64,000 bases of DNA from an uncultured Paracoccaceae bacterium. GTDB taxonomy: Bacteria; Pseudomonadota; Alphaproteobacteria; Rhodobacterales; Rhodobacteraceae. The translations under genes and the position numbers were made by a program. The stretch covers positions 62,001 through 126,000 of the forward strand of contig CANLEQ010000006.1 of the NCBI GenBank assembly GCA_947489705.1. Direction: 5' to 3'. The notes under the pieces were generated by a model. It was not told the origin of the DNA. It saw only the letters and a program-made list of their open reading frames with translations, and ran no database searches. This document shows, in pieces, positions 1-64,000 of this stretch (position 1 is its first letter; every line of letters begins with the position of its first letter).

Positions 1-213
1 GAGCTTGGTCTCGAAATTGCGCACCGTCGGGTTCAGGCCACGGGTGTAGATCGGATTGCGTTCCGGCGCGCGAAAGGCGGCCTCGAACGCATCCACGCTG
101 TCGAAGGTGAAGAGGCTCGTCTGCACGATCGGGGGCACCGCGGGCCCGCTCATGCCGGTATCGTCGACGACGATGGTGGCGAAATCGTCGGGGATGACGG
201 GGTCAGGTATCAT
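1..213 (-). CDS. Cys/Met metabolism PLP-dependent enzyme, N-terminal part (runs off the window)
   Basis: Only the first 71 codons are present; the gene continues beyond position 1. The visible end carries an NPIYTRGLNPTV stretch, characteristic of the N-terminus of the cystathionine gamma-synthase / methionine gamma-lyase family, which performs PLP-dependent elimination or replacement on sulfur amino acids. The lysine that binds PLP lies outside the window, so the reaction cannot be assigned. The ATG at 211-213 lies inside the last codons of the upstream GntR gene, an 11-bp overlap, so the two are probably co-transcribed and the regulator may control this enzyme. Family call fairly sure; substrate unknown. 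Confidence 0.75.
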   Translation of the reverse strand, partial: MIPDPVIPDDFATIVVDDTGMSGPAVPPIVQTSLFTFDSVDAFEAAFRAPERNPIYTRGLNPTVRNFETKL

Positions 214-934
214 GGCGAAGGGTCGTCTCCACAAAATCGAGAATGCGCGTCACGGCCGCCACCGCGGCGTCGGCATCGCGGGCGGCCACCGCCTCGTAGA
301 GGGCACGATGGTCCGGCTGGCTGTCGTCGGCGAAGGGCTCGGTCACGAAGGGGTTGTCCTTGGAGCCGTTGAACGTCTCCACCACCTTCACGACGAGCTG
401 GCGGAAGACCTGGAGATAGAGGGGATTGCCGCTCGCGAGGTAGAGGGCCTCGTGGAACACGTCGTCCTGGCGATTGGCGAATCCGTGCGCGGCATAGGCG
501 CGCTCCATGGCCTCCAGCGCCAGGCGCATCCGCTCGATGTCCTGGGGGCTTCCGCGCAGGACGGCGAGGCGCGCGGCGTCGGTTTCGATCACCCGCCGCA
601 ACTCGAGCAGGTGGAAAATGGCCTCGCGCCCGAGCTGGATCGTGACCGGCATGTGCACCGATGCGGTGCCGATATCCTGGACGAGATAGGTGCCGCTGCC
701 CTTGCGGATGTCGACGAAGCCCATCGCCTGCCAGGATTGAAGGGCTTCTCGGATGGTCGGACGGCTGACCCCGAGCTGCGCCGCGAGCGTCCGCTCGTTG
801 GGAAGCCGGTCGCCGGCCCCGAGACCGCCCGCCTCGACATAGGCCATGAGCGATTTGAGGATACGCCCCCGATACCCTTCCTGTGACAGGGGACGAAGGG
901 AGACCGGCACGTTCCGGGACAAGGCGACATTCAT
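203..934 (-). CDS. GntR-family (FadR subfamily) transcriptional regulator
   Basis: A 243-residue DNA-binding regulator. The winged helix-turn-helix lies at about residues 20-85 (GDRLPNERTLAAQLGVSRPT, then REALQSWQAMGFVDIRKGSG), followed by an all-helical FCD effector domain that includes FHEALYLASGNPLYLQ. The open frame extends further upstream, but the ATG at 932-934 is preferred because AGAGGA sits about 8 bases before it and the domain starts soon after. It overlaps the start of the Cys/Met PLP enzyme and is likely its local regulator. An inverted repeat at 954-968, just upstream of the start, is a candidate autoregulatory site. The effector cannot be read from the sequence. Confidence 0.88.
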   Translation of the reverse strand: MNVALSRNVPVSLRPLSQEGYRGRILKSLMAYVEAGGLGAGDRLPNERTLAAQLGVSRPTIREALQSWQAMGFVDIRKGSGTYLVQDIGTASVHMPVTIQLGREAIFHLLELRRVIETDAARLAVLRGSPQDIERMRLALEAMERAYAAHGFANRQDDVFHEALYLASGNPLYLQVFRQLVVKVVETFNGSKDNPFVTEPFADDSQPDHRALYEAVAARDADAAVAAVTRILDFVETTLRHDT

Positions 935-953
935 GAAGCGGATCCTCTGTAAC

Positions 954-968
954 GGAACCGACTGTTCC
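954..968. promoter_or_regulatory. inverted repeat upstream of the GntR gene, candidate operator
   Basis: GGAAC-CGACT-GTTCC is a perfect 5-bp inverted repeat with a 5-bp spacer, about 20 bp upstream of the GntR start codon. Its position suits autoregulation by a dimeric repressor. The arms are short, so chance cannot be excluded. Confidence 0.35.
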
Positions 969-1293
969 CCGCGCAAGGCGAAGCTGTCAAGTGGCCTGAC
1001 CAATTTCCAAACTCGCAGCGTGCTTCGGCCGGCAGCGCGCACGGCTGTGATTCGTTTGCATCGCCAATCGAGGAAACGCCGAACCCGCGGCCTTTGACGT
1101 CCGCACATGTGAAAGATCGCCTGTGCCGCTTGTGGCGCGCCCCTTTGGCTTGGACCTTCTCGGCGCCTTGTTTGCAGTGCACAAAGGTCCGGATTGCGTC
1201 GGGAGAACGAAAACCCGAACCGCCACCAGGCCGCTCGCCGTAAAGAATGTGGCGGTACGCGATTACACCCCTTGCGCGCAGCCCTGTCGGTCG

Positions 1294-1309
1294 TTAACCG
1301 TATCTTAAC
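1294..1309 (+). promoter_or_regulatory. CtrA-type binding box
   Basis: TTAACCGTATCTTAAC matches the alphaproteobacterial CtrA consensus TTAA-N7-TTAAC exactly. It lies about 80 bp upstream of the VPLPA-CTERM start codon. CtrA controls cell-cycle and surface functions in this lineage, so the box would place the exported protein under CtrA. A single consensus match is suggestive, not proof. Confidence 0.5.
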
Positions 1310-1386
1310 GAAGTATCACGCCGGACGTCCCGGTATGCGTTCGGTCGCAAACCGAACGGAAATTTTGAAAGTCAGGAGGCTTAACG

Positions 1387-2187
1387 ATGGCACGTCCCTT
1401 TACTACGATAGCAACGGTGGCGACGGTCACTTCCCTTATGGGAGCAACCGGAGCGCTGGCCGCAACGGTTACCGTCGACAACTTCTCGGTCGACCAGAGC
1501 GTCTCGGCGACGGGCGGTCCGACGTCCTCGACCGTTTGCAGCTCCGAGGACAACATCCTCGGCGGATGCCGCTACATGCAGGTGGCCACCGACGGTCCCA
1601 GCCAGAACGGAACGTCGCTCGAGGCAAGCCAGAGCGTTCTCGAGTTCGCCAACAACTCGTCCAGCACTGGCACCGGCTGGATCGTCTATGACGGAAGCGC
1701 GGATCGGTCTTCCGCGACCTTCTACGGCGATGTCGCCGGCGAGAATCTCGACGTGGCCGTGAACTCCACCGGTCTCGGCGGCTACGACTTCCTGATGGGA
1801 ATGTCGGACGGCTTCTTCGAGTTCAGCGCAGACAACTTCGACAATCTGGCACCCGGTGCACTCGAATTCAGCGCGTTCGCATTCGATCTGAGCGGCAACA
1901 CCGTGTCGTATTCCGAGTCGATCGACCCGCTGTCGTTCAGCCCGATCCTGGCATTCTCGGACTTCCGGTCCGACTGGAACGACCCGAATTCGGGCCTTGG
2001 CGGCTTCCAATTTGACAATGTCGGTGCGCTCGCCTTCCGCGTCGACTCGACCGCGGTCGGGTTCGACGGACAGATCACCCAGATCACGGCGGCCGTGGTT
2101 CCGCTTCCCGCATCGGCCCTGCTGCTGCTGGGCGGTATCGGTGGCTTCGGCGGTCTCGCCGCTGCGAAGCGTCGCCGCAAAAGCTGA
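1387..2187 (+). CDS. exported protein with VPLPA-CTERM sorting signal
   Basis: This 266-residue protein has a Sec signal peptide (hydrophobic segment about residues 8-26, cleavage near GALA-AT). Its last 30 residues have the three parts of a PEP-CTERM-like sorting signal: VPLPA at 238-242, a Gly/Leu-rich membrane segment, and a basic tail (KRRRKS). The VPLPA version is known mainly from Rhodobacterales, where an exosortase processes such proteins, often alongside exopolysaccharide. The body is rich in Ser, Asp, Gly and Asn, with no recognised enzymatic domain. AGGAGG precedes the ATG at good spacing and a strong terminator follows, so it is monocistronic. No exosortase gene is in the window. 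Confidence 0.85.
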   Translation: MARPFTTIATVATVTSLMGATGALAATVTVDNFSVDQSVSATGGPTSSTVCSSEDNILGGCRYMQVATDGPSQNGTSLEASQSVLEFANNSSSTGTGWIVYDGSADRSSATFYGDVAGENLDVAVNSTGLGGYDFLMGMSDGFFEFSADNFDNLAPGALEFSAFAFDLSGNTVSYSESIDPLSFSPILAFSDFRSDWNDPNSGLGGFQFDNVGALAFRVDSTAVGFDGQITQITAAVVPLPASALLLLGGIGGFGGLAAAKRRRKS

Positions 2188-2231
2188 GCTTTTCCGGGGG
2201 CTATCCCTGGTCGACAGAGCTACGAATAAAG

Positions 2232-2260
2232 AAACGGCGGGTCTCGACCCGCCGTTTTTT
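2232..2260 (+). terminator. rho-independent terminator after the VPLPA-CTERM gene
   Basis: A GC-rich hairpin with arms AACGGCGGGT and ACCCGCCGTT and a tiny loop is followed by a run of six T. It sits 45 bp after the stop codon and is the clearest intrinsic terminator in the window. Confidence 0.9.
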
Positions 2261-2703
2261 GCGTTGTCAGTTGTGTCGCGCCAAGCATGAGTTCGGAAGC
2301 GGCCCATTTCGCCTCGCCAAACCGTTTGGATCGTGCCCGTTTTAGATCATCCCCTGGTTGCAAGGCCGAAAAAAAATTTGGCCGATGATCGGCATGCATC
2401 CCCCACCCTGTACGCAGGTTTCCGCCGTCCCCCATACGCGATCCTTGGTTTCGTGGAAAACTGTAACTATCCATTAACCAAGTAGACTTTACTCGTATGC
2501 CTGAAGTTACCGACACCGAAACCTGATTCCGCTGAAGGGGAGGGCAGGCCTCAGAGACAAGAGCTGCCCCTATCGCCGCCGCGTAAAACCAAGCCAGATC
2601 CATTTTGCCAAAAGGCGCAGGTCCAACCGACTTGCGTGAGACGGAAGACGTTGTTTCTACGGATTTCCGTTGGCGGGACTGGGCCATTATCATGGGGATG
2701 ATC
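2261..2703. other. intergenic region upstream of the aminotransferase-reductase fusion
   Basis: About 440 bp, more AT-rich than its surroundings (an eight-A run near 2370, AT-rich stretch 2455-2500), consistent with promoter DNA. One TTAACC half-box occurs near 2475 without a second half. I see no convincing gene. A nine-codon frame at 2497 lacks support. Confidence 0.5.
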
Positions 2704-5352
2704 ATGACTGCACTGAACCCGACCCGTGCGCGCCTGCTCGAAACGTTCGGTCTGGACGTGGAGCTCGTCGAAGGCGACGCCTGCCGCCTCAGGGACAAGG
2801 AGGGGCGCGAATATCTCGATTTCCTTTCGCAATACGGGGCATTGCCCTTCGGCCACAACCCGGCCGAGATCTGGGACGCGATTGTCGGGAACCGGACTGC
2901 CATGGCACCGGCCATGGTCCAGCCGCTGCGATCGATCGAGGCCGAGCGCCTCGCCGAGCGCCTCGCCGAGCTCACTCCCTTCGACCTCGGGATCGTCACA
3001 CTGGCCAATTCCGGCGCGGAAGCGGTCGAAGCCGCGATCAAGCTGGTACGCGCGCGCACCGGGCGGGACCGGATCCTCTCGACCCGCAACGGCTTTCACG
3101 GCAAGACACTGGGCGCGCTGTCGGCGACGGGCAAGCCGCTCTACCAGAAGGATTTCGCGGCGCCCGCGCCCGGGTTCGACTACGTGCCGTTCGGAGATAT
3201 TCCGGCGCTGGAAGCTGTGCTGACCGCCGAGGCCAAGGACGTGGCAGCCTTCATCGTCGAGCCCATTCAGGGCGAGGGCGGCGTCATCGTGCCGCCCGAA
3301 GGCTATCTCAACGACGTGATAGCACTTTGCCGCAAATATGACGTGCTTTGCATCGTCGACGAGATCCAGACCGGCCTCGGGCGTACCGGCCGGCTTTTCG
3401 CCTGCGAGGCGTGCGACGCGGCGCCGGACATCCTGCTTCTCGGCAAGGCTCTGGGTGGCGGGCTGATGCCGATCTCTGCCATGATCTGCCGTCCTTGCGT
3501 GTGGGACGACCGTTTCGGCACGCTGCACAGTTCGACATTCGCCAACAACAGCGTGGCCTGTGCCGCCGCGAACGCCGCTCTCGACAAGCTGACCGAGAAT
3601 GACGGGCAATTCGTCGAGGACGTCGCCCGGAAAGGGGAGTATCTGCGCAGCCGGCTGGAGGATCTCCACCGTCGCTATCCCGCGATCATCCGCGACGTGC
3701 GCGGGCGGGGCTTCATGGCGGGCCTCGAATTTCACAAGCCCTACGAGAAGGGTGATTCCGGGGCGATGGCGTTCTGCGGCCTTAATGGCGGCTTCATTGC
3801 GGTGCTCGGATCGTACCTGCTTAACGTCGAGGGCATACTGACGGCTCCGGTCTTCAACAATGCGCAGGTGATGCGCCTGCAGCCGCCGCTGATTGCCGGC
3901 CGCGAGGAAATCGACCGCTGCATCGCGGGGCTCGAAGCCGTCTGCGATCATCTCGAGGCCGGAAATTACGCCCTGCTGATGAAACATCTGGTCACGCCCG
4001 AGCGCCAGGCGCGGCTTGCCCTCTCGGAGCACATGGCGCCCCAGCAAGGGCCCGCACGCGGCGTCCCCGAGCCTGCGCCCGGGCGCTTCTGTTTCGTCAT
4101 CCACTATACCGAGGAGGAGGACCTTCTGCGTTCGGACCCGTCCTTCGCGCATTACACGCCCGAAGAACGGTCGGCCTGGTTGCAATGGGCCCGGCGGATC
4201 GGCCCCGGTTTCGCCTGGCCCGTGCCCGAGAGCCGGTCGCGCGCAGGCGCGACGGTAGAGGGGATGATCATGTCGGTCCCGCTTCTTCCCTCCGCGATGA
4301 TCGGCAAGGGGCGGACCCCGGCGCGGGACATGATCCGCGGCGCGGCGGACATGGCGGTCGATTACGGCGCGTCGCGCCTCGGTCTGGGCGCCTTCACCTC
4401 GATCGTGACGGGCGGCGGATCGGCGGTCGCGAATCGCGGCGTCCCGGTGACGAGCGGCAACACGCTGACCACCGTGGCGGCCGTCACCGCGATCGAACGC
4501 GTCGCGCAGCGCGCCGGCCTCGACTTGTCGGATGCGGATGTCGTCGTGGTCGGTGCGACCGGCGCCATCGGGCGGCTGGCGAGCCTTATGCTGGCACGCC
4601 GTGTCGGGCGCCTGTCGCTGGTCGGCAATGCCCGCAACCGCCATGCGCCGCAACTGATCGGAAAGGTCGCCGACGAGGTCGTGCGCACGCTGATGCAGGA
4701 ATCCCAGCCGCTCGCCGCGGGTGCGCTCTACGAGACGGTACGCCGCCACATGCCGCGGAACCCCGCATCCGACCGCAAGGACCTCGCCGGCACTTTCGCG
4801 GGGGCTTGCGCGGCGCAGGGACTGGCATCTCCGTTGGTGTCGACCACGGATCTGGAAACCAGCCTTGCCACCGCGGATCTCGTGCTGGTGGCGACGAGCG
4901 CGGATATCGCTCTGGTCGATCCGGCGACGCTCCAGCCGGGAACGATCGTCTGCGATGTCGCCCGTCCGCCCAATGTCGCGCAGGCCGACCTCGTGAACCA
5001 CGACGTGCTCGTCTTCGACGGGGGACTCGTGCAGCCGCCGTTCGAGATCGATCTGGGGCCGTTCCAGACCCTGCCCAAGAACCTCTCCTGGGGGTGCCTC
5101 GGCGAGACGATGCTGCTGGCGCTGGAAGGCGAGACGGCGGATTACAGTCTGGGCCGCGACCTCGTCCTGTCCGAGGCCGACCGCATCGCGGCGATGGCGC
5201 GCAAGCACGGGTTCGAGCCCGCCGAGCCGCAATGGCGTGGAGAACTGCTCGAACGCTCCGATTTCGTTCGGGTCGGCGCGGCGCGACGGCATCGCGAGGC
5301 AATGCTGGCCTTCAACGACCGCCGCAGCAGGCGCGAGATGCCCGGTCTCTGA
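2704..5352 (+). CDS. fusion of class III aminotransferase and acyl-ACP-reductase-like domain
   Basis: An 882-residue two-domain protein. Residues 1 to about 435 form a class III PLP aminotransferase of the acetylornithine/ornithine type: NSGAEAVEAAIK, VEPIQGEGG, DEIQTGLGRTG and the PLP lysine K248 in LLGKALGGG. Residues about 455-882 resemble cyanobacterial long-chain acyl-ACP reductase: a Rossmann motif GATGAIG at 617-623, and Cys798 in the context WGCLGETM-LLALEG, where that reductase family has its thioester-forming cysteine. The reductase family converts acyl thioesters to aldehydes. A fused aminotransferase could turn that aldehyde into an amine, but this is inference. The start is taken as the third of three clustered ATGs (2692, 2698, 2704), with GGGG upstream. 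It stands alone and is convergent with sqdC. Confidence 0.8.
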   Translation: MTALNPTRARLLETFGLDVELVEGDACRLRDKEGREYLDFLSQYGALPFGHNPAEIWDAIVGNRTAMAPAMVQPLRSIEAERLAERLAELTPFDLGIVTLANSGAEAVEAAIKLVRARTGRDRILSTRNGFHGKTLGALSATGKPLYQKDFAAPAPGFDYVPFGDIPALEAVLTAEAKDVAAFIVEPIQGEGGVIVPPEGYLNDVIALCRKYDVLCIVDEIQTGLGRTGRLFACEACDAAPDILLLGKALGGGLMPISAMICRPCVWDDRFGTLHSSTFANNSVACAAANAALDKLTENDGQFVEDVARKGEYLRSRLEDLHRRYPAIIRDVRGRGFMAGLEFHKPYEKGDSGAMAFCGLNGGFIAVLGSYLLNVEGILTAPVFNNAQVMRLQPPLIAGREEIDRCIAGLEAVCDHLEAGNYALLMKHLVTPERQARLALSEHMAPQQGPARGVPEPAPGRFCFVIHYTEEEDLLRSDPSFAHYTPEERSAWLQWARRIGPGFAWPVPESRSRAGATVEGMIMSVPLLPSAMIGKGRTPARDMIRGAADMAVDYGASRLGLGAFTSIVTGGGSAVANRGVPVTSGNTLTTVAAVTAIERVAQRAGLDLSDADVVVVGATGAIGRLASLMLARRVGRLSLVGNARNRHAPQLIGKVADEVVRTLMQESQPLAAGALYETVRRHMPRNPASDRKDLAGTFAGACAAQGLASPLVSTTDLETSLATADLVLVATSADIALVDPATLQPGTIVCDVARPPNVAQADLVNHDVLVFDGGLVQPPFEIDLGPFQTLPKNLSWGCLGETMLLALEGETADYSLGRDLVLSEADRIAAMARKHGFEPAEPQWRGELLERSDFVRVGAARRHREAMLAFNDRRSRREMPGL

Positions 5353-5424
5353 GCCGGCCGGGCCGGGGTTTGGCGAGAGCGGGGGTCCACCGGCCGCCGC
5401 TTTCGCCGGATGCCCCCTTCGGCA

Positions 5425-6282
5425 TCATCCGATCATTCCCCGCAGGCACTGGTCCAGGCCCTCCATGCCCCGCGGCCGCCAGCCCAGACGTTGCAAGCCG
5501 CCCGTCTCCATGACGCTGAGCGTTGACGGATCGGCCCGCATTGGAAGCGTTCCCGCGCGGCCGGCGAGGGCGGCGTAGCGCCCGAGAAGGTCGCGACGGT
5601 CCAGGACGATATCCGACGCGTTGAACGCCCAATGATCGAGCCCCGCCGTCAGCAGCAGCGCCACGGCAGAGGCGACGTCGCCGACATGGATTTCGGCGCC
5701 GATGCGCGGCGGGATCTGCTCGCCCCGTTCGAATGCCGCGAAGAGATCGGCCCATTTATGCGGATGGCCGGGAATGGCGGGGCCGTAGATGCCGGTCGCC
5801 CTAAGGCTTGCGACGACCAATCCGTCTCCCGCCATCGCGGCCAGCGCCTCCTCCGCCTCGGCCTTGACCTTGCCATAGAGGCTGCGCGGTCGTGGCGGCA
5901 GCGTCTCGGAAAGCGGCGTGCCGTCCGGATAGCCGTCGTAGACCGCGCGCGACGACAGGAAGACGATGCGGGCGACGCCAGCGGCACGCGCATGCTCGAA
6001 AAGGCGCAGGGTGCCGTCGAGGTTGCTCCGCCGGAACCCCACCGGGTCGTCGCCTTCGCCCCCGCGATAGCGACCCGGCAGATGGGAAAACGCCGCGTGG
6101 ACCAGCGCGTCGAAGCCCGCCAGCACCGGCAACGGACCGTCGAGCGCGAAGCCGATACTCTCGACGCCGCTGAGCGTCGGGGTGCCGCGCCCGAGGGCGG
6201 TGACGCGATGGCCCCGTCCCAGGAGATGCGCCGCGACGCCGTATCCCACGCGGCCCGTCGCTCCGGTCACCGCGATCTTCAC
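5425..6282 (-). CDS. sqdC: NAD(P)-dependent epimerase/dehydratase-like protein of the sulfolipid operon, SqdC-like
   Basis: A 285-residue extended short-chain dehydrogenase. The nucleotide-binding GATGRVG lies at residues 7-13, followed by LSSRAVYDGYPDG and an active-site YGKVK (Y136, K140). The start is a GTG overlapping the sqdD stop codon by 4 bp. It is third in an sqdB-sqdD-sqdC operon, the gene order known from Rhodobacter sphaeroides, where SqdC affects the sulfolipid head group; its exact reaction is not firmly established. The symbol rests on gene order plus fold; alone it could only be called an NAD-dependent epimerase. Confidence 0.78.
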   Translation of the reverse strand: MKIAVTGATGRVGYGVAAHLLGRGHRVTALGRGTPTLSGVESIGFALDGPLPVLAGFDALVHAAFSHLPGRYRGGEGDDPVGFRRSNLDGTLRLFEHARAAGVARIVFLSSRAVYDGYPDGTPLSETLPPRPRSLYGKVKAEAEEALAAMAGDGLVVASLRATGIYGPAIPGHPHKWADLFAAFERGEQIPPRIGAEIHVGDVASAVALLLTAGLDHWAFNASDIVLDRRDLLGRYAALAGRAGTLPMRADPSTLSVMETGGLQRLGWRPRGMEGLDQCLRGMIG

Positions 6283-7088
6283 GGGACGGGCGAGGGCAGG
6301 TCGCAAAGCGCCGGTACGGCCGCGTCCGGTGTCGCGTAGGCTTGCCAGAGCGCGGTCAGCGGTTCCAGTTCGGCCCGTCGCGGGTGATCCGCCTGCCACG
6401 GTTTCTCGTACTGGAAATGCAGGATGTGGATGTCGGGCCAGTGCCAAAGGGCGGGCATGTTGAACCACACATATTGCAGCATGTTGTAGAACACCGGAAG
6501 GCCGTGCCAGTCGGGAAAGAAGGTCTGGAGGAAGGTCTGGTCCGTGCGGGGCCAGAACGCGCCGGGCGCGTCGAGCCGTTCCATCATCGCGTCGAACGTG
6601 GCCGGGTCGGGCCTTGCGGTGAACACCCCCGAATTCATCCGCCGGAAGTCTGCCAGCGACTGATACACGTTCGGCGCGGCACAGAATTCGGGATAGTCGA
6701 ACAGGCGGTCGCAATTTTGCAGGACGAGCGTGTCCGCATCGAGAAACACGACGCTGTCATACGGAAGCTGCCAGAGCCGCAGCTTGGCGAAATTGTCGAG
6801 CGGCGTGTGAAAGCTCGGCTTGGTGCCCTTCGTGAAGGGCGCCCGCCCGTGCAGCGTCGAGCGGTCATGGGCCGCGTCGAACGCGGGCGACGTGTCGAGC
6901 AGGTCGACCGGGACCAGCCGCGCGCCTTGCTCGGCGAGCGGTGCAAGATCCGCGTCGGCCACGCCGCCGGTATGCATCACGACCAGATCCGCTTCCGTCA
7001 GGCTCAGCCTGAGAGAGCGGACGAGGGCCGCTGCCCCGCGTGCGAAATCCGCATTCGTGACGAGCGTGACATAGGCGTGGGCGCTCAT
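6279..7088 (-). CDS. sqdD: GT8-like glycosyltransferase, probable sulfoquinovosyltransferase SqdD
   Basis: A 269-residue glycogenin-like (GT8) glycosyltransferase. The metal/nucleotide-sugar motif DAD is at 117-119 within VVFLDADTLVLQN, and a conserved MNSGVF segment follows. No signal peptide or membrane helix is seen, so it should act at the cytoplasmic face of the membrane. In R. sphaeroides the equivalent SqdD is thought to transfer sulfoquinovose from UDP-sulfoquinovose to diacylglycerol to form SQDG. The ATG overlaps the sqdB stop by 4 bp (ATGA), so translation is probably coupled. Family and operon position are clear; acceptor is by analogy. Confidence 0.82.
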   Translation of the reverse strand: MSAHAYVTLVTNADFARGAAALVRSLRLSLTEADLVVMHTGGVADADLAPLAEQGARLVPVDLLDTSPAFDAAHDRSTLHGRAPFTKGTKPSFHTPLDNFAKLRLWQLPYDSVVFLDADTLVLQNCDRLFDYPEFCAAPNVYQSLADFRRMNSGVFTARPDPATFDAMMERLDAPGAFWPRTDQTFLQTFFPDWHGLPVFYNMLQYVWFNMPALWHWPDIHILHFQYEKPWQADHPRRAELEPLTALWQAYATPDAAVPALCDLPSPVP

Positions 7089-8305
7089 GAAACGGAGCGG
7101 AGCTTCTTTCCCTCGGGGTCGCGCTCGACCTTCTGGCCCAATGCGCGCGTCCATGCGGAGACCGCGGGCACCCGCGTCCGGTCGATGCGATAGGCGTATT
7201 TGCGCGCGACATCCACCACCTCCTCGAGCAGGCCCTCGGCCAGTGTCGTCGGATCGAGGCCGAGTTCCAGAAATTGCGCGTTGCGCACGACCAGATCGTT
7301 CTCGGCCGCCTCCTTGCGCGGATTGGGCAGGTTGACCACCTCCGCGCCGGTCAGGCCGGAGATCATCGCCGCGAGGTCGCGGACGCGATGCGTCTCGGTC
7401 ATCTGGTTGAAGATGCGGACCCGCTCTCCGGCCTGCGGTGCGTCGCCCATCGCAAGTGCTATGCAGCGCACCGAATCCTGGATATGGATGAAGGCCCGCG
7501 TCTGTCCGCCGGAGCCGTGCACGGTCAGGGGATAGCCGATCGCGGCCTGAATCAGGAACCGGTTGAGCACCGTGCCGTAATCGCCGTCGTAGTCGAACCG
7601 GTTGATGAGTTGTTCGTGGCGACGGGTCTGCTCGGTATGGGTGCCCCAGACGATGCCCTGATGCAGGTCGGTGATCCTGAGCCCGTCATTCTGCGCGTAG
7701 AACTGGAACAGGATCTGATCCATGCTCTTCGTCATGTGATAGACCGAGCCCGGCTTGGTCGGATAGAGGATCTCCTGCTGCGCGCGGCCGCCGTCCAGCG
7801 TCTCGACCGTGACGTCGAGATAGCCCTCCGGGATCGCGGCGCCGACGCTCGAATAGCCGTAGACCCCCATCGTGCCCAGATGGATGAGATGCGCGTCGAT
7901 GTCGGTTTCCACGAGTGCCGCCAACAGGTTGTGCGTCGCGTTCATGTTGTTGTCGACGGTATAGACCTTGTGGCGGTCGGTTTTCATCGAATAGGGCGCG
8001 GCGCGCTGTTCGGCGAAATGGATGACGACGTCGGGCTTCTGCTCGCCCAGCCAGACCTTCAGACGTTCGTATTCCTTCGCGATGTCCAGAAGGTGGAAAT
8101 TGATCCGCCGCCCGGTCAGATCGTGCCAGATCCTGCACCGCTCCTGGATCGAATCCATCGGCGTCAGCGACTGAACCCCCAGTTCGGTATCGATCCAGCG
8201 GCGCGAAAGGTTGTCGATGACATGGACTTCGTGGCCCTGATCCGAGAGGTGAAGGGTCGTGGGCCAGCCGACGAACCCGTCGCCGCCGAATATTGCAATC
8301 TTCAT
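7085..8305 (-). CDS. sqdB: UDP-sulfoquinovose synthase
   Basis: This 406-residue enzyme converts UDP-glucose and sulfite to UDP-sulfoquinovose, the head-group donor for the sulfolipid SQDG. The sequence follows plant SQD1 throughout: KIAIFGGDGFVGW at the NAD site, an NLSRRWID-type segment, HFAEQRAAPYSM, the HLGTMGVYG loop with Thr145, Y189-x3-K193 (YHMTK), and DLHQGIVWG. Length matches the family. GGAGAC precedes the ATG, and the roughly 140-bp gap upstream should hold the operon promoter. It is first in sqdBDC. Sulfite would come from sulfate assimilation; a sulfate importer is encoded about 50 kb away at 56.9-60.4 kb. Confidence 0.95.
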   Translation of the reverse strand: MKIAIFGGDGFVGWPTTLHLSDQGHEVHVIDNLSRRWIDTELGVQSLTPMDSIQERCRIWHDLTGRRINFHLLDIAKEYERLKVWLGEQKPDVVIHFAEQRAAPYSMKTDRHKVYTVDNNMNATHNLLAALVETDIDAHLIHLGTMGVYGYSSVGAAIPEGYLDVTVETLDGGRAQQEILYPTKPGSVYHMTKSMDQILFQFYAQNDGLRITDLHQGIVWGTHTEQTRRHEQLINRFDYDGDYGTVLNRFLIQAAIGYPLTVHGSGGQTRAFIHIQDSVRCIALAMGDAPQAGERVRIFNQMTETHRVRDLAAMISGLTGAEVVNLPNPRKEAAENDLVVRNAQFLELGLDPTTLAEGLLEEVVDVARKYAYRIDRTRVPAVSAWTRALGQKVERDPEGKKLRSVS

Positions 8306-8447
8306 GAGGGTCTCCGTGGCCGGCAGGTTTGCATGCGTTCTGTCTGTGCGCTTGGCGCCGCGCGGAAGTCTATCATCAACTTTGCGACAGTCACACGGAC
8401 TTTGCGCCCCCACGGAATTGCATCGTCGGGAGCGGCGCGGCCCGCGC

Positions 8448-10694
8448 TCAGGTCGCCAGCAGATCCCTGGGGCGGATCGGGAACCGGCGGAACCGCTTGC
8501 CCGTGGCGTGGTGAATGGCATTGCCGATCGCGCCCACCGTTCCGGTGATGCCGATCTCTCCCACGCCCTTGATGCCGAGGGCGTTCACGTAAGCGTCGTC
8601 CTCGTGGACCGTGATGACCTCGAGGCCGCGCACGTCGGCATTCACCGGCACGCGGTATTCCGCAAGGTCCGCGTTGACGATCCGACCCGTCCGCCGGTCG
8701 TGCCGCGCCTCTTCGTGCAGCGCGAAGGAGATCCCCCAGATCATGCCGCCCTTGAGCTGGCTCTCGGCGAGCCGCGGGTTGATGATCCTCCCGGCCGCGA
8801 AGGCACCGACCAGTCGCGTCACGCGCATCTGACCGAGGTCCGGATCGACGCGGATCTCGGCAAAGACCGCCCCGTGCGAGTTCATCGCGTGCCGTTTGGC
8901 ATCCTCATCGGGGCGCGAGGCCTTGCCCGAGGCGACCAGCTCCGATTTTCCCGCGCGGGCGAGGATGTCGACCAGCGCATCGCTCCGCGTCTCGTCGCCC
9001 TCGACATGGAGCCGGCCGCCATGCGCGCGCAACCTGGCGTTTCCGGCGCCGAAGAGGGGCGAGTCGGGTTGCTCCGCCGCCATCTCGCCGAGTTGCCGGA
9101 TCACGTTTCCGCCCGCGGCATGAAGCGCGCCGCCGGCCGTCGCGGTATGACCCGACCCGCCCGCGACCCCACCGTCGGGCAGGGCGGAGTGACCGGACCG
9201 GAACTCCACGCTATCGAGGGGCAGGCCCAGACTGTCCGCCGCGATCTGCGCCAGCGACGTCCAGGCGCCCTGGCCCATATCCGCGGCCGAGGTCTCGACG
9301 ATCGCGGTGCCATCCGCGCGCAATGTGGCACGGGCCTCGGCGGCGAACATCGGCGAGGGGAAGAAGGCCGTGCCCATACCCCAGCCGACCAGCAATCCCG
9401 CCTCGTCGCGCATCTTTCCCGGTTCGCGGGGCCGATCCTTCCAGCCGAACGCCTCGGCCCCCCTGGCATAGCATTCCCGCAGCGCCTTGGAGGAATAGGG
9501 GCGTCCGGTGCCGGGCTCGGTCTCCGCGTAGTTCTTCAGTCGGAAGTCGAGCGGATCCATACCGGCGGCCTCCGCGATCTCGTCCACCGCGCATTCGAGC
9601 ACGGCGGATCCCGATGCCTCTCCCGGCGCGCGCATCGGCCCGGGCGTGCCGATGTCGAGCCGCACGCCGCGGTGCCGGGACCGTAGCGCCTTGGCCGCAT
9701 AGAGCCCCTGGCTTGCATTCGAGGCGGGTTCGAGGAACATCTCGAAGCTCGACGTAGCGGCGAGGTTCTCGTGGTCGATCACCGTCAGCGCGCCGTCGCC
9801 ATCCGCCCCGAGGCGGATCCGCTGGCGCGTCTGGCCGCGATGCCCGACCGGGCCGAACATCTGCTGCCGGGTAAGCATCAGCTTGACCGGACGTGCGAGG
9901 TCCCGCGCGGCGATGATGGCCAGAACGAGGGGCCCGTTGGGGATCGCCTTCGAGCCGAACCCGCCGCCGAGATAGGGGCTGCGCAGCGTCACGTTCTCGA
10001 CCGGGATGTCGAAGAGATAGGCATAGGCCGCGCAGGACATCGACAGGGCCTGGCTCGGCGTGTCGAGCAGCAGCCGGTCGCCGTCCCATTCCGCCACGAT
10101 CGCGTGGGTTTCCATGGCGTTGTGGTATTGCGGTGCGATCTCGTAGGTCGCGTCGATGGCGGTAGAGGCCGCCGCGTGGCCCGCCTCGGGATCGCCGTGA
10201 ACGACATCGCCCGGCGCCCCGAAGTCCGGCGTATCGATCCCGAAATCGGGCGCGTCGTCGAGGTCGGTGCGCGGCGGATCGGCCTCGTATGTCGCGGTCA
10301 CGAGGCGGGCGCCTTCCGTGGCGGCCTCGATCGTTTCGGCCACGACGAGGGCGACCGGCTGGCCGGCATAGCGCACGAGATCGTCCTGCAACACTTCGAT
10401 CGCGAACGAGAATCGCGTCGGCTTGGCCTCGGGATCGCCGGGGAGCGCGGGGCGGTTTGCGGGTGTGATGACCCGTATGACGCCGGGATGCGCCTCGGCG
10501 GCATCGGTGCGGAGGCTCGCGACGCGGCCCCGTGCGATGGTCGCGGGGACGTAGACGGCATGGAGCAGGCCCTCGCGCGCATTGTCGGCCGCGAAGGTTG
10601 CGGTGCCCGTGACCTTGGCAAGGCCGTCGCGGCGGGTCATCGGCTGCCCGGCATTGGAGCCGAAGCGGTCGGGGCGGGCAATCGTGTCAGACAT
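8448..10694 (-). CDS. molybdopterin-binding subunit of a xanthine dehydrogenase/aldehyde oxidoreductase-family enzyme (PaoC-like)
   Basis: A 748-residue large subunit carrying the molybdenum cofactor. It has the N-terminal KVTGTATFAAD signature, the LGGGFGSKA cofactor motif and, near the C-terminus, the GVGEIG motif whose glutamate is the catalytic base in this family. Such enzymes hydroxylate aldehydes or N-heterocycles, passing electrons through Fe-S and FAD subunits. Length and subunit order resemble E. coli PaoABC/YagTSR. It is last in the three-gene operon and its start overlaps the FAD subunit gene by 8 bp. No XdhC/PaoD-type maturation factor is adjacent, so that must come from elsewhere. 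Substrate not predictable; aldehydes are likeliest. Confidence 0.9.
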   Translation of the reverse strand: MSDTIARPDRFGSNAGQPMTRRDGLAKVTGTATFAADNAREGLLHAVYVPATIARGRVASLRTDAAEAHPGVIRVITPANRPALPGDPEAKPTRFSFAIEVLQDDLVRYAGQPVALVVAETIEAATEGARLVTATYEADPPRTDLDDAPDFGIDTPDFGAPGDVVHGDPEAGHAAASTAIDATYEIAPQYHNAMETHAIVAEWDGDRLLLDTPSQALSMSCAAYAYLFDIPVENVTLRSPYLGGGFGSKAIPNGPLVLAIIAARDLARPVKLMLTRQQMFGPVGHRGQTRQRIRLGADGDGALTVIDHENLAATSSFEMFLEPASNASQGLYAAKALRSRHRGVRLDIGTPGPMRAPGEASGSAVLECAVDEIAEAAGMDPLDFRLKNYAETEPGTGRPYSSKALRECYARGAEAFGWKDRPREPGKMRDEAGLLVGWGMGTAFFPSPMFAAEARATLRADGTAIVETSAADMGQGAWTSLAQIAADSLGLPLDSVEFRSGHSALPDGGVAGGSGHTATAGGALHAAGGNVIRQLGEMAAEQPDSPLFGAGNARLRAHGGRLHVEGDETRSDALVDILARAGKSELVASGKASRPDEDAKRHAMNSHGAVFAEIRVDPDLGQMRVTRLVGAFAAGRIINPRLAESQLKGGMIWGISFALHEEARHDRRTGRIVNADLAEYRVPVNADVRGLEVITVHEDDAYVNALGIKGVGEIGITGTVGAIGNAIHHATGKRFRRFPIRPRDLLAT

Positions 10695-11739
10695 GGGCGG
10701 GGGCCTCCAGGGCTCCGAAGGGAGAAGCGGGCAGGGCGGGCATCCGGTCCGGCGTGCCGGACGCTGCCATCTTCAGGGCGCGGATCGCCGTTCGCCGGGC
10801 GAGTTCGATCTTCCACGCATTGTCGTTCGACGGCGCGGCGCCTGCCGTCGCGGCGTCAGCGGCGCGCGCGAAGAGCGCATCGTCCGGCATCTGGCCGGCG
10901 AGCAGGTCCTCGGCCTCCTCGATCCGCCAGGGTTTCGCGGCGACGGAGCCGAGGGTCAGGCGGGCCGCACCGATCCGCGCGCCCTCCATCCTGAAGGCGG
11001 CGGCGGCCGAGACCAGCGCGAAGGCGTAGGATGTCCGCTCCCGCACCTTGAGATAGCGTGCGTGATGCGCGAAATCCGCGGCGCCGGGCGGCATATGCAG
11101 CGCCACGATCAGTTCGCCCGGCCGCAGCGCGGTCGCCTCGGACGGCGTATCGCCGGGCAGCATGTGAAACGCGGCGAGGGGCATCTCGCGGCCGCCATCG
11201 GGACCGGCGATCTCGACGGAGGCGTCGAGCGCGACCAGCGGGACGCAGAGATCCGATGGGTTCGTGGCGATGCAGGCCGGACTGTGCCCGAGGATCGCCA
11301 TGTTGTCGGCCGCCCCGCCTCTTGCATCGCAGCCGGCGCCCGGATCGCGGCGGTTGCAGGCCGCATGGGCGTCCATGAAATAGGCGCAGCGTGTATGCTG
11401 CACCAGATTGCCGCCCAGGGTCGCGGCATTGCGCAACTGGCCCGACGCGCCCGACAGAAGCGCCTCCGCGACCATCGGATAAGCCCGGAGAATCTCCGCA
11501 GCGCGCGCGAGGTCGGCATTGCGGACCAGCGCGCCGATCCGCGCACTGCCATCCGCGGCGACCTCGATCGCGCTGAGATCGGGCAGCCTGGTGATGTCGA
11601 TGACGCGGCCAGGCCGCAGCGCACCCGTCTTCATCAGGTCGACGAGGTTGGTGCCCCCGCCGAGATACGCTGCGCCGGGTTCCCATGCCGCGAGGGCCTC
11701 CGCGACCGAGTTCGGGCGGACGAAGTCGAAAGGTCTCAT
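10687..11739 (-). CDS. FAD-binding subunit of the molybdenum hydroxylase (PaoB-like, extra Cys cluster)
   Basis: A 350-residue medium subunit with the FAD loop LGGGTNLVDLMK near residue 35 and the second FAD motif TLGGNLVQHTRCAYF. A cysteine-rich insert follows (C-AYFMDAHAA-C-NRRDPGAG-C). Comparable cysteines in E. coli PaoB bind an additional [4Fe-4S] cluster absent from ordinary xanthine dehydrogenases. The ATG overlaps the stop of the Fe-S subunit gene by 4 bp. It should pass electrons from the [2Fe-2S] subunit to FAD and then to an unknown acceptor. Confidence 0.9.
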   Translation of the reverse strand: MRPFDFVRPNSVAEALAAWEPGAAYLGGGTNLVDLMKTGALRPGRVIDITRLPDLSAIEVAADGSARIGALVRNADLARAAEILRAYPMVAEALLSGASGQLRNAATLGGNLVQHTRCAYFMDAHAACNRRDPGAGCDARGGAADNMAILGHSPACIATNPSDLCVPLVALDASVEIAGPDGGREMPLAAFHMLPGDTPSEATALRPGELIVALHMPPGAADFAHHARYLKVRERTSYAFALVSAAAAFRMEGARIGAARLTLGSVAAKPWRIEEAEDLLAGQMPDDALFARAADAATAGAAPSNDNAWKIELARRTAIRALKMAASGTPDRMPALPASPFGALEAPAHV

Positions 11740-12233
11740 GCGGCGTCTCCCTTTTGCTCGGCATCCATGCGGCGCGTGGCGGACTGCACGGCCAGGGTGA
11801 TGCCGTGATAGGCGGCACAGCGGCAGATATTGCCGCTCATCCCCTCGCGAATGCGTTCGGGATCGTCCCCGGCCTCGCCCTCGAGGATCAGGCCGAGGGC
11901 CGACATGATCTGCCCCGGGGTGCAATAGCCGCACTGGAACCCGTCATTCTCGATGAATGCTGCCTGCACGGGGTGCAGCGCGTCATCCTGCGCGAGCCCC
12001 TCGATCGTCGTCACTTCCGCCCCGTCGAGCGTGGCGGCCAGTGTCAGGCAGGAATTCACCCTGCGCCCGTCGACGAGCACGGTGCAGGCGCCGCACTGGC
12101 CCCGATCGCAGCCCTTCTTGGTGCCGGACAGCCCGAGCCGTTCGCGCAGCAGGTCGAGAAGCGTCACGCGCGGATCGTCGAGCGCGATGTCGCGGGTCGT
12201 TCCGTTGATGGTCGTGCTGATCGAAAGCGACAT
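11736..12233 (-). CDS. [2Fe-2S] subunit of the molybdenum hydroxylase (PaoA-like, no Tat signal)
   Basis: A 165-residue small subunit. The plant-ferredoxin cluster cysteines are C42, C47, C50 and C62 (GCDRGQCGACTV); the second, all-helical domain binds its cluster with C101, C104, C137 and C139 (QCGYCTPG and NICRCAAYHG). The ATG at 12231-12233 has GGGGAA upstream. Unlike E. coli PaoA, which carries a twin-arginine signal and is periplasmic, this protein starts directly with the ferredoxin fold, so the complex is probably cytoplasmic. It is the first gene of the operon, driven by the promoter at 12341-12368. Confidence 0.92.
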   Translation of the reverse strand: MSLSISTTINGTTRDIALDDPRVTLLDLLRERLGLSGTKKGCDRGQCGACTVLVDGRRVNSCLTLAATLDGAEVTTIEGLAQDDALHPVQAAFIENDGFQCGYCTPGQIMSALGLILEGEAGDDPERIREGMSGNICRCAAYHGITLAVQSATRRMDAEQKGDAA

Positions 12234-12315
12234 GCATTCCCCTTTCGCAATATGTGCAGCCATGGCGCAGGACACTCGCCCTGAAGGGCGTCAGTCCCTA
12301 TGGTCCGTCATGACG

Positions 12316-12334
12316 GGCGGATCTCGGATCCGCC
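12316..12334. promoter_or_regulatory. 19-bp perfect inverted repeat in the aldehyde-oxidase/TetR divergent region
   Basis: GGCGGATC-TCG-GATCCGCC is a perfect 8-bp inverted repeat with a 3-bp spacer. It lies just downstream of the leftward -10 box, in the 5' leader of the molybdenum hydroxylase operon. It could be a second operator or an RNA hairpin. Outer bases TGGTCC (12301-12306) and GGACCA (12336-12341) also pair. Confidence 0.45.
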
Positions 12335-12340
12335 GGGACC

Positions 12341-12368
12341 ATTATACGGAGGGTGCCTCCGTTTGCAA
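12341..12368 (-). promoter_or_regulatory. promoter of the molybdenum hydroxylase operon with an embedded TetR-type operator
   Basis: On the minus strand TTGCAA (12363-12368) and a perfect TATAAT (12341-12346) are separated by 16 bp, a good sigma-70 promoter for the leftward operon. The spacer is filled by the palindrome ACGGAGG-GTG-CCTCCGT (12346-12362), whose size and symmetry are typical of TetR-family operators. A repressor bound here would block both this promoter and the start of the adjacent TetR gene, giving classic divergent control. The geometry is seen directly; the protein-site match is inferred. Confidence 0.65.
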
Positions 12369-12371
12369 GGG

Positions 12372-12956
12372 ATGCGTGCGCCGACCGTGGAAAACAGACA
12401 GAGGAAACCGCGCCGCGACGCGCTCGAGAACCGGGTTCGCCTGATCGAGGCGGCAAAGGAAATCCTGGGGCGGGGCGGCCCCGAGGCCAGCCTCGAAGCG
12501 GTGGCGCGGCGCGCCAATGTCGGTGTGGGCACGCTCTACCGTCATTTCCCGAACCGCGATGCGCTCTTTCACGCCGTCTACAGGCAGGAGATGGAGCAGC
12601 TCGTCGTGCGCGCCGAAGCCCTCGACGGCGCCGCCGACCCGTCCGGCGCGCTGCGGCAATGGCTGCATGCGAACGTGGCCCTCGTCGAGACCAAGCGTGG
12701 ATTGCTCGGGGCGCTGTCGGTCGTGCTCACGGACGAGGCGAAGGCCTCCTATGTCGATCTGTCGACCCGGTTGCACCGGGCGGTGAACCTGATGCTGCGC
12801 CAGGGCGCGGCCTCCGGTGCGCTGCGCGACGACGTTGTAGCCGAGGATCTGATCGAGACGATGTACGCGCTATGTTACGCGCAGCCGCCGGGCCCCGACT
12901 GGCGACGCCAGGTCCTGCGGCGCCTCGACATCTTTCTCGACGGGTTGCGTGCCTGA
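12372..12956 (+). CDS. TetR/AcrR-family transcriptional regulator
   Basis: About 194 residues. The N-terminal TetR helix-turn-helix is clear: LIEAAKEILGRGGPEASLEA followed by VARRANVGVGTLYRHFPNRD. The rest is the helical ligand-binding/dimerisation domain, with LYRHFPNRDALFHAVY and LLGALSVVLTDE. It is divergent from the molybdenum hydroxylase operon, with a TetR-like palindrome just upstream (12346-12362), so it probably represses that operon and itself. The start is uncertain: the ATG at 12372 has AAGGG too close in front, and an in-frame GTG at 12387 is an alternative. It may be read with the dehydrogenase gene 76 bp downstream. Confidence 0.88.
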   Translation: MRAPTVENRQRKPRRDALENRVRLIEAAKEILGRGGPEASLEAVARRANVGVGTLYRHFPNRDALFHAVYRQEMEQLVVRAEALDGAADPSGALRQWLHANVALVETKRGLLGALSVVLTDEAKASYVDLSTRLHRAVNLMLRQGAASGALRDDVVAEDLIETMYALCYAQPPGPDWRRQVLRRLDIFLDGLRA

Positions 12957-13032
12957 CGCGCAAGATGCGGGAACGGCTTGTGAAGATTTGGGCGAGGCGT
13001 TCAAATGGGCGCAGTCAGCGAAGGCCAGATCC

Positions 13033-14061
13033 ATGTCCGATAACAAACCGCTCGTCCTCAGCGCGCCGCATCCGCGATCGATCGACCTGATCTTCGACGA
13101 CGATCATGAACGCCGGCTCTTCGATCGCTACGAGGTGCTCGAGACCGAGCCGGACCGGATCGGCGACCTCGACGACGCGACGCTGGGACGGGTGCGCTAC
13201 ATCCTCGGACAACCCGCGATCCCCGAAGATCTGCTGGATCGGCTGTCCGCGCTCAGGTGCGTCTTCAACGTCGAATCGAACCTGCTCGACAACATGCCCT
13301 ATGACCGGCTGTTCGCCCGCGGCATCCATGTCGTCACGACCGGCGCCGTCTTCGCGCAACCTGTGGCGGAGCTCGGTCTGGCGATGGCGCTCAATCTGGC
13401 ACGCGGCATCGTCTCGGCCGATCGCGCCTTTCGGGAGGGACGCGAGATCTGGGGCGGCGAAAGCAACGCGGCCGCGCGGACCCTGAGTGAAAGCGACATC
13501 GGCATCATCGGCTTCGGCGACCTGGGGCGTGCGCTTCGCCGGGTGCTGAGCGGATTTCGCGCCCGGATCAGGGTCTACGATCCCTGGCTGCCGCCCTCCG
13601 TCCTGCGCGATCACGATGTCGCACCGGCCTCGCTCGACGAGGTTCTCGAACTCAGCGAGACGATCTTCGTCGTCGCGGCCGTCACGAGCGAGAACGCAGA
13701 ACTGCTCGACGCGGCCGCGCTCGCGCGGATTCCCGACGGGGCCGGCCTCGTCCTGCTCAGCCGCGCCGGCATCGTGGATTTCGACGCGCTGGTCTCCGAA
13801 GTGGCGTCGGGCCGGATCGGCGCGGCAAGCGATGTCTTTCCCGAAGAGCCGCTGCCGCTCTCGCATCCCGTCAGGCAGGTTGAGGGCTTCATCCGGTCGG
13901 CGCACCGGGCCGGTGCCCTCGACAGCGCCTTCAAGAAGATGGGCGAGATGGTGCTCGAGGACATGGCCCTGCTGGATCGGGATCTACCGCCGCAACGTTG
14001 CAAGCGGGCCGAGCGCGAAACGGTCGGCCGGATGCGGTCCAGGCCCGTCTCGATCAACTAG
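13033..14061 (+). CDS. D-isomer-specific 2-hydroxyacid dehydrogenase family protein
   Basis: A 342-residue NAD-dependent oxidoreductase of the D-2-hydroxyacid dehydrogenase fold. The dinucleotide motif GIIGFGDLGRALRR is near residues 155-170. The usual catalytic trio is recognisable: Arg in LLSRAGIVD, Glu in FPEEPLP and His in RSAHRAGAL. Family members interconvert 2-oxo acids and D-2-hydroxy acids, for example phosphoglycerate, glyoxylate or hydroxypyruvate. The start is the ATG at 13033. It lies between the TetR gene and a sugar ABC operon; either could share its physiology. Substrate unknown. Confidence 0.85.
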   Translation: MSDNKPLVLSAPHPRSIDLIFDDDHERRLFDRYEVLETEPDRIGDLDDATLGRVRYILGQPAIPEDLLDRLSALRCVFNVESNLLDNMPYDRLFARGIHVVTTGAVFAQPVAELGLAMALNLARGIVSADRAFREGREIWGGESNAAARTLSESDIGIIGFGDLGRALRRVLSGFRARIRVYDPWLPPSVLRDHDVAPASLDEVLELSETIFVVAAVTSENAELLDAAALARIPDGAGLVLLSRAGIVDFDALVSEVASGRIGAASDVFPEEPLPLSHPVRQVEGFIRSAHRAGALDSAFKKMGEMVLEDMALLDRDLPPQRCKRAERETVGRMRSRPVSIN

Positions 14062-14245
14062 GGCGGGACTGAAGGACCTCACGGGGGTCGTTTCGGCGGC
14101 GACACCCACGGCGTGCGGCTTGTTTTCGTTGACAGATCTGTGAGCGGAGCCGCATATTTGCGATGATCGAGCACGTTCGGTGGACCCTCCCGGGAGGGGG
14201 AGGGACCGGCCGCTCGATCAGGTCCGAAGTGGGAGGAGACCCCGG

Positions 14246-15187
14246 ATGACTTTCTTTGCTTCAATGCGATTCGTTGCACCCATCGTCGTGGCTGCCGCGT
14301 TCGCCTCGACCCCCGCGAAGGCTCAGGATCTGACGATCATGACGTCGGTCCCTTCGCTCGGTTTCCCGTTTTTCGTCCACATGGAAAACGAGCTCAAGAA
14401 ATCCGCGGAAGGGCTGGGCGGGGTCACCGTCACGACCTCCGACGGCCAGAACTCGGCCCCCAAGCAGACCGCGGACATCGAGGCCGGGATCGTGAACGGC
14501 GTCGACGGCATCGTCATCTCGCCGCTCGATTCGGTTGCGATGGCCCCGGCGGTGCGACAGGCCGTCGAGCATGGTATCCCCGTGATCACGGTCGACAGGT
14601 CGGTCTCGGATGTCGATGTGCTGGCGCATTTCGGGGCGGACAACGTCAAGGGCGGCGAGGCGCAGGCGGAACTGATCCAGGAACTGTTCCCCGACGGGGC
14701 GCGCATGGTCAACCTGCAGGGCCAACCGGGATCGAGCCCGGCGATCGACCGGAACCAGGGTTTGCACAACGTCTTCGACGGCATGGAGAATTACGAGTTC
14801 GTCGCCGAGCAGACCGCGAATTTCGCACGCGAGGAAGGCGCCAGCGTCACCGAAGCGATCCTCGCCGGCCTCGACACGCCGCCCGACGTGATCGTCGCCG
14901 CGAATGACGACATGGCGCTGGGGGCCATGCAGGTCGTGGAGGAGCGGGGCCTCGATATCGCGATCATCGGCTTCGACGCGCTGCCCGAGGCGCTGGCGGC
15001 CGTGCGGGACGGGGGGCTCACCGCCACGATCGAGCAGATGCCGGGTGGCCAGAGCGCGCAGGCGATGGAAGCGATGGTCGCCTATCTTCGCGACGGTGTG
15101 GAGCCCGAGAAGGTCACGCTCCTCGAGCCCTTCACCGTGACCCAGGACAATCTCGACAAGGCCGAACGCCTCGGCGAACTGAATTGA
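14246..15187 (+). CDS. periplasmic sugar-binding protein of a ribose/fructose-type ABC importer
   Basis: A 313-residue RbsB-like (type I periplasmic-binding fold) protein. A Sec signal peptide covers about residues 1-27 (APIVVAAAFASTPAKA then QD). Typical family segments follow: DIEAGIVNGVDGIVISPLDS, GIPVITVDR, and IVAANDDMALGAMQV with IIGFDALPEA. GGGAGGAG precedes the ATG. The gene order binding protein, permease, ATPase matches the rhizobial FrcBCA fructose importer, but sugar specificity cannot be read from the sequence. A stem-loop lies directly after the stop codon. Confidence 0.88.
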   Translation: MTFFASMRFVAPIVVAAAFASTPAKAQDLTIMTSVPSLGFPFFVHMENELKKSAEGLGGVTVTTSDGQNSAPKQTADIEAGIVNGVDGIVISPLDSVAMAPAVRQAVEHGIPVITVDRSVSDVDVLAHFGADNVKGGEAQAELIQELFPDGARMVNLQGQPGSSPAIDRNQGLHNVFDGMENYEFVAEQTANFAREEGASVTEAILAGLDTPPDVIVAANDDMALGAMQVVEERGLDIAIIGFDALPEALAAVRDGGLTATIEQMPGGQSAQAMEAMVAYLRDGVEPEKVTLLEPFTVTQDNLDKAERLGELN

Positions 15188-15194
15188 GCCGGAG

Positions 15195-15220
15195 CCGCCG
15201 GGGCGTCATGTCCCCGGCGG
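15195..15220 (+). other. intercistronic stem-loop after the sugar-binding protein gene
   Basis: CCGCCGGGG and CCCCGGCGG form a 9-bp stem with an 8-base loop, followed by TTTC, starting 8 bp after the stop codon. Such hairpins behind binding-protein genes usually stabilise the upstream mRNA or partly terminate, giving excess binding protein. The ATG at 15208 lies in the loop, which argues against it as the permease start. Confidence 0.6.
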
Positions 15221-15252
15221 TTTCAGGATCTGCCGGGCGGAAAGGCGCGACA

Positions 15253-16260
15253 TTGGCACATTCGACGACGAAACCGCGAGTCGACGCGGTCGATTTCGCG
15301 GCGCAATACGCCGCCTTCATCTTTCTCGTGTTGCTCGTGATCGCCTTCGCATTGCTGCAGCCGAATTTCCTGAACCCCTTCAACCTGCTCAATATCCTGC
15401 GGCAGGTCTCGATATCGGGTTTGATCGCGATCGGGATGACCTTCGTCATCCTGACGGCCGGCATCGACCTTTCCGTGGGCTCGCTCGTCGCGCTCTGCGG
15501 GTTGGCCGGCGCCTATGTGAGCAAGGGTGGCCTCGAGAGCCGCTTCGCGATCGGCGCGGCGGAACAGGCGGGCAACCCGGTCTGGATGGCCGCCGCCGTG
15601 GCGATCTGCGTCGGCATGATGGCAGGCGCGCTCCAGGGTCTCGCGATCACGCGGCTGCGCGTTCCGGCCTTCGTCGTGACACTGGGCGGGCTTTCGGCAT
15701 GGCGCGGGGCAGCACTTCTCCTGAGCAACGGCGGCCCGATCAGCGGGTTCTCCCCTGACTATACGTGGTGGGGCCAGGGTAGGATCTGGACGATTCCCGT
15801 ACCGGTCATCCTCTTCGTCGTCGCCGCGATCCTTGCGCATGTCGTGCTCCGCTACACGCGGTTCGGGCTCCACGTCTATGCCGTGGGTGGCAACGCGGCC
15901 GCCGCGACGCTCAACACCATCCCGACCCGGAAGGTGATCTTCCTCGTCTATGTCGTGGTCGGGTTCTTCTGCGGCCTGGCCTCTTTCATCCTGTCGGCGC
16001 GGCTGAACTCGGCCGAGGCCGTCGCGGGCCTCGGTCTGGAGCTCGACGTGATCGCGGCGGTGGTCATCGGCGGTACGTCCCTCTTCGGCGGCACCGGCAC
16101 GATCTTCGGCACGGTCTGCGGCGCGCTTCTGATCGGGGTGCTGCGCAACGGGCTTGTCCTTTTGAACGTCTCGTCCTTCGTCCAGCAGATCGTGATCGGG
16201 GTCATCCTCGTTCTCGCGGTCGCGATCGACCAGGCGGCCCTCGCGCGGAGGGGACGCTGA
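15253..16260 (+). CDS. ABC sugar importer permease (RbsC/FrcC-like)
   Basis: A 335-residue hydrophobic protein with about 8-10 transmembrane segments. It has family hallmarks of ribose-type permeases: IGMTFVILTAGIDLSVGS near residue 55 and the C-terminal DVIAAVVIGGTSLFGGTGTI. It forms the membrane channel of the importer with the flanking binding protein and ATPase. The start is taken as TTG at 15253: AAGG lies 8 bases upstream and the protein then begins shortly before the first membrane helix. The ATG at 15208 is in a hairpin loop and the TTG at 15184 overlaps the previous stop. The end overlaps the ATPase start by one base. Confidence 0.88.
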   Translation: MAHSTTKPRVDAVDFAAQYAAFIFLVLLVIAFALLQPNFLNPFNLLNILRQVSISGLIAIGMTFVILTAGIDLSVGSLVALCGLAGAYVSKGGLESRFAIGAAEQAGNPVWMAAAVAICVGMMAGALQGLAITRLRVPAFVVTLGGLSAWRGAALLLSNGGPISGFSPDYTWWGQGRIWTIPVPVILFVVAAILAHVVLRYTRFGLHVYAVGGNAAAATLNTIPTRKVIFLVYVVVGFFCGLASFILSARLNSAEAVAGLGLELDVIAAVVIGGTSLFGGTGTIFGTVCGALLIGVLRNGLVLLNVSSFVQQIVIGVILVLAVAIDQAALARRGR

Positions 16261-17003
16261 TGCAGCCGCTTCTCCAGCTCACCGGGATAAACAAGCGCTT
16301 CGGCGCCATCGAGGCGCTTGCGGGCATCGACATTTCGCTGGGCCACGGCGAGGTCGTGGGCCTGATGGGCGACAACGGCGCGGGCAAGTCCACCCTCGTC
16401 AAGATCGTCGCCGGCAACTTCGCGCCGTCGAGCGGCGAGATGGTGCTCGACGGAGAGCCCGTGCGGTTCGACGGCCCCCTCGCGGCGCGCAATGCGGGGA
16501 TCGAGGTCGTCTATCAGGACCTCGCACTTTGCGACAATCTCAGCGCGTCGCTCAACATCTTCCTAGGGCGCGAGGTCACCCGCAAGGTCGGGCCGTTCCG
16601 GTTCCTCGACCGTCGCGCCATGGCGCGACGCGCGGCCGAACTCTTCTCGGAACTCAAGACCAACACAGTTCCGGGCGACCTCGTGAAGTCCATGTCCGGC
16701 GGCCAGAGGCAGGCGGTCGCCATCGCCCGGACCCGGCTGGCCGATCCCAAGATCGTGCTGATGGACGAGCCGACAGCCGCGATCAGCGTCCGGCAGGTCG
16801 CCGAGGTCCTCGAACTGATCCGGACGCTGTCGCGCGCGGGGCACACGGTGGTCCTGATCAGCCACCGGATGCCGGATGTATTCTCGATCTGCGACAGGGT
16901 GATCGTCCTGCGTCGCGGCACCAAGGTGGCCGACAAGCCGGTCGCCGCGACCTCGCCCGAGGAAGTGACCGGCCTGATCACCGGCGCCATCGAGACGGCG
17001 TGA
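16260..17003 (+). CDS. ABC sugar importer ATPase, single-domain (FrcA-like)
   Basis: A 247-residue ATPase. Walker A is GDNGAGKST near residue 39, the signature motif is MSGGQRQAVAIAR, and Walker B is IVLMDEPTAAISV. Ribose-type importers often use a double-length ATPase; this one has a single nucleotide-binding domain, as in FrcA, so it would work as a homodimer. The TGATG junction with the permease gene implies translational coupling. The operon ends here, facing the leftward cluster after 27 bp. Confidence 0.9.
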   Translation: MQPLLQLTGINKRFGAIEALAGIDISLGHGEVVGLMGDNGAGKSTLVKIVAGNFAPSSGEMVLDGEPVRFDGPLAARNAGIEVVYQDLALCDNLSASLNIFLGREVTRKVGPFRFLDRRAMARRAAELFSELKTNTVPGDLVKSMSGGQRQAVAIARTRLADPKIVLMDEPTAAISVRQVAEVLELIRTLSRAGHTVVLISHRMPDVFSICDRVIVLRRGTKVADKPVAATSPEEVTGLITGAIETA

Positions 17004-17030
17004 TTCGATCCGCAGGCGGGTGCGCGGCTC

Positions 17031-17519
17031 TCAGCGGTCGGCAAGCCTTTCTTTCAGCGGGCCGAGCGCGGCCGCGGCGAGGGCATGATCCTCGTACTGG
17101 CTGAGACCGCTGACCGTGACGGTGCCGATCACCCCCAAGGCGGGCACCCGGATCGCGACGCCGCCGCCCGAATGCACGAAATCCTCGTCGTTGAGGCGGT
17201 ATTTGCCGTTGATGGTGGTCCCGGCCGCCTCGCAGCGCAGCGTCATCAGCAGCGAGCTTTCAAGAAACCGTTCGACGACGTTGCGCTTGCGATGGATCCA
17301 GGCGGCATTGTCGGGCATCGCCCCCGGCATCGCGGCATAGAACAGGCGGTGTCCGGTCAAGGCGACCTCGATCGCCACGGGCAGCTTTTCGACCGCCGCC
17401 CGCTCCCGTATTGCTGCACCCAACTCCCAGGCGAGGTCGATGCCGAAGGTCGGCAGCACCAGGCTCCGGCGCTCGTCTTCCAGCCGCTCGAGCCATGCGT
17501 CGCGATCGGTGTTCGTCAT
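17031..17519 (-). CDS. UPF0303 / heme-degrading-domain family protein
   Basis: A 162-residue soluble protein of the UPF0303 family, related to the Haem_degrading/GlcG-HbpS fold. Recognisable segments include [14 protein letters not shown], the [20 protein letters not shown] stretch and [17 protein letters not shown]. The biochemical role of this family is poorly defined; members recur next to sugar and glycolate catabolic genes. It is last in a leftward operon after the sugar-importer ATPase, sharing 4 bp with its stop codon. I would not infer heme degradation here. Confidence 0.75.
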
Positions 17520-18580
17520 GTGCGTGCTCCGCTTTCCGCGTCGAAGACATGGACCTTCTGCGGCGCGACGCTTGCCGAGATGGTCTGGCCCGTTCTCACA
17601 TCGGCTGCGGCATCGACTACGGCCAGCCGCGACGTGCCGTCGGTGCCCGAGAAGGTGACCAGGGTCTGCGCCCCGGTCGGCTCGACCATGGTGATCTCGC
17701 CTGTCATCGGGCCATCTCCGAGGACCAGATCCTCGGGGCGAATGCCGAGCTTGACCGGACGGCCCGCCGGCGCGGTCGTTTCCTCCGGCAGCGCGATCTC
17801 GGTGCCGTCGCCGAGCCGCGCGCGCGGCGTGCCGCCGCCGGCGATCTCGGCATCGATGAAATTCATCGCCGGCGAGCCGATGAAGCCCGCCACGAAGAGA
17901 TTGTCCGGCCGGTTGTAGAGTTCGAGCGGCCGGCCCACCTGTTCGATATTGCCGCGGTTGAGAACCACGATCCGGTCGGCGAGCGTCATGGCCTCGATCT
18001 GATCGTGCGTGACGTAGACCGACGTCGTCCCGACCTTCTGGTGGAGCGACTTGATCTCGGCGCGCATCTGCACGCGCAACTTGGCGTCGAGGTTCGACAG
18101 CGGCTCGTCGAACAAAAACAGCGCGGGATCGCGCACGACCGCGCGGCCCATCGCAACCCTCTGCCGCTGCCCGCCCGAAAGATTGGCGGGCTTGCGGTCC
18201 AGCAGCTCCTCGAGCCCCAGCATCCGCGCGGCTTCCGTCACCCGCTCCTCGATCTCCGCCTTCGAGGTTCCCGAAAGGCGCAGGTTGAAGCTCATGTTCT
18301 GCTTCACCGACATGTGCGGATAGAGCGCATAGCTCTGGAAGACCATCGCCACGTTGCGCTCGCGCGGCGAGAGGTCGTTGACCTCGCGGCCGTCGATCTC
18401 GATGGCGCCCGAGGTGACCTCCTCGAGGCCCGCGATCATGCGCAAAAGCGTGGACTTGCCGCAGCCAGAAGGTCCGACCAGCGCCACGAATTCGCCGTCC
18501 GGCACCGCGAGGTCGATCCCGTGGATCACCTCGGCCGAGCCGAACGCCTTGCGCACGTTCCTGAGGGTAATCGTTGCCAT
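17516..18580 (-). CDS. ABC sugar importer ATPase of the MalK/UgpC type
   Basis: A 354-residue ATPase. Walker A is GPSGCGKST, the Q-loop is FQSYALYPH, the signature is [14 protein letters not shown], and Walker B is [18 protein letters not shown]-terminal TOBE/regulatory region runs from about residue 235, with GIRPEDL. This is the MalK/UgpC/MsmK class that pairs with MalF/MalG-type permeases. No such permease is in its own operon; the nearest are at 25622-27311 on the other strand, next to a binding protein with no ATPase, so it probably completes that importer. GGAGGAA precedes the ATG. Confidence 0.92.
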
Positions 18581-18603
18581 CTCGTTCCTCCCGTGCCCGG
18601 CGG

Positions 18604-19359
18604 TCATGCCGGGTTCGCTTTGCGCCAGTCGCGATACTCTTCCTCGGCCTCTTTCGACAGCGGATAGTATTTCCGCAGATCGCCGCCCTCGCTCAGCTTC
18701 AGACGCGAGAAGTCCTCCCATTCTGCGTGCCGGTTGCCTTCGTTCAGAAGCTGCTCGGCCAGGGCGATCGGCACGACGACCGCGCCGTCATCGTCGGCCA
18801 CGATGATGTCGCCCGGCATGACCAGCGTTCCGCCGCACGATACCGGCACGTTCACCGCGAACGGCATCAGACCGGTCTGCGTGTGGAAATTCGGGGTCCT
18901 GCCCCGGCTCCAGACGCCGAGACCCAGATCGGCGATCTTTGGCGTGTCGCGCAGGCACCCGTCGACGATCACGCCCGCGCCCCCGCGGCCCTTCATGTAG
19001 GTCATCATCATCTCGCCGAAGACGCCCGACGACATGTCGGCCCGCGCATCGACGACGACCATGTCGCCCTCCTGCACGAGATAGAGGACATGGCGGTGGA
19101 TCTGTTTCTCCGGGTCCTCGTATTCCTCGCCCGGCGCGAGATCCTCGCGCTTGGGCATGAACTGAAGCGTCAGCGCGGGGCCGGCCACCGCCTGACCCGG
19201 CGCCATCGCGGCAAGGCCCGTCAGATGCGGATCGCGCAGGCCGAACCGGCTGAGCTCGCCGCTGGCCGTGGCGCTGCCCATCGCGGCAAGGCCGTCGACC
19301 AGCGCCCTCGGCGGGCGCGCAATGTCCTGCGGAGGGGTCACGGACGGATCTGTCATCAT
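18604..19359 (-). CDS. RraA-family protein
   Basis: A 251-residue protein of the RraA / 4-hydroxy-4-methyl-2-oxoglutarate aldolase superfamily. The conserved core is visible: [18 protein letters not shown], then a glycine-rich turn and [17 protein letters not shown], where Asp and Arg bind metal and substrate in the aldolases. It is longer than the RNase E inhibitor RraA (about 160 residues) and sits in a sugar-acid catabolic operon, so an aldolase or decarboxylase acting on a 2-oxo acid is more plausible than RNase regulation. Its start overlaps the oxidoreductase stop by 4 bp. Confidence 0.82.
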
Positions 19360-20372
19360 GGTTTGGTCACCTCTTCCCAAGCGCCGCTTTCGGCCGAACG
19401 ATAAAGCGCGTCGATAGCGGCGATCCCGGCGACGGCATCCTCGATCGGAAACTCCGCCGGCTCGTCGCCCCGAAACGCGCGCACGGCGGTCTCGCCCTGC
19501 AGCATGTACTGATCGCAGGCCGGAAGCGTCTCCCGCTCGAAGGCCGCGGGGTCGTTGCCGCCCGTCCGGTCGACGGTGATCGTCGTCTCGCCGCCCAGGG
19601 GCGCGTTGAGCGAGACGGGCACCTCGATCCGCCCCTGGCGGCCGAAGACCTGGACGGTCTGATACCGGGCGAGCTGCGTGCCGCAGGCGAAGGAGAGCAT
19701 CCGGCCGCCGCCGAAATCAACCAGCGCGCCGGTCAGCCGGTCTATCCCCATATCGGGATCGCGGTCGATCAGGGCGACGGCCCTGACGGGCTCGGATTCG
19801 AAAAGAAACCGCGAGACGTAGAGCGCGTAGCACCCGACATCGTAGAGCGCGCCGCCGCCGAGCTCGGGAAGGTTTCGGATATTCGCGGGATCGTCGAGGA
19901 AGAACGACATCGTCGCCTGCACCAGCCTGAGCGGACCGATGCCCCCCTCGCGCACGATCTCTCGCGCGCGCAGCCATTGCGGATGCTGGCGGATCATCAC
20001 CGCCTCGAGGACCTGGCGCCCGGTGCGTTCGCGCGCATCGACGAGGCGCGCGGCCTCGGCCGCGCTCAGCGCGATCGGCTTTTCGCACAGGACGTGCTTT
20101 CCGGCCTCCATCGCCCGAACGGACCAATCCACATGCATGTGCACCGGCAGCGGGTTATAGACCGCCTCGATCCTCGGATCAGCCAGAAGCTCCTCGTAAC
20201 TTCCATAGGCCTGCGCGATGCCGCAGCGATCGGCCGCGGCCCGCGCCGTTTCGACATTGCGCGAGGCGATCGCCGCAACGTCGATCAGCGGGCTCTTCCG
20301 CATCCCGGGGATCACCTTGTTCAACCCGATCTGTGCCGTGCTGAGCACACCCCACCGCATTGGCTCCGTCAC
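19356..20372 (-). CDS. Gfo/Idh/MocA-family oxidoreductase
   Basis: A 338-residue NAD(P)-dependent sugar/polyol dehydrogenase. The N-terminal Rossmann start is RWGVLSTAQIGLNKVIPGM, and the EKPIAL motif near residue 100 supplies the family lysine. The C-terminal alpha/beta domain follows. A GTG start at 20372 is preferred because GGGGGG lies 6 bases ahead; an ATG upstream (20396) overlaps a candidate operator. First gene of a leftward operon with RraA-like, ATPase and UPF0303 genes. Divergent from the enolase-superfamily gene across a 124-bp promoter region. Confidence 0.88.
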   Translation of the reverse strand: MTEPMRWGVLSTAQIGLNKVIPGMRKSPLIDVAAIASRNVETARAAADRCGIAQAYGSYEELLADPRIEAVYNPLPVHMHVDWSVRAMEAGKHVLCEKPIALSAAEAARLVDARERTGRQVLEAVMIRQHPQWLRAREIVREGGIGPLRLVQATMSFFLDDPANIRNLPELGGGALYDVGCYALYVSRFLFESEPVRAVALIDRDPDMGIDRLTGALVDFGGGRMLSFACGTQLARYQTVQVFGRQGRIEVPVSLNAPLGGETTITVDRTGGNDPAAFERETLPACDQYMLQGETAVRAFRGDEPAEFPIEDAVAGIAAIDALYRSAESGAWEEVTKP

Positions 20373-20389
20373 GTCTATCCCCCCGGATA

Positions 20390-20404
20390 GTTCCAAATAT
20401 GAAC
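20390..20404. promoter_or_regulatory. candidate IclR-regulon operator, site A
   Basis: GTTC-CAAATAT-GAAC lies in the divergent promoter region of the oxidoreductase and enolase-superfamily genes. The 12-mer CAAATATGAACC recurs exactly in the site upstream of mannonate dehydratase (23146-23163), and ATATGAAC recurs in the IclR gene promoter (22555-22579). Confidence 0.5.
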
Positions 20405-20496
20405 CATAACTGGCCCCGATTTGGATTGAAAAGACATCCTTTATCGTCCAGAGTCAAGCGCGAGAGGGATCGGCCTGCCGACGTGGAGGAGAGCGA

Positions 20497-21693
20497 ATGC
20501 GGATCACGGACCTGAAATGCGCGATCATCGGGGATCATCCCGTGGTGCGGATCTGCACCGACGAAGGCATCGACGGCTTCGGTCAGGCGGAATTCTACAA
20601 ACCGTTCCTCAAGCCGCAGATCCTCCAGCTGCGGGAGTCGATCCTCGGTGCCGACCCCACGGATGTGGAGCGTGTCATGCTGCGGATCCGGCAGCGCGGG
20701 GCGTTCAAGCCGTTCGGCAGCGCCGTCAGCGCGATCGAGATGGCGCTCTGGGACGTGGCGGGTCATGCCGCCGGGGTCCCGGTTCACAAGCTTCTGGGCG
20801 GCAAGGTCCGTGACCGGGTGCGGGTCTATAACGGCGGCGTCCGCTTCCCGCTCGACGGCCACGAGCCCGAACATTACGCGGCGGACGTCCGCCGGATGCT
20901 CGATCGCCCCGAGGGCTTCACCATGATCAAGCAGCCGATCGGGTTCCATTCCCCGATGAAGTCCGAGGTGGCGGGCTTTCACTACGGCGAACCGTCGGGT
21001 CCGGGCCTGCACGGCATCCTCGAGCGGGGCCGGATCACCGAACGCGGCATGGATCACATCGTCGCCTGCGTCGAGGCGATGAAGGAGGCGGCGGGAGACG
21101 GGGTGGGCCTCGCGCTCGATTGCGGGCCGGGCTGGATGTTCAACGACGCGCTTCGCTTCGCGCGCCGGGTCGAGCATCTCGACCTTCTGTGGCTCGAGGA
21201 TCTTCTGGCGGGGGATTACACGCCCTGGACGCATGCCGAGCTCTATCGCGACCTGACTGCGCGCACGACGACACCGATCCATACCGGCGAACAGATCTAC
21301 CTGCGGCAGAACTTCAAACCGCTCATCGAGGGGCGGGCGGTCTCGGTGGTCGGGCCCGACCCGGCCGATGTCGGCGGCATCGCCGAGTTGAAATGGATCG
21401 CCGAATACGCGGATCTGCACGGCATCATGATGGCGCCGCACGGCGTCGCGAACGGCTTGCTGGGCCTCGCGGCGCTGGTGCAGGTTTCGGCAACCCTCCC
21501 CGGGAACTTTATCGCGTTCGAGTGTCCGGTGGCACAACCGGCCTGGTGGTCGGAGATCGTCGAGGGGCTGCCCGATCCGATCGTCACGGACGGCTTCGTC
21601 GACGTGCAGACGGCGCCGGGGATGGGCGCGAGGCTGATCCCGGAGGCGGCGGAACGCCACCTCTCGGAAGACGACCGGGATTTCTTCGCGTGA
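20497..21693 (+). CDS. mandelate racemase/muconate lactonizing (enolase superfamily) enzyme, probable sugar-acid dehydratase
   Basis: A 398-residue enolase-superfamily protein with an N-terminal capping domain and a TIM barrel. The three metal ligands are visible in order: Asp in LALDCGPGW, Glu in LLWLEDLLAGD and Glu in HTGEQIYL. The Asp-His general base dyad is in VVGPDPADVGG and MMAPHGVANG. This set suits acid-sugar dehydratases of the mandelate-racemase subgroup, which remove water from an aldonate to give a 2-keto-3-deoxy acid. It is divergent from the Gfo/Idh gene and convergent with the IclR gene, inside a sugar-acid cluster. Exact substrate unknown. Confidence 0.88.
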   Translation: MRITDLKCAIIGDHPVVRICTDEGIDGFGQAEFYKPFLKPQILQLRESILGADPTDVERVMLRIRQRGAFKPFGSAVSAIEMALWDVAGHAAGVPVHKLLGGKVRDRVRVYNGGVRFPLDGHEPEHYAADVRRMLDRPEGFTMIKQPIGFHSPMKSEVAGFHYGEPSGPGLHGILERGRITERGMDHIVACVEAMKEAAGDGVGLALDCGPGWMFNDALRFARRVEHLDLLWLEDLLAGDYTPWTHAELYRDLTARTTTPIHTGEQIYLRQNFKPLIEGRAVSVVGPDPADVGGIAELKWIAEYADLHGIMMAPHGVANGLLGLAALVQVSATLPGNFIAFECPVAQPAWWSEIVEGLPDPIVTDGFVDVQTAPGMGARLIPEAAERHLSEDDRDFFA

Positions 21694-21698
21694 CGGGC

Positions 21699-22541
21699 TC
21701 AGCCGTCCCTCTCGGCCAACGCGATCTTGGGCGTCGCCGGAATGTCGGCGGCAATTGCCCCCGCGGCCGAGATCGTCGCCGCCCGGATGAGTTCGCGGCG
21801 GTCGGTTTCGGCCCCGGCGAGGAACGGCACCGACAAGGCCGCCACGGTCCGGCCGTTGCGCCCCGGAACGGGAGCGGCGAAGGCGTTGACGCCCTGGCTG
21901 AACTCGCCCTCGTCCCAGGCGAAGCCCTGGCGGCGGATCCGGGTCAGCTCGGCGCGCAGCTCCTTGAGGTCGGTGATCGTCTGGGGCGTGTAGCGCGCGA
22001 GGCTTTCGGGCAGCACCGCGTCGAGCTCGGATTTCGTCAGCCCGGCCAGAAGCATCTTGCTCGCCGCCCCCGCATGGAGCGGCAGGCGCTGGCCCTGCAC
22101 CCCCATCAGCGCCCGTTCATGCGTACCGGCGAGCGCCGCGATGACGACCGCGGCGCCCTCGTCGAGCACGGTGAGCTTGCAACCCTCGCCGGTGAATTCC
22201 GAGAGCCGTTCCAGATGCGGGGTCGCCAGCAGCACCAGATCGACATCCGCGGCACTGGGAAGCACCCGCGCGGCCAGCGAGATCAGCCGCGTTCCCAGGA
22301 CATAGGTGTTCTCGTCGGTCCGCTTGACGAGACCGTAGGAATGCAGCGAGTTGAGCAACCGGTAGATCGTCGTGCGCGGCACGTGCAGCACCTCGACCAG
22401 TTCGCGCGTCGTCGTGCCGCCGGGTCGCTTCTCGAGATGGCCGAGCACATCCATCATCCGGTCGATGGCCGGGATCCGGTGTTTCTCCATCGCATCGGTT
22501 TCGGTGGCCAAAGCCGCGGACTCCCGTTCGTAACTCATCAC
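21699..22541 (-). CDS. IclR-family transcriptional regulator
   Basis: A 280-residue regulator. The winged helix-turn-helix covers about residues 25-85 (TTTRELVEVLHVPRTTIYRL, then LNSLHSYGLVKR), followed by the IclR effector domain with LPLHAGAASKMLLAGL and the C-terminal VAALSVPF. The start is uncertain: ATGs at 22541, 22538 and 22490 all lack an obvious ribosome binding site. It sits at the centre of the sugar-acid island and is divergent from the VOC-protein gene. Related palindromic sites in three nearby promoters (20390, 22555, 23146) make it the likely controller of the flanking transporter and dehydratase genes. Confidence 0.9.
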   Translation of the reverse strand: MMSYERESAALATETDAMEKHRIPAIDRMMDVLGHLEKRPGGTTTRELVEVLHVPRTTIYRLLNSLHSYGLVKRTDENTYVLGTRLISLAARVLPSAADVDLVLLATPHLERLSEFTGEGCKLTVLDEGAAVVIAALAGTHERALMGVQGQRLPLHAGAASKMLLAGLTKSELDAVLPESLARYTPQTITDLKELRAELTRIRRQGFAWDEGEFSQGVNAFAAPVPGRNGRTVAALSVPFLAGAETDRRELIRAATISAAGAIAADIPATPKIALAERDG

Positions 22542-22554
22542 AGAGTTTGTCCCA

Positions 22555-22579
22555 GATATGAACTGTCATGGTTCGTATC
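22555..22579. promoter_or_regulatory. candidate IclR-regulon operator, site B (autoregulatory)
   Basis: GATATGAAC-N7-GTTCGTATC is an inverted repeat matching at 8 of 9 positions, 14 bp upstream of the IclR start and in front of the divergent VOC gene. The ATATGAAC half-site is shared with sites A and C, but the arms face the other way relative to the spacer, so the true recognition unit needs testing. Confidence 0.5.
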
Positions 22580-22649
22580 GGGTTTGCCGGCCTGTGTCCA
22601 ACAGGCCTCTCGTGCAGGTCTCTAGCCTGCTGATCAACGGAGGAACAAC

Positions 22650-23081
22650 ATGCTTTTTTCTGGAATCGGCCATATGGCGATCCGGTGCACCGATATCGAT
22701 CGGTCGCTGTCATTCTATACGCAGGTGCTGCAACTGCCGGAGATGTTCCGGCTCGACCAGGACGATGGCAGCCTGTGGCTGATCTACCTGAAGGTCACGG
22801 ACACCACCTATCTGGAGCTCTTTCCCGACGGCGAGGGCAATGCCGTGCCGGGAAAGATGGCGACCGGATACAACCATCTCTGCCTCGAGACGGACGACAT
22901 CGACCGCGTCGTGTCGCATTTCGATGCGCATGGGGTGCCGCTCACCCGACCGCTCGACACGGGCCGCGATCGCAACCGGCAATGCTGGATCGAGGATCCC
23001 GACGGAAACCGGATCGAGATCATGGAGATGGCCGCCAATTCGATGCAGTCCGAAGCGTTGACGCGCATGTCATCGGAGTGA
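22650..23081 (+). CDS. VOC (glyoxalase/bleomycin-resistance) superfamily protein
   Basis: A 143-residue protein of two beta-alpha-beta-beta-beta modules. The four metal ligands of glyoxalase-I-like proteins are present: H8, E56, H76 and E123 (GIGHMAI, YLELFP, YNHLCLE, RIEIMEM). Intact ligands imply a metal-dependent lyase, isomerase or dioxygenase rather than a pure binding protein. GGAGG precedes the ATG. It lies between the IclR gene and the mannonate dehydratase operon, so a role with a keto or aldehyde intermediate of the same pathway is plausible. Confidence 0.85.
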   Translation: MLFSGIGHMAIRCTDIDRSLSFYTQVLQLPEMFRLDQDDGSLWLIYLKVTDTTYLELFPDGEGNAVPGKMATGYNHLCLETDDIDRVVSHFDAHGVPLTRPLDTGRDRNRQCWIEDPDGNRIEIMEMAANSMQSEALTRMSSE

Positions 23082-23130
23082 TGCCGCCGAAGGGCCGCTT
23101 GACTCGCGGCCCCTCGAGACCGTAGTTTCA

Positions 23131-23163
23131 TATTATGTCATAATAAGGTTCAAATATGAACCT
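23131..23163. promoter_or_regulatory. two adjacent palindromes upstream of mannonate dehydratase, including operator site C
   Basis: TATTATG-T-CATAATA (23131-23145) is a perfect 15-bp palindrome and is followed directly by AGGTTCA-AATA-TGAACCT (23146-23163), a perfect 18-bp one. The second shares CAAATATGAACC with site A at 20390 and is the best candidate IclR operator. The first differs and may bind another regulator. Together they suggest dual control of the uptake operon. Confidence 0.6.
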
Positions 23164-23209
23164 AATGACATCCGCGGCCGATACGGCCGCGGCCCGGGGG
23201 GAGGGAGCA

Positions 23210-24331
23210 TTGAAGGTCGGACTGAATCTCCATGGAGAATACCTGTCGCCCGACGGCGCCAGATTCGCGGCGCAACTCGGCGTGCGCGACGCAGTGATCC
23301 ATCTGGTGCGCTACGGGCGCGGCGCCGACACGGACCCTTGGCACGAAGGGGCCCCCGGCCCGCCGCTTTCGGATGCGCGGGGCGAGACGCCCTGGGATTA
23401 CGAGACGCTGTCGGCGACCGTCGGGATGCTCGCCGAGCACGGAATTTCCGTCGCGGCACTCGAGAACCTGTCGCCTGCCTTCTGGTCCGACATATTGCTG
23501 AACGGTCCGGAACGCGGCGCCCAGATGGAAGGGCTGAAGCGGCTGGTCCGCGATTGCGGCCGCGCGGGGATCCCCGTTCTGGGCTACAACTTCTCGCTGG
23601 CGGGCGTCTGGGGATGGCAACGCCGCCCCGAGAGCAGGGGCGGCGCCATGACGGCGACCTTCGACGCACAGCGCTTCGACAGCGCGCAGCCGATGCCCGA
23701 CGGTGTCGTGTGGAACATGCGCGTGTCCGATGCGGCGCTTCCGGGCACATGGGAGATCGGCGAGGAGGAGCTCTGGCAGCGGCTCGAATGGTTCCTCAAG
23801 GAACTGGTTCCCGTCGCGGAAGAGGCCGGCGTCAGGCTCGCCGCGCATCCCGACGACCCGCCCGTCGACCGGTTGCGCGGCACCCCGCGGCTGGTCAACC
23901 GGCACGAGAAATACGACCGTCTGCTGCGGCTGGTTGAAAGTCCCGCCAACGCGATGCAGTTCTGCCTCGGCACGTTGATGGAGATGCCGGGCGACATATA
24001 CGCGACGACCCGCCGTTACGCCCGCACCGGGCGCATCGCCTATGTCCACTTCCGCAACGTGCGCGGCGGGGTGCCGTCCTATGCCGAGACATTCGTGGAT
24101 GACGGCGATACCGACATGGCCGAGATCGCGCGGATCCTGCACGAGGAGGGGTTCGAGGGCGCGATGGTCCCCGACCACGTGCCCGAGCTCGACGCGCCGG
24201 CCCCGTGGCATGCGGGGATGGCCCACGCGATCGGTTACATGCGCGCGCTCACGACGAATGCCGCGAGGCTCGGCGCACCCGCGCCCGCCTTGCCAGCCGA
24301 ACCGAACTTCAACCTGGGAGGAAGACCATGA
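23210..24331 (+). CDS. mannonate dehydratase (UxuA-like)
   Basis: A 373-residue protein resembling UxuA, which dehydrates D-mannonate to 2-keto-3-deoxygluconate in hexuronate breakdown. The HPDDPP motif (metal-binding His) occurs in the middle, followed by FCLGTLMEM and VHFRNVRG, all typical of the family. The start is taken as TTG at 23210, because a very strong GGGGGGAGGGAG precedes it and the fold (KVGLNLHGEY) begins at once. The ATGs at 23156 and 23165 lie in or beside the operator palindrome and lack a ribosome binding site. First gene of an uptake/catabolism operon; its stop overlaps the next start by 4 bp. Confidence 0.85.
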   Translation: MKVGLNLHGEYLSPDGARFAAQLGVRDAVIHLVRYGRGADTDPWHEGAPGPPLSDARGETPWDYETLSATVGMLAEHGISVAALENLSPAFWSDILLNGPERGAQMEGLKRLVRDCGRAGIPVLGYNFSLAGVWGWQRRPESRGGAMTATFDAQRFDSAQPMPDGVVWNMRVSDAALPGTWEIGEEELWQRLEWFLKELVPVAEEAGVRLAAHPDDPPVDRLRGTPRLVNRHEKYDRLLRLVESPANAMQFCLGTLMEMPGDIYATTRRYARTGRIAYVHFRNVRGGVPSYAETFVDDGDTDMAEIARILHEEGFEGAMVPDHVPELDAPAPWHAGMAHAIGYMRALTTNAARLGAPAPALPAEPNFNLGGRP

Positions 24332-25557
24332 AGACGAAGACATCGAGGACATGCGCTCTGGCCACGGCTCTGCCGCTGATCATGGCGGCAGGACACGCAA
24401 TGGCGGGCGAAATCACCTGGTGGGCGCCCGAATTCGGCGCCGACCGCGCCGAGGAACTCGCGGCGAAGTTCGAGGAGCAGAACCCGGATATCACCGTCAA
24501 TGTCGAGCGGGTCGTCGCCAACGGCCTGCAGAACCGGGTGCTCGTCGCCTTGCAATCGGGCAACACGCCCGACCTCGTCGATCTTGCGAACGGCTGGACC
24601 ATCCCCTTCGCCGCGACGGGCGGTCTCATGCAGATGGACGACCTGGTCGACGAACTCGGGATCGACATGTCGGACTTCCTTCCGGCTGCCGTCAACACGG
24701 CGACCTATGACGGCGCGCTCTACGCGTTGCCGTTCCGGGCCGAGGCGCATGCGATGATCTACAACAAGGACATGTTCGAGGCGGCGGGCCTCGACGCCGA
24801 AAGCCCCCCCGAGACCTGGGCGGAGCTTCGGGAGGCCGCCGAGGCACTCACCGACGGGAACCAGTACGGCTACGGCATTGCGGGCGGCGGCGAGGTCTCG
24901 AACACCATCTTCCGCTCGCTCCCGTTCCTGTGGATGAACGGCGGCGGGATCCTCAACGAGGAAATGACCGAGAGCATCCTCGACGAGCCCGCCTCGATTG
25001 AGGCGGTGGAGTTCTATACCGGCTTCCTCGAGAACGGATGGGCGCCGCCCTCGACGCTGGAAAACGACGGCACCGCGCTCCGCCGGCTCTTCATCGCCGG
25101 GTCCATCGCCATGTACCAGTCGGGTCAGTTCGACCTCGTCTCGATCGCCGAGGAGAACCCCGATCTCGACGTCGGCACGGCCCAGCTGCCGCATCCCGAC
25201 GGCAAGGACCCCGCCGTGATCCTCGGCGGCTGGAACTTCGCCATCCCCGAGGCCGCCGAGAACAAGGAAGACGCGGCGACGTTCCTCGCCTTTCTGGCCG
25301 AGCCCGAGAATATGGGCTTCTACACCGACACCTTCCCGGCGCGCCAATCGGCGATGGACATGGAGCGGTTCCAGGACCCCGCCCTCGCACCGTTCCGCGA
25401 GATGCTCGAATATGCGCGACAGCAGCCCGCCAACGAGAACTGGGTGCAGATCTCGCAGATGTATTTCGACGGCATCCAGGGCATTCTCGTCGGCGACGGC
25501 AGCGCGGAAGAGATGATGTCGGAAACCGCTTCGCAGATCGACGGCCTGCTCCAGTAG
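24328..25557 (+). CDS. periplasmic sugar-binding protein of a MalE/UgpB-type ABC importer
   Basis: A 409-residue family 1 solute-binding protein with a Sec signal peptide (about residues 1-26, cleavage after AMA). Family features include NPDITVNVERV, LYALPFRAEAHAMIYNKD and the tryptophan/aromatic-rich sugar site. GGGAGGA precedes the ATG, which overlaps the mannonate dehydratase stop. With the two permeases downstream it forms a typical CUT1 importer for oligosaccharides, glycosides or sugar acids. The missing ATPase is probably the MalK-type gene at 17516-18580. A stem-loop follows the stop codon. Confidence 0.9.
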   Translation: MKTKTSRTCALATALPLIMAAGHAMAGEITWWAPEFGADRAEELAAKFEEQNPDITVNVERVVANGLQNRVLVALQSGNTPDLVDLANGWTIPFAATGGLMQMDDLVDELGIDMSDFLPAAVNTATYDGALYALPFRAEAHAMIYNKDMFEAAGLDAESPPETWAELREAAEALTDGNQYGYGIAGGGEVSNTIFRSLPFLWMNGGGILNEEMTESILDEPASIEAVEFYTGFLENGWAPPSTLENDGTALRRLFIAGSIAMYQSGQFDLVSIAEENPDLDVGTAQLPHPDGKDPAVILGGWNFAIPEAAENKEDAATFLAFLAEPENMGFYTDTFPARQSAMDMERFQDPALAPFREMLEYARQQPANENWVQISQMYFDGIQGILVGDGSAEEMMSETASQIDGLLQ

Positions 25558-25570
25558 GCGCTCGCGCGAC

Positions 25571-25597
25571 CCCCGGCCGCCGCTCCGGTGGCCGGGG
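25571..25597 (+). other. intercistronic stem-loop after the MalE-type gene
   Basis: CCCCGGCC and GGCCGGGG form a perfect 8-bp stem with an 11-base loop, 13 bp after the stop codon and followed by CCTTT. It probably stabilises the binding-protein message or partly terminates ahead of the permease genes. Confidence 0.6.
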
Positions 25598-25621
25598 CCT
25601 TTCCAGATCGGCAGGATCATC

Positions 25622-26476
25622 ATGAGAGTAAGCAAACGCTTCGTTGGGCCCCTTTTCGTTCTGCCGGCGCTCTTCGTGCTGGCCATGCTGGTCTTCTATC
25701 CGCTGGTCTACACCTTCGTGCTGTCGGTGACCGATCCGGCCGGCAATTACGTCGGGCTCGAGAACTTCCGGACGATGCTCGACCAGCGGCTGACCAGCCG
25801 CACGTTGCAGAACACCTTCGTCTATGTCGGCTTCTCGATCGTCTTCCAGATCATCCTCGGGACGGCCGTGGGTATCCTGCTCAACGCGAAGTTCTGGGGC
25901 CGCTCGGGCATTCGGGCGCTGATCGTCGTGCCGTGGGTGATCCCCGGCATCGTGGCGGCGACCACCTGGGGCTGGATGTTCCATACCGAGTTCGGGATCA
26001 TCAACTACATGGCGCAGAGCGCCGGCGTGATCGACGCGCCCGTCGGATGGCTTACCAATCCGTCGACGGTGATGCCCGCGCTCATCACGGTGAATGTCTG
26101 GAAGATGTTCCCCTTCGTCGCGATCATGGTGCTCGCCGGTCTTCAGGCGATCCCCGAGGACCTCTACGAGGCGGCGCGGATCGACGGCGCCAAGCTCCAT
26201 CACGAGATCTATTTCATCACCCTGCGCCACCTGCGCCCGGTCCTCGCGTCGCTGACGCTCCTGCTGGCGATCTGGGGGCTCAACGCGATCACCATCATCT
26301 ACGCGATGACCCGTGGCGGGCCCGCGAACCGCTCGATCATCCTGCCGATCCAGATCTTCCGGCAGGCCTTCGAATTCTTCCAGTTCAATCAAGCGGCCGC
26401 TTTGTCGGTCATGTTCCTGCTGATCACCGGCGTGCTGATGGTGATCTACGTCACCGTCTTCGCCGAAAAGGAGTAG
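25622..26476 (+). CDS. ABC sugar importer permease (MalF/UgpA type)
   Basis: A 284-residue inner-membrane protein with six predicted helices. The first starts at about residue 10 (LFVLPALFVLAMLVFYPLVY). The cytoplasmic EAA loop that docks the ATPase is EAARIDGAKLHHEIYFITL, near residue 185. It pairs with the next gene to form the translocation channel of the importer whose binding protein is encoded just upstream. Only 4 bp separate it from the second permease gene. Confidence 0.92.
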   Translation: MRVSKRFVGPLFVLPALFVLAMLVFYPLVYTFVLSVTDPAGNYVGLENFRTMLDQRLTSRTLQNTFVYVGFSIVFQIILGTAVGILLNAKFWGRSGIRALIVVPWVIPGIVAATTWGWMFHTEFGIINYMAQSAGVIDAPVGWLTNPSTVMPALITVNVWKMFPFVAIMVLAGLQAIPEDLYEAARIDGAKLHHEIYFITLRHLRPVLASLTLLLAIWGLNAITIIYAMTRGGPANRSIILPIQIFRQAFEFFQFNQAAALSVMFLLITGVLMVIYVTVFAEKE

Positions 26477-26480
26477 TCCC

Positions 26481-27311
26481 ATGGCGTCGCGTACCCGATC
26501 GACCTGGCCGATCTATCCAGCCGTGGCACTTCTCGTCGTGATCACGATGTTCCCGTTCCTGTGGATGCTGATCTCGTCGTTCAAGCAATTGTCCGAACTC
26601 TACACGGTCCCGCCGACCTGGATCCCCGTGGCACCGAGCTGGACCAACTATCTCAACGTCCTCTTCGAATCGAACGTGCCCCGGTATTTCCTCAACTCGG
26701 TGATCATCTCGGCGGGGTCCACGGCGATCGCGCTCGCCCTCGCGATCCTCGCCTCCTACGGCTTCGCGCGGTTCAAGTTCCGCGGCCGGACGGCGGCGGT
26801 GGCGCTGATCATCGTGGGCCAGCTGCTGCCGACCGCCGCGATCATCGTGCCGCTCTACGTGGTGCTGAACTGGCTCGGCCTGCTCAACACCTATCTCGGC
26901 CTGATCCTGGCCTACCTGATCCTGACGCTGCCGCTCAGCGTGTTCATGCTGATCTCGTATTTCCGCGGCATCCCGGTCGAACTCGAAGAGGCTGCCATCG
27001 TGGACGGCGCGTCGCGCCTGGGCGTGCTTCTGCGAATCACGCTGCCGCTGTCGATGCCGGGGGTCGTCGCGGTGATCGTCTACGCTTTCGTCACGACGTG
27101 GAACGAGTTTATCTTCGCGTTGTGCTTCGCGCTCGATTCATCGACCAAGACGCTGCCGATCGGCCTCGCGGAGTTCACGACCGAATTCAACACCGATTGG
27201 GGGGCCGTGATGGCGGCCTCGGTCGTCATGACCGTGCCGATCGCCATCCTGTTTCTCGCGATGCAACGCCTGTTCGTCGGCGGCCTGACCGCCGGCGGGA
27301 CCAAGGGATAA
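26481..27311 (+). CDS. ABC sugar importer permease (MalG/UgpE type)
   Basis: A 276-residue inner-membrane protein with six predicted helices. Its EAA loop is EEAAIVDGASRLGVLLRITL near residue 170, and it has the usual MalG-type C-terminus (MQRLFVGGLTAGGTKG). GGAG-like sequence precedes the ATG. With the upstream permease it forms the channel of the CUT1 importer. The aldo/keto reductase gene follows after 11 bp, so substrate uptake and reduction are co-expressed. Confidence 0.92.
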   Translation: MASRTRSTWPIYPAVALLVVITMFPFLWMLISSFKQLSELYTVPPTWIPVAPSWTNYLNVLFESNVPRYFLNSVIISAGSTAIALALAILASYGFARFKFRGRTAAVALIIVGQLLPTAAIIVPLYVVLNWLGLLNTYLGLILAYLILTLPLSVFMLISYFRGIPVELEEAAIVDGASRLGVLLRITLPLSMPGVVAVIVYAFVTTWNEFIFALCFALDSSTKTLPIGLAEFTTEFNTDWGAVMAASVVMTVPIAILFLAMQRLFVGGLTAGGTKG

Positions 27312-27322
27312 AGGAGACCGAC

Positions 27323-28129
27323 ATGCCGAAGACAATTCCGATGATGGGCCTGGGGACATATGGCCGGCTGGGCGAGGAGGGCACGCGCGCCATCGCGACG
27401 GCCCTCGAGATCGGCTATCGCCACATCGACACGGCCCAGAGCTATGGCTCCGAACCCATGGTGGGCGCGGCCTTGCGCCAGAGCGGTCTGCCGCGCGAAG
27501 AGGTGTTCGTCACGACCAAGGTGGCGCAGACCAAGCTCGATCCCGCGCAGTTCGTCCCCTCGGTCGACGAAAGCCTCGACGCGCTGGGGCTCGAGCAGAT
27601 CGATCTCGTGCTCATCCACTGGCCGTCACCCGGTGACGCGGTCCCGTTCGAGAGCTATGTGGAGGATCTCGGCAAGATCCAGGACCAGGGCAAGGCGCGG
27701 CTGATCGGCGTGTCGAACTTCACCATCGCGCATCTCCAGCGCGCCGAGGAGATCCTCGGTCCGTCGCGCCTCCATACCAACCAGGTCGAGATCCAGCCGT
27801 GGCTGCAGAACCGCAAGCTGGTGGATTTCTGCCAGAGCCGGGGCATCACGCCCACTGCCTATGTGCCGCTCGCCAAGGGCAAGGTGGCCGACGATCCGAC
27901 CTTGGGCGAGATCGCCGCCGCGCATGGCTGCGAGGCGTCGCAGGTGGCACTCGCCTGGCTCATGCAGCGTGGTATCGCCGTGATTCCCGCCTCGTCGAAC
28001 GAAGGCCGCATGCGGTCGAATTTCGAGGCGCAGGAGGTCACGCTGACGGAGGCCGAGATGGACCGCATCGCCGCGCTCGATGCGGGCGACCGGATCATCG
28101 CGCCGGCAGACGGTCCCGACTGGGACTGA
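27323..28129 (+). CDS. aldo/keto reductase
   Basis: A 268-residue NADPH-dependent oxidoreductase of the aldo/keto reductase family. The catalytic tetrad is intact: D36, Y41, K66 and H99 (GYRHIDTAQSYGSE, TTKV, LIHWPSP), as is the late cofactor segment IPASSNEGRMRSN. It is somewhat short for the family, as in the bacterial 2,5-diketo-gluconate reductase group. GGAG is 8 bases ahead of the ATG. Last in the uptake operon, it probably acts on the imported sugar or an aldehyde/keto intermediate. Convergent with the next oxidoreductase gene. Confidence 0.9.
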   Translation: MPKTIPMMGLGTYGRLGEEGTRAIATALEIGYRHIDTAQSYGSEPMVGAALRQSGLPREEVFVTTKVAQTKLDPAQFVPSVDESLDALGLEQIDLVLIHWPSPGDAVPFESYVEDLGKIQDQGKARLIGVSNFTIAHLQRAEEILGPSRLHTNQVEIQPWLQNRKLVDFCQSRGITPTAYVPLAKGKVADDPTLGEIAAAHGCEASQVALAWLMQRGIAVIPASSNEGRMRSNFEAQEVTLTEAEMDRIAALDAGDRIIAPADGPDWD

Positions 28130-28145
28130 GCCGCCGGCGCCGTTT

Positions 28146-29297
28146 CTACGAGGATGCGGTCCCGGCCCCTGCCAACAGGGTCCGGGCCGCAGCCGCGTCG
28201 AGCGGCGCGGGTCGCTCGCAGCTCGTCTCGATCGTCTCGAACGTGCCGCTTTCGCCCGAGCGCAGGATCGCGGTCATCACGTCGACCGAATGCAGCGCGA
28301 GGTCGAGCGCGGCCCGGTGCGGGCGACCTTCGAGGATGGCCGAGGCCATGTCCGCGAGGCCGGCGGAGCGGTAATCGGCCATGAAGCCGCTGCGCTTTTC
28401 GACATTGGCGACCCCGAACGGGTGCAGGTCTCCCTCGATCTGCTCTTCGGTTCCGTCCGGACCGGCCAGCGTGACGATGCCCCCGAAGAAATTCGGGTCG
28501 GGCACGTAGAGCGACCCGTCCGTCCCGTAGAGCTCCATCGGCCCGTGCCGGTGGGCGCGGACGTCCCAGCTTGCCGACAGCGTCACGGTAGCCCCGCAGG
28601 CGAAATCGAGCAACGCGTGGATGTTCGTGGGCGTGCCCACCGGAATGGTCTCGCCCCGCCGCGGCTCCGACAGGATGGTGCGCGTCGGGCTTGCCGAAGA
28701 GCTGAGCGCCGCGACCCGCCGGACGGGCCCGAGCAGCTGCACCAGATTGGCCACGTAATAGGGTCCGACATCCAGCATCGGACCGGCACCCGGCTGAAAG
28801 AAGAAATCCGGATTGGGGTGCCAGTCTTCCATGCCGGCGGACATCACATGGCAGGTCCCGGCGACAATCCGGCCGATGCGACCGTCATCGACGATCTCGC
28901 GCGCAAGCTGGTGCGCGCCGCCGAGCCAGGTATCGGGCGCCGATCCGACCCGCAAATCCCGTGCCGAGGCGATGTCCCGCAGGCGCCGCCCCTCCTCGAC
29001 CGCGAGGACGAAGGGCTTCTCGGAATAGACGTGCTTGCCGGCCTCGAGCGCCGCGCGGCTCACCTCGAAATGCGCGGCGGGCGCGGTCAGGTTGACGACG
29101 ATGTCGATCCCGGGCGCATCCAGCAGCCCCGCCACGTCATGGGCAGGCACCCCGTGTTCGTCGGACCGCGATCTGGCCGCCGCGGGGTCGATATCGGCGA
29201 CGCCGCGGATCTCGATCCCCGAGAAAAGCGGCGCGAGCGACAGGTACGACGCCGAGATGTTGCCGCATCCGACGATGCCGACGCCAAGCACGCTCAT
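28146..29297 (-). CDS. Gfo/Idh/MocA-family oxidoreductase
   Basis: A 383-residue NAD(P)-dependent dehydrogenase. The Rossmann motif GVGIVGCGNIS is at residues 5-15, EKPFVL (family Lys) near residue 96, and a DVGPYYV segment near residue 180 begins the substrate domain. It is unlike the Gfo/Idh protein at 19.4 kb except in fold. It is the last of four leftward genes (SDR, cupin, isomerase, oxidoreductase), and its start overlaps the isomerase gene stop by 4 bp. Likely oxidises or epimerises a sugar derivative, with the adjacent TIM-barrel isomerase. Confidence 0.88.
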   Translation of the reverse strand: MSVLGVGIVGCGNISASYLSLAPLFSGIEIRGVADIDPAAARSRSDEHGVPAHDVAGLLDAPGIDIVVNLTAPAAHFEVSRAALEAGKHVYSEKPFVLAVEEGRRLRDIASARDLRVGSAPDTWLGGAHQLAREIVDDGRIGRIVAGTCHVMSAGMEDWHPNPDFFFQPGAGPMLDVGPYYVANLVQLLGPVRRVAALSSSASPTRTILSEPRRGETIPVGTPTNIHALLDFACGATVTLSASWDVRAHRHGPMELYGTDGSLYVPDPNFFGGIVTLAGPDGTEEQIEGDLHPFGVANVEKRSGFMADYRSAGLADMASAILEGRPHRAALDLALHSVDVMTAILRSGESGTFETIETSCERPAPLDAAAARTLLAGAGTASS

Positions 29298-30055
29298 GCC
29301 CCCAACCCGAGCTCTCGGGCGGTGGCGAGCGAGCGTTCGGCAAAGCGCGCATCGTCGGTCGGATTGTCGTGTTCGAGCACGAAATGCCGGCAGCGGGTCC
29401 GCCGGAGCACCTCGATCAGCGCGGGCCAGTCCATCGTGCCATGGCCCAGATCGGCCCAGCCATCCTCCTCGTCCGCGGTTCCCGGCGCCGCAAGATCCTT
29501 GAGATGTGCGCCGACCAGCCGGTCGGCATAGCCTTCCGCCCAGGCGGCGGGGTCCTCGCCCGCGCGCCGCACCCAGGCCAGATCGAGTTCCAGGCAGAGA
29601 TCGTCCGACCCGGCGAGGATCAGGTCCAGTGGCGTCTCGGCCGCGTCGAGCGTCGCGAACTCGAAATCGTGGTTGTGCCAGCCGAAGGTCAGCCCCGCCT
29701 CGCGCAGGGGCTTGCCCGCCTCGGCGAGCTCGCGGCCGAACGCGGCCCATCCGGCGGCATCCTTGTCGCGCTCCTCGGGGGGAATGGCGGGAACGAAGAC
29801 CGTCTCGATACCGAGCCGTCGCGCCGCCTCGATCACCGCGCCTGTCTGGGCGCGGATCTGTGCAAGTCCGATATGGGCGCTCGGCATGCGCAGGCCCGCC
29901 GCGTCGAGCGCGCCGCCGAGGGCACCGACATCGCCTTCGAACAACCCCCCATAGCCTTCGACCTCGTCGTATCCCAGCCGCCCGAGCATCGAGAGCGTCT
30001 CGCCCAGAGGTCCGAAATTGCGCGACGAATAGAGTTGATAGGATATTCCCGCCAT
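29294..30055 (-). CDS. sugar phosphate isomerase/epimerase (xylose-isomerase-like TIM barrel)
   Basis: A 253-residue single-domain TIM barrel of the AP-endonuclease-2/IolE-type family. Visible motifs include LGYDEVEGYGGLF, SAHIGL, the metal-binding FGWHNHDFEF, and GAHLKDLAAP with a late HFVLEHDNPTDD. The His/Glu/Asp ligands for a divalent metal are therefore present. The ATG at 30053-30055 matches the start of the fold. Such proteins isomerise or dehydrate keto-sugars and usually sit beside Gfo/Idh/MocA genes, as here. Confidence 0.87.
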   Translation of the reverse strand: MAGISYQLYSSRNFGPLGETLSMLGRLGYDEVEGYGGLFEGDVGALGGALDAAGLRMPSAHIGLAQIRAQTGAVIEAARRLGIETVFVPAIPPEERDKDAAGWAAFGRELAEAGKPLREAGLTFGWHNHDFEFATLDAAETPLDLILAGSDDLCLELDLAWVRRAGEDPAAWAEGYADRLVGAHLKDLAAPGTADEEDGWADLGHGTMDWPALIEVLRRTRCRHFVLEHDNPTDDARFAERSLATARELGLGA

Positions 30056-30077
30056 GTTGGTCCTTGTCTGCACGCCA

Positions 30078-30617
30078 TCAGCGTATGAACTGGTCGACGA
30101 AATCCGCGCCAAGGCCGACCTTCTCGTAATGCGCGCGGCACATGTCGATCTTGGTGAAAACGTCCTCGTAGCCCATCGTCTTGCCGAAGGGGTCGACATA
30201 GAGCATCACGCCGTTCACCTGGAAATAGGTGATCATCTCCTCGACCCCGTCCGGCACGACCAGCGTATGGGTCTCGCCCGGCGGCTCGTAGACATAGCCG
30301 CCCTCCTGCGCGGTCCAGTCGTGCTCGAGATAGTGCCAGCTTCCCTTGATGACATAGCCATGCACCGGTTGCGGATGACGGTGACGCGACAGCACGCCGG
30401 ACTTGCGCACCCGCAAAAGGTTCATCCAGTACCCTTGCGAGGCGCTGAGGCAGAGCGGGCGGAACGCCACGTTCTCGGCCTGCGGCACCCAGACGCGGTC
30501 GTCCTCGGGAATGACCGCCGGGACGACGATCTCCTCTCCGGCATCCGCCGGAAACGGCAGCTGGTAGGGCATGCGGGCGTCGTCCTTGCCCTCGCGCTTT
30601 TGCTCTTCGACTGGCAT
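30078..30617 (-). CDS. cupin of the 2,4'-dihydroxyacetophenone dioxygenase family
   Basis: A 179-residue single-domain cupin. The metal motif is RHRHPQPVHGYVIKGSWHYL, and the second cupin motif is YEPPGETHTLVV. Sequence character matches proteins annotated as 2,4'-dihydroxyacetophenone dioxygenase-like, but in a sugar operon this name probably reflects homology, not substrate. A sugar isomerase or dioxygenase role is possible. AGGAG precedes the ATG. It lies 17 bp after the SDR gene. Confidence 0.75.
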   Translation of the reverse strand: MPVEEQKREGKDDARMPYQLPFPADAGEEIVVPAVIPEDDRVWVPQAENVAFRPLCLSASQGYWMNLLRVRKSGVLSRHRHPQPVHGYVIKGSWHYLEHDWTAQEGGYVYEPPGETHTLVVPDGVEEMITYFQVNGVMLYVDPFGKTMGYEDVFTKIDMCRAHYEKVGLGADFVDQFIR

Positions 30618-30634
30618 CGGATCTCTCCTTTCGA

Positions 30635-31354
30635 TCACATCGCGGCATAGCCGCCATCGACCGGGTAGATTGCCCCGGTCACGAAACTCGCCTGCTCCGA
30701 CAGAAGCCAGGCGGCGAGCGCGCCGACCTCGGCGGGCTGGCCCCAGCGCTTCATCGGCGTGCGTGCGACGATCGGGTCGTTGCGCACCGGATCGGCCTGA
30801 AGCGCCCGGGTCATCTCGGTATCGATCCAACCCGGTGCCACGGCATTGACGCGGATGCCCTCGGCCGCCCAGTTCCCGGCAAGCGCCTTGGTCAGCTGCG
30901 CGACGCCGCCCTTCGACGCGGAATAGCCCGGCACCAGCGGCCCGCCGAAATAGCTCAGCATCGAGGCGGTATTGACGATCGCCCCGCCCGATGCGGCCAG
31001 CAGCGGCCGCGCGGCGAGACATGTGCGCATCGTGCCGGTCAGATTGATGTCGATCACCTTCTCGAAGGTCTCGATCTCGTATTCGGCGCCCCGTGCGAGG
31101 ATGCCCGCACAATTGACCAGACCGTCGAGCCTGGTCATTGCGGCGAAGAAGGCGTTCACCGCCACCGTGTCGCGCACGTCGAGCCGGCTGGCCGCGTCGT
31201 CGGGATTGGCCACGACGTAGTCCGACACCTCGTCCGCGCCCACGCCGGTCACCGCGACCTGCCAGCCGTCACGCTTCAGCGCGGCGGCGATCCCGGCGCC
31301 GATGCCGCGGGTCCCTCCGACGATGACGGCGCGACGCGGTGCGGCTTGGCTCAT
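30635..31354 (-). CDS. short-chain dehydrogenase/reductase
   Basis: A 239-residue classical SDR. The cofactor motif GGTRGIG is at 13-19, NCAG at 81-84, and the catalytic residues N104, S131, Y144 and K148 are all in place (NTASMLSYFGG, GYSASKGG). The C-terminal PVDGGYAA is typical. It is the first gene of the leftward operon with the cupin, isomerase and Gfo/Idh genes, and is likely a sugar or sugar-acid dehydrogenase. About 95 bp separate it from the GntR gene upstream, room for a promoter. Confidence 0.92.
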   Translation of the reverse strand: MSQAAPRRAVIVGGTRGIGAGIAAALKRDGWQVAVTGVGADEVSDYVVANPDDAASRLDVRDTVAVNAFFAAMTRLDGLVNCAGILARGAEYEIETFEKVIDINLTGTMRTCLAARPLLAASGGAIVNTASMLSYFGGPLVPGYSASKGGVAQLTKALAGNWAAEGIRVNAVAPGWIDTEMTRALQADPVRNDPIVARTPMKRWGQPAEVGALAAWLLSEQASFVTGAIYPVDGGYAAM

Positions 31355-31448
31355 CGCCCATCCTCCCGCAGGACCCGCGGCGATCCGCCGCGAATGCCCG
31401 GACCATGCGCGCGGATATCCCGCGCCGGAGCGATCGAGACGAAGTTTC

Positions 31449-32231
31449 TCAAGACCTTACTTCCTCGACGGGGCGCGGCGCCTCGAGGACGTGCTTGCGC
31501 AGGTTGCCGCGGGTGTAGTGGATCGTGTCGATCATCGCGTCCCGCGCCGCATCCGGCTGCCGGTTGCGGATCGCGTCCAGGATACGGCCGTGATTTGCGA
31601 GGTTCTCCCGAAAGCTCTGTTCGTGATCGGCGGTGGCCACCTTGAAGAGAAGGCCCAGCACCGCGTCGATGGCGGTATCGAACGCCTCAAGGATCGGGTT
31701 CGCCGTGGCCGCGAGGATGGCCAGGTGAAACGCCCGGTCAGCGATCACCGCAGCCCCGATATCGCCCGTCCGCGCGGCGTCGCGCATATCGTCATAGGCC
31801 TGCGCGATCGCGGCAATTTCGGCATCGCTGGCCCGTTCGGCAGCGAATGCGGCGGCTTTCGGCTCGAACACCTCGCGCGCCTCGTCGATGGCCGCCAGCA
31901 ATCCGGTATCGGGGCTGCCGTCGCTGATCAGCCAGTCGAGCACGTCGCGATTGAGGATGTTCCAGTTGCGGCGCGGCCGGACCCGCGTTCCCGTGCGGGT
32001 GCGCACTTCGAGCATCCCGAGCGCCACCAGCGCCCGAACCGCCTCGCGCACCGTCGAGCGGCTGACGCCGAGTTCCTCGGCAAGCCTGGGTTCGATGGGA
32101 AGCGTGTCGCCCTCCGCGTAGCGCGCGCCGGCGATCTGCCGCCCCAGATTGTCGAGGGCCGTCCCCAGCAGGCTCGCCCTGGGGGCGCCGGCAATGTGAC
32201 CCGCTTCGCTCATCCGTGTGATCCAATTCAT
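31449..32231 (-). CDS. GntR-family (FadR subfamily) transcriptional regulator
   Basis: A 260-residue regulator. The winged helix at about residues 25-90 includes LPIEPRLAEELGVSRSTVRE and RTRTGTRVRP. The FCD ligand domain carries the usual metal-site histidines (DRAFHLAILAATANP, ENLANHGRILDAI). The ATG at 32231 lies in an arm of a long inverted repeat, so the in-frame ATG at 32213 is a good alternative start. It probably regulates the SDR-cupin-isomerase-oxidoreductase operon downstream and itself. It follows the LacI gene by 36 bp on the same strand. Confidence 0.88.
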   Translation of the reverse strand: MNWITRMSEAGHIAGAPRASLLGTALDNLGRQIAGARYAEGDTLPIEPRLAEELGVSRSTVREAVRALVALGMLEVRTRTGTRVRPRRNWNILNRDVLDWLISDGSPDTGLLAAIDEAREVFEPKAAAFAAERASDAEIAAIAQAYDDMRDAARTGDIGAAVIADRAFHLAILAATANPILEAFDTAIDAVLGLLFKVATADHEQSFRENLANHGRILDAIRNRQPDAARDAMIDTIHYTRGNLRKHVLEAPRPVEEVRS

Positions 32232-32268
32232 CAGATGAACCAGACATGGTGTGGTTCGTCGGATGAAT
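32226..32268. promoter_or_regulatory. long inverted repeat at the GntR gene start, candidate operator
   Basis: ATTCATCAGATGAACC (32226-32241) and GGTTCGTCGGATGAAT (32253-32268) match at 14 of 16 positions across an 11-bp spacer. It overlaps the annotated GntR start and reaches the last base of the LacI gene. Its GATGAAC half-site resembles the GATATGAAC of site B at 22555. Autoregulation by the GntR protein is the simplest reading. Confidence 0.5.
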
Positions 32269-33293
32269 CAAGGATCGTCGCGCCTTTCCCCGGGCGCGGC
32301 CGGCGTCGTCCCGCGCAGGATCAGGTCGCACGGAATGCTGACGCTGCGATACTGGTCCACCTCACCGCCTATCGCCGAAGAGAGCAGGTCCATCGCCGCC
32401 TTGGTGATCTGATCCGCGTCCTGGCGGACCGTGCTGAGCTCGATGCCCGACCAACGCGCCATCTCGATATCGTCGAAGCCGACCAGAGACACGTCCTGCG
32501 GTATCCGCAGCGACAGGCCGTCGCGCAGGGCGAAGAGGCCGCCGATCGCAAGCCGGTCGCTGGCGAAGAAGATGGCGTCAGGCGCGGTCTTCCAGACATC
32601 CATCGCGGCCGTGAACCCCGCCTCGTGCGAATATTCCAGGCCCCCTCCGACCATCGACAGGGTCATGCCGAGCTCGGCGATGCGCTGGGTGAACGCGCGC
32701 TCCCGCATCGAGCTCGTCGGCGTCCCAGTGGGACCGCCCACATAGGCGACCCGCTTCAAGCCCGCCTCGTAGAAGTAATCGGCGACGGCGCGGGAACTGC
32801 CGACATTGTCGGACTGCACGCTGCTGACCTGCACATGCGGCATCTCGCGGTTCACCAGGATGACCGAGCGACCGTCCTCCGCCCATTTCGCAACGGCGAT
32901 GTCCGAGATTCGGCCCGAGATGACGATCACGTTGCGGATGTTGTACTGCCGCAGCACGTCGAGCTGGTTCGCGCCGTCCGCCCCCGCAGGCAGGTTGAAG
33001 AGCAGCGGATGCAGCCCGACATCCTGCATCCGCTGCGAGAGCCGATCGAGGATCTCGAGATAGAACGGGCTGTGAATGTCCGCGGTCACCACCCCCACGA
33101 TATCCGAGGTATGCTTCGACAGGATCCGCGCGATGGCATTGGGCCGGTAGCCGAGCTGTTGCGCGGCCTCGATGACCATCTTTCTGGTCTCGGGCGACAC
33201 CGTGCTTTCTTTCGAGAAGGTCCGCGAGACCGTGGACTGGCTGACACCGATCAGCTTGGCCAGCTGCCGGGATGTCAGTGGTCTTTTGTCCAT
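32268..33293 (-). CDS. LacI-family transcriptional regulator
   Basis: A 341-residue repressor. The N-terminal helix-turn-helix and hinge are complete: SRQLAKLIGVSQSTVSRTF and QQLGYRPNAIARILS. A periplasmic-binding-like effector domain follows from about residue 62, with FFASDRLAIGGLFALRD and VSLVGFDDIEMARW. It is divergent from the CoA-transferase gene, and the perfect 14-bp palindrome at 33389-33402 in the shared promoter region is its likely operator. An identical palindrome at 36744-36757 suggests the same protein also controls the downstream transcription unit. Confidence 0.93.
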   Translation of the reverse strand: MDKRPLTSRQLAKLIGVSQSTVSRTFSKESTVSPETRKMVIEAAQQLGYRPNAIARILSKHTSDIVGVVTADIHSPFYLEILDRLSQRMQDVGLHPLLFNLPAGADGANQLDVLRQYNIRNVIVISGRISDIAVAKWAEDGRSVILVNREMPHVQVSSVQSDNVGSSRAVADYFYEAGLKRVAYVGGPTGTPTSSMRERAFTQRIAELGMTLSMVGGGLEYSHEAGFTAAMDVWKTAPDAIFFASDRLAIGGLFALRDGLSLRIPQDVSLVGFDDIEMARWSGIELSTVRQDADQITKAAMDLLSSAIGGEVDQYRSVSIPCDLILRGTTPAAPGERRDDP

Positions 33294-33387
33294 GTGAACC
33301 CGTCCGGTGGATGTCGCCGCGCAAAGTCAAGCCAGCCGGATCGCGCCTTGTCAACGCGCAAGCGGAAACGGCGGCACAAAACAAGTG

Positions 33388-33416
33388 TTGCATCCGGATG
33401 CAGAGGCGCCTAGCGT
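33388..33416 (+). promoter_or_regulatory. promoter with LacI-type operator, copy 1
   Basis: TTGCATCCGGATGCAG starts at 33388; its core TGCATCC-GGATGCA (33389-33402) is a perfect palindrome with the CG centre typical of LacI-family operators. TTGCAT also forms a -35 box, 17 bp before TAGCGT (33411-33416). The operator therefore overlaps the RNA polymerase site. The same 16-mer and spacing recur at 36743. Confidence 0.75.
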
Positions 33417-33434
33417 CGCGATCGGGAGGATGCG

Positions 33435-34490
33435 ATGAACTCAGCACTTAGCACATTGCGCGTGGTCGATCTCACCGGATCAATCGCGGGAAATTACTGC
33501 AGCAGGCTCTTCCAGGATTTCGGGGCCACGGTGACGCTTGCCGAACCCGACGGGGGATCGCCGGTTCGCCGGGCCGCGCCGCTGGACGGCGAGGGCCGGT
33601 CGCTCGTCTTCCGCCACCTCAATGCGGGCAAACGGATCGTGGAACTGCCGGAGGATCGCGCGGGGCTCTCCGCGCTGATCGCGGGGCACGACGTCCTGCT
33701 GGTCCCGGCCGGGCTCGAGCCTGCGCTGCGTGACATCGCGGACGAGCGCAGCATCTGCATCGAGGTTTCGGCCTTCGGGTCCGACGGTCCCTATGCCGAC
33801 TGGCAGGGCAACGAGATGGTGTTCCAGGCTCTTTCCGGCATGATGTCGAACAATGGTCAGGCCGGCCGGGAGCCGCTCTACGGCGTCGGCAACCGCGCCT
33901 CCTATGCCGCAGGCGTCGCGGCCTATCTGACGGCGATGACCGCACTTTATGCGCGCGAAGGCGACGGAAAGGGTCAGTCCGGCCATGTCGAGGTCGCCGA
34001 GACCGCCGCCGCCATGTCGTTCCCCTATGTGCTGCAATACGCCTATAACGGCACCGATCGCCGTCGTGGCGATCAGGAGATTCCCGCGGGGCAGGTGCTC
34101 TGCCGCGGAACATGGGTCTGCATCTGGATCTATCCGCACCGGTTCGCCGCCATGTGCGAGGCGATCGACATGCCCGAACTGTTGCAGGACGCGCGCTTTG
34201 CCGAGACCGCCGATCGCATGCGCAATTGGGCCGAGATGTTCCGGCTGATCCAGGATCGTCTGCGCGACGCGGATGCCGAGGAGGTGGTCGCCCGCCTCCA
34301 GTCCGCCCAGGTGATCTCCGCCTGCGCCTACCGTCCGAGCGAGCTTCTGGGCAATCCGCACCTGAAGGCGCGGCGCTACTGGGAGGGGCCGGATCCCGAC
34401 GGACATCCAAGGCTCGGACCCCCCGTGCGCTTCTCGCGCACCCCGCGTGCGCGGTGGGAGTCCGGCGAAACGACCGAAGCGGCGGAGTAG
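33435..34490 (+). CDS. CaiB/BaiF CoA-transferase family protein, subunit-like, non-canonical catalytic site
   Basis: A 351-residue family III CoA-transferase homologue, shorter than the usual 390-430. It has the N-terminal VVDLTGSIAGNYCSRLFQDFGATV and the mid-protein GKGQSGHVEVAETAAAM. In formyl-CoA transferase this region reads VDVSMQDA, with the Asp as catalytic nucleophile; aligning VDV with VEV puts Ala191 at that position, with Glu189 nearby. It may thus be the non-catalytic partner of the next gene product in a heterodimer. GGGAGG precedes the ATG. First gene after LacI operator copy 1. Confidence 0.85.
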   Translation: MNSALSTLRVVDLTGSIAGNYCSRLFQDFGATVTLAEPDGGSPVRRAAPLDGEGRSLVFRHLNAGKRIVELPEDRAGLSALIAGHDVLLVPAGLEPALRDIADERSICIEVSAFGSDGPYADWQGNEMVFQALSGMMSNNGQAGREPLYGVGNRASYAAGVAAYLTAMTALYAREGDGKGQSGHVEVAETAAAMSFPYVLQYAYNGTDRRRGDQEIPAGQVLCRGTWVCIWIYPHRFAAMCEAIDMPELLQDARFAETADRMRNWAEMFRLIQDRLRDADAEEVVARLQSAQVISACAYRPSELLGNPHLKARRYWEGPDPDGHPRLGPPVRFSRTPRARWESGETTEAAE

Positions 34491-34494
34491 AGAC

Positions 34495-35751
34495 ATGCGA
34501 CCTTTGGACGACATCCGCGTGATCGAACTGACCACCGCCTGGGCGGGGCCCATGGCCGGAAGGATCCTGGCCCATATGGGGGCCGAGGTGGTGCATGTCG
34601 AATCGCCCACCCGGACCAATACATGGCGGACCAACAAGGGCGCGCCGTCGCCGGTCAACTTCCCCGACCGCGATCCGGGCGAGCGTCGCTGGGACCGGGT
34701 GTTCCTCTTCAATTCGCAGAACGTGAACAAGCGGTCGATCGCGATCGACCTCAAGGCCGAGGGCGGCCTCGACACGGTGCGTGCCCTCATCCTCCGGAGC
34801 GATGTGCTGCTTTGCAATTTCCGGCCCGGGATGCTGCGGCGCCTCGGGCTCGACTACGACAGCCTGTGCGGGGAAAATCCCCGCATCATCGTGGCCGAGA
34901 TGCCGGCATACGGGCTCGAAGGGCCGCATTCTTCCTATGCCGCGCTCGGCCCGACGATGGAGATGGCCGCGGGAATGTCGGCGGCGATCGCCTACGAAGA
35001 CGGGCGGCCGACCGTGACCGGGCCCTCCTATCTCGACCCGATCGGCGGGTTCAACGCGGCGGGTGCGGTGCTGACCGCCCTCTACGACCGCCGGCGCACC
35101 GGCAAGGGACAGCATATCGAGGTCTCGCAGGTCGAGGCGGCGATGCAGTTCATCGGGCCTGAGATCCTGAAGGCCGCCGAGACGGGAAGCGATCCCGATC
35201 CCGACGGCAACCACGTGGCCCATGCCGCCCCGCACAACGCGTTTCCGGTGGCGGGCACGGACGAATGGATCGCCATCGCCGCCGAGACCGAAGACCAGTG
35301 GCGCGCGCTTTGCCGGGTGATGGGGCAGCCCGCCCTCGCGGACGATGCCCGCTTCGCCGATCTTGCGGCCCGCAAGGCGAACGAGGTCGCCCTCGACGCC
35401 ATCATCGCCGACTGGACGGATGGCGCCGACAAGCACGAACTCGCCGCGCGCCTTCAGCGCGAGGGCGTCATCGCCGCGCCGGTCAATACGCCGCGCGACA
35501 TGTTCGAATCCGACTATCTGCGCGGCAAGGGGTTCTTCACCGACATCGCCCATCCCGCCGCGGGCACGCATCCGCATCCCGGATTGCCGTTCCACCTGTC
35601 GCGCACGCCCGGCGATTACCGCCGCGCCGCCCCCTGCTTCGGCGCCGACAACGCCCATGTCCTGGGCGAGGTGCTCGGCCTGAGCACGGAGCAGCTCGAC
35701 GCGATGGAGCGGTCGCGCACCATCGCCTCCGCCCCGAACCCGGAAGCCTAG
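34495..35751 (+). CDS. CaiB/BaiF CoA-transferase family protein
   Basis: A 418-residue family III CoA-transferase homologue of normal length. It contains VIELTTAWAGPMAGRILAHM, the NVNKRSIAIDLK segment, and GKGQHIEVSQVEAAM. Glu214 occupies the place of the catalytic Asp seen in VDVSMQDA-type members. Family members move CoA from an acyl-CoA donor to a free carboxylic acid through mixed-anhydride and thioester intermediates. It starts 4 bp after the other homologue stops, so a two-subunit enzyme is likely. The acid activated is unknown. Confidence 0.9.
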   Translation: MRPLDDIRVIELTTAWAGPMAGRILAHMGAEVVHVESPTRTNTWRTNKGAPSPVNFPDRDPGERRWDRVFLFNSQNVNKRSIAIDLKAEGGLDTVRALILRSDVLLCNFRPGMLRRLGLDYDSLCGENPRIIVAEMPAYGLEGPHSSYAALGPTMEMAAGMSAAIAYEDGRPTVTGPSYLDPIGGFNAAGAVLTALYDRRRTGKGQHIEVSQVEAAMQFIGPEILKAAETGSDPDPDGNHVAHAAPHNAFPVAGTDEWIAIAAETEDQWRALCRVMGQPALADDARFADLAARKANEVALDAIIADWTDGADKHELAARLQREGVIAAPVNTPRDMFESDYLRGKGFFTDIAHPAAGTHPHPGLPFHLSRTPGDYRRAAPCFGADNAHVLGEVLGLSTEQLDAMERSRTIASAPNPEA

Positions 35752-35752
35752 G

Positions 35753-36568
35753 ATGACCGCGTTTCCGGCCGAGCTGCACGTGACGGCAATTCTCGACGAC
35801 AATCCGGCCTACAGGGGCAGCGTTCACGAGGATTCCGTGGCGCGCGCTCAGGGCTATCGCGCCGCGCTCATTCCGGGCGCATTCGTCTACGATTATGCCA
35901 CCCGTCTCGCCACGCGGGGCTGGGGGATGGACTGGATCACGCGGGGGGCGATGGGGGCGCGGTTTCGCCGCCCCGTCTATGACGGCGACGAACTCGTCGT
36001 CACGGCAGAGCCCGCGGGAGAGTTCGAGGACGGGCCGAAGGTGGATCTGACCGTCCGCAACGCGCAAGGCGAGGCCGTTCTGCTCGGCTGGATGGCCTTG
36101 CCCGCCGCACCGTTCGATCCGCCCGATGTCGCGACTCTGACCTTCGCGCCCTTCGTCACGCCCAAGCCGACGCTGGCGCTTTCCGATGTCGCGCCCGGCC
36201 TTCGCTTCTTCACCGAAGACAGGCTCTGGCGCGAGGAGGACGCCGCCATATCGCGCGCGGCGATGGGCAATCGCGAACCGGTCTACGCCGAACGCGGCGT
36301 GGCGCATTCCGCCTGCATGGTGCGTCTGACGATGCGCGACGTGCTGACGAGCTACAAGTTTCCCCTCGCGCCGGTCTTCACCGAGGTCGAGACCCGTAAC
36401 CTCGCGGCGTTGCGCCCCGGATACCGGATCGAGACGGCGGCGCGGATCGTCGACGTCTTCGAACGCCGCGGCAGACACTACTTTCAAAGCGAGGAATATC
36501 TCGTCGCCGACCGGTCCCGGATCCTCGCGCGTCACCTCAGAACCAACCTGATCGCAGACGCGGCCTGA
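35753..36568 (+). CDS. MaoC-like (hot-dog fold) acyl-CoA dehydratase/hydratase
   Basis: A 271-residue protein with two tandem hot-dog-type modules. The first includes SVHEDSVARAQGYRAALIPG and FRRPVYDGDEL, the usual MaoC substrate-binding pattern; the second begins near residue 140. Size and layout resemble MaoC-like hydratases such as mesaconyl-CoA hydratase. Placed right behind two CoA-transferase genes (1-bp gap), it probably hydrates or dehydrates the CoA ester they make. Substrate inferred from context only. Confidence 0.8.
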   Translation: MTAFPAELHVTAILDDNPAYRGSVHEDSVARAQGYRAALIPGAFVYDYATRLATRGWGMDWITRGAMGARFRRPVYDGDELVVTAEPAGEFEDGPKVDLTVRNAQGEAVLLGWMALPAAPFDPPDVATLTFAPFVTPKPTLALSDVAPGLRFFTEDRLWREEDAAISRAAMGNREPVYAERGVAHSACMVRLTMRDVLTSYKFPLAPVFTEVETRNLAALRPGYRIETAARIVDVFERRGRHYFQSEEYLVADRSRILARHLRTNLIADAA

Positions 36569-36578
36569 GGGGGCCTCC

Positions 36579-36806
36579 ATGATCCGCCGACAGGGCAAGG
36601 AGGTCTCGGGGGCCCGCCGCATCCGAGAGATCGCGCGGGAGCGTCACCTGTCATGCGCCGGGATCACCGTGTTCGACTGGCGTGACGAGGTCATGGCCGA
36701 GCATGTCATGGAACGGCTGCCGCGAAAAAATCAAATGAAGCTTTGCATCCGGATGCAGCCTGTCCTAGCCTCATCTGAAGGACGACTGGGGAGGAGTTGG
36801 TCATGA
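36579..36806 (+). CDS. possible small protein or gene remnant, function unknown
   Basis: A 75-codon frame beginning 10 bp after the MaoC gene, with GAGGGGG at good spacing before its ATG. Codons 1 to about 48 have the very high third-position GC of neighbouring genes and look coding (GARRIREIARERHLS, VFDWRDEVMAEHVMERL). After about 36720 the composition becomes AT-rich and the frame runs through a promoter/operator. It may be a true short gene or the stump of a decayed one. No family recognised. Confidence 0.35.
   Translation: MIRRQGKEVSGARRIREIARERHLSCAGITVFDWRDEVMAEHVMERLPRKNQMKLCIRMQPVLASSEGRLGRSWS
36743..36771 (+). promoter_or_regulatory. promoter with LacI-type operator, copy 2
   Basis: The same 16-mer TTGCATCCGGATGCAG as at 33388, with the perfect palindrome at 36744-36757. 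TTGCAT is again 17 bp from a -10-like box, TAGCCT (36766-36771). Identity of sequence and geometry with copy 1 strongly suggests that one LacI-family repressor controls both promoters and hence genes from 33435 to at least 43910. Confidence 0.75.
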
Positions 36807-36847
36807 AGTTCGCAGGGAAATTTCGACAACCGTACCGGGCGGTCTGA
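36803..36847 (+). CDS. 14-residue upstream frame, possible leader peptide
   Basis: ATG at 36803 is preceded by GGGGAGGAG at ideal spacing and encodes MKFAGKFRQPYRAV before a TGA. The thioesterase GTG start follows 3 bp later and has no ribosome binding site of its own. The short frame may serve to deliver ribosomes to that GTG by translational coupling. It shows no run of one amino acid as in classical attenuators. Confidence 0.4.
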   Translation: MKFAGKFRQPYRAV

Positions 36848-36850
36848 GCG

Positions 36851-37300
36851 GTGGCGCACGCGGCTCCGACGCAGCGGTCGCAGTACCGCGACTTCCTGAC
36901 CATCCAGCCCCGCTGGAATGAGATCGACAGTTTCGGCCATGTCAACAATGCGGAATTCTATACGTGGTTCGACACCGCGGTGGTGAGGTTTCTGCAAGGG
37001 ACCGGTGCATGGCGCGGAGGCCCCGAAGAGCCGCTGCCGCTGGTCGTCGAAAGCCGCGCTCGGTTCCATGCCGAGGTGGTGTTCGGCGACAGGGTCGAGG
37101 TTGGTGTCCTGGTCGAGCGCCTCGGGCGAAGCTCGGTCTCCTACGGCTTCGGCGTCTTTCTCAACGGCGGCGACGACGCGGCGGTCGATGGCGGCTTCAC
37201 CCATGTCTTCGCCGATCGCCGGTCGCGACGTCCGGTCGCCATCCCCGACGCGGCGCGCCACGCTTTCCGGTCGATCGCACCGGCGGAGGCGACGACATGA
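36851..37300 (+). CDS. acyl-CoA thioesterase, 4-hydroxybenzoyl-CoA thioesterase/YbgC type
   Basis: A 149-residue single hot-dog protein. The motif NEIDSFGHVNNAEFYTWFD holds the catalytic Asp of the 4HBT/YbgC family. It would hydrolyse a CoA thioester to the free acid and CoA. The start is a GTG immediately after a 14-codon frame with a strong ribosome binding site. First enzyme gene behind LacI operator copy 2; its stop overlaps the next start by 4 bp. It could release the pathway end product or rescue trapped CoA. Confidence 0.85.
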   Translation: MAHAAPTQRSQYRDFLTIQPRWNEIDSFGHVNNAEFYTWFDTAVVRFLQGTGAWRGGPEEPLPLVVESRARFHAEVVFGDRVEVGVLVERLGRSSVSYGFGVFLNGGDDAAVDGGFTHVFADRRSRRPVAIPDAARHAFRSIAPAEATT

Positions 37301-38406
37301 CCCTTGCCGCGATCGAACGAGTGGAGACCCTGCGGGTGCGCTGGCAGGAAGGCGATCCGCCCGGGCGCCGGAGCGCGATCGTGCGGATCTCCGCAGGCGG
37401 GCACGTCGGCTACGGAGAAGCGTCGCCGATGCTCGGGGGGGAGCATTCCCTCGGGATCGTCGACCGCGACCTCGCGCCCGAACTGATCGGCCGCGACGTC
37501 CACGATACCGGAATCCTCTACGACCGGCTTCTGCACAAATGCATCAAGCTCGGCCCCGAAGGCGCCGCGACCGGGGCGCTCGCCGCCGTGGATCTGGCAC
37601 TCTGGGATCTCAGGGGAAAGCTCTTGGGCCTTCCTGTCTACAAGCTCCTCGGCGGCGCATGGCGCACGGAGATCCCGTTCTATTCCTCGATCGGCAACAA
37701 TTTCGGTCGCAGCGTCGACGAGACCCTGCGCGTCGTCGAAGCGCGGCTGAAGGACGAAAAACCCGCCGCGATCAAGATCCGCCTCGACGGCGACCGGACC
37801 ACGCAGGATTTCGACATTGCCGGCGACATGGCCAAGGCGCGGGCGGTCCGCAAGCTGGTGGGCGACGGCTTCCCCCTCGGCTTCGACGCCAACAATCTCT
37901 ACAGCGCGGGCGGCGCCATCAGGATGGGCCGGGTGCTGGAGGATCTGGACTATCTCTGGTTCGAGGAGCCTGTGCAGCATTACGACATCCACGGCATGGG
38001 CGAGGTCGCGCGCAAGCTCGACATCACGGTCTCCGCGGGCGAGCAATCCTACACGATCCAGGCGGTGCTCGACCTGATCCGGGCGGGCGTGCGGATGCTG
38101 CAACCCGATATCGTGAAGATGGGCGGCATCACGGGGCTGATGAAATGCGCGGCGCTTTGCCAGGCGCACGGGGTCGAGCTCGTTCCCCACCAGACCCAGC
38201 CGACGCTGGCGCACATGGCCAATCTGCACGTGCTGTCGACGATCATGCACCTGACGAAGCCCGCGGAATACGCGGATCCCACGGGGCGCATGGATATTGC
38301 CTTCGAGACCCCCTTGCGGCCCCGAAACGGGCATTTCGCCCTGCGCGATGCACCGGGGCTGGGGCTGGAAGTGAAGGCCGCCGAACTGGAGAGGCGGCTG
38401 ATCTAG
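37297..38406 (+). CDS. enolase superfamily enzyme, mandelate racemase subgroup
   Basis: A 369-residue capping-domain plus TIM-barrel enzyme. The catalytic pattern is complete: Lys in AIKIRLD (K-x-R), metal ligands in LGFDANN, WFEEPVQ and SAGEQSY, and the Asp-His dyad in MLQPDIVKMGG and ELVPHQT. That pattern fits the mandelate-racemase subgroup, which includes acid-sugar dehydratases and racemases. Unlike the enzyme at 20.5 kb, it sits in a CoA-linked cluster with a peptide-type importer. It probably dehydrates or epimerises the imported 2-hydroxy acid. Confidence 0.9.
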   Translation: MTLAAIERVETLRVRWQEGDPPGRRSAIVRISAGGHVGYGEASPMLGGEHSLGIVDRDLAPELIGRDVHDTGILYDRLLHKCIKLGPEGAATGALAAVDLALWDLRGKLLGLPVYKLLGGAWRTEIPFYSSIGNNFGRSVDETLRVVEARLKDEKPAAIKIRLDGDRTTQDFDIAGDMAKARAVRKLVGDGFPLGFDANNLYSAGGAIRMGRVLEDLDYLWFEEPVQHYDIHGMGEVARKLDITVSAGEQSYTIQAVLDLIRAGVRMLQPDIVKMGGITGLMKCAALCQAHGVELVPHQTQPTLAHMANLHVLSTIMHLTKPAEYADPTGRMDIAFETPLRPRNGHFALRDAPGLGLEVKAAELERRLI

Positions 38407-38433
38407 AAACCGAAACGCAAAATGGGAGGAGAC

Positions 38434-40029
38434 ATGATGCGAATTTCAAGAAGAGGCCTGCTGAGATCGGGCGCCGCCGGGATCGCCGGAACCGCCTTTC
38501 TGCCGGGGTTGCTGCGGGCGCAGTCGAACGACGACACGTTGCGCCTCGGTGTGGCCGCGAACGGCCCGCGGACGATCGACCCCAACCAGACCACGCAGGG
38601 CGCCGACAACTGGGCGACCGAGCAGATGTTCGAACAGCTCGTGCGTCCGCCCGACGGCCTGTTCGCGGCCACCGACGAGGAATACGTCCCCACGCTCGCG
38701 ACCAGCTGGGAAACCTCGGATGACGGCCTGACCTGGGTGTTCCAGCTGCGCGAGGGGGTGCAGTTCCACAAGGGCTACGGCGAGATGACCTCCGAGGATG
38801 TCGTCCACAGCTTCCAGCGCGCGATGAACGACGGCGTCAATACCGCCGTCTTCACCAATATCGCGTCGATCGAGGCCACGGGCCCCTACGAGGTCACCTT
38901 CAATCTCAAGGGTCCGGACCCGCTCTTCCTCGGCTCCACGGCGTTCCAGAACGGCGCGTCCATCGTGTCGAAGAAGGCCGAGGAGGAGAAGGGCGACGCG
39001 TTCGGCACCGATTCCATCGGCACCGGCCCCTACCAGCTCGCAGAATTCGACAGTTCCAGCGGCGCCACGCTCACCCGGCACGAGGATTACTGGGGCGAGG
39101 CGGCCAAGATCGGCACGATCGAGGTCGTCTACATCTCCGACACGACCGCGCGCACGCTGGCGCTGGTCTCGGGCGAGCTCGACATCATCGAGGCGGTTCG
39201 CGCGCCGGGCTGGATCGACCAGGTCAAGCAGCGCGATTCCAGCCTGCTGGTCGACATGACCAATCCGGGATCGTTCATGACGCTGCACATGAACCTCACG
39301 GCCGCGCCCTTCGACAATCCGCTGGTGCGCAAGGCCATCGCGACGGCGATCGATTCCGGTCAGGTCGCCAATGCGCTGGCGCCGATGGGCCGTCCGTCGG
39401 TGACGCTGTCGCCGCCGCATTATCCCACCGGCTGGGAAGCCGAGGAGCTGCCCGAGGAGCTGCGCTACGAGTACGATCCCGATCGTGCCCGCGAACTTCT
39501 GGCCGAAGCGGGGCATCCCGACGGGATCGAGTTCACCGCCAATATCAGCCAGCGCGAGGATTACCGCTCGACCATGCTGATTGTGCAGGAACTGATGCGC
39601 TCGGCCGGCATCAACATGAACCTCAACGTGATGGATCACTCCGCCTATCACGGCGCCAACCGCGAGGATCAGAACACCCTCGCGCTGCATGCCGCGAGCT
39701 ATCCGCCGGTGCCGCTCGACTACATGAGCCGGTACCTGTCGAGCGCGGCGGAGGTGAAGGCCGACGGAACGGGCGGCGGCAACTACTCGCATTACGGGGT
39801 GGCGATCCCCGGGGTCGACGACAAGCTGCTGGAGATGCAGCTCGCCAAGACCTTCGAGGAATATGTCAGCATCGGCCGCGACATCGAGCTTCAGGTCCAG
39901 GAGGATCTGCCGGTGCTCGGCGTGATGACGCTCGGGTTCACGGCGGTGCGCAGTCCGCGCATCGATCTCGGCTACGAGGTCGACGGCGGCTATGCCCGCT
40001 GGCGGTTCCACAAGGCAACCAAATCCTGA
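38434..40029 (+). CDS. periplasmic solute-binding protein, family 5 (DppA/OppA-like), Tat-exported
   Basis: A 531-residue binding protein. The N-terminus has a twin-arginine motif (ISRRGLLRSG) and hydrophobic stretch ending LLRAQS, so it should be exported folded. Family 5 landmarks include LATSWETSDDGLTWVFQLRE, GTGPYQLAEF and the C-terminal lobe. GGGAGGAG precedes a double ATG. Family 5 proteins carry peptides, but also sugars, glutathione, nickel and opines, so peptide specificity is not certain. First of five genes for a complete importer under LacI operator copy 2; no intercistronic hairpin here. Confidence 0.9.
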   Translation: MMRISRRGLLRSGAAGIAGTAFLPGLLRAQSNDDTLRLGVAANGPRTIDPNQTTQGADNWATEQMFEQLVRPPDGLFAATDEEYVPTLATSWETSDDGLTWVFQLREGVQFHKGYGEMTSEDVVHSFQRAMNDGVNTAVFTNIASIEATGPYEVTFNLKGPDPLFLGSTAFQNGASIVSKKAEEEKGDAFGTDSIGTGPYQLAEFDSSSGATLTRHEDYWGEAAKIGTIEVVYISDTTARTLALVSGELDIIEAVRAPGWIDQVKQRDSSLLVDMTNPGSFMTLHMNLTAAPFDNPLVRKAIATAIDSGQVANALAPMGRPSVTLSPPHYPTGWEAEELPEELRYEYDPDRARELLAEAGHPDGIEFTANISQREDYRSTMLIVQELMRSAGINMNLNVMDHSAYHGANREDQNTLALHAASYPPVPLDYMSRYLSSAAEVKADGTGGGNYSHYGVAIPGVDDKLLEMQLAKTFEEYVSIGRDIELQVQEDLPVLGVMTLGFTAVRSPRIDLGYEVDGGYARWRFHKATKS

Positions 40030-40043
40030 GCGGGGCCTGACGC

Positions 40044-40979
40044 ATGGCGAGATACCTCTTCGTCAGATTGCTGGATTCGATCCCGACGATCTTCCTGGTG
40101 CTGTCGTTGGTGTTTCTCGCCATGCGCATTCTGCCGGGCGACCCGGCGATCGCGGTCCTGGGCGAGAATGCGCGCCCCGAGACGATCGCGATCTTCCGCG
40201 AGAAGTTCGGCCTTAACGAGTCGCTCTGGGTGCAGTACATCACCTTCTTGCGCGACATGATCACGTTCGATTTCGGCACCTCGCTGATGTCGAACACCCC
40301 CGTCACCACCCTCATCGCCGAGAACATCCCCTACACGATCGAGCTCACGATCGCGGCGATGATCATCGGCATCTCGGGCGGCATCCCGCTCGGGGTCTGG
40401 GCGGCGGTGAACCGCAACAAGGCGCCCGATAACGGGTTCCGGCTGTTCTCGCTCGTCGGCTATGCGGTTCCGGACTTCTATCTGGGCGCGATCCTGCTGA
40501 TTGTCTTCGCGCTGAACCTCGGGTGGTTTCCGATCACCGGTGCGGGGGACGGGTTTCTCGACCGGCTGCACCATATCGTGCTGCCGGCCCTGACGCTGGC
40601 GATGCTGAAGATCGCGTTTCTCGGCCGGCTGTCCCGGACCTCCCTGCTCGAGGTGATGGGGCGCGACTATGTCCGCACCGCCCGGGCCAAGGGCGCGCGC
40701 GAGCCGCGGGTGATCTATCGCCACGGCCTGCGCAACGCGCTGCTGCCGCTCTCGACCGGGCTCGGGCTTTCGGTGCTGACGACCCTGTCGGGCTCGGTGG
40801 CGGTGGAGCTGGTCTTCAACCGCCCCGGCGTGGGCCGGCTGCTGATCGATGCCATCACCGAGCGCGACTATCCCGTGATCCAGGGCGGCGTCATTGTCTT
40901 CGCGTCGATCGTGGTGCTGGTGAACCTGATGATGGAGGTCGTCTATGTTCTCGTCGATCCGCGTATACGGGTGAAATGA
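40044..40979 (+). CDS. ABC peptide-type importer permease (DppB-like)
   Basis: A 311-residue inner-membrane protein with about six helices. The start ARYLFVRLLDSIPTIFLVL and the RILPGDPA segment are typical of DppB, and the ATPase-docking loop (YVRTARAKGAREPRVIYRH) is near residue 215. It pairs with the DppC-like permease that follows, overlapping it by 4 bp, to form the translocation pore. Confidence 0.92.
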   Translation: MARYLFVRLLDSIPTIFLVLSLVFLAMRILPGDPAIAVLGENARPETIAIFREKFGLNESLWVQYITFLRDMITFDFGTSLMSNTPVTTLIAENIPYTIELTIAAMIIGISGGIPLGVWAAVNRNKAPDNGFRLFSLVGYAVPDFYLGAILLIVFALNLGWFPITGAGDGFLDRLHHIVLPALTLAMLKIAFLGRLSRTSLLEVMGRDYVRTARAKGAREPRVIYRHGLRNALLPLSTGLGLSVLTTLSGSVAVELVFNRPGVGRLLIDAITERDYPVIQGGVIVFASIVVLVNLMMEVVYVLVDPRIRVK

Positions 40980-41851
40980 TGTCGATATCCGAACCCGCAA
41001 ACCTTCCCGACGCGCCGGGCACCACCGCGACCGTGCTGCGCACGATCCTGTGGCAGCCGGCCGGCCTCATCGCGGTAAGCGTCGTCGTGCTCTTCGTGCT
41101 GATCGCGATCCTGGCGCCCTGGCTCGCGCCGCACGATCCGCTGTCGCAGAGCTTCCTGTCGATCAACGCCCAGCCGACGGCGGATCACCTGCTCGGCACC
41201 GACCAGTTCGGCCGGGACGTGCTCTCGCGGCTGATCTACGGCTCGCGCAACTCGCTGATCATCGGCTTCCTGTCGCCGACGCTGGCGGCGCTGATCGGCG
41301 GCACGCTCGGCGTGATCGCGGGGTATTTCGGGGGCATCACCGACCGGCTGGTGACGCGCGTGATCGACATGCTGATGGCGTTTCCCGAGCTTCTGCTCGC
41401 GATCCTGATCGCCGCGGCCCTGGGCGGCGGGTTCTGGAACGTCGTCGCGGTCCTGACCGTGGCCTTCACGCCGGGCTTCGCGCGGGTGGCGCGCGCCTCG
41501 ACCATGTCGGTCAAGGAGGAACCCTATGTCGAGGCCGCCATCGCCGCGGGCCTGCGCACCCCGATCATCATCGTGCGACACGTCGTGCCCAACATCGCGG
41601 CCCCCATCGTGGTGCTGCTCACGCTCTGGACCGCCTCGGCGATCCGCCTCGAGGCGACGCTGAGCTTTCTGGGCATCGGCACGCAGCCGCCGGCCGCGAG
41701 CTGGGGCAACATCATCCGCGAGGGCCTGTCGAACATCTTCGCCACCTCCTGGCCGATCCTGGCCGCGGGCCTCGCGATCACCGTGGTGGTGATGGCCATC
41801 AGCATATTGGGTGACATCATGCGCGACATTCTCGACCCCGAGATCAACTGA
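40976..41851 (+). CDS. ABC peptide-type importer permease (DppC-like)
   Basis: A 291-residue inner-membrane protein. It has the DppC hallmark HLLGTDQFGRDVLSRLIYG near residue 80, the docking loop YVEAAIAAGLRTPIIIVRH, and SFLGIGTQPPAASWG toward the end. The ATG overlaps the DppB stop by 4 bp, and its TGA shares one base with the next ATG. It forms the channel with the DppB-like protein. Confidence 0.93.
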   Translation: MMSISEPANLPDAPGTTATVLRTILWQPAGLIAVSVVVLFVLIAILAPWLAPHDPLSQSFLSINAQPTADHLLGTDQFGRDVLSRLIYGSRNSLIIGFLSPTLAALIGGTLGVIAGYFGGITDRLVTRVIDMLMAFPELLLAILIAAALGGGFWNVVAVLTVAFTPGFARVARASTMSVKEEPYVEAAIAAGLRTPIIIVRHVVPNIAAPIVVLLTLWTASAIRLEATLSFLGIGTQPPAASWGNIIREGLSNIFATSWPILAAGLAITVVVMAISILGDIMRDILDPEIN

Positions 41852-42866
41852 TGCAGACGCTCCTCAAGATATCCGATCTCTGCGTCGAATTCGGGCCCAA
41901 ACCCGCGGCGATCCGCGTTCTGCACCATATCAACCTCGAGGTGGGCGCCGGCGAGGCGGTGGGCCTCGTGGGTGAATCGGGCTCAGGCAAGTCGATCACC
42001 TCGCTGTCGGTGCTGCGCCTCGTGCCCGAGCCGCCGGCGCGCATCACCAGCGGGTCGATCGAGTTCGACGGCCGGGACCTTCTGAAGCTTCCGCGCCGGG
42101 ATCTGCCCGAGATCCGGGGCCGCGACCTCGCGATGATCTTTCAGGAGCCGATGAGCTCGCTCAATCCCGTGATGACGGTGGAGCAGCAATTGTCCGAGGC
42201 GCTGATGCTCCACATGCCTCTGAACAAGGCCGAACGCCGCGCGCGCACGCTGGAGCTTCTGGGTCTCGTGGGCATCCCCGACGCCGAGGATCGCCTGTCG
42301 GATTACCCGCACCAGTTCTCGGGCGGCATGCGGCAGCGGGTGATGATCGCCATGGCGCTCGCCTGCGATCCGAAGCTCCTGATCGCCGACGAGCCGACGA
42401 CGGCGCTCGACGTGACGATCCAGGCCCAGGTCCTCGATTTGCTGCGCGAGCTTCGGGCGCGGCTCAACACCGCCGTCCTGCTGATCTCTCACGATCTGGG
42501 CGTCGTGGCCGAAGTCTGCGACAGGGTGGTGGTCATGTATGCCGGGCACATCATCGAGGATGCCGACATCGCGTCGCTCTTCGAAGAGCCCCGCCACCCC
42601 TATACCAAGGGCCTGCTGGCGGCCGTGCCGTCGCTTTCAGATACCCGCGAACGGCTCTACCAGATCCCCGGATCGGTGCCGCAGCCCGGGACGATCAAGA
42701 AGGGCTGTCCGTTCTACGACCGCTGCGAAGAGCGCAAGCCGCTCTGCGCCGAGCGGATGCCGCCGATGGAGGTGCTGGCGCCCCGTCACAAGGTGGCCTG
42801 CTGGGTCGCGCATGAAAAGGCCTATGCGTCCGATCCGGCCTCTGTCCACGATGAGAAGGAAACGAC

Positions 42867-42870
<4 letters not shown>
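41851..42870 (+). CDS. ABC peptide-type importer ATPase (DppD-like)
   Basis: A 339-residue ATPase. Walker A is GESGSGKS, the Q-loop [12 protein letters not shown], the signature [15 protein letters not shown], and Walker [15 protein letters not shown]. The C-terminal oligopeptide/dipeptide extension carries the cysteine cluster C-x5-C-x6-C ([15 protein letters not shown]), which in several family members binds a [4Fe-4S] cluster. It forms a heterodimer with the DppF-like protein encoded next. Confidence 0.93.
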
Positions 42871-43910
<1,040 letters not shown>

Positions 43911-43971
43911 TCCACTCGCTCCTCCTGCCCGATGGGGCGGGATGAGCCCTCAGAACGATAAGGAAAGACAG

Positions 43972-44958
43972 ATGTTCAACGCACTCCTCGTCGAGAAGGA
44001 TTCCGACGGCCAGACCAGCGCATCGGTCAGGGAACTGGACGACGACAGCCTGCCCGAGGGCGATGTCACCGTCGCGGTGGAGCATACCACGCTCAACTAC
44101 AAGGACGGGCTCTGTCTCGGCTCGGGCGGCGGTCTGGTTCGGTCCTGGCCGCACGTTCCGGGAATCGATTTCGCGGGGACCGTGCTCTCTTCCCGGAGCG
44201 ATCGCTACACCGAGGGCGACAAGGTGGTCCTCACCGGCTGGCGCGTGGGCGAGGCGCGCTGGGGCGGCTACGCGCAGAAGGCACGGGTCAAATCCGAATG
44301 GCTGGTGCCTTTGCCGGACGGGCTCACCACCCGTCAGGCGATGGCGATCGGCACCGCCGGGCTGACCGCGATGCTGGGGGTGATCGCGCTCGAACGTCAT
44401 GGGCTCGAGCCCGGCCAGACGGTGCTGGTCACCGGCGCGTCGGGCGGGGTCGGATCGGTCGCCACGGCGATCCTTGGCAATCTCGGCTACGAGGTCGCGG
44501 CGGTCACCGGTCGCCCCGAAAGCGAGGATTACCTTCGAAGCCTCGGCGCATCCCGCATCGTGGCCCGGAGCGAGCTTGCCGAGACGGTCAAGAAGCCGCT
44601 CGAAAGCGAGCTCTGGAACGGCTGCATCGATGCGGTGGGCGGCCCGATGCTGGCGCGGGTCCTCGGCCAGATGTGCTATGGCGGCGCCGTCGCCGCGATC
44701 GGTCTGGCGGGCAGTGCCAGTCTTCCCGCCACGGTGATCCCGTTCCTGCTGCGCGGCGTGAACCTTCTGGGTATCGACAGCGTCCACCAGCCCTATGACA
44801 ATCGCCGTGCCGCCTGGGCCCGGCTTGCAAAGGACCTGCCGCTCGACCTGCTGGACCGGACGGTGCAGGACGCGACGCTCGGCGACCTTCCCGAGCTCGG
44901 CAAGCGCATCCTCGACGGCGATGTCCGCGGCCGGGTGGTGGTCGACGTGAACGCCTAG
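43972..44958 (+). CDS. zinc-independent MDR reductase, acrylyl-CoA reductase (AcuI/YhdH) family
   Basis: A 328-residue medium-chain dehydrogenase/reductase. The NADPH motif is TGASGGVGSVA near residue 155, with the family landmarks LNYKDGLCL, PHVPGIDFAGTV and the AcuI/YhdH-type tail IDSVHQPYDNR. AcuI reduces acryloyl-CoA to propionyl-CoA in DMSP breakdown and 3-hydroxypropionate assimilation. No DMSP lyase or CoA ligase is nearby; here the partner genes are CoA-transferases and a MaoC-like hydratase, so a similar short enoyl-CoA may be the substrate. AAGGAAA precedes the ATG. Confidence 0.88.
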   Translation: MFNALLVEKDSDGQTSASVRELDDDSLPEGDVTVAVEHTTLNYKDGLCLGSGGGLVRSWPHVPGIDFAGTVLSSRSDRYTEGDKVVLTGWRVGEARWGGYAQKARVKSEWLVPLPDGLTTRQAMAIGTAGLTAMLGVIALERHGLEPGQTVLVTGASGGVGSVATAILGNLGYEVAAVTGRPESEDYLRSLGASRIVARSELAETVKKPLESELWNGCIDAVGGPMLARVLGQMCYGGAVAAIGLAGSASLPATVIPFLLRGVNLLGIDSVHQPYDNRRAAWARLAKDLPLDLLDRTVQDATLGDLPELGKRILDGDVRGRVVVDVNA

Positions 44959-45083
44959 CGTCGCGCGATTCCCGGGCGGGGCGCTTGAACGAGCGCGCCA
45001 TCCGTGCGAAAGCCGGATCCGCGAGGACGACCTTTGCTGACGGAACCCGGCCGGGACGACCCGGACCCCTCTTCGAGGTCGCC

Positions 45084-45521
45084 ATGCGTTCCCCGCTCGA
45101 TCGAATTCGCCACGCCCTGAGCTTCGAGATCATCGCCCTGATTCTGGTCGTGCCGCTCGGGGCGCTGGTCTTCCACATGCCGATACACGATATCGGCATC
45201 GTCGGCGTGGCGAGTGCGAGCCTCGCCACGTTGTGGAACATCGCCTACAACTACGCCTTCGACGTCGCCTTGCGGCGCATGACGGGCACCACCGAGAAGA
45301 GACCCGGCACGCGGCTCGTGCATGCCGTCCTTTTCGAGATCGGCCTGCTGATCGTCCTGATGCCGTTCATCGCGTGGTATCTCGGCATTTCCCTCTGGCG
45401 GGCCTTCGTGATGGATGTCTCCTTCGCGCTCTTCTACGTGGTCTACGCGTTCGTCTTCAACTGGATCTACGACAGGGTCTTTCCGCTGCCCGAATGGACG
45501 GCGGCGCCGCCCTCGGGGTGA
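45084..45521 (+). CDS. PACE-family efflux protein
   Basis: A 145-residue membrane protein of four helices arranged as two bacterial transmembrane-pair domains. The PACE hallmarks are clear: the membrane glutamate in SFEIIALILVVPLG, and LWNIAYNYAFDVALRR, repeated in diverged form as HAVLFEIGLLIVL and FVFNWIYDRVFP. PACE proteins export cationic biocides such as chlorhexidine, and probably polyamines. The ATG at 45084 has GAGG ahead. It stands between the catabolic and iron clusters, with a palindrome just after it. Confidence 0.88.
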   Translation: MRSPLDRIRHALSFEIIALILVVPLGALVFHMPIHDIGIVGVASASLATLWNIAYNYAFDVALRRMTGTTEKRPGTRLVHAVLFEIGLLIVLMPFIAWYLGISLWRAFVMDVSFALFYVVYAFVFNWIYDRVFPLPEWTAAPPSG

Positions 45522-45545
45522 TGTCACCGCTGCCGACGGAGGATG

Positions 45546-45569
45546 AAATGTTTCGCGCGCGAAACATTT
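45546..45569. promoter_or_regulatory. 24-bp perfect palindrome ahead of the iron importer genes
   Basis: AAATGTTTCGCG is followed without a gap by its exact complement, giving a 24-bp perfect palindrome about 100 bp upstream of the ferric-iron ATPase gene and 24 bp after the PACE gene. It could be an operator for the iron genes. Alternatively the folded RNA arms plus the trailing TTTT could act as a weak terminator for the PACE gene. Its length makes chance unlikely. Confidence 0.5.
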
Positions 45570-45666
45570 TGCCGGGACGTCGCGCCTTCGGGAGTTCTTT
45601 ACGAATTTTATCGGGTTCTGTAATGTCGCCCGGCAAACGGCCCGGATCAGAGGGATCAGTGAACAC

Positions 45667-46701
45667 GTGGATATCGAGGCGCCGCTTCTCAGCGTTCGCG
45701 GGCTCGGCCGGCGCTTCGACGCGGCGGAGCTTCCGGCCGTGGCCGATCTCGACCTCGATCTGCGGTCGGGCGAGATCCTTGCGCTGGTCGGGCCGTCGGG
45801 CTGCGGCAAGACCACGACGCTGCGGCTGATCGCCGGGTTCATCCGGCCCGATGCGGGGGAGATCCGCCTCGCGGGCACGGATGTCACCGGCCTGCCGCCC
45901 GAGCGCCGGCGGATCGGTTTCGTGTTCCAGGACTACGCCCTCTTTCCGCATCTGAGCGTGGCGCAGAATGTCGGGTTCGGATTGCCCCGCCGGCCGCGTG
46001 CCGCGGCGGCGGCGCGGGTGGCCGACCTCCTGGCGAGCGTCGGGCTCGCGGAGCTTGCCGCGCGCATGCCGCACCAGCTTTCGGGCGGGCAGCAGCAACG
46101 CGTCGCGCTCGCCCGGGCGCTGGCGCCCGCGCCGGGACTGGTCCTGATGGACGAGCCCTTCTCCAATCTCGACGCCGCGCGCCGCGTGGAGACGCGGCAG
46201 GAGGTGCGCGGATTGCTGAAAGCCGCGGGTGCGGCGGCGATCGTCGTCACCCACGACCAGGAGGAGGCCCTGGCCCTGGCCGACCGGATCGCGGTGATGC
46301 AATCGGGCCGGATCCTGCAATGCGGCACGCCGCAGGAGGTCTATCGCGGGCCGGCGAGCGAGAACGTGGCCCGGTTTCTCGGCGGATCGAACGTGATCGA
46401 GGGGGAGGCCACCGGCGAGACGGCGATGACCCCCCTTGGGCCGCTCCGCATCGACCGGACCGCCTACGGGCGGGTGCGCCTGTCGATCCGGCCCGAGCAG
46501 ATCGTCCTGACCCCCGCCGGCACCGGGACGACGCAGGGCGAGATCCTGGGCCGGGAATTTCGCGGCCACGATCAGGTCTACTGGATCCAGGCCGAAGGGG
46601 CGAACCTCGTCGCCCTCACGCACGGTTCGGCCGATTACACGGCCGGAGGGCGCGTCGGCCTCTCGATGACGGAACCGGCGATCCTCCTCGCGGATGGTTG
46701 A
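45667..46701 (+). CDS. ferric-iron ABC importer ATPase (FbpC-like)
   Basis: A 344-residue ATPase. Walker A is GPSGCGKTT, the Q-loop FQDYALFPH, the signature LSGGQQQRVALARAL, and Walker B LVLMDEPFSNLD. A C-terminal TOBE domain (RPEQIVLTPAG) begins near residue 265. Alone it could be iron, sulfate or polyamine type; the iron call comes from the Fbp-type two-in-one permease and iron-binding protein beside it. The start is GTG at 45667. It overlaps the permease gene by 8 bp. Confidence 0.85.
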   Translation: MDIEAPLLSVRGLGRRFDAAELPAVADLDLDLRSGEILALVGPSGCGKTTTLRLIAGFIRPDAGEIRLAGTDVTGLPPERRRIGFVFQDYALFPHLSVAQNVGFGLPRRPRAAAAARVADLLASVGLAELAARMPHQLSGGQQQRVALARALAPAPGLVLMDEPFSNLDAARRVETRQEVRGLLKAAGAAAIVVTHDQEEALALADRIAVMQSGRILQCGTPQEVYRGPASENVARFLGGSNVIEGEATGETAMTPLGPLRIDRTAYGRVRLSIRPEQIVLTPAGTGTTQGEILGREFRGHDQVYWIQAEGANLVALTHGSADYTAGGRVGLSMTEPAILLADG

Positions 46702-48328
46702 TCGCGACACGTCCCTTCCGCAACGGGCGCTGGCGCTGTCGGTCGCCTTGCTCGTGGTGCTCGTCGGCCTGCCGATGGCGGCGACGACGCTGGCCGCGAT
46801 CACCGGCGACCTCTCGACGCTGAACCACCTCTGGGAGACCGTCCTGCCGCGCTATCTGCGCGTGACCGCGGTGCTGGTGGTCAGCGTCGCGGCGATCGCC
46901 GCCGTGATCGGCACCGCGACGGCGTGGCTCGTCAGCGCCTACGACTTTCGCGGGCGGCGGCTCGTCGAGGTGGCGCTGGTGCTGCCGCTGGCCTTTCCGG
47001 CCTATGTGCTCGCCTATGCCTATACCGACCTGCTGGACCATCCCGGCCCCGTGCAGACGGCGCTGCGCGCCGCGACGGGATGGGGGCCGCGCGATTACTG
47101 GTTCCCCGAGATCCGCTCCACGGGGGGCGCGATCTTCGTGCTCTCGGTCGTCCTCTATCCTTACGTCTATCTTCTGGCGCGCGCCGCCTTCGCGCGGCAG
47201 GGGGGCAGCACGTTCCTCGCCGCCCGCGGGCTCGGCCTCGGGCCCTGGGCCGCGTTCAGGCGCGTCTCGCTGCCCACGGCGCGGCCCGCGATCGCGGCGG
47301 GCACGCTGCTGGTGGGAATGGAGACGCTCGCCGATTTCGGCACCGTGTCGTATTTCGGGGTCCAGACCTTCGCCACCGGCATCTACCAGAGCTGGTTCAG
47401 CCTCGCCGACCGGTCAGGGGCGGCCCAGCTTGCCCTGGGGCTTCTGGCGATGACGCTGGCGCTCAACGCGCTGGAGCGCCGCTCCCGCCATGCCGGCCGC
47501 GATGTGGGCGAGCGGACCGGAGAGCCGCTGCCGCCCGTCCGGCTCACCGGATCACGTGGCGCGGCCGCCCTTTGCGCCTGCGCGCTGCCGGTCCTGCTGG
47601 GGGCGGTCATTCCCGCGCTGCATCTGGTGCGGATGGCCGGCGGGGCGGAGCAATCGCTCTTTTCCGAGCGGTATCTGGGATTTCTGGCCAATTCCCTGAC
47701 GCTGGCCTCGATCGCCGCGGGACTGACCCTGGCGGCCGCCATCTGTCTTGGCTATTACCGCAGGCTGGCCCCGAGCGCGCCGCGCCGCCGGGCCATCGAC
47801 ATCGCGCGGCTGGGCTATGCGGTGCCGGGGACGGTGATCGCGGTCGGACTGCTGGTGCCGTTCGCGGCGTTCGACAACGCCCTCGACGCGGCGATGCGGG
47901 CCTGGTTCGGGATCTCCACCGGGCTGCTCGTTACCGGGACGATCTGGCTGCTCGTCGCGGCCTATGTCATCCGCTTTCTCGCCGCCGCGATCGGCGCGTT
48001 CGAGACGGGCGAGATCCGCGTCACCGAGAATATCGACGCCGCCGCGCGAAGCCTGGGGCACGGGCCGCTCGGCGCCCTCTGGCACGTGCATCTGCCGCTG
48101 ATGGCGCCGGGTCTGGCGAGCGGTGCGCTCATCGTCTTCGTCGAGGTGATGAAGGAGCTTCCGGCGACCCTCATCATGCGGCCCTTCGACTTCGACACGC
48201 TGGCGGTGCAGGCGCACCGGCTCGCCGCGGACGAGCGTCTGGACGGGGCGGCGGTGCCGAGCCTCGCCATCGCCGCCCTGGGCGTGCTGCCGGTGATCCT
48301 GCTGATGGCGCGTCTGCGGCGGAGCTGA
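46694..48328 (+). CDS. ferric-iron ABC importer permease (FbpB-like, duplicated)
   Basis: A 544-residue inner-membrane protein of about 12 helices, made of two homologous permease halves. Both halves have a docking loop: AARGLGLGPWAAFRRVSLP near residue 175 and AARSLGHGPLGALWHVHLP near residue 450. This fused arrangement is characteristic of the FbpB/SfuB family for periplasmic Fe3+ uptake. LPATLIMRPFDFDTLA near the end is a family landmark. It is convergent with the iron-binding protein gene across a hairpin. Confidence 0.9.
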   Translation: MVDRDTSLPQRALALSVALLVVLVGLPMAATTLAAITGDLSTLNHLWETVLPRYLRVTAVLVVSVAAIAAVIGTATAWLVSAYDFRGRRLVEVALVLPLAFPAYVLAYAYTDLLDHPGPVQTALRAATGWGPRDYWFPEIRSTGGAIFVLSVVLYPYVYLLARAAFARQGGSTFLAARGLGLGPWAAFRRVSLPTARPAIAAGTLLVGMETLADFGTVSYFGVQTFATGIYQSWFSLADRSGAAQLALGLLAMTLALNALERRSRHAGRDVGERTGEPLPPVRLTGSRGAAALCACALPVLLGAVIPALHLVRMAGGAEQSLFSERYLGFLANSLTLASIAAGLTLAAAICLGYYRRLAPSAPRRRAIDIARLGYAVPGTVIAVGLLVPFAAFDNALDAAMRAWFGISTGLLVTGTIWLLVAAYVIRFLAAAIGAFETGEIRVTENIDAAARSLGHGPLGALWHVHLPLMAPGLASGALIVFVEVMKELPATLIMRPFDFDTLAVQAHRLAADERLDGAAVPSLAIAALGVLPVILLMARLRRS

Positions 48329-48331
48329 GCC

Positions 48332-48357
48332 GGGTCCGGACCGCGCGATCCGGACCC
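48332..48357. terminator. bidirectional stem-loop between convergent iron importer genes
   Basis: GGGTCCGGA and TCCGGACCC form a perfect 9-bp stem with an 8-base loop, 3 bp after the permease stop and 8 bp after the stop of the oppositely oriented binding-protein gene. There is only a short T run, so it may be a weak terminator or an mRNA-end stabiliser for both. Confidence 0.6.
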
Positions 48358-48365
48358 TTGCGGGA

Positions 48366-49382
48366 TCACTCCCAGCCTATCTCGTTGAAGATCCGCTGCG
48401 CCTGCGGGATGTTCTCGGCCACCGCCGACAGGCTCACGTCGTCGGGCCGGAAGAACCCCATCCGGGCGACCGCATCGGTGATCGCCACGCCGGAGACGGC
48501 CGGGTATTCGTTGTTCCCGCCGGAGAAATATTCCTGGGCGCTGTCCGACGAGAGGTATTCGAGGAACCGCACCGCGTTCTCGCGGTTCGGGGCATTGGCC
48601 GCCACGCCGCCGCCCGAGAGGTTCATGTGCGCGCCGGTGCTGCTCTGGTTGGGGAACACCCAGGCGATCGAGTCCTCAGGGTCCGGCAGGCCGTCGACAT
48701 CGGAGGCGAGCGCGCGCGCGAAGTAGTAGGTGTTCGCGACCGCGATGTCGCATTCGCCCGAGACCAGCCCGCGCAGCTGGTCGGTATCGCCGCCCTGGGG
48801 GCTGCGCGCGAGGTTGGCGACGACGCCTTCGGCCCATGACCGGGCCTCGTCCTCGCCCAGATGCTCGATCATGGCGGCCATCAGCGTCTGGTTGTAGACG
48901 TTGGTGGAGGAGCGGATGCAGATCATCCCCTCATAGGCCGGATCGGCCAGCGCCTCGTAGGTCAGCGGCGGGTTCTCGACGGTTTCGGGGTTGTAGAAGA
49001 TCACCCGGGACCGCTGCGAAAAGCCGAACCACTGGTTGCCGGCGTCCTGGAGATAGTCGGGGATGCGCCGCTCCAGCACGTCGCTGTCGACGGATTGAAG
49101 GATGCCGGCCGCCTTGGCCCGCTCGAGCCGCGACGTATCCACCGTCAGGAGCACGTCGGCGGGGGAGTTGCGGCCCTCGGCCTCCATGCGCGCGATCAGC
49201 TCGTCGGCATCGCCCTCGATGCGGTTGATGGTGATGCCGGTCTGATCCTCGAAGTCGGAATAGAGCCGCTCGTCGCTGTCGTAGTGGCGCGACGAGTAGA
49301 GGTTCAGCTCGCCCTGCTGGTCCTGAGCGATTGCGGGCGCGCAGGCGAGAAGCGCCGCGGCCAGGGTCGTGGATCTCTTCAT
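48366..49382 (-). CDS. periplasmic ferric-iron-binding protein (FbpA/FutA-like)
   Basis: A 338-residue family 1 iron-binding protein. A Sec signal peptide covers residues 1-19 (TTLAAALLACAPAIA-QD). The NLYSSRHYDSDERLY opening matches FutA/FbpA, in which this tyrosine/histidine region and the late ANTYYFARAL (adjacent tyrosines) bind Fe3+. GGAGGA precedes the ATG. It is transcribed toward the permease/ATPase pair rather than with it, so binding-protein level can be set separately. Two short palindromes lie in its promoter. Confidence 0.9.
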   Translation of the reverse strand: MKRSTTLAAALLACAPAIAQDQQGELNLYSSRHYDSDERLYSDFEDQTGITINRIEGDADELIARMEAEGRNSPADVLLTVDTSRLERAKAAGILQSVDSDVLERRIPDYLQDAGNQWFGFSQRSRVIFYNPETVENPPLTYEALADPAYEGMICIRSSTNVYNQTLMAAMIEHLGEDEARSWAEGVVANLARSPQGGDTDQLRGLVSGECDIAVANTYYFARALASDVDGLPDPEDSIAWVFPNQSSTGAHMNLSGGGVAANAPNRENAVRFLEYLSSDSAQEYFSGGNNEYPAVSGVAITDAVARMGFFRPDDVSLSAVAENIPQAQRIFNEIGWE

Positions 49383-49731
49383 CTTCGGGGTCCTCCGTAA
49401 ATTCCGACAAAATTTGTAGACTACAGGCAGGGCTGGTGTGCAAGCCCGTTCGCGGCCGTGACGGAACGCAGCACGAAACCCGCGGGCGATTCCGAAACGC
49501 GACGGGTCCGCCGGGCGCGGTGCGCTGTCCCGGCCATGTCACGCGTTCCGGGATCGATGCAAGTTTGGGCGTTTGCCCGAAAAGTCTCCGCGCAATTCAG
49601 CGAAGACATTTCCTGGCACGCGCACGAACGGGTTTGCGCCGTGACAGGCGTGCCAAGGCGCAATTCCGATAGCGGTGTCTGGGGAACGGAAGCCGCGACC
49701 GGTCCGCGCCCGCGCAAAACGGAGAGTGAAT
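49383..49731. other. divergent intergenic region between iron-binding and peptide-binding protein genes
   Basis: About 350 bp without a convincing gene. It contains the palindromes at 49407-49425 and a GGAG at 49721-49724 that serves the rightward gene. Frames that read through it belong to wrong-frame extensions of the flanking genes. Confidence 0.6.
49407..49425. promoter_or_regulatory. overlapping palindromes in the iron-binding protein promoter
   Basis: ACAAA-A-TTTGT (49407-49417) and TGTAG-A-CTACA (49415-49425) are two overlapping 11-bp palindromes, 25-43 bp upstream of the start. They fit a repressor site at the -10 region. Neither is an obvious RirA, Irr or Fur consensus, so the regulator is open. 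Confidence 0.4.
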
Positions 49732-51336
49732 TTGAAACATTTGAATCACGGCATTGCAGCATTGACGGTGACGGCCTTCGCGTCGCTGGCATGGGGCGCG
49801 GATGCGCAGGGCACCCTGCGGATCGGCATGACGGCGGCGGACATTCCGCTGACCACCGGTCAGACCGACCAGGGCGGCGAGGGGATGCGGTTCATCGGCT
49901 ACACGCTCTACGAGCCTCTGGTCTCGTGGGACCTTCTGTCGGCCGACAGGCCCTCGGAGCTCACCCCCGGCCTCGCGACCGAATGGTCGGTGAACGAGGA
50001 CGACCAGACAGTCTGGACCTTCCGGATCCGCGAGGGCGTGACCTTCCACGACGGCAGCCCCTTCACGGCGGAGACGGCGGTGTGGAATTTCGACAAGCTG
50101 CTCGACGAATCGTCGGAGCAATACGATTCGCGCCAATCCGCGCAGGGGCGATCGCGCATTCCGACAATCGAGAGCTATCGCGCCATCGACGACTACACCC
50201 TGGAGATCACCACGACCGAACCCGACGCCACGCTGCCCTACCAGCTGTCGTGGATCCTGATGTCGTCCCAGGCGCAATGGGAAGCGCTCGACCGCGATTG
50301 GGAGCGGTTCGCGCAGGAGCCGTCGGGCACCGGGCCGTGGCGGATGGAGGCCTTCGTTCCCCGCGAGCGCGCGGAGCTGGTCCCGTTCGAGGAATACTGG
50401 GATGCCGAGCGCGTGCCGCAGCTCGACAAGATGATCCTGATCCCGCTGCCCGAGCCCAACGCGCGGTCCGCCGCCCTTCTGTCGGGTCAGGTCGACTGGA
50501 TCGAGGCGCCCGCGCCCGACACCATACCGGCGATGGAGGGCAACGGCTTCGTCATCTCGTCGAACACCTATCCGCATAACTGGACCTGGCACCTGTCGCG
50601 GCTCGAAGGGTCGCCGTGGAACGACATCAACGTGCGCAAGGCGGCCAACCTCGCCATCGACCGCGAGGGGATGGGCGCGCTTCTGGGCGGGCTGATGGTG
50701 CCCGCCGAAGGGTTCCTGCCGCCTTCGTCGAACTGGTTCGGCGCGCCGGAATTCGAGGTCCGCTACGATCCCGAGGCGGCCAAGGAACTGCTGGCCGAGG
50801 CGGGCTACGGGCCCGACAACCGGCTGTCGGTCAAGGCGCTGATCTCGCCGTCGGGGTCGGGGCAGATGCTGCCGCTGCCGATGAACGAGTATATCCAGCA
50901 GAACCTGGCCGCGATCGGCATCGACGTGGAATTCTCGGTCGTCGAGTGGAACCAGATGATCAACCTCTGGCGCGCGGGCGCAGGGGATCCGGCCGTGGAA
51001 GGCGCGGAATCGATCAATTTCAGCTATTTCGTGCAGGACCCCTTCACCGGCCTCATCCGGCACCTGTCGTGCGACCTGATCGCGCCCGACGGCACCAATT
51101 GGGGCCATTACTGCGATCCGGAGATGCAGGCGCTCTTCGAGGAGATCCGGACGACCTTCGACCCCGAGGCGCAGAACGAGGTGCTGCGCCGGACCCACGA
51201 GAAATACGTGAACGACGCGCTGTTCCTGATGGTGACGCATGACGTGGCGCCACGCGCGCTCAGCCCGCGGGTCGAAGGCTACGTGCAGGCGCAGAACTGG
51301 TTCCAGAACTTCTCGTCGATCACCATGACCGAGTAG
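49732..51336 (+). CDS. periplasmic solute-binding protein, family 5 (DppA/OppA-like)
   Basis: A 534-residue binding protein with a Sec signal peptide (about residues 1-23, ending AWGADA). Family 5 features include WTFRIREGVTFHDGSPFTAE, GTGPWRMEAF and the tyrosine-rich C-terminal lobe. The start is taken as TTG at 49732: GGAG lies 7 bases upstream and the signal peptide begins there, whereas the GTG at 49726 is too close to that site. It heads a second Dpp-type importer whose operon ends with an amidase and a RidA-family gene, hinting that the ligand is an amide or peptide-like compound. Confidence 0.9.
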   Translation: MKHLNHGIAALTVTAFASLAWGADAQGTLRIGMTAADIPLTTGQTDQGGEGMRFIGYTLYEPLVSWDLLSADRPSELTPGLATEWSVNEDDQTVWTFRIREGVTFHDGSPFTAETAVWNFDKLLDESSEQYDSRQSAQGRSRIPTIESYRAIDDYTLEITTTEPDATLPYQLSWILMSSQAQWEALDRDWERFAQEPSGTGPWRMEAFVPRERAELVPFEEYWDAERVPQLDKMILIPLPEPNARSAALLSGQVDWIEAPAPDTIPAMEGNGFVISSNTYPHNWTWHLSRLEGSPWNDINVRKAANLAIDREGMGALLGGLMVPAEGFLPPSSNWFGAPEFEVRYDPEAAKELLAEAGYGPDNRLSVKALISPSGSGQMLPLPMNEYIQQNLAAIGIDVEFSVVEWNQMINLWRAGAGDPAVEGAESINFSYFVQDPFTGLIRHLSCDLIAPDGTNWGHYCDPEMQALFEEIRTTFDPEAQNEVLRRTHEKYVNDALFLMVTHDVAPRALSPRVEGYVQAQNWFQNFSSITMTE

Positions 51337-51348
51337 CGACGGATCGCA

Positions 51349-51375
51349 CCCCCGCCGCCGTTCGGGCGGCGGGGG
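51349..51375 (+). other. intercistronic stem-loop after the second peptide-binding protein gene
   Basis: CCCCCGCCGCC and GGCGGCGGGGG form a perfect 11-bp stem with a 5-base loop, 12 bp after the stop codon. It is the strongest of the binding-protein hairpins in this window and probably raises binding-protein mRNA relative to the permease part. Confidence 0.65.
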
Positions 51376-51404
51376 CTGGCCTGCTCCCGGAAGGACCCCG
51401 ACGC

Positions 51405-52358
51405 ATGTTCGTCTATTTCCTCAGACGCCTGATCCTGGTGCTGCCCGTGGCGTTCGGCGTCTCGGTCATCTGCTTCATGCTGGTGCAGATCGCCCCCGGC
51501 GATCCGCTGACCGCGATCATGCCGGTCGACGCGACGGCCGAGCAGCAGGCCGAGATGCGCGCGGCCTACGGGCTCGATAAGCCTTTGCCCGTCCAGTACG
51601 TCGTCTGGGTCGGCAACCTGATCCAGGGCGATATGGGCCGGTCGATCGCCACGGGCCGACCCGTGGCCGGAGAGGTGTTCGGCGCGGTGCAGAACTCGCT
51701 GCTGCTGGCCGTGACCGCGGCGCTGATCGCGTTTCCGATCGGTGTCCTGCTGGGGTTCGTCGCGGGCTATTTCCGCGACACGATCCTCGACCGGATCGTG
51801 ACCGCCATTTCGATCGCCGGCGTGTCGGTGCCGAATTACTGGCTCGGGATCGTGCTGGTCATCATCTTTTCGGTCAATCTGGGCTGGTTGCCGTCGATGG
51901 GGGCGGGGCCGGGGGGATCGCAGGACTGGTCGTGGGACTGGGTGCATGTGCGGCACCTGATCCTGCCGGCGGTGACGCTGGCCGTGGTGCCGATCGGCAT
52001 CGTCGCGCGGACCGTGCGCGCGCTGGCCGGCGACATCCTGTCGATGGATTTCGTCACCGCCCTCTATGCCAAGGGGATGAGCCGCGGCGACGTCCTGCGC
52101 CACGTGGCGCGCAACGCCGCGGCGACAGCACTATCGGTGATGGGGCTGCAGCTCGGCTACCTGCTCGGGGGGTCGATCCTGATCGAGACGGTCTTCAACT
52201 GGCCGGGCTCGGGGTACCTTCTGTCGAACGCCATCTTCCAGCGGGACCTGCCGCTCCTTCAGGGGACGATCCTGGTGCTGGCGCTCTTTTTCGTGGCGAT
52301 GAACCTCGTGGTGGACGTGGCGCAGGCCGCGATCGACCCGCGCATCCAGAGGAACTGA
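51405..52358 (+). CDS. ABC peptide-type importer permease (DppB-like)
   Basis: A 317-residue inner-membrane protein with about six helices. It opens FVYFLRRLILVLPVAFGVS, has the IAPGDPLTAI segment and ATPase-docking loop FVTALYAKGMSRGDVLRHV near residue 217, and ends AIDPRIQRN as DppB proteins do. Its stop is 1 bp before the next start. Channel partner of the following permease. Confidence 0.93.
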   Translation: MFVYFLRRLILVLPVAFGVSVICFMLVQIAPGDPLTAIMPVDATAEQQAEMRAAYGLDKPLPVQYVVWVGNLIQGDMGRSIATGRPVAGEVFGAVQNSLLLAVTAALIAFPIGVLLGFVAGYFRDTILDRIVTAISIAGVSVPNYWLGIVLVIIFSVNLGWLPSMGAGPGGSQDWSWDWVHVRHLILPAVTLAVVPIGIVARTVRALAGDILSMDFVTALYAKGMSRGDVLRHVARNAAATALSVMGLQLGYLLGGSILIETVFNWPGSGYLLSNAIFQRDLPLLQGTILVLALFFVAMNLVVDVAQAAIDPRIQRN

Positions 52359-52359
52359 C

Positions 52360-53244
52360 ATGGCGGTCGCGCAAACGGATGTCGCGGAAATTCCCGTCCA
52401 GAAGAGCGGCGGATACTGGTCGGGCGTGGCGCGGAGGCTGTCGCGCGATCCGGTGACGCTCGGCTGTGCCGCGATCCTCGTGGCCCTGATCGGATCGGCG
52501 GCCTTCGCGCCGTGGCTCGGGCTCGCGGATCCCTATACCGGCTCGATGGTGGCGCGGCTGAACCCGATCGGCAGCGAAGGGCATATCCTCGGCACCGACG
52601 AGCAGGGGCGCGACATGCTGGCCCGCCTAATCTATGGCGGGCGGCTCACGCTCTTCATCGGGCTGGTGCCGGTGATCCTGGCCTTTTTCATCGGCAGCTT
52701 CCTAGGGATCACGGCGGGCTATGTCGGCGGGCTGCTCAACACGATCATCATGCGCACGGTCGACGTGTTCTTCGCCTTTCCCTCGGTCCTGCTGGCGATC
52801 GCCATATCCGGGGCACTCGGGGCGGGGATCGTCAACAGCCTGGTGTCGCTGACGATCGTGTTCATCCCGCCGATCACCCGCGTGGCCGAGGCGGTCACGT
52901 CAGGGGTGCGGTCGCTCGATTACATCGACGCGGCGCGGGCCACGGGGGCGAGCGCACTGACCGTGATCCGGGTGCACGTGATCGGCAACGTCCTGTCGCC
53001 GATCTTCGTCTATGCCACGTCGCTGACCAGCGTGTGCATGATCCTGGCCGCCGGCCTGTCGTTCCTCGGCATCGGGGTGCGCCCGCCCGAGCCGGAATGG
53101 GGCCTGATGCTCAACACGCTGCGCTCGGCGATCTATGTCGATCCGTGGCTCGCGGCGCTTCCGGGCGTGATGATCTTCGTCACCTCGCTTTGTCTCAACC
53201 TTCTTAGCGACGGCGTAAGGAGTGCCATGAATGTCCGCGACTGA
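52360..53244 (+). CDS. ABC peptide-type importer permease (DppC-like)
   Basis: A 294-residue inner-membrane protein. The DppC hallmark is HILGTDEQGRDMLARLIYG near residue 75; the docking loop YIDAARATGASALTVIRVH and FLGIGVRPPEPEWG follow. Its last 14 bases overlap the ATPase gene, a longer overlap than elsewhere in these operons. Confidence 0.93.
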   Translation: MAVAQTDVAEIPVQKSGGYWSGVARRLSRDPVTLGCAAILVALIGSAAFAPWLGLADPYTGSMVARLNPIGSEGHILGTDEQGRDMLARLIYGGRLTLFIGLVPVILAFFIGSFLGITAGYVGGLLNTIIMRTVDVFFAFPSVLLAIAISGALGAGIVNSLVSLTIVFIPPITRVAEAVTSGVRSLDYIDAARATGASALTVIRVHVIGNVLSPIFVYATSLTSVCMILAAGLSFLGIGVRPPEPEWGLMLNTLRSAIYVDPWLAALPGVMIFVTSLCLNLLSDGVRSAMNVRD

Positions 53245-54265
53245 AACGCTGCGCCCCGACAGCCCCGCGCAGATCCTGCGCGTCACCGGCCTGCAGAAGC
53301 ACTTTCCGGTGCGCGGCGGCATCCTCGGTCGTCAGAAGGCCCGGGTGCAGGCCGTCGACGGCGTGTCCTTCGCGGTCGAGGAGGGCGAGACCCTCGGCAT
53401 CGTCGGGGAATCGGGCTGCGGAAAATCCACGACCGCGCGGCTTCTGGTGGGCCTCATCGACCGCGACCGGGGCGACGTGCGGTTCGACGGGCGCACGCTC
53501 GGCAAGGATCTCACGCTGCGCGATCTGCGGCGCGGCATGCAGATGGTGTTCCAGGACAGCTATGCGTCGCTGAACCCGCGTCTGACGATCGAGGAATCGA
53601 TCGCGTTCGGGGCACGTATCCAGGGGCTTTCGGACCCCGTCGGCCGTGCGCGCGATCTGATGGACCGGGTGGGCCTCGACCCCGCGCGCTTCGCGCAGCG
53701 CTATCCGCACGAGGTCTCGGGCGGCCAGCGGCAGCGGATCAACATCGCCCGCGCGCTCGCCATGTCGCCGAAGATCGTCGTGCTGGACGAGGCGGTCTCG
53801 GCGCTCGACAAGTCGGTGGAGGCGCAGGTACTGAACCTTCTGGCCGATCTCAGGGCCGAGTTCGGCCTGACCTACATCTTCATCAGCCACGATTTGAACG
53901 TGGTGCGGTATATCTCGGACCGGATCCTCGTCATGTATCTCGGCGAGGTGGTGGAGCTGGCGCCGGTCGACCTCATCTGGTCGCGGCAGGCGCATCCCTA
54001 TACCCGGTCGCTGTTCTCGGCGATGCCATCGATGGATCCCGACAACCGCACCGAGGAGCCGCCGCTGACCGGCGATCCGCCGAACCCGATCAACCCGCCA
54101 TCGGGATGTCGTTTCCATACGCGGTGCAAGTTCGCCGAAGCGGTCTGCGCGCGCGACGTGCCCGTGATGCGCGACATCTCGGGCGGGCAGGGGCATCTGG
54201 CGGCCTGTCACCTGCACGATACTGCCTCGGGCCATTCGCGCGCGGGCGAGGAGGGTCTGACATGA
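53231..54265 (+). CDS. ABC peptide-type importer ATPase (DppF-like)
   Basis: A 344-residue ATPase. Walker A is GESGCGKST, the Q-loop FQDSYASLNPR, the signature VSGGQRQRINIARAL. Walker B reads IVVLDEAVSALDKS: the usual Pro after Asp-Glu is Ala, a common family variant. The C-terminal oligopeptide extension includes GCRFHTRCKFAEAVC. Unlike the importer at 38-44 kb, the F-type ATPase precedes the D-type here. Confidence 0.92.
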   Translation: MSATETLRPDSPAQILRVTGLQKHFPVRGGILGRQKARVQAVDGVSFAVEEGETLGIVGESGCGKSTTARLLVGLIDRDRGDVRFDGRTLGKDLTLRDLRRGMQMVFQDSYASLNPRLTIEESIAFGARIQGLSDPVGRARDLMDRVGLDPARFAQRYPHEVSGGQRQRINIARALAMSPKIVVLDEAVSALDKSVEAQVLNLLADLRAEFGLTYIFISHDLNVVRYISDRILVMYLGEVVELAPVDLIWSRQAHPYTRSLFSAMPSMDPDNRTEEPPLTGDPPNPINPPSGCRFHTRCKFAEAVCARDVPVMRDISGGQGHLAACHLHDTASGHSRAGEEGLT

Positions 54266-55248
54266 GCGGGCCGGGATCGCTGGTCGATATCCGCAACCTC
54301 AGCATCCGCTTTCGCGGCGCGCGCGACGTGCATGCGATCAACGATCTGACGCTGGGGCTCGCCCAGGGCGAGACGCTGGCGTTGCTCGGTGAATCGGGAT
54401 CGGGCAAGTCGGTGACGCTGAAGGCGCTGCTGCGGCTGCTGCCGCCGCGCCGCACGGATATCGAGGGCACGATGAAGGTGAACGGCGCGGACGTGATGTC
54501 GATCACGGGGCGCGCGCTCCAGACCTATCGCGGCGGCGAGGTGTCGATGGTGTTCCAGGAGCCGGGGCTGGCGCTCGATCCGGTCTATACCGTGGGCCGG
54601 CAGATCGCCGAGGCCGTGCAGCGCAAGAAGCGGGTGAGCCGCGACGAGGCGATGTCGACCGCGCTCGACATGCTGCGCCGGGTGCGCATCCCGTCGCCGG
54701 AACGCAGGCTCTCGAACTATCCGCACGAGCTTTCGGGCGGGATGCTGCAACGGGTGATGATCGCGCTGGCGCTGGCCTGCCGGCCGCGGCTGCTGCTGGC
54801 CGACGAGCCCACGACCGCGCTCGACGCGACGGTGCAGATCCAGATCCTGCTGCTGCTTCGCGCCTTGCAGAAGGAGTTCGGGATGGGCGTGATCTTCGTG
54901 ACCCACGATATCGGCGTGGCGGTCGAGGTCTCGGAGCGGATCGCGGTCATGTATGCCGGCCAGATCGTCGAGGAGGGCACGACGCACGAGATCATCAAGT
55001 CGCCGCGCCATCCCTATACCAGGGGCCTGCTGGCCGCGAACCTGCATGACGTGGCGCGCGGCACCCGGCTCGACGCGATCCCGGGCGCGCCGCCGCCGCT
55101 CGACGTCAAGCCCGACGCCTGCCCCTTCGCGCCGCGCTGCCCGCTGGCCGAGGCGCGCTGCCGCGCGGCCCTGCCCCCCGTCCACCAGATCGGGCCGCGC
55201 CGTCGCGTCGCCTGCATCCACGCCGACGCCCCGATGGAGGCTGCCTGA
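54262..55248 (+). CDS. ABC peptide-type importer ATPase (DppD-like)
   Basis: A 328-residue ATPase. Walker A is GESGSGKS, the Q-loop FQEPGLALDP, the signature LSGGMLQRVMIALAL (Leu replaces the usual Arg), and Walker [15 protein letters not shown]. The cysteine-bearing C-terminal extension is ACPFAPRCPLAEARC. The start overlaps the DppF-like gene by 4 bp, and the amidase gene begins 1 bp after its stop. Confidence 0.92.
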   Translation: MSGPGSLVDIRNLSIRFRGARDVHAINDLTLGLAQGETLALLGESGSGKSVTLKALLRLLPPRRTDIEGTMKVNGADVMSITGRALQTYRGGEVSMVFQEPGLALDPVYTVGRQIAEAVQRKKRVSRDEAMSTALDMLRRVRIPSPERRLSNYPHELSGGMLQRVMIALALACRPRLLLADEPTTALDATVQIQILLLLRALQKEFGMGVIFVTHDIGVAVEVSERIAVMYAGQIVEEGTTHEIIKSPRHPYTRGLLAANLHDVARGTRLDAIPGAPPPLDVKPDACPFAPRCPLAEARCRAALPPVHQIGPRRRVACIHADAPMEAA

Positions 55249-55249
55249 C

Positions 55250-56428
55250 ATGCTGCTCGACGACGATCCCTACCGCGCCTTCATGCCCTATGAGGGGGTG
55301 GAGGTGCCCTGGGGCAGCGAAGGTCCGCTTGCGGGCCTGACGCTCGGGGTCAAGGACATCTACGATGTGGCGGGGTATCGGACCGGAAGCGGCTGCCCGC
55401 TCAAGCTCGCCGAGAGCGGGGTGAAGGATGCCCACGCGCCCGCGGTCGCGCGGCTTGTCGATGCGGGCGCGCGCTGCATGGGCAAGACCCATACCGACGA
55501 GCTTGCCTGGTCGATGTACGGGATGAACGCGCATTTCGGCACGCCCGTGAACCCCGCGGCGCCGGACCGGATCCCGGGCGGGTCGTCCTCGGGATCGGCC
55601 GCGGCGGTGGCGGGGGGGCTCGTCGATCTGGCGCTCGGCTCCGATACCGGCGGATCGGTGCGGGCACCCGCGAGCTTCTGTGGGATCTGGGGGATCCGTC
55701 CGACACATGGCACCGTGCCGATGGACCGGACCCAGCCCGTGGCGCCGAGCTATGACACGCCGGGGCTTTTCGCGCGCGACGCGGAGACGCTCTGTCGGGG
55801 ATCGCTGGCGCTTTACGGGCGCGATACCGCGCCCTTGCCGGATACGCCGCGCTTTCTTCGGTCACAGGCGATGGTGGACCTCGCCACGCCGGGCGTGGCG
55901 GCGATCCTCGACGAGGCCTTCGCGGGGATCGCGGCCGCGCCGGTCGATCCCTATCCCGACGGGGTCGAGGCGACCTATGCGATGTGCCTCGCCACGATCG
56001 GCGCGGATGCGCGCGAGCATCTGCTGCCCTGGATCGCACGGGCCCGGCCGCCGCTCGTCCACGGGATCGACGGGCGGGTGGCGGCGGCCGCGGCCCTGAC
56101 CGACGAGGAGGTGCTCGCGGCGCGCGCGGCGCGGGACCGCTACACCGCCCATATCGCCGGGTTGCTGGGCGAGGACGGGGTGATCCTCGCCCCGGCCGTC
56201 CATGCCGAGCCGTTCCGCCTCGACCCGCCGATCGCCCTCTTCGACGGGTTCCGGCACGACAGCCAGCGGATCCTCTGCGTCGCGGGTCTCGCCGGGTTGC
56301 CGCAGGTGGTGATGCCAGCGGGCAGGGTTGACGGCGCGCCCGTGGGCGTCTCGCTGATCGGGCCCCGGGGGTCGGACCTGTCGCTCATCGCGCTGGCCGC
56401 GCGGCTGATGGCGGGAGAGCGGGGATGA
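55250..56428 (+). CDS. amidase-signature family hydrolase
   Basis: A 392-residue member of the amidase signature family, somewhat short. The Ser-cisSer-Lys triad is complete: K35 in LGVKDIYD, the GGSSSGS motif at 110-116 with the cis-Ser, and nucleophile S136 in GSDTGGSVR. It hydrolyses an amide to acid and ammonia. No signal peptide, so it is cytoplasmic. Located 1 bp behind a peptide-type importer and overlapping a RidA gene, it probably attacks the imported amide. Substrate unknown. Confidence 0.9.
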   Translation: MLLDDDPYRAFMPYEGVEVPWGSEGPLAGLTLGVKDIYDVAGYRTGSGCPLKLAESGVKDAHAPAVARLVDAGARCMGKTHTDELAWSMYGMNAHFGTPVNPAAPDRIPGGSSSGSAAAVAGGLVDLALGSDTGGSVRAPASFCGIWGIRPTHGTVPMDRTQPVAPSYDTPGLFARDAETLCRGSLALYGRDTAPLPDTPRFLRSQAMVDLATPGVAAILDEAFAGIAAAPVDPYPDGVEATYAMCLATIGADAREHLLPWIARARPPLVHGIDGRVAAAAALTDEEVLAARAARDRYTAHIAGLLGEDGVILAPAVHAEPFRLDPPIALFDGFRHDSQRILCVAGLAGLPQVVMPAGRVDGAPVGVSLIGPRGSDLSLIALAARLMAGERG

Positions 56429-56892
56429 GCGGCACCATCGAGGCGCGTCTGGCCGAGCTTGGCCTCGCGCTGCCGCCCTCCGCACCCTCGCGGGCCCTGT
56501 TCCTGCCGGGCAAGATCACCGGCAACCTGCTGTTCCTGTCGGGCCAGATCTGCGAATGGGAGGGGGTGCCGCAATTCTTCGGGCCGGTGGGCGACGATTT
56601 CGATATGGAGACCGGGCGCGAGGCGGCGCGGATGTGCGCGCTCAACCTGCTGTTCTCGGCGCGGGCCGTCGCGGGATCGCTCGACCGGGTGGCGCAGGTG
56701 GTGCGTCTGGGCGGTTTCGTCGCGGCGCCGCCGACCTTCGGCAACGGTCCTGCCGTGGTTGACGGGGCCTCGCAGCTCTTCATCGACCTCTGGGGCGAGG
56801 CCGGGCGCCATGCGCGCACGGCGGTCAACGTGGCCTCGTTGCCGGCGCATGCGCTGGTCGAGGTCGAAGCGGTGCTGGAGTTGCGGGGCTGA
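56425..56892 (+). CDS. RidA/YjgF-family protein
   Basis: A 155-residue RidA-family protein. The LFLSGQICEWEG segment and the late GRHARTAVNVASLPAHALVE, with the substrate-binding Arg, identify the family. RidA proteins hydrolyse reactive enamine/imine intermediates; paralogues in catabolic operons often deaminate pathway-specific intermediates. It overlaps the amidase gene by 4 bp and closes the operon, consistent with two steps releasing ammonia from one substrate. Confidence 0.88.
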   Translation: MSGTIEARLAELGLALPPSAPSRALFLPGKITGNLLFLSGQICEWEGVPQFFGPVGDDFDMETGREAARMCALNLLFSARAVAGSLDRVAQVVRLGGFVAAPPTFGNGPAVVDGASQLFIDLWGEAGRHARTAVNVASLPAHALVEVEAVLELRG

Positions 56893-56924
56893 CGGGCGTG
56901 CCGCGCTTCCTGTCGATGTAGGCG

Positions 56925-57653
56925 TCAGGTTCCCGCTTCAAGAAAGCTTCGCACGAAGGGGGTGGCCGGCGCCGCACGCAGTTCCTCCGGGCTGCCGATC
57001 TGGTCGATCAGACCCTCGTTCATGACGGCCACGCGGTCCGCGATCGCGAAGGCCTCGGTCTGGTCGTGGGTGACCAGGATCGCCGCGACACCGACCTTGC
57101 GCTGAAGCTCCCGCACCGAGGCGCGCAGGGTCTGGCGCACCTGCGCGTCGAGCGCCGAGAACGGCTCGTCGAGGAGCAGCAGGCGCGGGTCGATGGCCAG
57201 CGCGCGCGCCATGGCGACGCGCTGCTGCTGGCCGCCGGAGAGCTGCGCGGGATACCGGTCGCCGAGATCGCCCATCTCGATCAGGTCCAGAAGCTCGGCC
57301 ACGCGGGCGCGGCGCGCGGATTTCGAGGGACGCTCCGCCCCCTTGAGGACCCGCAGGCCGAATTCGACGTTCTGCGCGACGCTCATGTGCCGGAAGAGCG
57401 CGTAGGACTGGAACACCATGCCGAAGCGGCGTTTCCCGGCGGGCAGGTGGGTGATGTCCTCGCCATCCAGCAGGATGCGGCCGCGATCGGGCGAGAGCAG
57501 CCCCGAGATCGCGTTGAGAAGCGTCGTCTTGCCCGAGCCGGACGGTCCCAGCAACGCCACGAACTCGCCCTCCGCGACGGTCAGCGAGACGTCGTCGAGC
57601 ACCGATGTGCCGCCGTCGAAGGATTTCGACAGGTTTTCGATGCGCAGGCTCAT
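56925..57653 (-). CDS. cysA: sulfate/thiosulfate ABC importer ATPase (CysA-like, short form)
   Basis: A 242-residue ATPase. Walker A is GPSGSGKTT, the Q-loop FQSYALFRHMSV, the signature LSGGQQQRVAMARAL, and Walker B LLLLDEPFSALDAQ. FQSYALFRHM is typical of CysA. It lacks the C-terminal TOBE/regulatory region of full-length CysA (about 350 residues). It is the last gene of a leftward binding protein-CysT-CysW-CysA operon, overlapping the CysW gene by 4 bp. Sulfate or thiosulfate is indicated by the permease pair. Confidence 0.85.
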   Translation of the reverse strand: MSLRIENLSKSFDGGTSVLDDVSLTVAEGEFVALLGPSGSGKTTLLNAISGLLSPDRGRILLDGEDITHLPAGKRRFGMVFQSYALFRHMSVAQNVEFGLRVLKGAERPSKSARRARVAELLDLIEMGDLGDRYPAQLSGGQQQRVAMARALAIDPRLLLLDEPFSALDAQVRQTLRASVRELQRKVGVAAILVTHDQTEAFAIADRVAVMNEGLIDQIGSPEELRAAPATPFVRSFLEAGT

Positions 57654-58453
57654 GATGTGGCTCCCCTTGCGGGATGGAAGGCGGCGATCAGTCCGCGCAG
57701 GATCAGCGTGACGAGTGCCAGCAGCGCCAGCACGGTCGCGGCGGCGAAGGCGCCGGTGGTGTTGTAGTCGTTGTAGAGAAGCTCGATCTGGAGCGGCAGG
57801 GTCATCGTCTGGCCGCGGATCGCGCCCGAGACGACCGAGACCGCCCCGAATTCGCCGATTGCCCGTGCCGTGGCGAGGATCGCACCGTAAAGGAGCGGCC
57901 ATGTGATGTTGGGGAAGGTCACGTAGCTGAAGATCTGCCAGCCCGAGGCGCCGAGAGTGAGTGCCGCGCGCTCCTCGTCCTCGCCGGTGACCGCGAGGAC
58001 CGGCAGAACCTCGCGCACCACGAACGGGCAGGTCACGAAGAGCGAGACCAGCACGATGCCCGTGAGGTTGAACATCAGCTGCAACCCGTAGGGCTGGAGC
58101 GCGGCGCCGACCGGGCCGTAGGCGCCGTAGACGAGCAGGAAGCACAGGCCCGCGACGATCGGCGAGATGGCGAACGGGATCTCGATCAGGATCAGCAGCG
58201 CCCGGCGGCCCGGAAAGCGGAACCGCGCGATGGCCCATGCGGCGCAGAGGCCGAACACGATGTTGATCGGCAGCACGATGAGCGCGGTGAGGATGGTAAG
58301 CCAGATCGCCGCGCGGGTCTCGGGCGCGGTGATCGCCGAGAGCCAGACCCCCGCGCCTTCGGCGAAGGCGCGTGTGAAGATCGCGGCGACCGGCAGGACG
58401 ATGACCGCGAAGGCAAAGAGCATGGCGAGCGCGATGAGGAGCGGACGGCGCAT
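57650..58453 (-). CDS. cysW: sulfate/thiosulfate ABC importer permease CysW
   Basis: A 267-residue inner-membrane protein with about six helices. It contains AWAIARFRFPGRRALLILIE, PFAISPIVAGL and the docking loop AALTLGASGWQIFSYVTFP, followed by AIGEFGAVSVVSG, all characteristic of CysW. The ATG shares one base with the CysT stop. It pairs with CysT as the channel. Confidence 0.9.
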   Translation of the reverse strand: MRRPLLIALAMLFAFAVIVLPVAAIFTRAFAEGAGVWLSAITAPETRAAIWLTILTALIVLPINIVFGLCAAWAIARFRFPGRRALLILIEIPFAISPIVAGLCFLLVYGAYGPVGAALQPYGLQLMFNLTGIVLVSLFVTCPFVVREVLPVLAVTGEDEERAALTLGASGWQIFSYVTFPNITWPLLYGAILATARAIGEFGAVSVVSGAIRGQTMTLPLQIELLYNDYNTTGAFAAATVLALLALVTLILRGLIAAFHPARGATS

Positions 58454-59316
58454 CAGCTTCCCCTCTCGAAGCGGCGATAGAGGCGGGTTTGCGCGATGTT
58501 GATGGCGACGAGCAGGACGAGCGACAGCGCGAGCATCGTGCCCGCGATGGCGGCGGCGGCGGGATAGTCGAATTCGTCGAGGCGGATCATGATCAGCAGC
58601 GAGGCGATCTCGGTCTCGTAGGGGATGTTGCCGGCGATGAAGATCACGGCCCCGAACTCGCCCAGCGAGCGCACGAACGACAGCCCCGTGCCGGTCAGGA
58701 TACCGGGCATGAGTTGCGGCAGGATGATGGCGCGGAAGGTCTGCCAGCGGCTGGCGCCCAGGGTCGTGGCCGCGGCCTCTTCTGCCGGATCCAGCTCTTC
58801 GATGAGCGGCTGGATGGCGCGCACGGCGAAGGGAACGGAGGTGAACACCATCGCCACGACGATGCCCCACCAGCTATAGGCGACCTGAAGGCCCAGCGGC
58901 GCGAGAAGCGATCCGATCCAGCCGTCCTGGGCATAGAGGGCCACCAGCGCGATGCCCGCGACCGAGGTCGGCAGGGCGAAGGGCAGGTCGACCAGCGCGT
59001 CGAGCGCCGCGCGCCCCGGAAAGCGGTAGCGCACCAGCACCCAGGCCAGCAGCAGGCCGAAGACCCCGTTGACCAACGTCGCCAAAAGCGCCGCCGTGAT
59101 CGTGACGCGCAAGGCGGCGAGCGTGCGCTCGTCGGACATCACGAAGAGGTAGTCCGAGATCCCGAGCTGCGCGAGTTGCCAGCCGAGGCCGGCGAGCGGC
59201 AGCAGCACGATCAGCGTGACGAAGGTGACCGTCACGCCCAGCGTCAGCCCGAGCCCCGGCAGGGGAGAGCGGCGGCGGCGCCTGACCGCGTCCAAGGGGG
59301 TCTGCAGGATCGGCAT
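58453..59316 (-). CDS. cysT: sulfate/thiosulfate ABC importer permease CysT
   Basis: A 287-residue inner-membrane protein of about six helices. It has VLVRYRFPGRAALDALVDLP, FALPTSVAGIALV and the docking loop AAATTLGASRWQTFRAIILP, then RSLGEFGAVIFIAGN, all landmarks of CysT. It follows the binding-protein gene after 115 bp that contain a stem-loop. Works with CysW and the CysA-like ATPase. Confidence 0.9.
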   Translation of the reverse strand: MPILQTPLDAVRRRRRSPLPGLGLTLGVTVTFVTLIVLLPLAGLGWQLAQLGISDYLFVMSDERTLAALRVTITAALLATLVNGVFGLLLAWVLVRYRFPGRAALDALVDLPFALPTSVAGIALVALYAQDGWIGSLLAPLGLQVAYSWWGIVVAMVFTSVPFAVRAIQPLIEELDPAEEAAATTLGASRWQTFRAIILPQLMPGILTGTGLSFVRSLGEFGAVIFIAGNIPYETEIASLLIMIRLDEFDYPAAAAIAGTMLALSLVLLVAINIAQTRLYRRFERGS

Positions 59317-59368
59317 GGGGGTCTATCGGGTCTCGTTCGGCGGAGGGCGCAAGGGCGCGGACGTGAAA

Positions 59369-59396
59369 CGGGAGAGCCGCGATCGCGCCTCTCCCG
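59369..59396 (-). other. intercistronic stem-loop between sulfate-binding protein and cysT
   Basis: CGGGAGAG and CTCTCCCG form an 8-bp stem with a 12-base loop, 35 bp downstream of the binding-protein stop. It matches the hairpins behind three other binding-protein genes here and probably skews expression in favour of the binding protein. Confidence 0.55.
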
Positions 59397-59431
59397 GTAT
59401 TGCGGGCGACGGCCCCCGCGTCAGGGCGCCT

Positions 59432-60418
59432 TCAGTTCCGCAGAAGTTGGTCGAGCACGCCGCCGGAGCCGAAATGCGTTTCCTGCGCCTCGGTCCAGGA
59501 GCCGAACACGTCCTCGACCGTGAAAAGGTCCGTCTCGGGGAAGCGGTCCGCATTCGCCTCGACGACCGCCTCGTCATGGACGCGATTGTTGAACGAGGCG
59601 AGGATTTCCTGCCCTTCCGTGGAGTAGAGGAAGTTCAGGTAATCGCGGGCAACCTCGCCGGTGCCTCTCTGTTCGGCCACGCGCTCGACCACCGCGACGG
59701 GAAATTCGGCCAGCAGCGATTGCGCGGGCACCACCGTCTCGTAGCCTTCGGTCTGGCCCGAGATGTTGAGCGCCTCGGCCTCGAAGGTCACGAGGACGTC
59801 ACCGATCCCGCGCTCCACGAAGGTTGTCGTGGCACCGCGGCCGCCGGTGTCGAACACTTCGACATTGTCCAGAACGGCGTTCATGTACTCGCGCACGCGG
59901 TCCTCGTCGCCGTCGAATTCCTCGAGCGCCCAGGCCCAGGCGGCGAGATAGGTATATCGCCCGTTGCCCGAGGTCTTGGGGTTGGGGAAGATCACCGAGA
60001 CGCCGTCGCGCGCGAGATCGTCCCAGCCGTCGATCTCCTGCGGGTTGCCCTCGCGCACCATGAAGGCGGGCAGCGAGTAATAGGGCGAGGCGTTGTTGGG
60101 GAACTGGTCCTGCCAATCCTCGGCGACGAAGCCGTTCTCGGCCAGAATCTCGACGTCGAGCACCTGATTGAAGGTGACGAGGTCGGCCTGGAGCCCCTGG
60201 AGGATGGCGCGCGCCTGCTTGGACGAGCCCGCATGGCTCTGGCTGATGGTCAGCGCGTCGCCGCCCTCGTACTGATCGAGGAAGGCCGGATTGATCGCGG
60301 CATAGAGCTCGCGTGCGATGTCGTAGGAGACGTTGAGGATCTCGTCCTGGGCCTGTGCGGGCCCCGACGCGGCGATGCCGAGCGCGAGCGAGCCGGCGAT
60401 GGCGAATGTACGGATCAT
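59432..60418 (-). CDS. periplasmic sulfate/thiosulfate-binding protein (Sbp/CysP-like)
   Basis: A 328-residue binding protein with a Sec signal peptide (residues 1-23, ending GPAQA-Q). The opening LNVSYDIARELYAAINPAF, the SHAGSSKQARAILQGLQADL segment and NPKTSGNGRYTYLAAWAWAL are near-diagnostic of the sulfate-binding family. Sbp and CysP are too alike to separate by eye. GGAGGAC precedes the ATG. First gene of the leftward sulfate operon; imported sulfate could feed cysteine synthesis and sulfite for SqdB. Confidence 0.92.
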   Translation of the reverse strand: MIRTFAIAGSLALGIAASGPAQAQDEILNVSYDIARELYAAINPAFLDQYEGGDALTISQSHAGSSKQARAILQGLQADLVTFNQVLDVEILAENGFVAEDWQDQFPNNASPYYSLPAFMVREGNPQEIDGWDDLARDGVSVIFPNPKTSGNGRYTYLAAWAWALEEFDGDEDRVREYMNAVLDNVEVFDTGGRGATTTFVERGIGDVLVTFEAEALNISGQTEGYETVVPAQSLLAEFPVAVVERVAEQRGTGEVARDYLNFLYSTEGQEILASFNNRVHDEAVVEANADRFPETDLFTVEDVFGSWTEAQETHFGSGGVLDQLLRN

Positions 60419-60811
60419 GGAGGGTCCTCCATTGCGGGATGAATTGCGAACTTGCGACTGATCTACCCACGCCGGCCCGGCAGACAATAGAAAGCCGATC
60501 CAAAAAGGCAGGCATTGTCGGAATGGGCGTCTGCCGGGGACAGCCGTTCCGGCGGACTTCGCTCGGCCGAACGCAAATTCTTCGCCTCGGCGAGGGGGCT
60601 CTTGCAGCTTGGGGGCCGGGCCGGCCGCGCGCGAAGGGGTTGCTTCCCGGTCGGACGGCGCGCGGCGGCGGCGACGAGCGGGGCGCCCGATCGGCGGCGA
60701 ACCGCCTATCGCCATTGCGCGTGCCGGAGCGTCCAACCCGGAATGTTGGACAGGTCGCCGCGCAGGGCCCTAAGCTGACGCTGCGTCACTAGCGATGCGA
60801 GGGAGGATTCA
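60419..60811. other. divergent intergenic region between sulfate-binding and SMP-30-like genes
   Basis: About 390 bp, very GC-rich in the middle, with no convincing gene. It contains the inverted repeat at 60731-60751 and a GGGAGGA ribosome binding site for the rightward gene at 60801-60807. Confidence 0.6.
60731..60751. promoter_or_regulatory. inverted repeat upstream of the SMP-30-like gene, candidate operator
   Basis: GTCCAAC-N7-GTTGGAC is a perfect 7-bp inverted repeat with a 7-bp spacer, 61 bp upstream of the start codon. Its size suits a dimeric regulator. No regulator gene is adjacent. Confidence 0.45.
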
Positions 60812-62026
60812 ATGACGAAACACTTGCGGAACGGCCTGTCGCGGCGACAGGCGCTCGGAGCCATCGGGGCGGGGACGGCGGGCCTTGCCTTCACCGCGGC
60901 CCATGCGCAGGACGCGATGTCCTCCGCGCCGGTGGAGCCGCCCTCCACGGTCACCAGCCCGCCGCGAGACTTCGGGCCCGGCGCCGCGCCCAACGTCTAT
61001 TTCTGGGATCCCGACGTCATCGCGGTGGACCCGGCCTTCAACGGGCTCGCCCAGCCCAACGCGCCGATCGAGCGGCTCTGGACGGGCGCGCTCTGGGCGG
61101 AGGGGCCGGCCTGGAGCGGGGTCGGCAAGTATCTCGTCTGGTCGGACATTCCCAACAACCGGCAGCTCCGCTATCTCAGTGAGGACGGCCATGTCAGCAC
61201 CTTCCGGATGCCGTCGAACAATTCCAACGGCAACAGCTTCGACTACGAGGGGCGGCAGATCTCCTGCGAGCATCTGACCCGCCGCGTCGTGCGCTACGAA
61301 CTCGACGGGTCGGTGACGATCCTCGCCGACTCCTACGAGGGCATGCCGTTCAACTCGCCCAACGACGTCGTGGCCCATACCGACGGAAGCTACTGGTTCA
61401 CCGACCCGCCCTATGGCGGCCAGCTCTACGAGGGGGCGGTGGGCGCGCCGGGCGGTCCGACCAATCCCGACGGTCTCGTCAACAACCGCCTGGGCCAGCC
61501 GCCCGAGATCGGCGATGCGCAGCGCGAGATGCCGACCGCGACCTACCGGCTCGGCCCCGACGGAACCGTGACGCGCGTGGTCGACGAGGCCACCGTGCCG
61601 GACCCCAACGGGCTCGCCTTCTCGCCGAACGAGGACCGGCTCTATATCGCGTCGACCGGCAAGGGGCCCGGCGACGAGGGCCCCGGCGGAGAGGGGGTGA
61701 TCTTCGTCTTCGACGTTGCGAATGGCGAAGCGACGAACGGCCGGGTCTTCAGCGATTGCGTGATCGACGGCGTCAAATGCGGGCCAGACGGGCTGGCGGT
61801 CGATGTCTATGGAAACGTCTGGGCGTCGTCCAATGCGGGGCGCAACGTGGGCTATAACGGCGTGACCTGCTGGTCTCCGGACGGAAACCTGCTGGGCCGG
61901 ATCCGCCTTCCGGAGGTCTGCGGCAATCTGTGTTTCGGCGGGCCCAAGCGCAACCGGCTCTTCATGGCGGCGAGCCAGTCGCTCTATGCGGTCTATACCG
62001 CCACGCAAGGCGCGGGACCGGCCTGA
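60812..62026 (+). CDS. SMP-30/gluconolactonase-like protein, Tat-exported
   Basis: A 404-residue beta-propeller protein of the SMP-30/gluconolactonase/LRE family. A twin-arginine signal (LSRRQALGAIGAGTAGLAF) implies export of a folded, metal-loaded protein to the periplasm. The propeller includes LWAEGPAWSG (metal-binding Glu), NSPNDVVAHTDGSYWFTDPP and VPDPNGLAFSPNEDRLY, where Asn and Asp residues bind Ca or Zn. It would hydrolyse a sugar lactone outside the cytoplasm. GGGAGGA precedes the ATG. Apparently monocistronic. Confidence 0.9.
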   Translation: MTKHLRNGLSRRQALGAIGAGTAGLAFTAAHAQDAMSSAPVEPPSTVTSPPRDFGPGAAPNVYFWDPDVIAVDPAFNGLAQPNAPIERLWTGALWAEGPAWSGVGKYLVWSDIPNNRQLRYLSEDGHVSTFRMPSNNSNGNSFDYEGRQISCEHLTRRVVRYELDGSVTILADSYEGMPFNSPNDVVAHTDGSYWFTDPPYGGQLYEGAVGAPGGPTNPDGLVNNRLGQPPEIGDAQREMPTATYRLGPDGTVTRVVDEATVPDPNGLAFSPNEDRLYIASTGKGPGDEGPGGEGVIFVFDVANGEATNGRVFSDCVIDGVKCGPDGLAVDVYGNVWASSNAGRNVGYNGVTCWSPDGNLLGRIRLPEVCGNLCFGGPKRNRLFMAASQSLYAVYTATQGAGPA

Positions 62027-62055
62027 CGCAAGGGCAAACTCGCCGCAAGGCGCGA

Positions 62056-62093
62056 CCCGTCCCGGAGGGTGAAGTCACCGCGTCCGGGACGGG
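62056..62093. terminator. stem-loop between convergent SMP-30-like and SLC13 genes
   Basis: CCCGTCCCGGA and TCCGGGACGGG form a perfect 11-bp stem with a 16-base loop. It lies between two convergent genes and could end both transcripts. There is no T run, so it is not a canonical intrinsic terminator. Confidence 0.55.
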
Positions 62094-62106
62094 GAGTGCC
62101 CGAGCG

Positions 62107-63909
62107 TCAGTCCGTAGCGGTCGCCTCGGGATCAGAACGGCCAGAGCAGCGGGATGAAAGGCACGCGGTGATGCCGGTCACGAGGTTGAGCGGCAAGCCG
62201 ATGCGGGTGAAGTCGGTGAACCTGTAGCCGCCGGGCGCATAGACCATCGTGTTGGTCTGGTAGCCGATCGGCGTGGCGAAGGCGAGCGTGGCGGCGAACA
62301 TCACCGCGACCACGAGCGGCCGTGGATCGAGCCCGAGGCTCTCAGCGAGGGTGATCGCGACCGGGGTCACGATCACGGCCACCGCGTTGTTCGACAAAAG
62401 CTCGGTCAGGATCTGCGTCAGGAAGTAGAGCACGAAGAGCACCGCGAGCGGCGGCAGATCCACCAGCCAGGGCGAGAGCGCGTCCACCGTCAGCTGCGCC
62501 GCACCCGAGCGGTCCATCGCCTCGCCCACCACTAGCATCGACAGGATGAGGATGAGCAGCGGCGCGCTCACCGTGGCATAGGCTTCCTGCGGCTCGATCG
62601 TCCGGGTCGCGAGCAGCACCGCGACGCCGAGCATCGCCAGGATCTGGATCGGCGCGAGGTCGAAGGCCGAGAGGACGACGATGCCGATGACCACGGCCAG
62701 GACCAGCGGGGCGCGTTCGCGCCGGAACGGCCTGTCGGTCGGCGCGCTGAAATCGGCAAGTTCCATATCCGCGGCCAGGCGGCGGATATCGTCGGGATCG
62801 CCTTCGAGAAGGAGGGTGTCGCCCACGCGGACGACGACGTCGTCGAGCTGGCGCGCGATGTTGCGGCTGCGCCGGTGGACGGCCAGCGGATAGACGCCGT
62901 AGCGCCGCCTGAGCCGCAATTGCCCGAGCGACCGGCCGATCATCCGGCACCCGGGCAGGATCAGCGTCTCGACCGTGGTCGTGCGGGTGGAGCCGAGCCG
63001 GTCGACCAGCGTCACCCGGTTGGAATCCTTGAGCCCCAGAAGCTCCTGCATCTCGGTCCGCAGGACCACGCGGTCGCCCTCGGCGAGGGTCACGTCGGGG
63101 AACTGGCGTCGCAGGCTGCGATCGCCGCGGATCACGTCGATCAGGCGCATGCCTTCGCGGCGGAAGAGTGCGACCTCGGTCGCGCTGGCCCCGATCAGGG
63201 GCGAGCCTTCGGGCACCACGACCTCGGTGAAGTATTTCGGCCGCTTGCGCGGTCCCAGCAGGTCGGAGACCGACTCGCGGTTGGGCAGCAGCGCGGGCAC
63301 CAGCAGCCACAACGTGGCGAAGCCGACGATGCTGACCGCGATGCCGAGCGGCGCGATCTCGAAGAGGCCGAACGGCGTCATCCCCTGCGCCCGCGCGACG
63401 CCGTCGACGAGGATGTTGGTCGAGGTTCCGATCATGCTGATCATGCCGCCGAGGACCGTCTGATAGGAGAGCGGTATCAGCAGCTTGGACGGCGAAATGC
63501 CCATCGCCCGCGCGAGCTGTACCGTCACGGGGATCATCACCGCGACCAGCGGCGTGTTGTTGGTGAAGGCCGACGCGCCCGCCACCACGATCGCCACGCC
63601 GCAGATGACCAGGACCTTGTGATCGGCGGCCTGCCGCGAGACGAGCCACGCGAAACTACCGATGAGCCCCGTCCGGACCAGTCCGGCCGAGACGATGAAC
63701 ATGGCGGCAATCGTCCAGGGTGCGGGGTTTGCGAAGACCGAAAGGACGCCGTCCGCCGGCACGATGCCGAGGACGACCACGGCGGCCGCGCCGAGCAGCG
63801 CCGTGACCTCGACCGGATAGAGCTCGAGCACGAAGAGCACGAACATCACCGCGAGAACGGCGAGGGTGAGCCAGGCCGCGAGGGCCGGATCAGGGGCGAG
63901 GCCGGTCAT
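62107..63909 (-). CDS. SLC13-family (divalent anion:Na+ symporter type) permease with TrkA-C domains
   Basis: A 600-residue inner-membrane transporter. N-terminal helices include the SLC13 motif AFTNNTPLVAVMIPV, with GTSTNILVDG; two cytoplasmic TrkA-C (RCK_C) domains occupy about residues 210-380; the second membrane half includes LTELLSNNAVAVIVTPVAI. This layout is common in marine alphaproteobacteria; substrates may be sulfate or carboxylates. The extreme C-terminus is odd: after GLPLNLVTGITACL the frame reads SSRCSGRSDPEATATD, whereas the neighbouring frame reads FIPLLWPF then stop, the family's usual end. A single-base loss in a T run near 62153 is likely. Confidence 0.88.
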   Translation of the reverse strand: MTGLAPDPALAAWLTLAVLAVMFVLFVLELYPVEVTALLGAAAVVVLGIVPADGVLSVFANPAPWTIAAMFIVSAGLVRTGLIGSFAWLVSRQAADHKVLVICGVAIVVAGASAFTNNTPLVAVMIPVTVQLARAMGISPSKLLIPLSYQTVLGGMISMIGTSTNILVDGVARAQGMTPFGLFEIAPLGIAVSIVGFATLWLLVPALLPNRESVSDLLGPRKRPKYFTEVVVPEGSPLIGASATEVALFRREGMRLIDVIRGDRSLRRQFPDVTLAEGDRVVLRTEMQELLGLKDSNRVTLVDRLGSTRTTTVETLILPGCRMIGRSLGQLRLRRRYGVYPLAVHRRSRNIARQLDDVVVRVGDTLLLEGDPDDIRRLAADMELADFSAPTDRPFRRERAPLVLAVVIGIVVLSAFDLAPIQILAMLGVAVLLATRTIEPQEAYATVSAPLLILILSMLVVGEAMDRSGAAQLTVDALSPWLVDLPPLAVLFVLYFLTQILTELLSNNAVAVIVTPVAITLAESLGLDPRPLVVAVMFAATLAFATPIGYQTNTMVYAPGGYRFTDFTRIGLPLNLVTGITACLSSRCSGRSDPEATATD

Positions 63910-63950
63910 GCGATATGTCCGGAATGGATCGTTGCGGTGCCCCGCAGGCG

Positions 63951-64000
63951 ATGGTGCCGACCCTGAAACGCGCCGTCATTCTTTTTCTTGTCCGCCCTTT
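63951..64000 (+). CDS. possible start of a gene running off the right edge
   Basis: An ATG at 63951, 41 bp after the divergent SLC13 start, opens a frame with a basic then hydrophobic beginning (VPTLKRAVILFLVRP) and remains open to the window end. A GCAGG lies just upstream. Only 16 codons are visible, so this is a guess and no family can be named. Confidence 0.3.
   Translation, partial: MVPTLKRAVILFLVRP

What the first reader, a model, noticed from the sequence alone, without database searches (positions are those of the whole stretch)
2704..5352. Aminotransferase fused to an acyl-ACP-reductase-like domain with the catalytic cysteine kept
One continuous frame joins a complete class III PLP aminotransferase (K248 in LLGKALGGG) to a domain that I read as homologous to cyanobacterial long-chain acyl-ACP reductase: GATGAIG at 617-623 and Cys798 in a WGCLGETM context where the reductase family has its thioester-forming Cys. 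Reductase plus transaminase in one chain suggests conversion of an acyl thioester to an aldehyde and then an amine. The gene stands alone but lies beside the sulfolipid operon, so a lipid amine is conceivable. Residues are seen; homology is recalled from the family; the coupled reaction is inference.
Basis: partly seen in the sequence, partly recalled or inferred. Interest (0 to 1): 0.82.

Follow-up and report, generated by a model that had tools for sequence, protein, structure and literature searches.

The report
Fatty-amine synthase beside exosortase-sorted surface protein
The gene encodes a two-headed enzyme that probably turns a fatty acid held on its carrier protein into a fatty amine, as known pigment-making enzymes do, but in this group of bacteria it comes paired with one particular surface protein and with the enzyme that sorts such proteins, which hints at a new use for fatty amines in building the cell surface.

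Summary
In detail: window 2704-5352 (+) is one 882-aa chain, a class III aminotransferase (Lys248) followed by an acyl-ACP-reductase-like domain whose Cys798 aligns with Cys294 of cyanobacterial acyl-ACP reductase. The chemistry is not new: PtTamH, same domain order, turns acyl-ACP into aldehyde and then amine (PMC9594044); PigE is the reversed-order relative. The new part is the setting. No tambjamine-like genes were seen beside it. In Rhodobacterales a VPLPA-CTERM surface protein lies within 1.3 kb in 20 of 27 loci; this partner is a distinct family, found in 16 of 16 fusion-bearing genomes tested and 4 of 63 without the fusion. The VPLPA exosortase XrtD is in 25 of 27 fusion-bearing genomes, against 52 of 246 without. 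One plasmid carries all three beside polysaccharide genes. Best reading: a fatty-amine synthase whose product works at the cell surface with an XrtD-sorted protein. The boldest open reading is that XrtD attaches the fatty amine to that protein. XrtD usually occurs without the fusion, so it is not XrtD's general acceptor. The sulfolipid neighbourhood looks incidental. Nothing here is tested at the bench.

The parts
2704..5352 (+). aminotransferase / acyl-ACP-reductase-like fusion gene (882 aa), proposed fatty-amine synthase
2764..3939 (+). class III PLP aminotransferase domain (residues 21-412)
   Evidence: PF00202 E 6.1e-94; best PDB fold match PigE aminotransferase 4ppm, 38-39% identity
3445..3447 (+). 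codon of Lys248, proposed PLP Schiff-base lysine
   Evidence: same residue in all 38 fusions aligned
3964..4080 (+). interdomain linker (residues 421-459)
   Evidence: pLDDT under 50 at 447-452; variable in the alignment; borders set by eye
4081..5241 (+). acyl-ACP-reductase-like thioester reductase domain (about residues 460-846)
   Evidence: TIGR04058 E 1.6e-23; PDB 6jzq E 9.8e-21; borders set by eye
4552..4572 (+). GATGAIG nucleotide-binding motif (residues 617-623)
   Evidence: G617 and G620 invariant in 38 of 38
5095..5097 (+). codon of Cys798, proposed thioester-forming cysteine
   Evidence: aligned to AAR residue 294; 38 of 38 fusions, partly circular because one of the two search patterns contained this Cys
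1387..2187 (+). partner gene: 266-aa protein with a C-terminal VPLPA-CTERM sorting signal (family called C1 here)
   Evidence: TIGR03370 E 2.3e-4, 21.1 bits against a cut-off of 25.35 (passes it only with its neighbours in the frame); conserved neighbour; profile search; distinct from 14 other VPLPA-CTERM proteins of the genome
2098..2181 (+). VPLPA-CTERM sorting signal of the partner
2232..2257 (.). terminator-like inverted repeat with T-runs on both strands between partner and fusion; they look separately transcribed
   Evidence: (11-pair stem; the number of such sites in the region is not above shuffles), sequence

Best explanation
The chain is a TamH-type fatty-amine synthase. Its C-terminal domain takes an acyl group from a carrier protein onto Cys798 and reduces it with NAD(P)H to a fatty aldehyde; its N-terminal PLP domain (Lys248) converts the aldehyde to a primary fatty amine with an amino donor such as glutamate. 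In Rhodobacterales it forms a functional set with one particular protein (C1), which bears the VPLPA-CTERM sorting signal and is therefore expected to be cut and anchored by exosortase XrtD. The fatty amine is thus most likely used at the envelope together with C1, as part of the surface or exopolysaccharide matrix. Shown computationally: domains, residues, gene adjacency, co-occurrence. Inferred: the reaction (from PtTamH and PigE), joint function with C1 and XrtD, and the fate of the amine.
For: Domains and catalytic residues. Proven chemistry in PtTamH of the same order and evidence for the same coupling in PigE. In two Chloroflexi chains the same pair follows an AMP-binding and a carrier-protein domain, and in a Leisingera plasmid protein an AMP-binding domain follows it, which fits a fatty-acid-to-amine line. 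VPLPA-CTERM gene within 1.3 kb in 20 of 27 loci (window plus 19 of 26), in three arrangements: upstream same strand 7, downstream convergent 9, upstream divergent 4. About 0.33 of 27 would be expected from 141 such signals in 46.6 Mb of 12 genomes, about 3.7 if the denser rate of the same flanks, one per 30 kb, is used (both products worked out by hand). C1 also lies beside the fusion in the three plasmid records of 53-58% identity. C1 in 16 of 16 distinct fusion-bearing genomes tested against 4 of 63 without. XrtD in 25 of 27 fusion-bearing genomes (24 of 26, plus own) against 52 of 246 family genomes without it, 51 of these over the cut-off; genus: 5 of 5 against 1 of 9. Fusion-bearing genomes are scattered in the XrtD tree, 12 changes of label, at least 10 forced by starred branches, so the co-occurrence is not one inherited event.
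Against: No activity has been measured. Most XrtD genomes lack the fusion (52 of 54 in the family sample), and G007 has an XrtD close to the window genome's and no fusion. Two fusion-bearing genomes have no XrtD detected (L026, a MAG, and L043 Pseudorhodobacter aquimaris; no exosortase-family match); both are held as contigs. Of the 24 with XrtD, the MAG of L029 is probably a mixed bin and its XrtD is split over two frames. C1 had no Pfam match, so its role is unknown. Shimia aestuarii (L027) keeps C1 on another contig. Outside Rhodobacterales only 4 of 13 fusion-bearing genomes have an exosortase-family match. The two plasmid relatives of 33-40% identity that I fetched (L201, L202) show no C1. 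Distances of fusion, C1 and XrtD correlate pairwise (fusion-C1 0.43, fusion-XrtD 0.63, C1-XrtD 0.41), but the species tree confounds this, and fusion tracks XrtD more closely than C1.
Confidence: 0.66

Rival explanations
1. The fatty amine is the acceptor nucleophile of exosortase XrtD: XrtD cuts the VPLPA signal of C1 (and perhaps other substrates), and the amine resolves the acyl-enzyme, leaving C1 with a C-terminal N-alkyl amide as lipid anchor.
For: Fusion and XrtD distances correlate at 0.63 (confounded by ancestry). Precedent in archaea: artA lies beside pssA and pssD in Methanosarcina; loss of the homologues in Haloferax blocks lipid attachment or substrate cleavage, and an amine lipid was proposed as nucleophile (PMC7157517 passages). 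[quoted passage not shown]
Against: XrtD occurs without the fusion in 52 of 54 sampled XrtD genomes; the window genome has 15 VPLPA-CTERM matches, yet the fusion is coupled to one family; two fusion-bearing genomes lack a detected XrtD; no special clade of XrtD goes with the fusion. The amine would have to reach the outer face of the inner membrane, where the exosortase active site is placed (PMC1569441 passages).
Confidence: 0.2
2. The fatty amine is built into an exported small molecule, glycolipid or matrix component (signal, surfactant or antibiotic), and C1 is a surface protein that binds it or protects the producer.
For: Known relatives serve natural-product pathways; the Leisingera relative lies near genes annotated as AHL synthase, pabB and MMPL transporter; several loci and the Rhodovulum plasmid lie near polysaccharide-export-like genes.
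Against: Besides the fusion and C1 no gene cluster is shared by more than 8 of the 27 loci (with some loci cut short by contig ends).
Confidence: 0.3
3. Fusion, C1 and XrtD merely travel together on plasmids and surface islands, without a shared function.
Against: Three different gene arrangements keep the C1 pair; C1 is kept even where it lies on another contig (L027); the window locus is not beside XrtD, yet the genome has it.
Confidence: 0.12
4. The reductase acts on a non-fatty or specialised thioester (hydroxyacyl, branched or polyketide), so the product is another amine.
For: Residues predicted to hold the acyl chain vary in this family (said of PtTamH in PMC9594044); no ACP or ligase gene is among the conserved neighbours.
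Against: The characterised relatives cited here use fatty or fatty-like acyl thioesters; the Chloroflexi relatives carry AMP-binding and carrier domains.
Confidence: 0.12

Closest known systems
PtTamH (tambjamine YP1 biosynthesis, Pseudoalteromonas tunicata; PMC9594044)
   Same: N-terminal class III transaminase, C-terminal AAR-like thioester reductase; catalytic Lys and Cys 547 residues apart there (K340, C887) and 550 here (K248, C798).
   Different: PtTamH is 941 aa and lies in a tambjamine cluster with the TamA ligase-carrier protein; here 882 aa, without such neighbours, paired with a VPLPA-CTERM protein. The PtTamH sequence was not in hand, so direct identity is untested.
PigE (prodigiosin MAP biosynthesis; NF053554; PDB 4ppm; PMC8341465)
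   Same: Both domains homologous; its aminotransferase is the best PDB fold match; evidence that PigE reduces a thioester and then transaminates.
   Different: Domain order reversed; 573.3 bits against a cut-off of 850; other pathway.
Cyanobacterial long-chain acyl-ACP reductase (TIGR04058; PDB 6jzq)
   Same: Sequence homology, nucleotide motif and Cys294 equivalent.
   Different: Separate 340-aa enzyme, in alkane biosynthesis; here fused to a transaminase and far below the equivalog cut-off.
ArtA-PssA-PssD archaeosortase lipid anchoring (PMC7157517, passages)
   Same: Sorting enzyme genomically linked to genes that make an amine-bearing lipid.
   Different: Archaetidylethanolamine proposed there, a single-chain fatty amine here; here the link to the sorting enzyme is statistical and mostly through one presumed substrate.

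Membership tests
TamH-type transaminase / thioester-reductase fusion | N-terminal class III PLP transaminase with catalytic Lys | tested here: met
   PF00202; K248 invariant
TamH-type transaminase / thioester-reductase fusion | C-terminal AAR-like domain with GxxGxxG and Cys | tested here: met
TamH-type transaminase / thioester-reductase fusion | acyl-ACP to amine activity | not testable with these tools
   known for PtTamH
TamH-type transaminase / thioester-reductase fusion | same clade as PtTamH | not tested
   PtTamH sequence was not in hand
TamH-type transaminase / thioester-reductase fusion | encoded in a tambjamine/prodiginine gene cluster | tested here: not met
   nearest genes are GntR-like regulator, VPLPA-CTERM gene, epimerase, GT8 and UDP-sulfoquinovose-synthase-like genes; the rest of the genome was not searched for tam or pig genes. 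It works like TamH but does not look like a tambjamine enzyme
PigE (NF053554) | score over curated cut-off 850 bits | tested here: not met
   573.3 bits
PigE (NF053554) | reductase domain first, aminotransferase second | tested here: not met
   order reversed
Long-chain acyl-ACP reductase (TIGR04058) | score over curated cut-off 449.7 bits | tested here: not met
   83.6 bits: homologue, not member
Long-chain acyl-ACP reductase (TIGR04058) | catalytic Cys294 | tested here: met
   C798 aligned to residue 294
VPLPA-CTERM protein (partner C1) | TIGR03370 signal at the C-terminus over cut-off 25.35 | tested here: inconclusive
   window protein 21.1 bits, over the cut-off only with neighbours in frame; relatives pass it: L034 32.2, L030 25.5 bits; the plasmid records name two orthologues so
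XrtD / VPLPA-CTERM sorting system | XrtD (TIGR04152) in the same genome | tested here: met
   two copies in own genome, 645.8 and 644.3 bits
XrtD / VPLPA-CTERM sorting system | XrtD cleaves and anchors C1 | not testable with these tools
   inference from the signal

The most novel reading that the evidence does not exclude
The fusion makes the lipid that a bacterial exosortase attaches to a sorted surface protein: XrtD would join the cut C-terminus of C1 to a fatty amine, giving an N-alkyl-amide anchor. That would be a one-gene supply of the unknown exosortase acceptor, parallel to PssA/PssD with archaeosortase ArtA.
Probability: 0.2. Interest if true: 0.9.

Novelty: new variant of a known kind. 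Interest (0 to 1): 0.66.

Why it matters
Fatty-amine synthases of this kind are known from pigment pathways. In Rhodobacterales one occurs, in nearly all genomes tested, with a particular presumed exosortase substrate and with the VPLPA exosortase. What exosortases attach to their substrates is described as unidentified in a paper whose passages I read (PMC7468200); a bacterial lipid-amine gene tied to the system gives a concrete and cheap test. If the link is instead to a matrix or a signal, it still suggests a new role for fatty amines at the cell surface. The ligase-carrier-transaminase-reductase chains in Chloroflexi could also be of use as biocatalysts.

Tried and rejected
Sulfolipid link: rejected as conserved context. 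First structure model with 5 sequences was poor (pLDDT 54.3) and was not used; the second with 38 sequences was good. Foldseek against the PDB listed only aminotransferase-fold chains in the 50 rows printed, so the reductase fold rests on sequence profiles and the model, not on a fold search. A PigE-family search of 385 genomes of the class did not report even the window protein at E 1e-120, probably because the domain order is permuted and only 2 candidates per genome were scored; its count was not used. Exosortase family with fusions outside Rhodobacterales: 4 of 13 genomes, so the link seems confined to this group. Split genes: of 41 loci outside Rhodobacterales whose reductase-like protein carries no transaminase domain (some cut by contig ends, L103 in two frames), one (L072) has a separate transaminase gene in the stretch held. 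Distance-correlation test: the first run took partial domains and was redone; it does not separate the hypotheses. The binomial, and notebook entry 3, used 21 of 27; the recount gives 20 of 27. In some searches only the 4 and 3 best candidates per genome were scored, so a fusion could be missed. The 98 genomes meant for one search were cut to 80. Literature: ten searches over open-licence PMC papers; in the listings, titles and abstract starts only and capped, I saw no paper that links an exosortase to a fatty-amine enzyme. Papers seen: PMC9594044 parts 1-3 of 5; PMC8341465 part 1 of 2; PMC1569441, PMC11980579, PMC7468200 and PMC7157517 passages only; the rest, listings.
Full report
WHAT IS THERE. 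Window 2704-5352 (+) encodes one 882-residue chain. Residues 21-412 are a class III aminotransferase (PF00202, E 6.1e-94) with Lys248. The C-terminal 428 residues match the long-chain acyl-ACP reductase model TIGR04058 (E 1.6e-23), PDB chain 4ppm of PigE (E 3e-34) and cyanobacterial AAR 6jzq (E 9.8e-21). Cys798 aligns with AAR residue 294, which PMC9594044 names as responsible for acyl transfer in Synechococcus elongatus AAR. A model built on 38 fusions has mean pLDDT 89.8 and pTM 0.85, with a low-confidence linker at 447-452; its best PDB match is the PigE aminotransferase (38-39% identity). Lys248 and Cys798 are kept in 38 of 38 aligned fusions. For the loci the Cys count is partly circular, since one of the two search patterns contained that Cys; the four same-genus relatives, first found by profile search, are not affected and keep it.

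THE CHEMISTRY IS KNOWN. I read parts 1-3 of 5 of PMC9594044. PtTamH, 941 aa, has the same order: transaminase first, AAR-like reductase second, with K340 and C887. It gave C12 amine from C12 aldehyde with glutamate or alanine, and C12 amine from C12 acid when coupled to the ligase-carrier protein TamA, with NADH and not NADPH; it did not use C12-CoA. PMC8341465 (part 1 of 2) reports evidence that PigE reduces a thioester and also transaminates the aldehyde. The cofactor and chain length of the window protein are unknown.

DISTRIBUTION. A scan of genome contigs gave 83 relatives, of which 80 loci were kept. By two profiles made here, 26 loci (L026-L051) score like the window protein (25 show both domains; L033 is cut by its contig end), and 13 further loci have the same domain order. 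A tree of 38 rows (window, 24 of the 26, and the 13; L033 and L049 left out) puts the 25 in one clade with full support, with a warning about long branches among the distant rows. Most of the 26 titles name Rhodobacterales; L029 is labelled Verrucomicrobia but nests inside and is probably misbinned.

THE CONSERVED NEIGHBOUR. Comparing the flanks of these 27 loci (window plus 26), the commonest shared gene besides the fusion is a protein ending in a VPLPA-CTERM signal (15 loci in one cluster, 5 more in two small clusters of the same kind). Counting any ORF with such a signal, one lies within 1.3 kb of the fusion in 20 of 27 loci, in three arrangements. The same expression found no such ORF in the 54 other loci. 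Background: 141 TIGR03370 matches in 12 genomes of 46.6 Mb, about one per 331 kb, so 0.33 of 27 expected; with the denser rate in the flanks themselves, one per 30 kb, about 3.7. In the whole 64-kb window the partner is the only such ORF.

The partner is a family of its own. A profile of it scores the window protein at 253 bits and the 14 other VPLPA-CTERM proteins of the genome at 32 or less; the best of those matches on the tail. The window protein and its kin are part of that profile, so its own high score is expected; the contrast with the other 14 is the point. A tail-trimmed profile was searched in 80 genomes: 17 of 17 rows with the fusion, 16 distinct genomes, have it, one copy each except one genome with two; ten of the sixteen had lent a row to the profile, the other six (G908, and those of L027, L031, L033, L036, L040, L045, of which G908 is L035) had not, with G908 and the six making seven that were not in it. 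Of 63 without the fusion, 4 have a homologue (G007, G939, G819, G020), and all four hold XrtD; none of the 17 that lack both fusion and XrtD has one. Nine plasmid records match the fusion. The three of 53-58% identity (Rhodovulum sp. P5, Haematobacter massiliensis OT1, Pseudorhodobacter turbinis) have the partner beside it; of the six of 33-40%, the two fetched (Leisingera, Paraburkholderia) do not.

EXOSORTASE. Six of the 26 loci hold an exosortase gene within the fetched flank; the one scanned matches XrtD (TIGR04152, 593 bits, cut-off 400), and the places agree for all six. XrtD is over the cut-off in 24 of the 26 genomes, one of them the suspect MAG of L029 with a split gene, and twice in the window genome, so 25 of 27. 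In the family sample XrtD is found in 52 of the 246 genomes without the fusion, 51 over the cut-off. In the genus, 5 of 5 with the fusion and 1 of 9 without have XrtD. On Rhodovulum plasmid pRGUI04 (64 kb) the annotation lists, within 18.6 kb, polysaccharide export and chain-length genes, the fusion, a VPLPA-CTERM protein and xrtD. In a tree of 76 XrtD proteins (26 from fusion-bearing records, 50 from others) the fusion label needs 12 changes, at least 10 forced by starred branches, against 21.9 in shuffles: it is clustered but not one clade. So the co-occurrence arose or persisted several times; equally, no special form of XrtD goes with the fusion.

HOW IT MOST LIKELY WORKS. Steps inferred from PtTamH and the AAR mechanism: acyl-ACP transfers its acyl group to Cys798; NAD(P)H bound at GATGAIG reduces the thioester; the aldehyde passes to the PLP domain and leaves as a fatty amine. 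The fate of the amine is inference. The pairing with one presumed XrtD substrate suggests that it acts at the envelope with that protein. The boldest version is that the amine is the nucleophile XrtD uses. Passages of PMC7157517 describe artA beside pssA and pssD and propose an amine lipid as ArtA's nucleophile; a passage of PMC7468200 says exosortases are proposed to conjugate the C-terminus to an unidentified compound. Against a general acceptor role stand the 52 of 54 XrtD genomes without the fusion and G007, whose XrtD is close to the window genome's. I therefore give that version 0.2 and keep the broader reading as best.

LIMITS. Counts are not corrected for shared ancestry. Many genomes are drafts or MAGs. 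The two fusion-bearing genomes without detected XrtD (L026, L043) count against the link. The distance test does not favour C1 over XrtD as the closer partner. No coordinates of the model were available, so the tunnel and the position of Cys798 could not be measured.

Noticed in passing
L052:6425-11107 and L055:631-5373: Chloroflexi chains of 1561 and 1581 aa join AMP-binding, carrier (PP-binding), class III aminotransferase and AAR-like domains: a possible complete fatty-acid-to-amine line in one protein.
   Followed up: partly
L201:11959-16146: Leisingera plasmid protein of 1395 aa: aminotransferase, AAR-like and AMP-binding domains, near genes annotated as AHL synthase, pabB, adenylate-forming enzyme and MMPL transporter; five Leisingera plasmids match.
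   Followed up: partly
L199 (NZ_CP015043.1 7588-26179): Rhodovulum sp. P5 plasmid carries polysaccharide genes, fusion, VPLPA-CTERM protein and xrtD together.
   Followed up: yes
L194, L195 (G939, G819): In two genomes without the fusion the C1 homologue lies between a gene for a 680-690-aa protein (AMP-binding in L194; the L195 one was not scanned) and, in L194, a branched-chain-type ABC ATPase gene.
   Followed up: no
L155, L156 (G000 contigs C26, C45): The window genome has two XrtD copies, one beside a HGSNAT-type acyltransferase and one beside an MBOAT acyltransferase.
   Followed up: no
L079, L080, L082, L084, L089, L105: Frames of about 690-740 aa whose second half is AAR-like, in Oceanospirillaceae, Hahella and other proteobacterial MAGs; in the one scanned (L079) the first half had no Pfam match.
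   Followed up: no
L033 (contig CAJXSZ010000013.1, 92,933 bases): The fusion is cut at one contig end while C1 lies near the other end, with XrtD about 5.5 kb from C1: the contig may be a circular plasmid.
   Followed up: no
L027, L028, L033, L034: A conserved protein of about 540 aa (cluster C3) lies downstream of the fusion on the opposite strand; the L034 copy had no Pfam or NCBIfam match.
   Followed up: no
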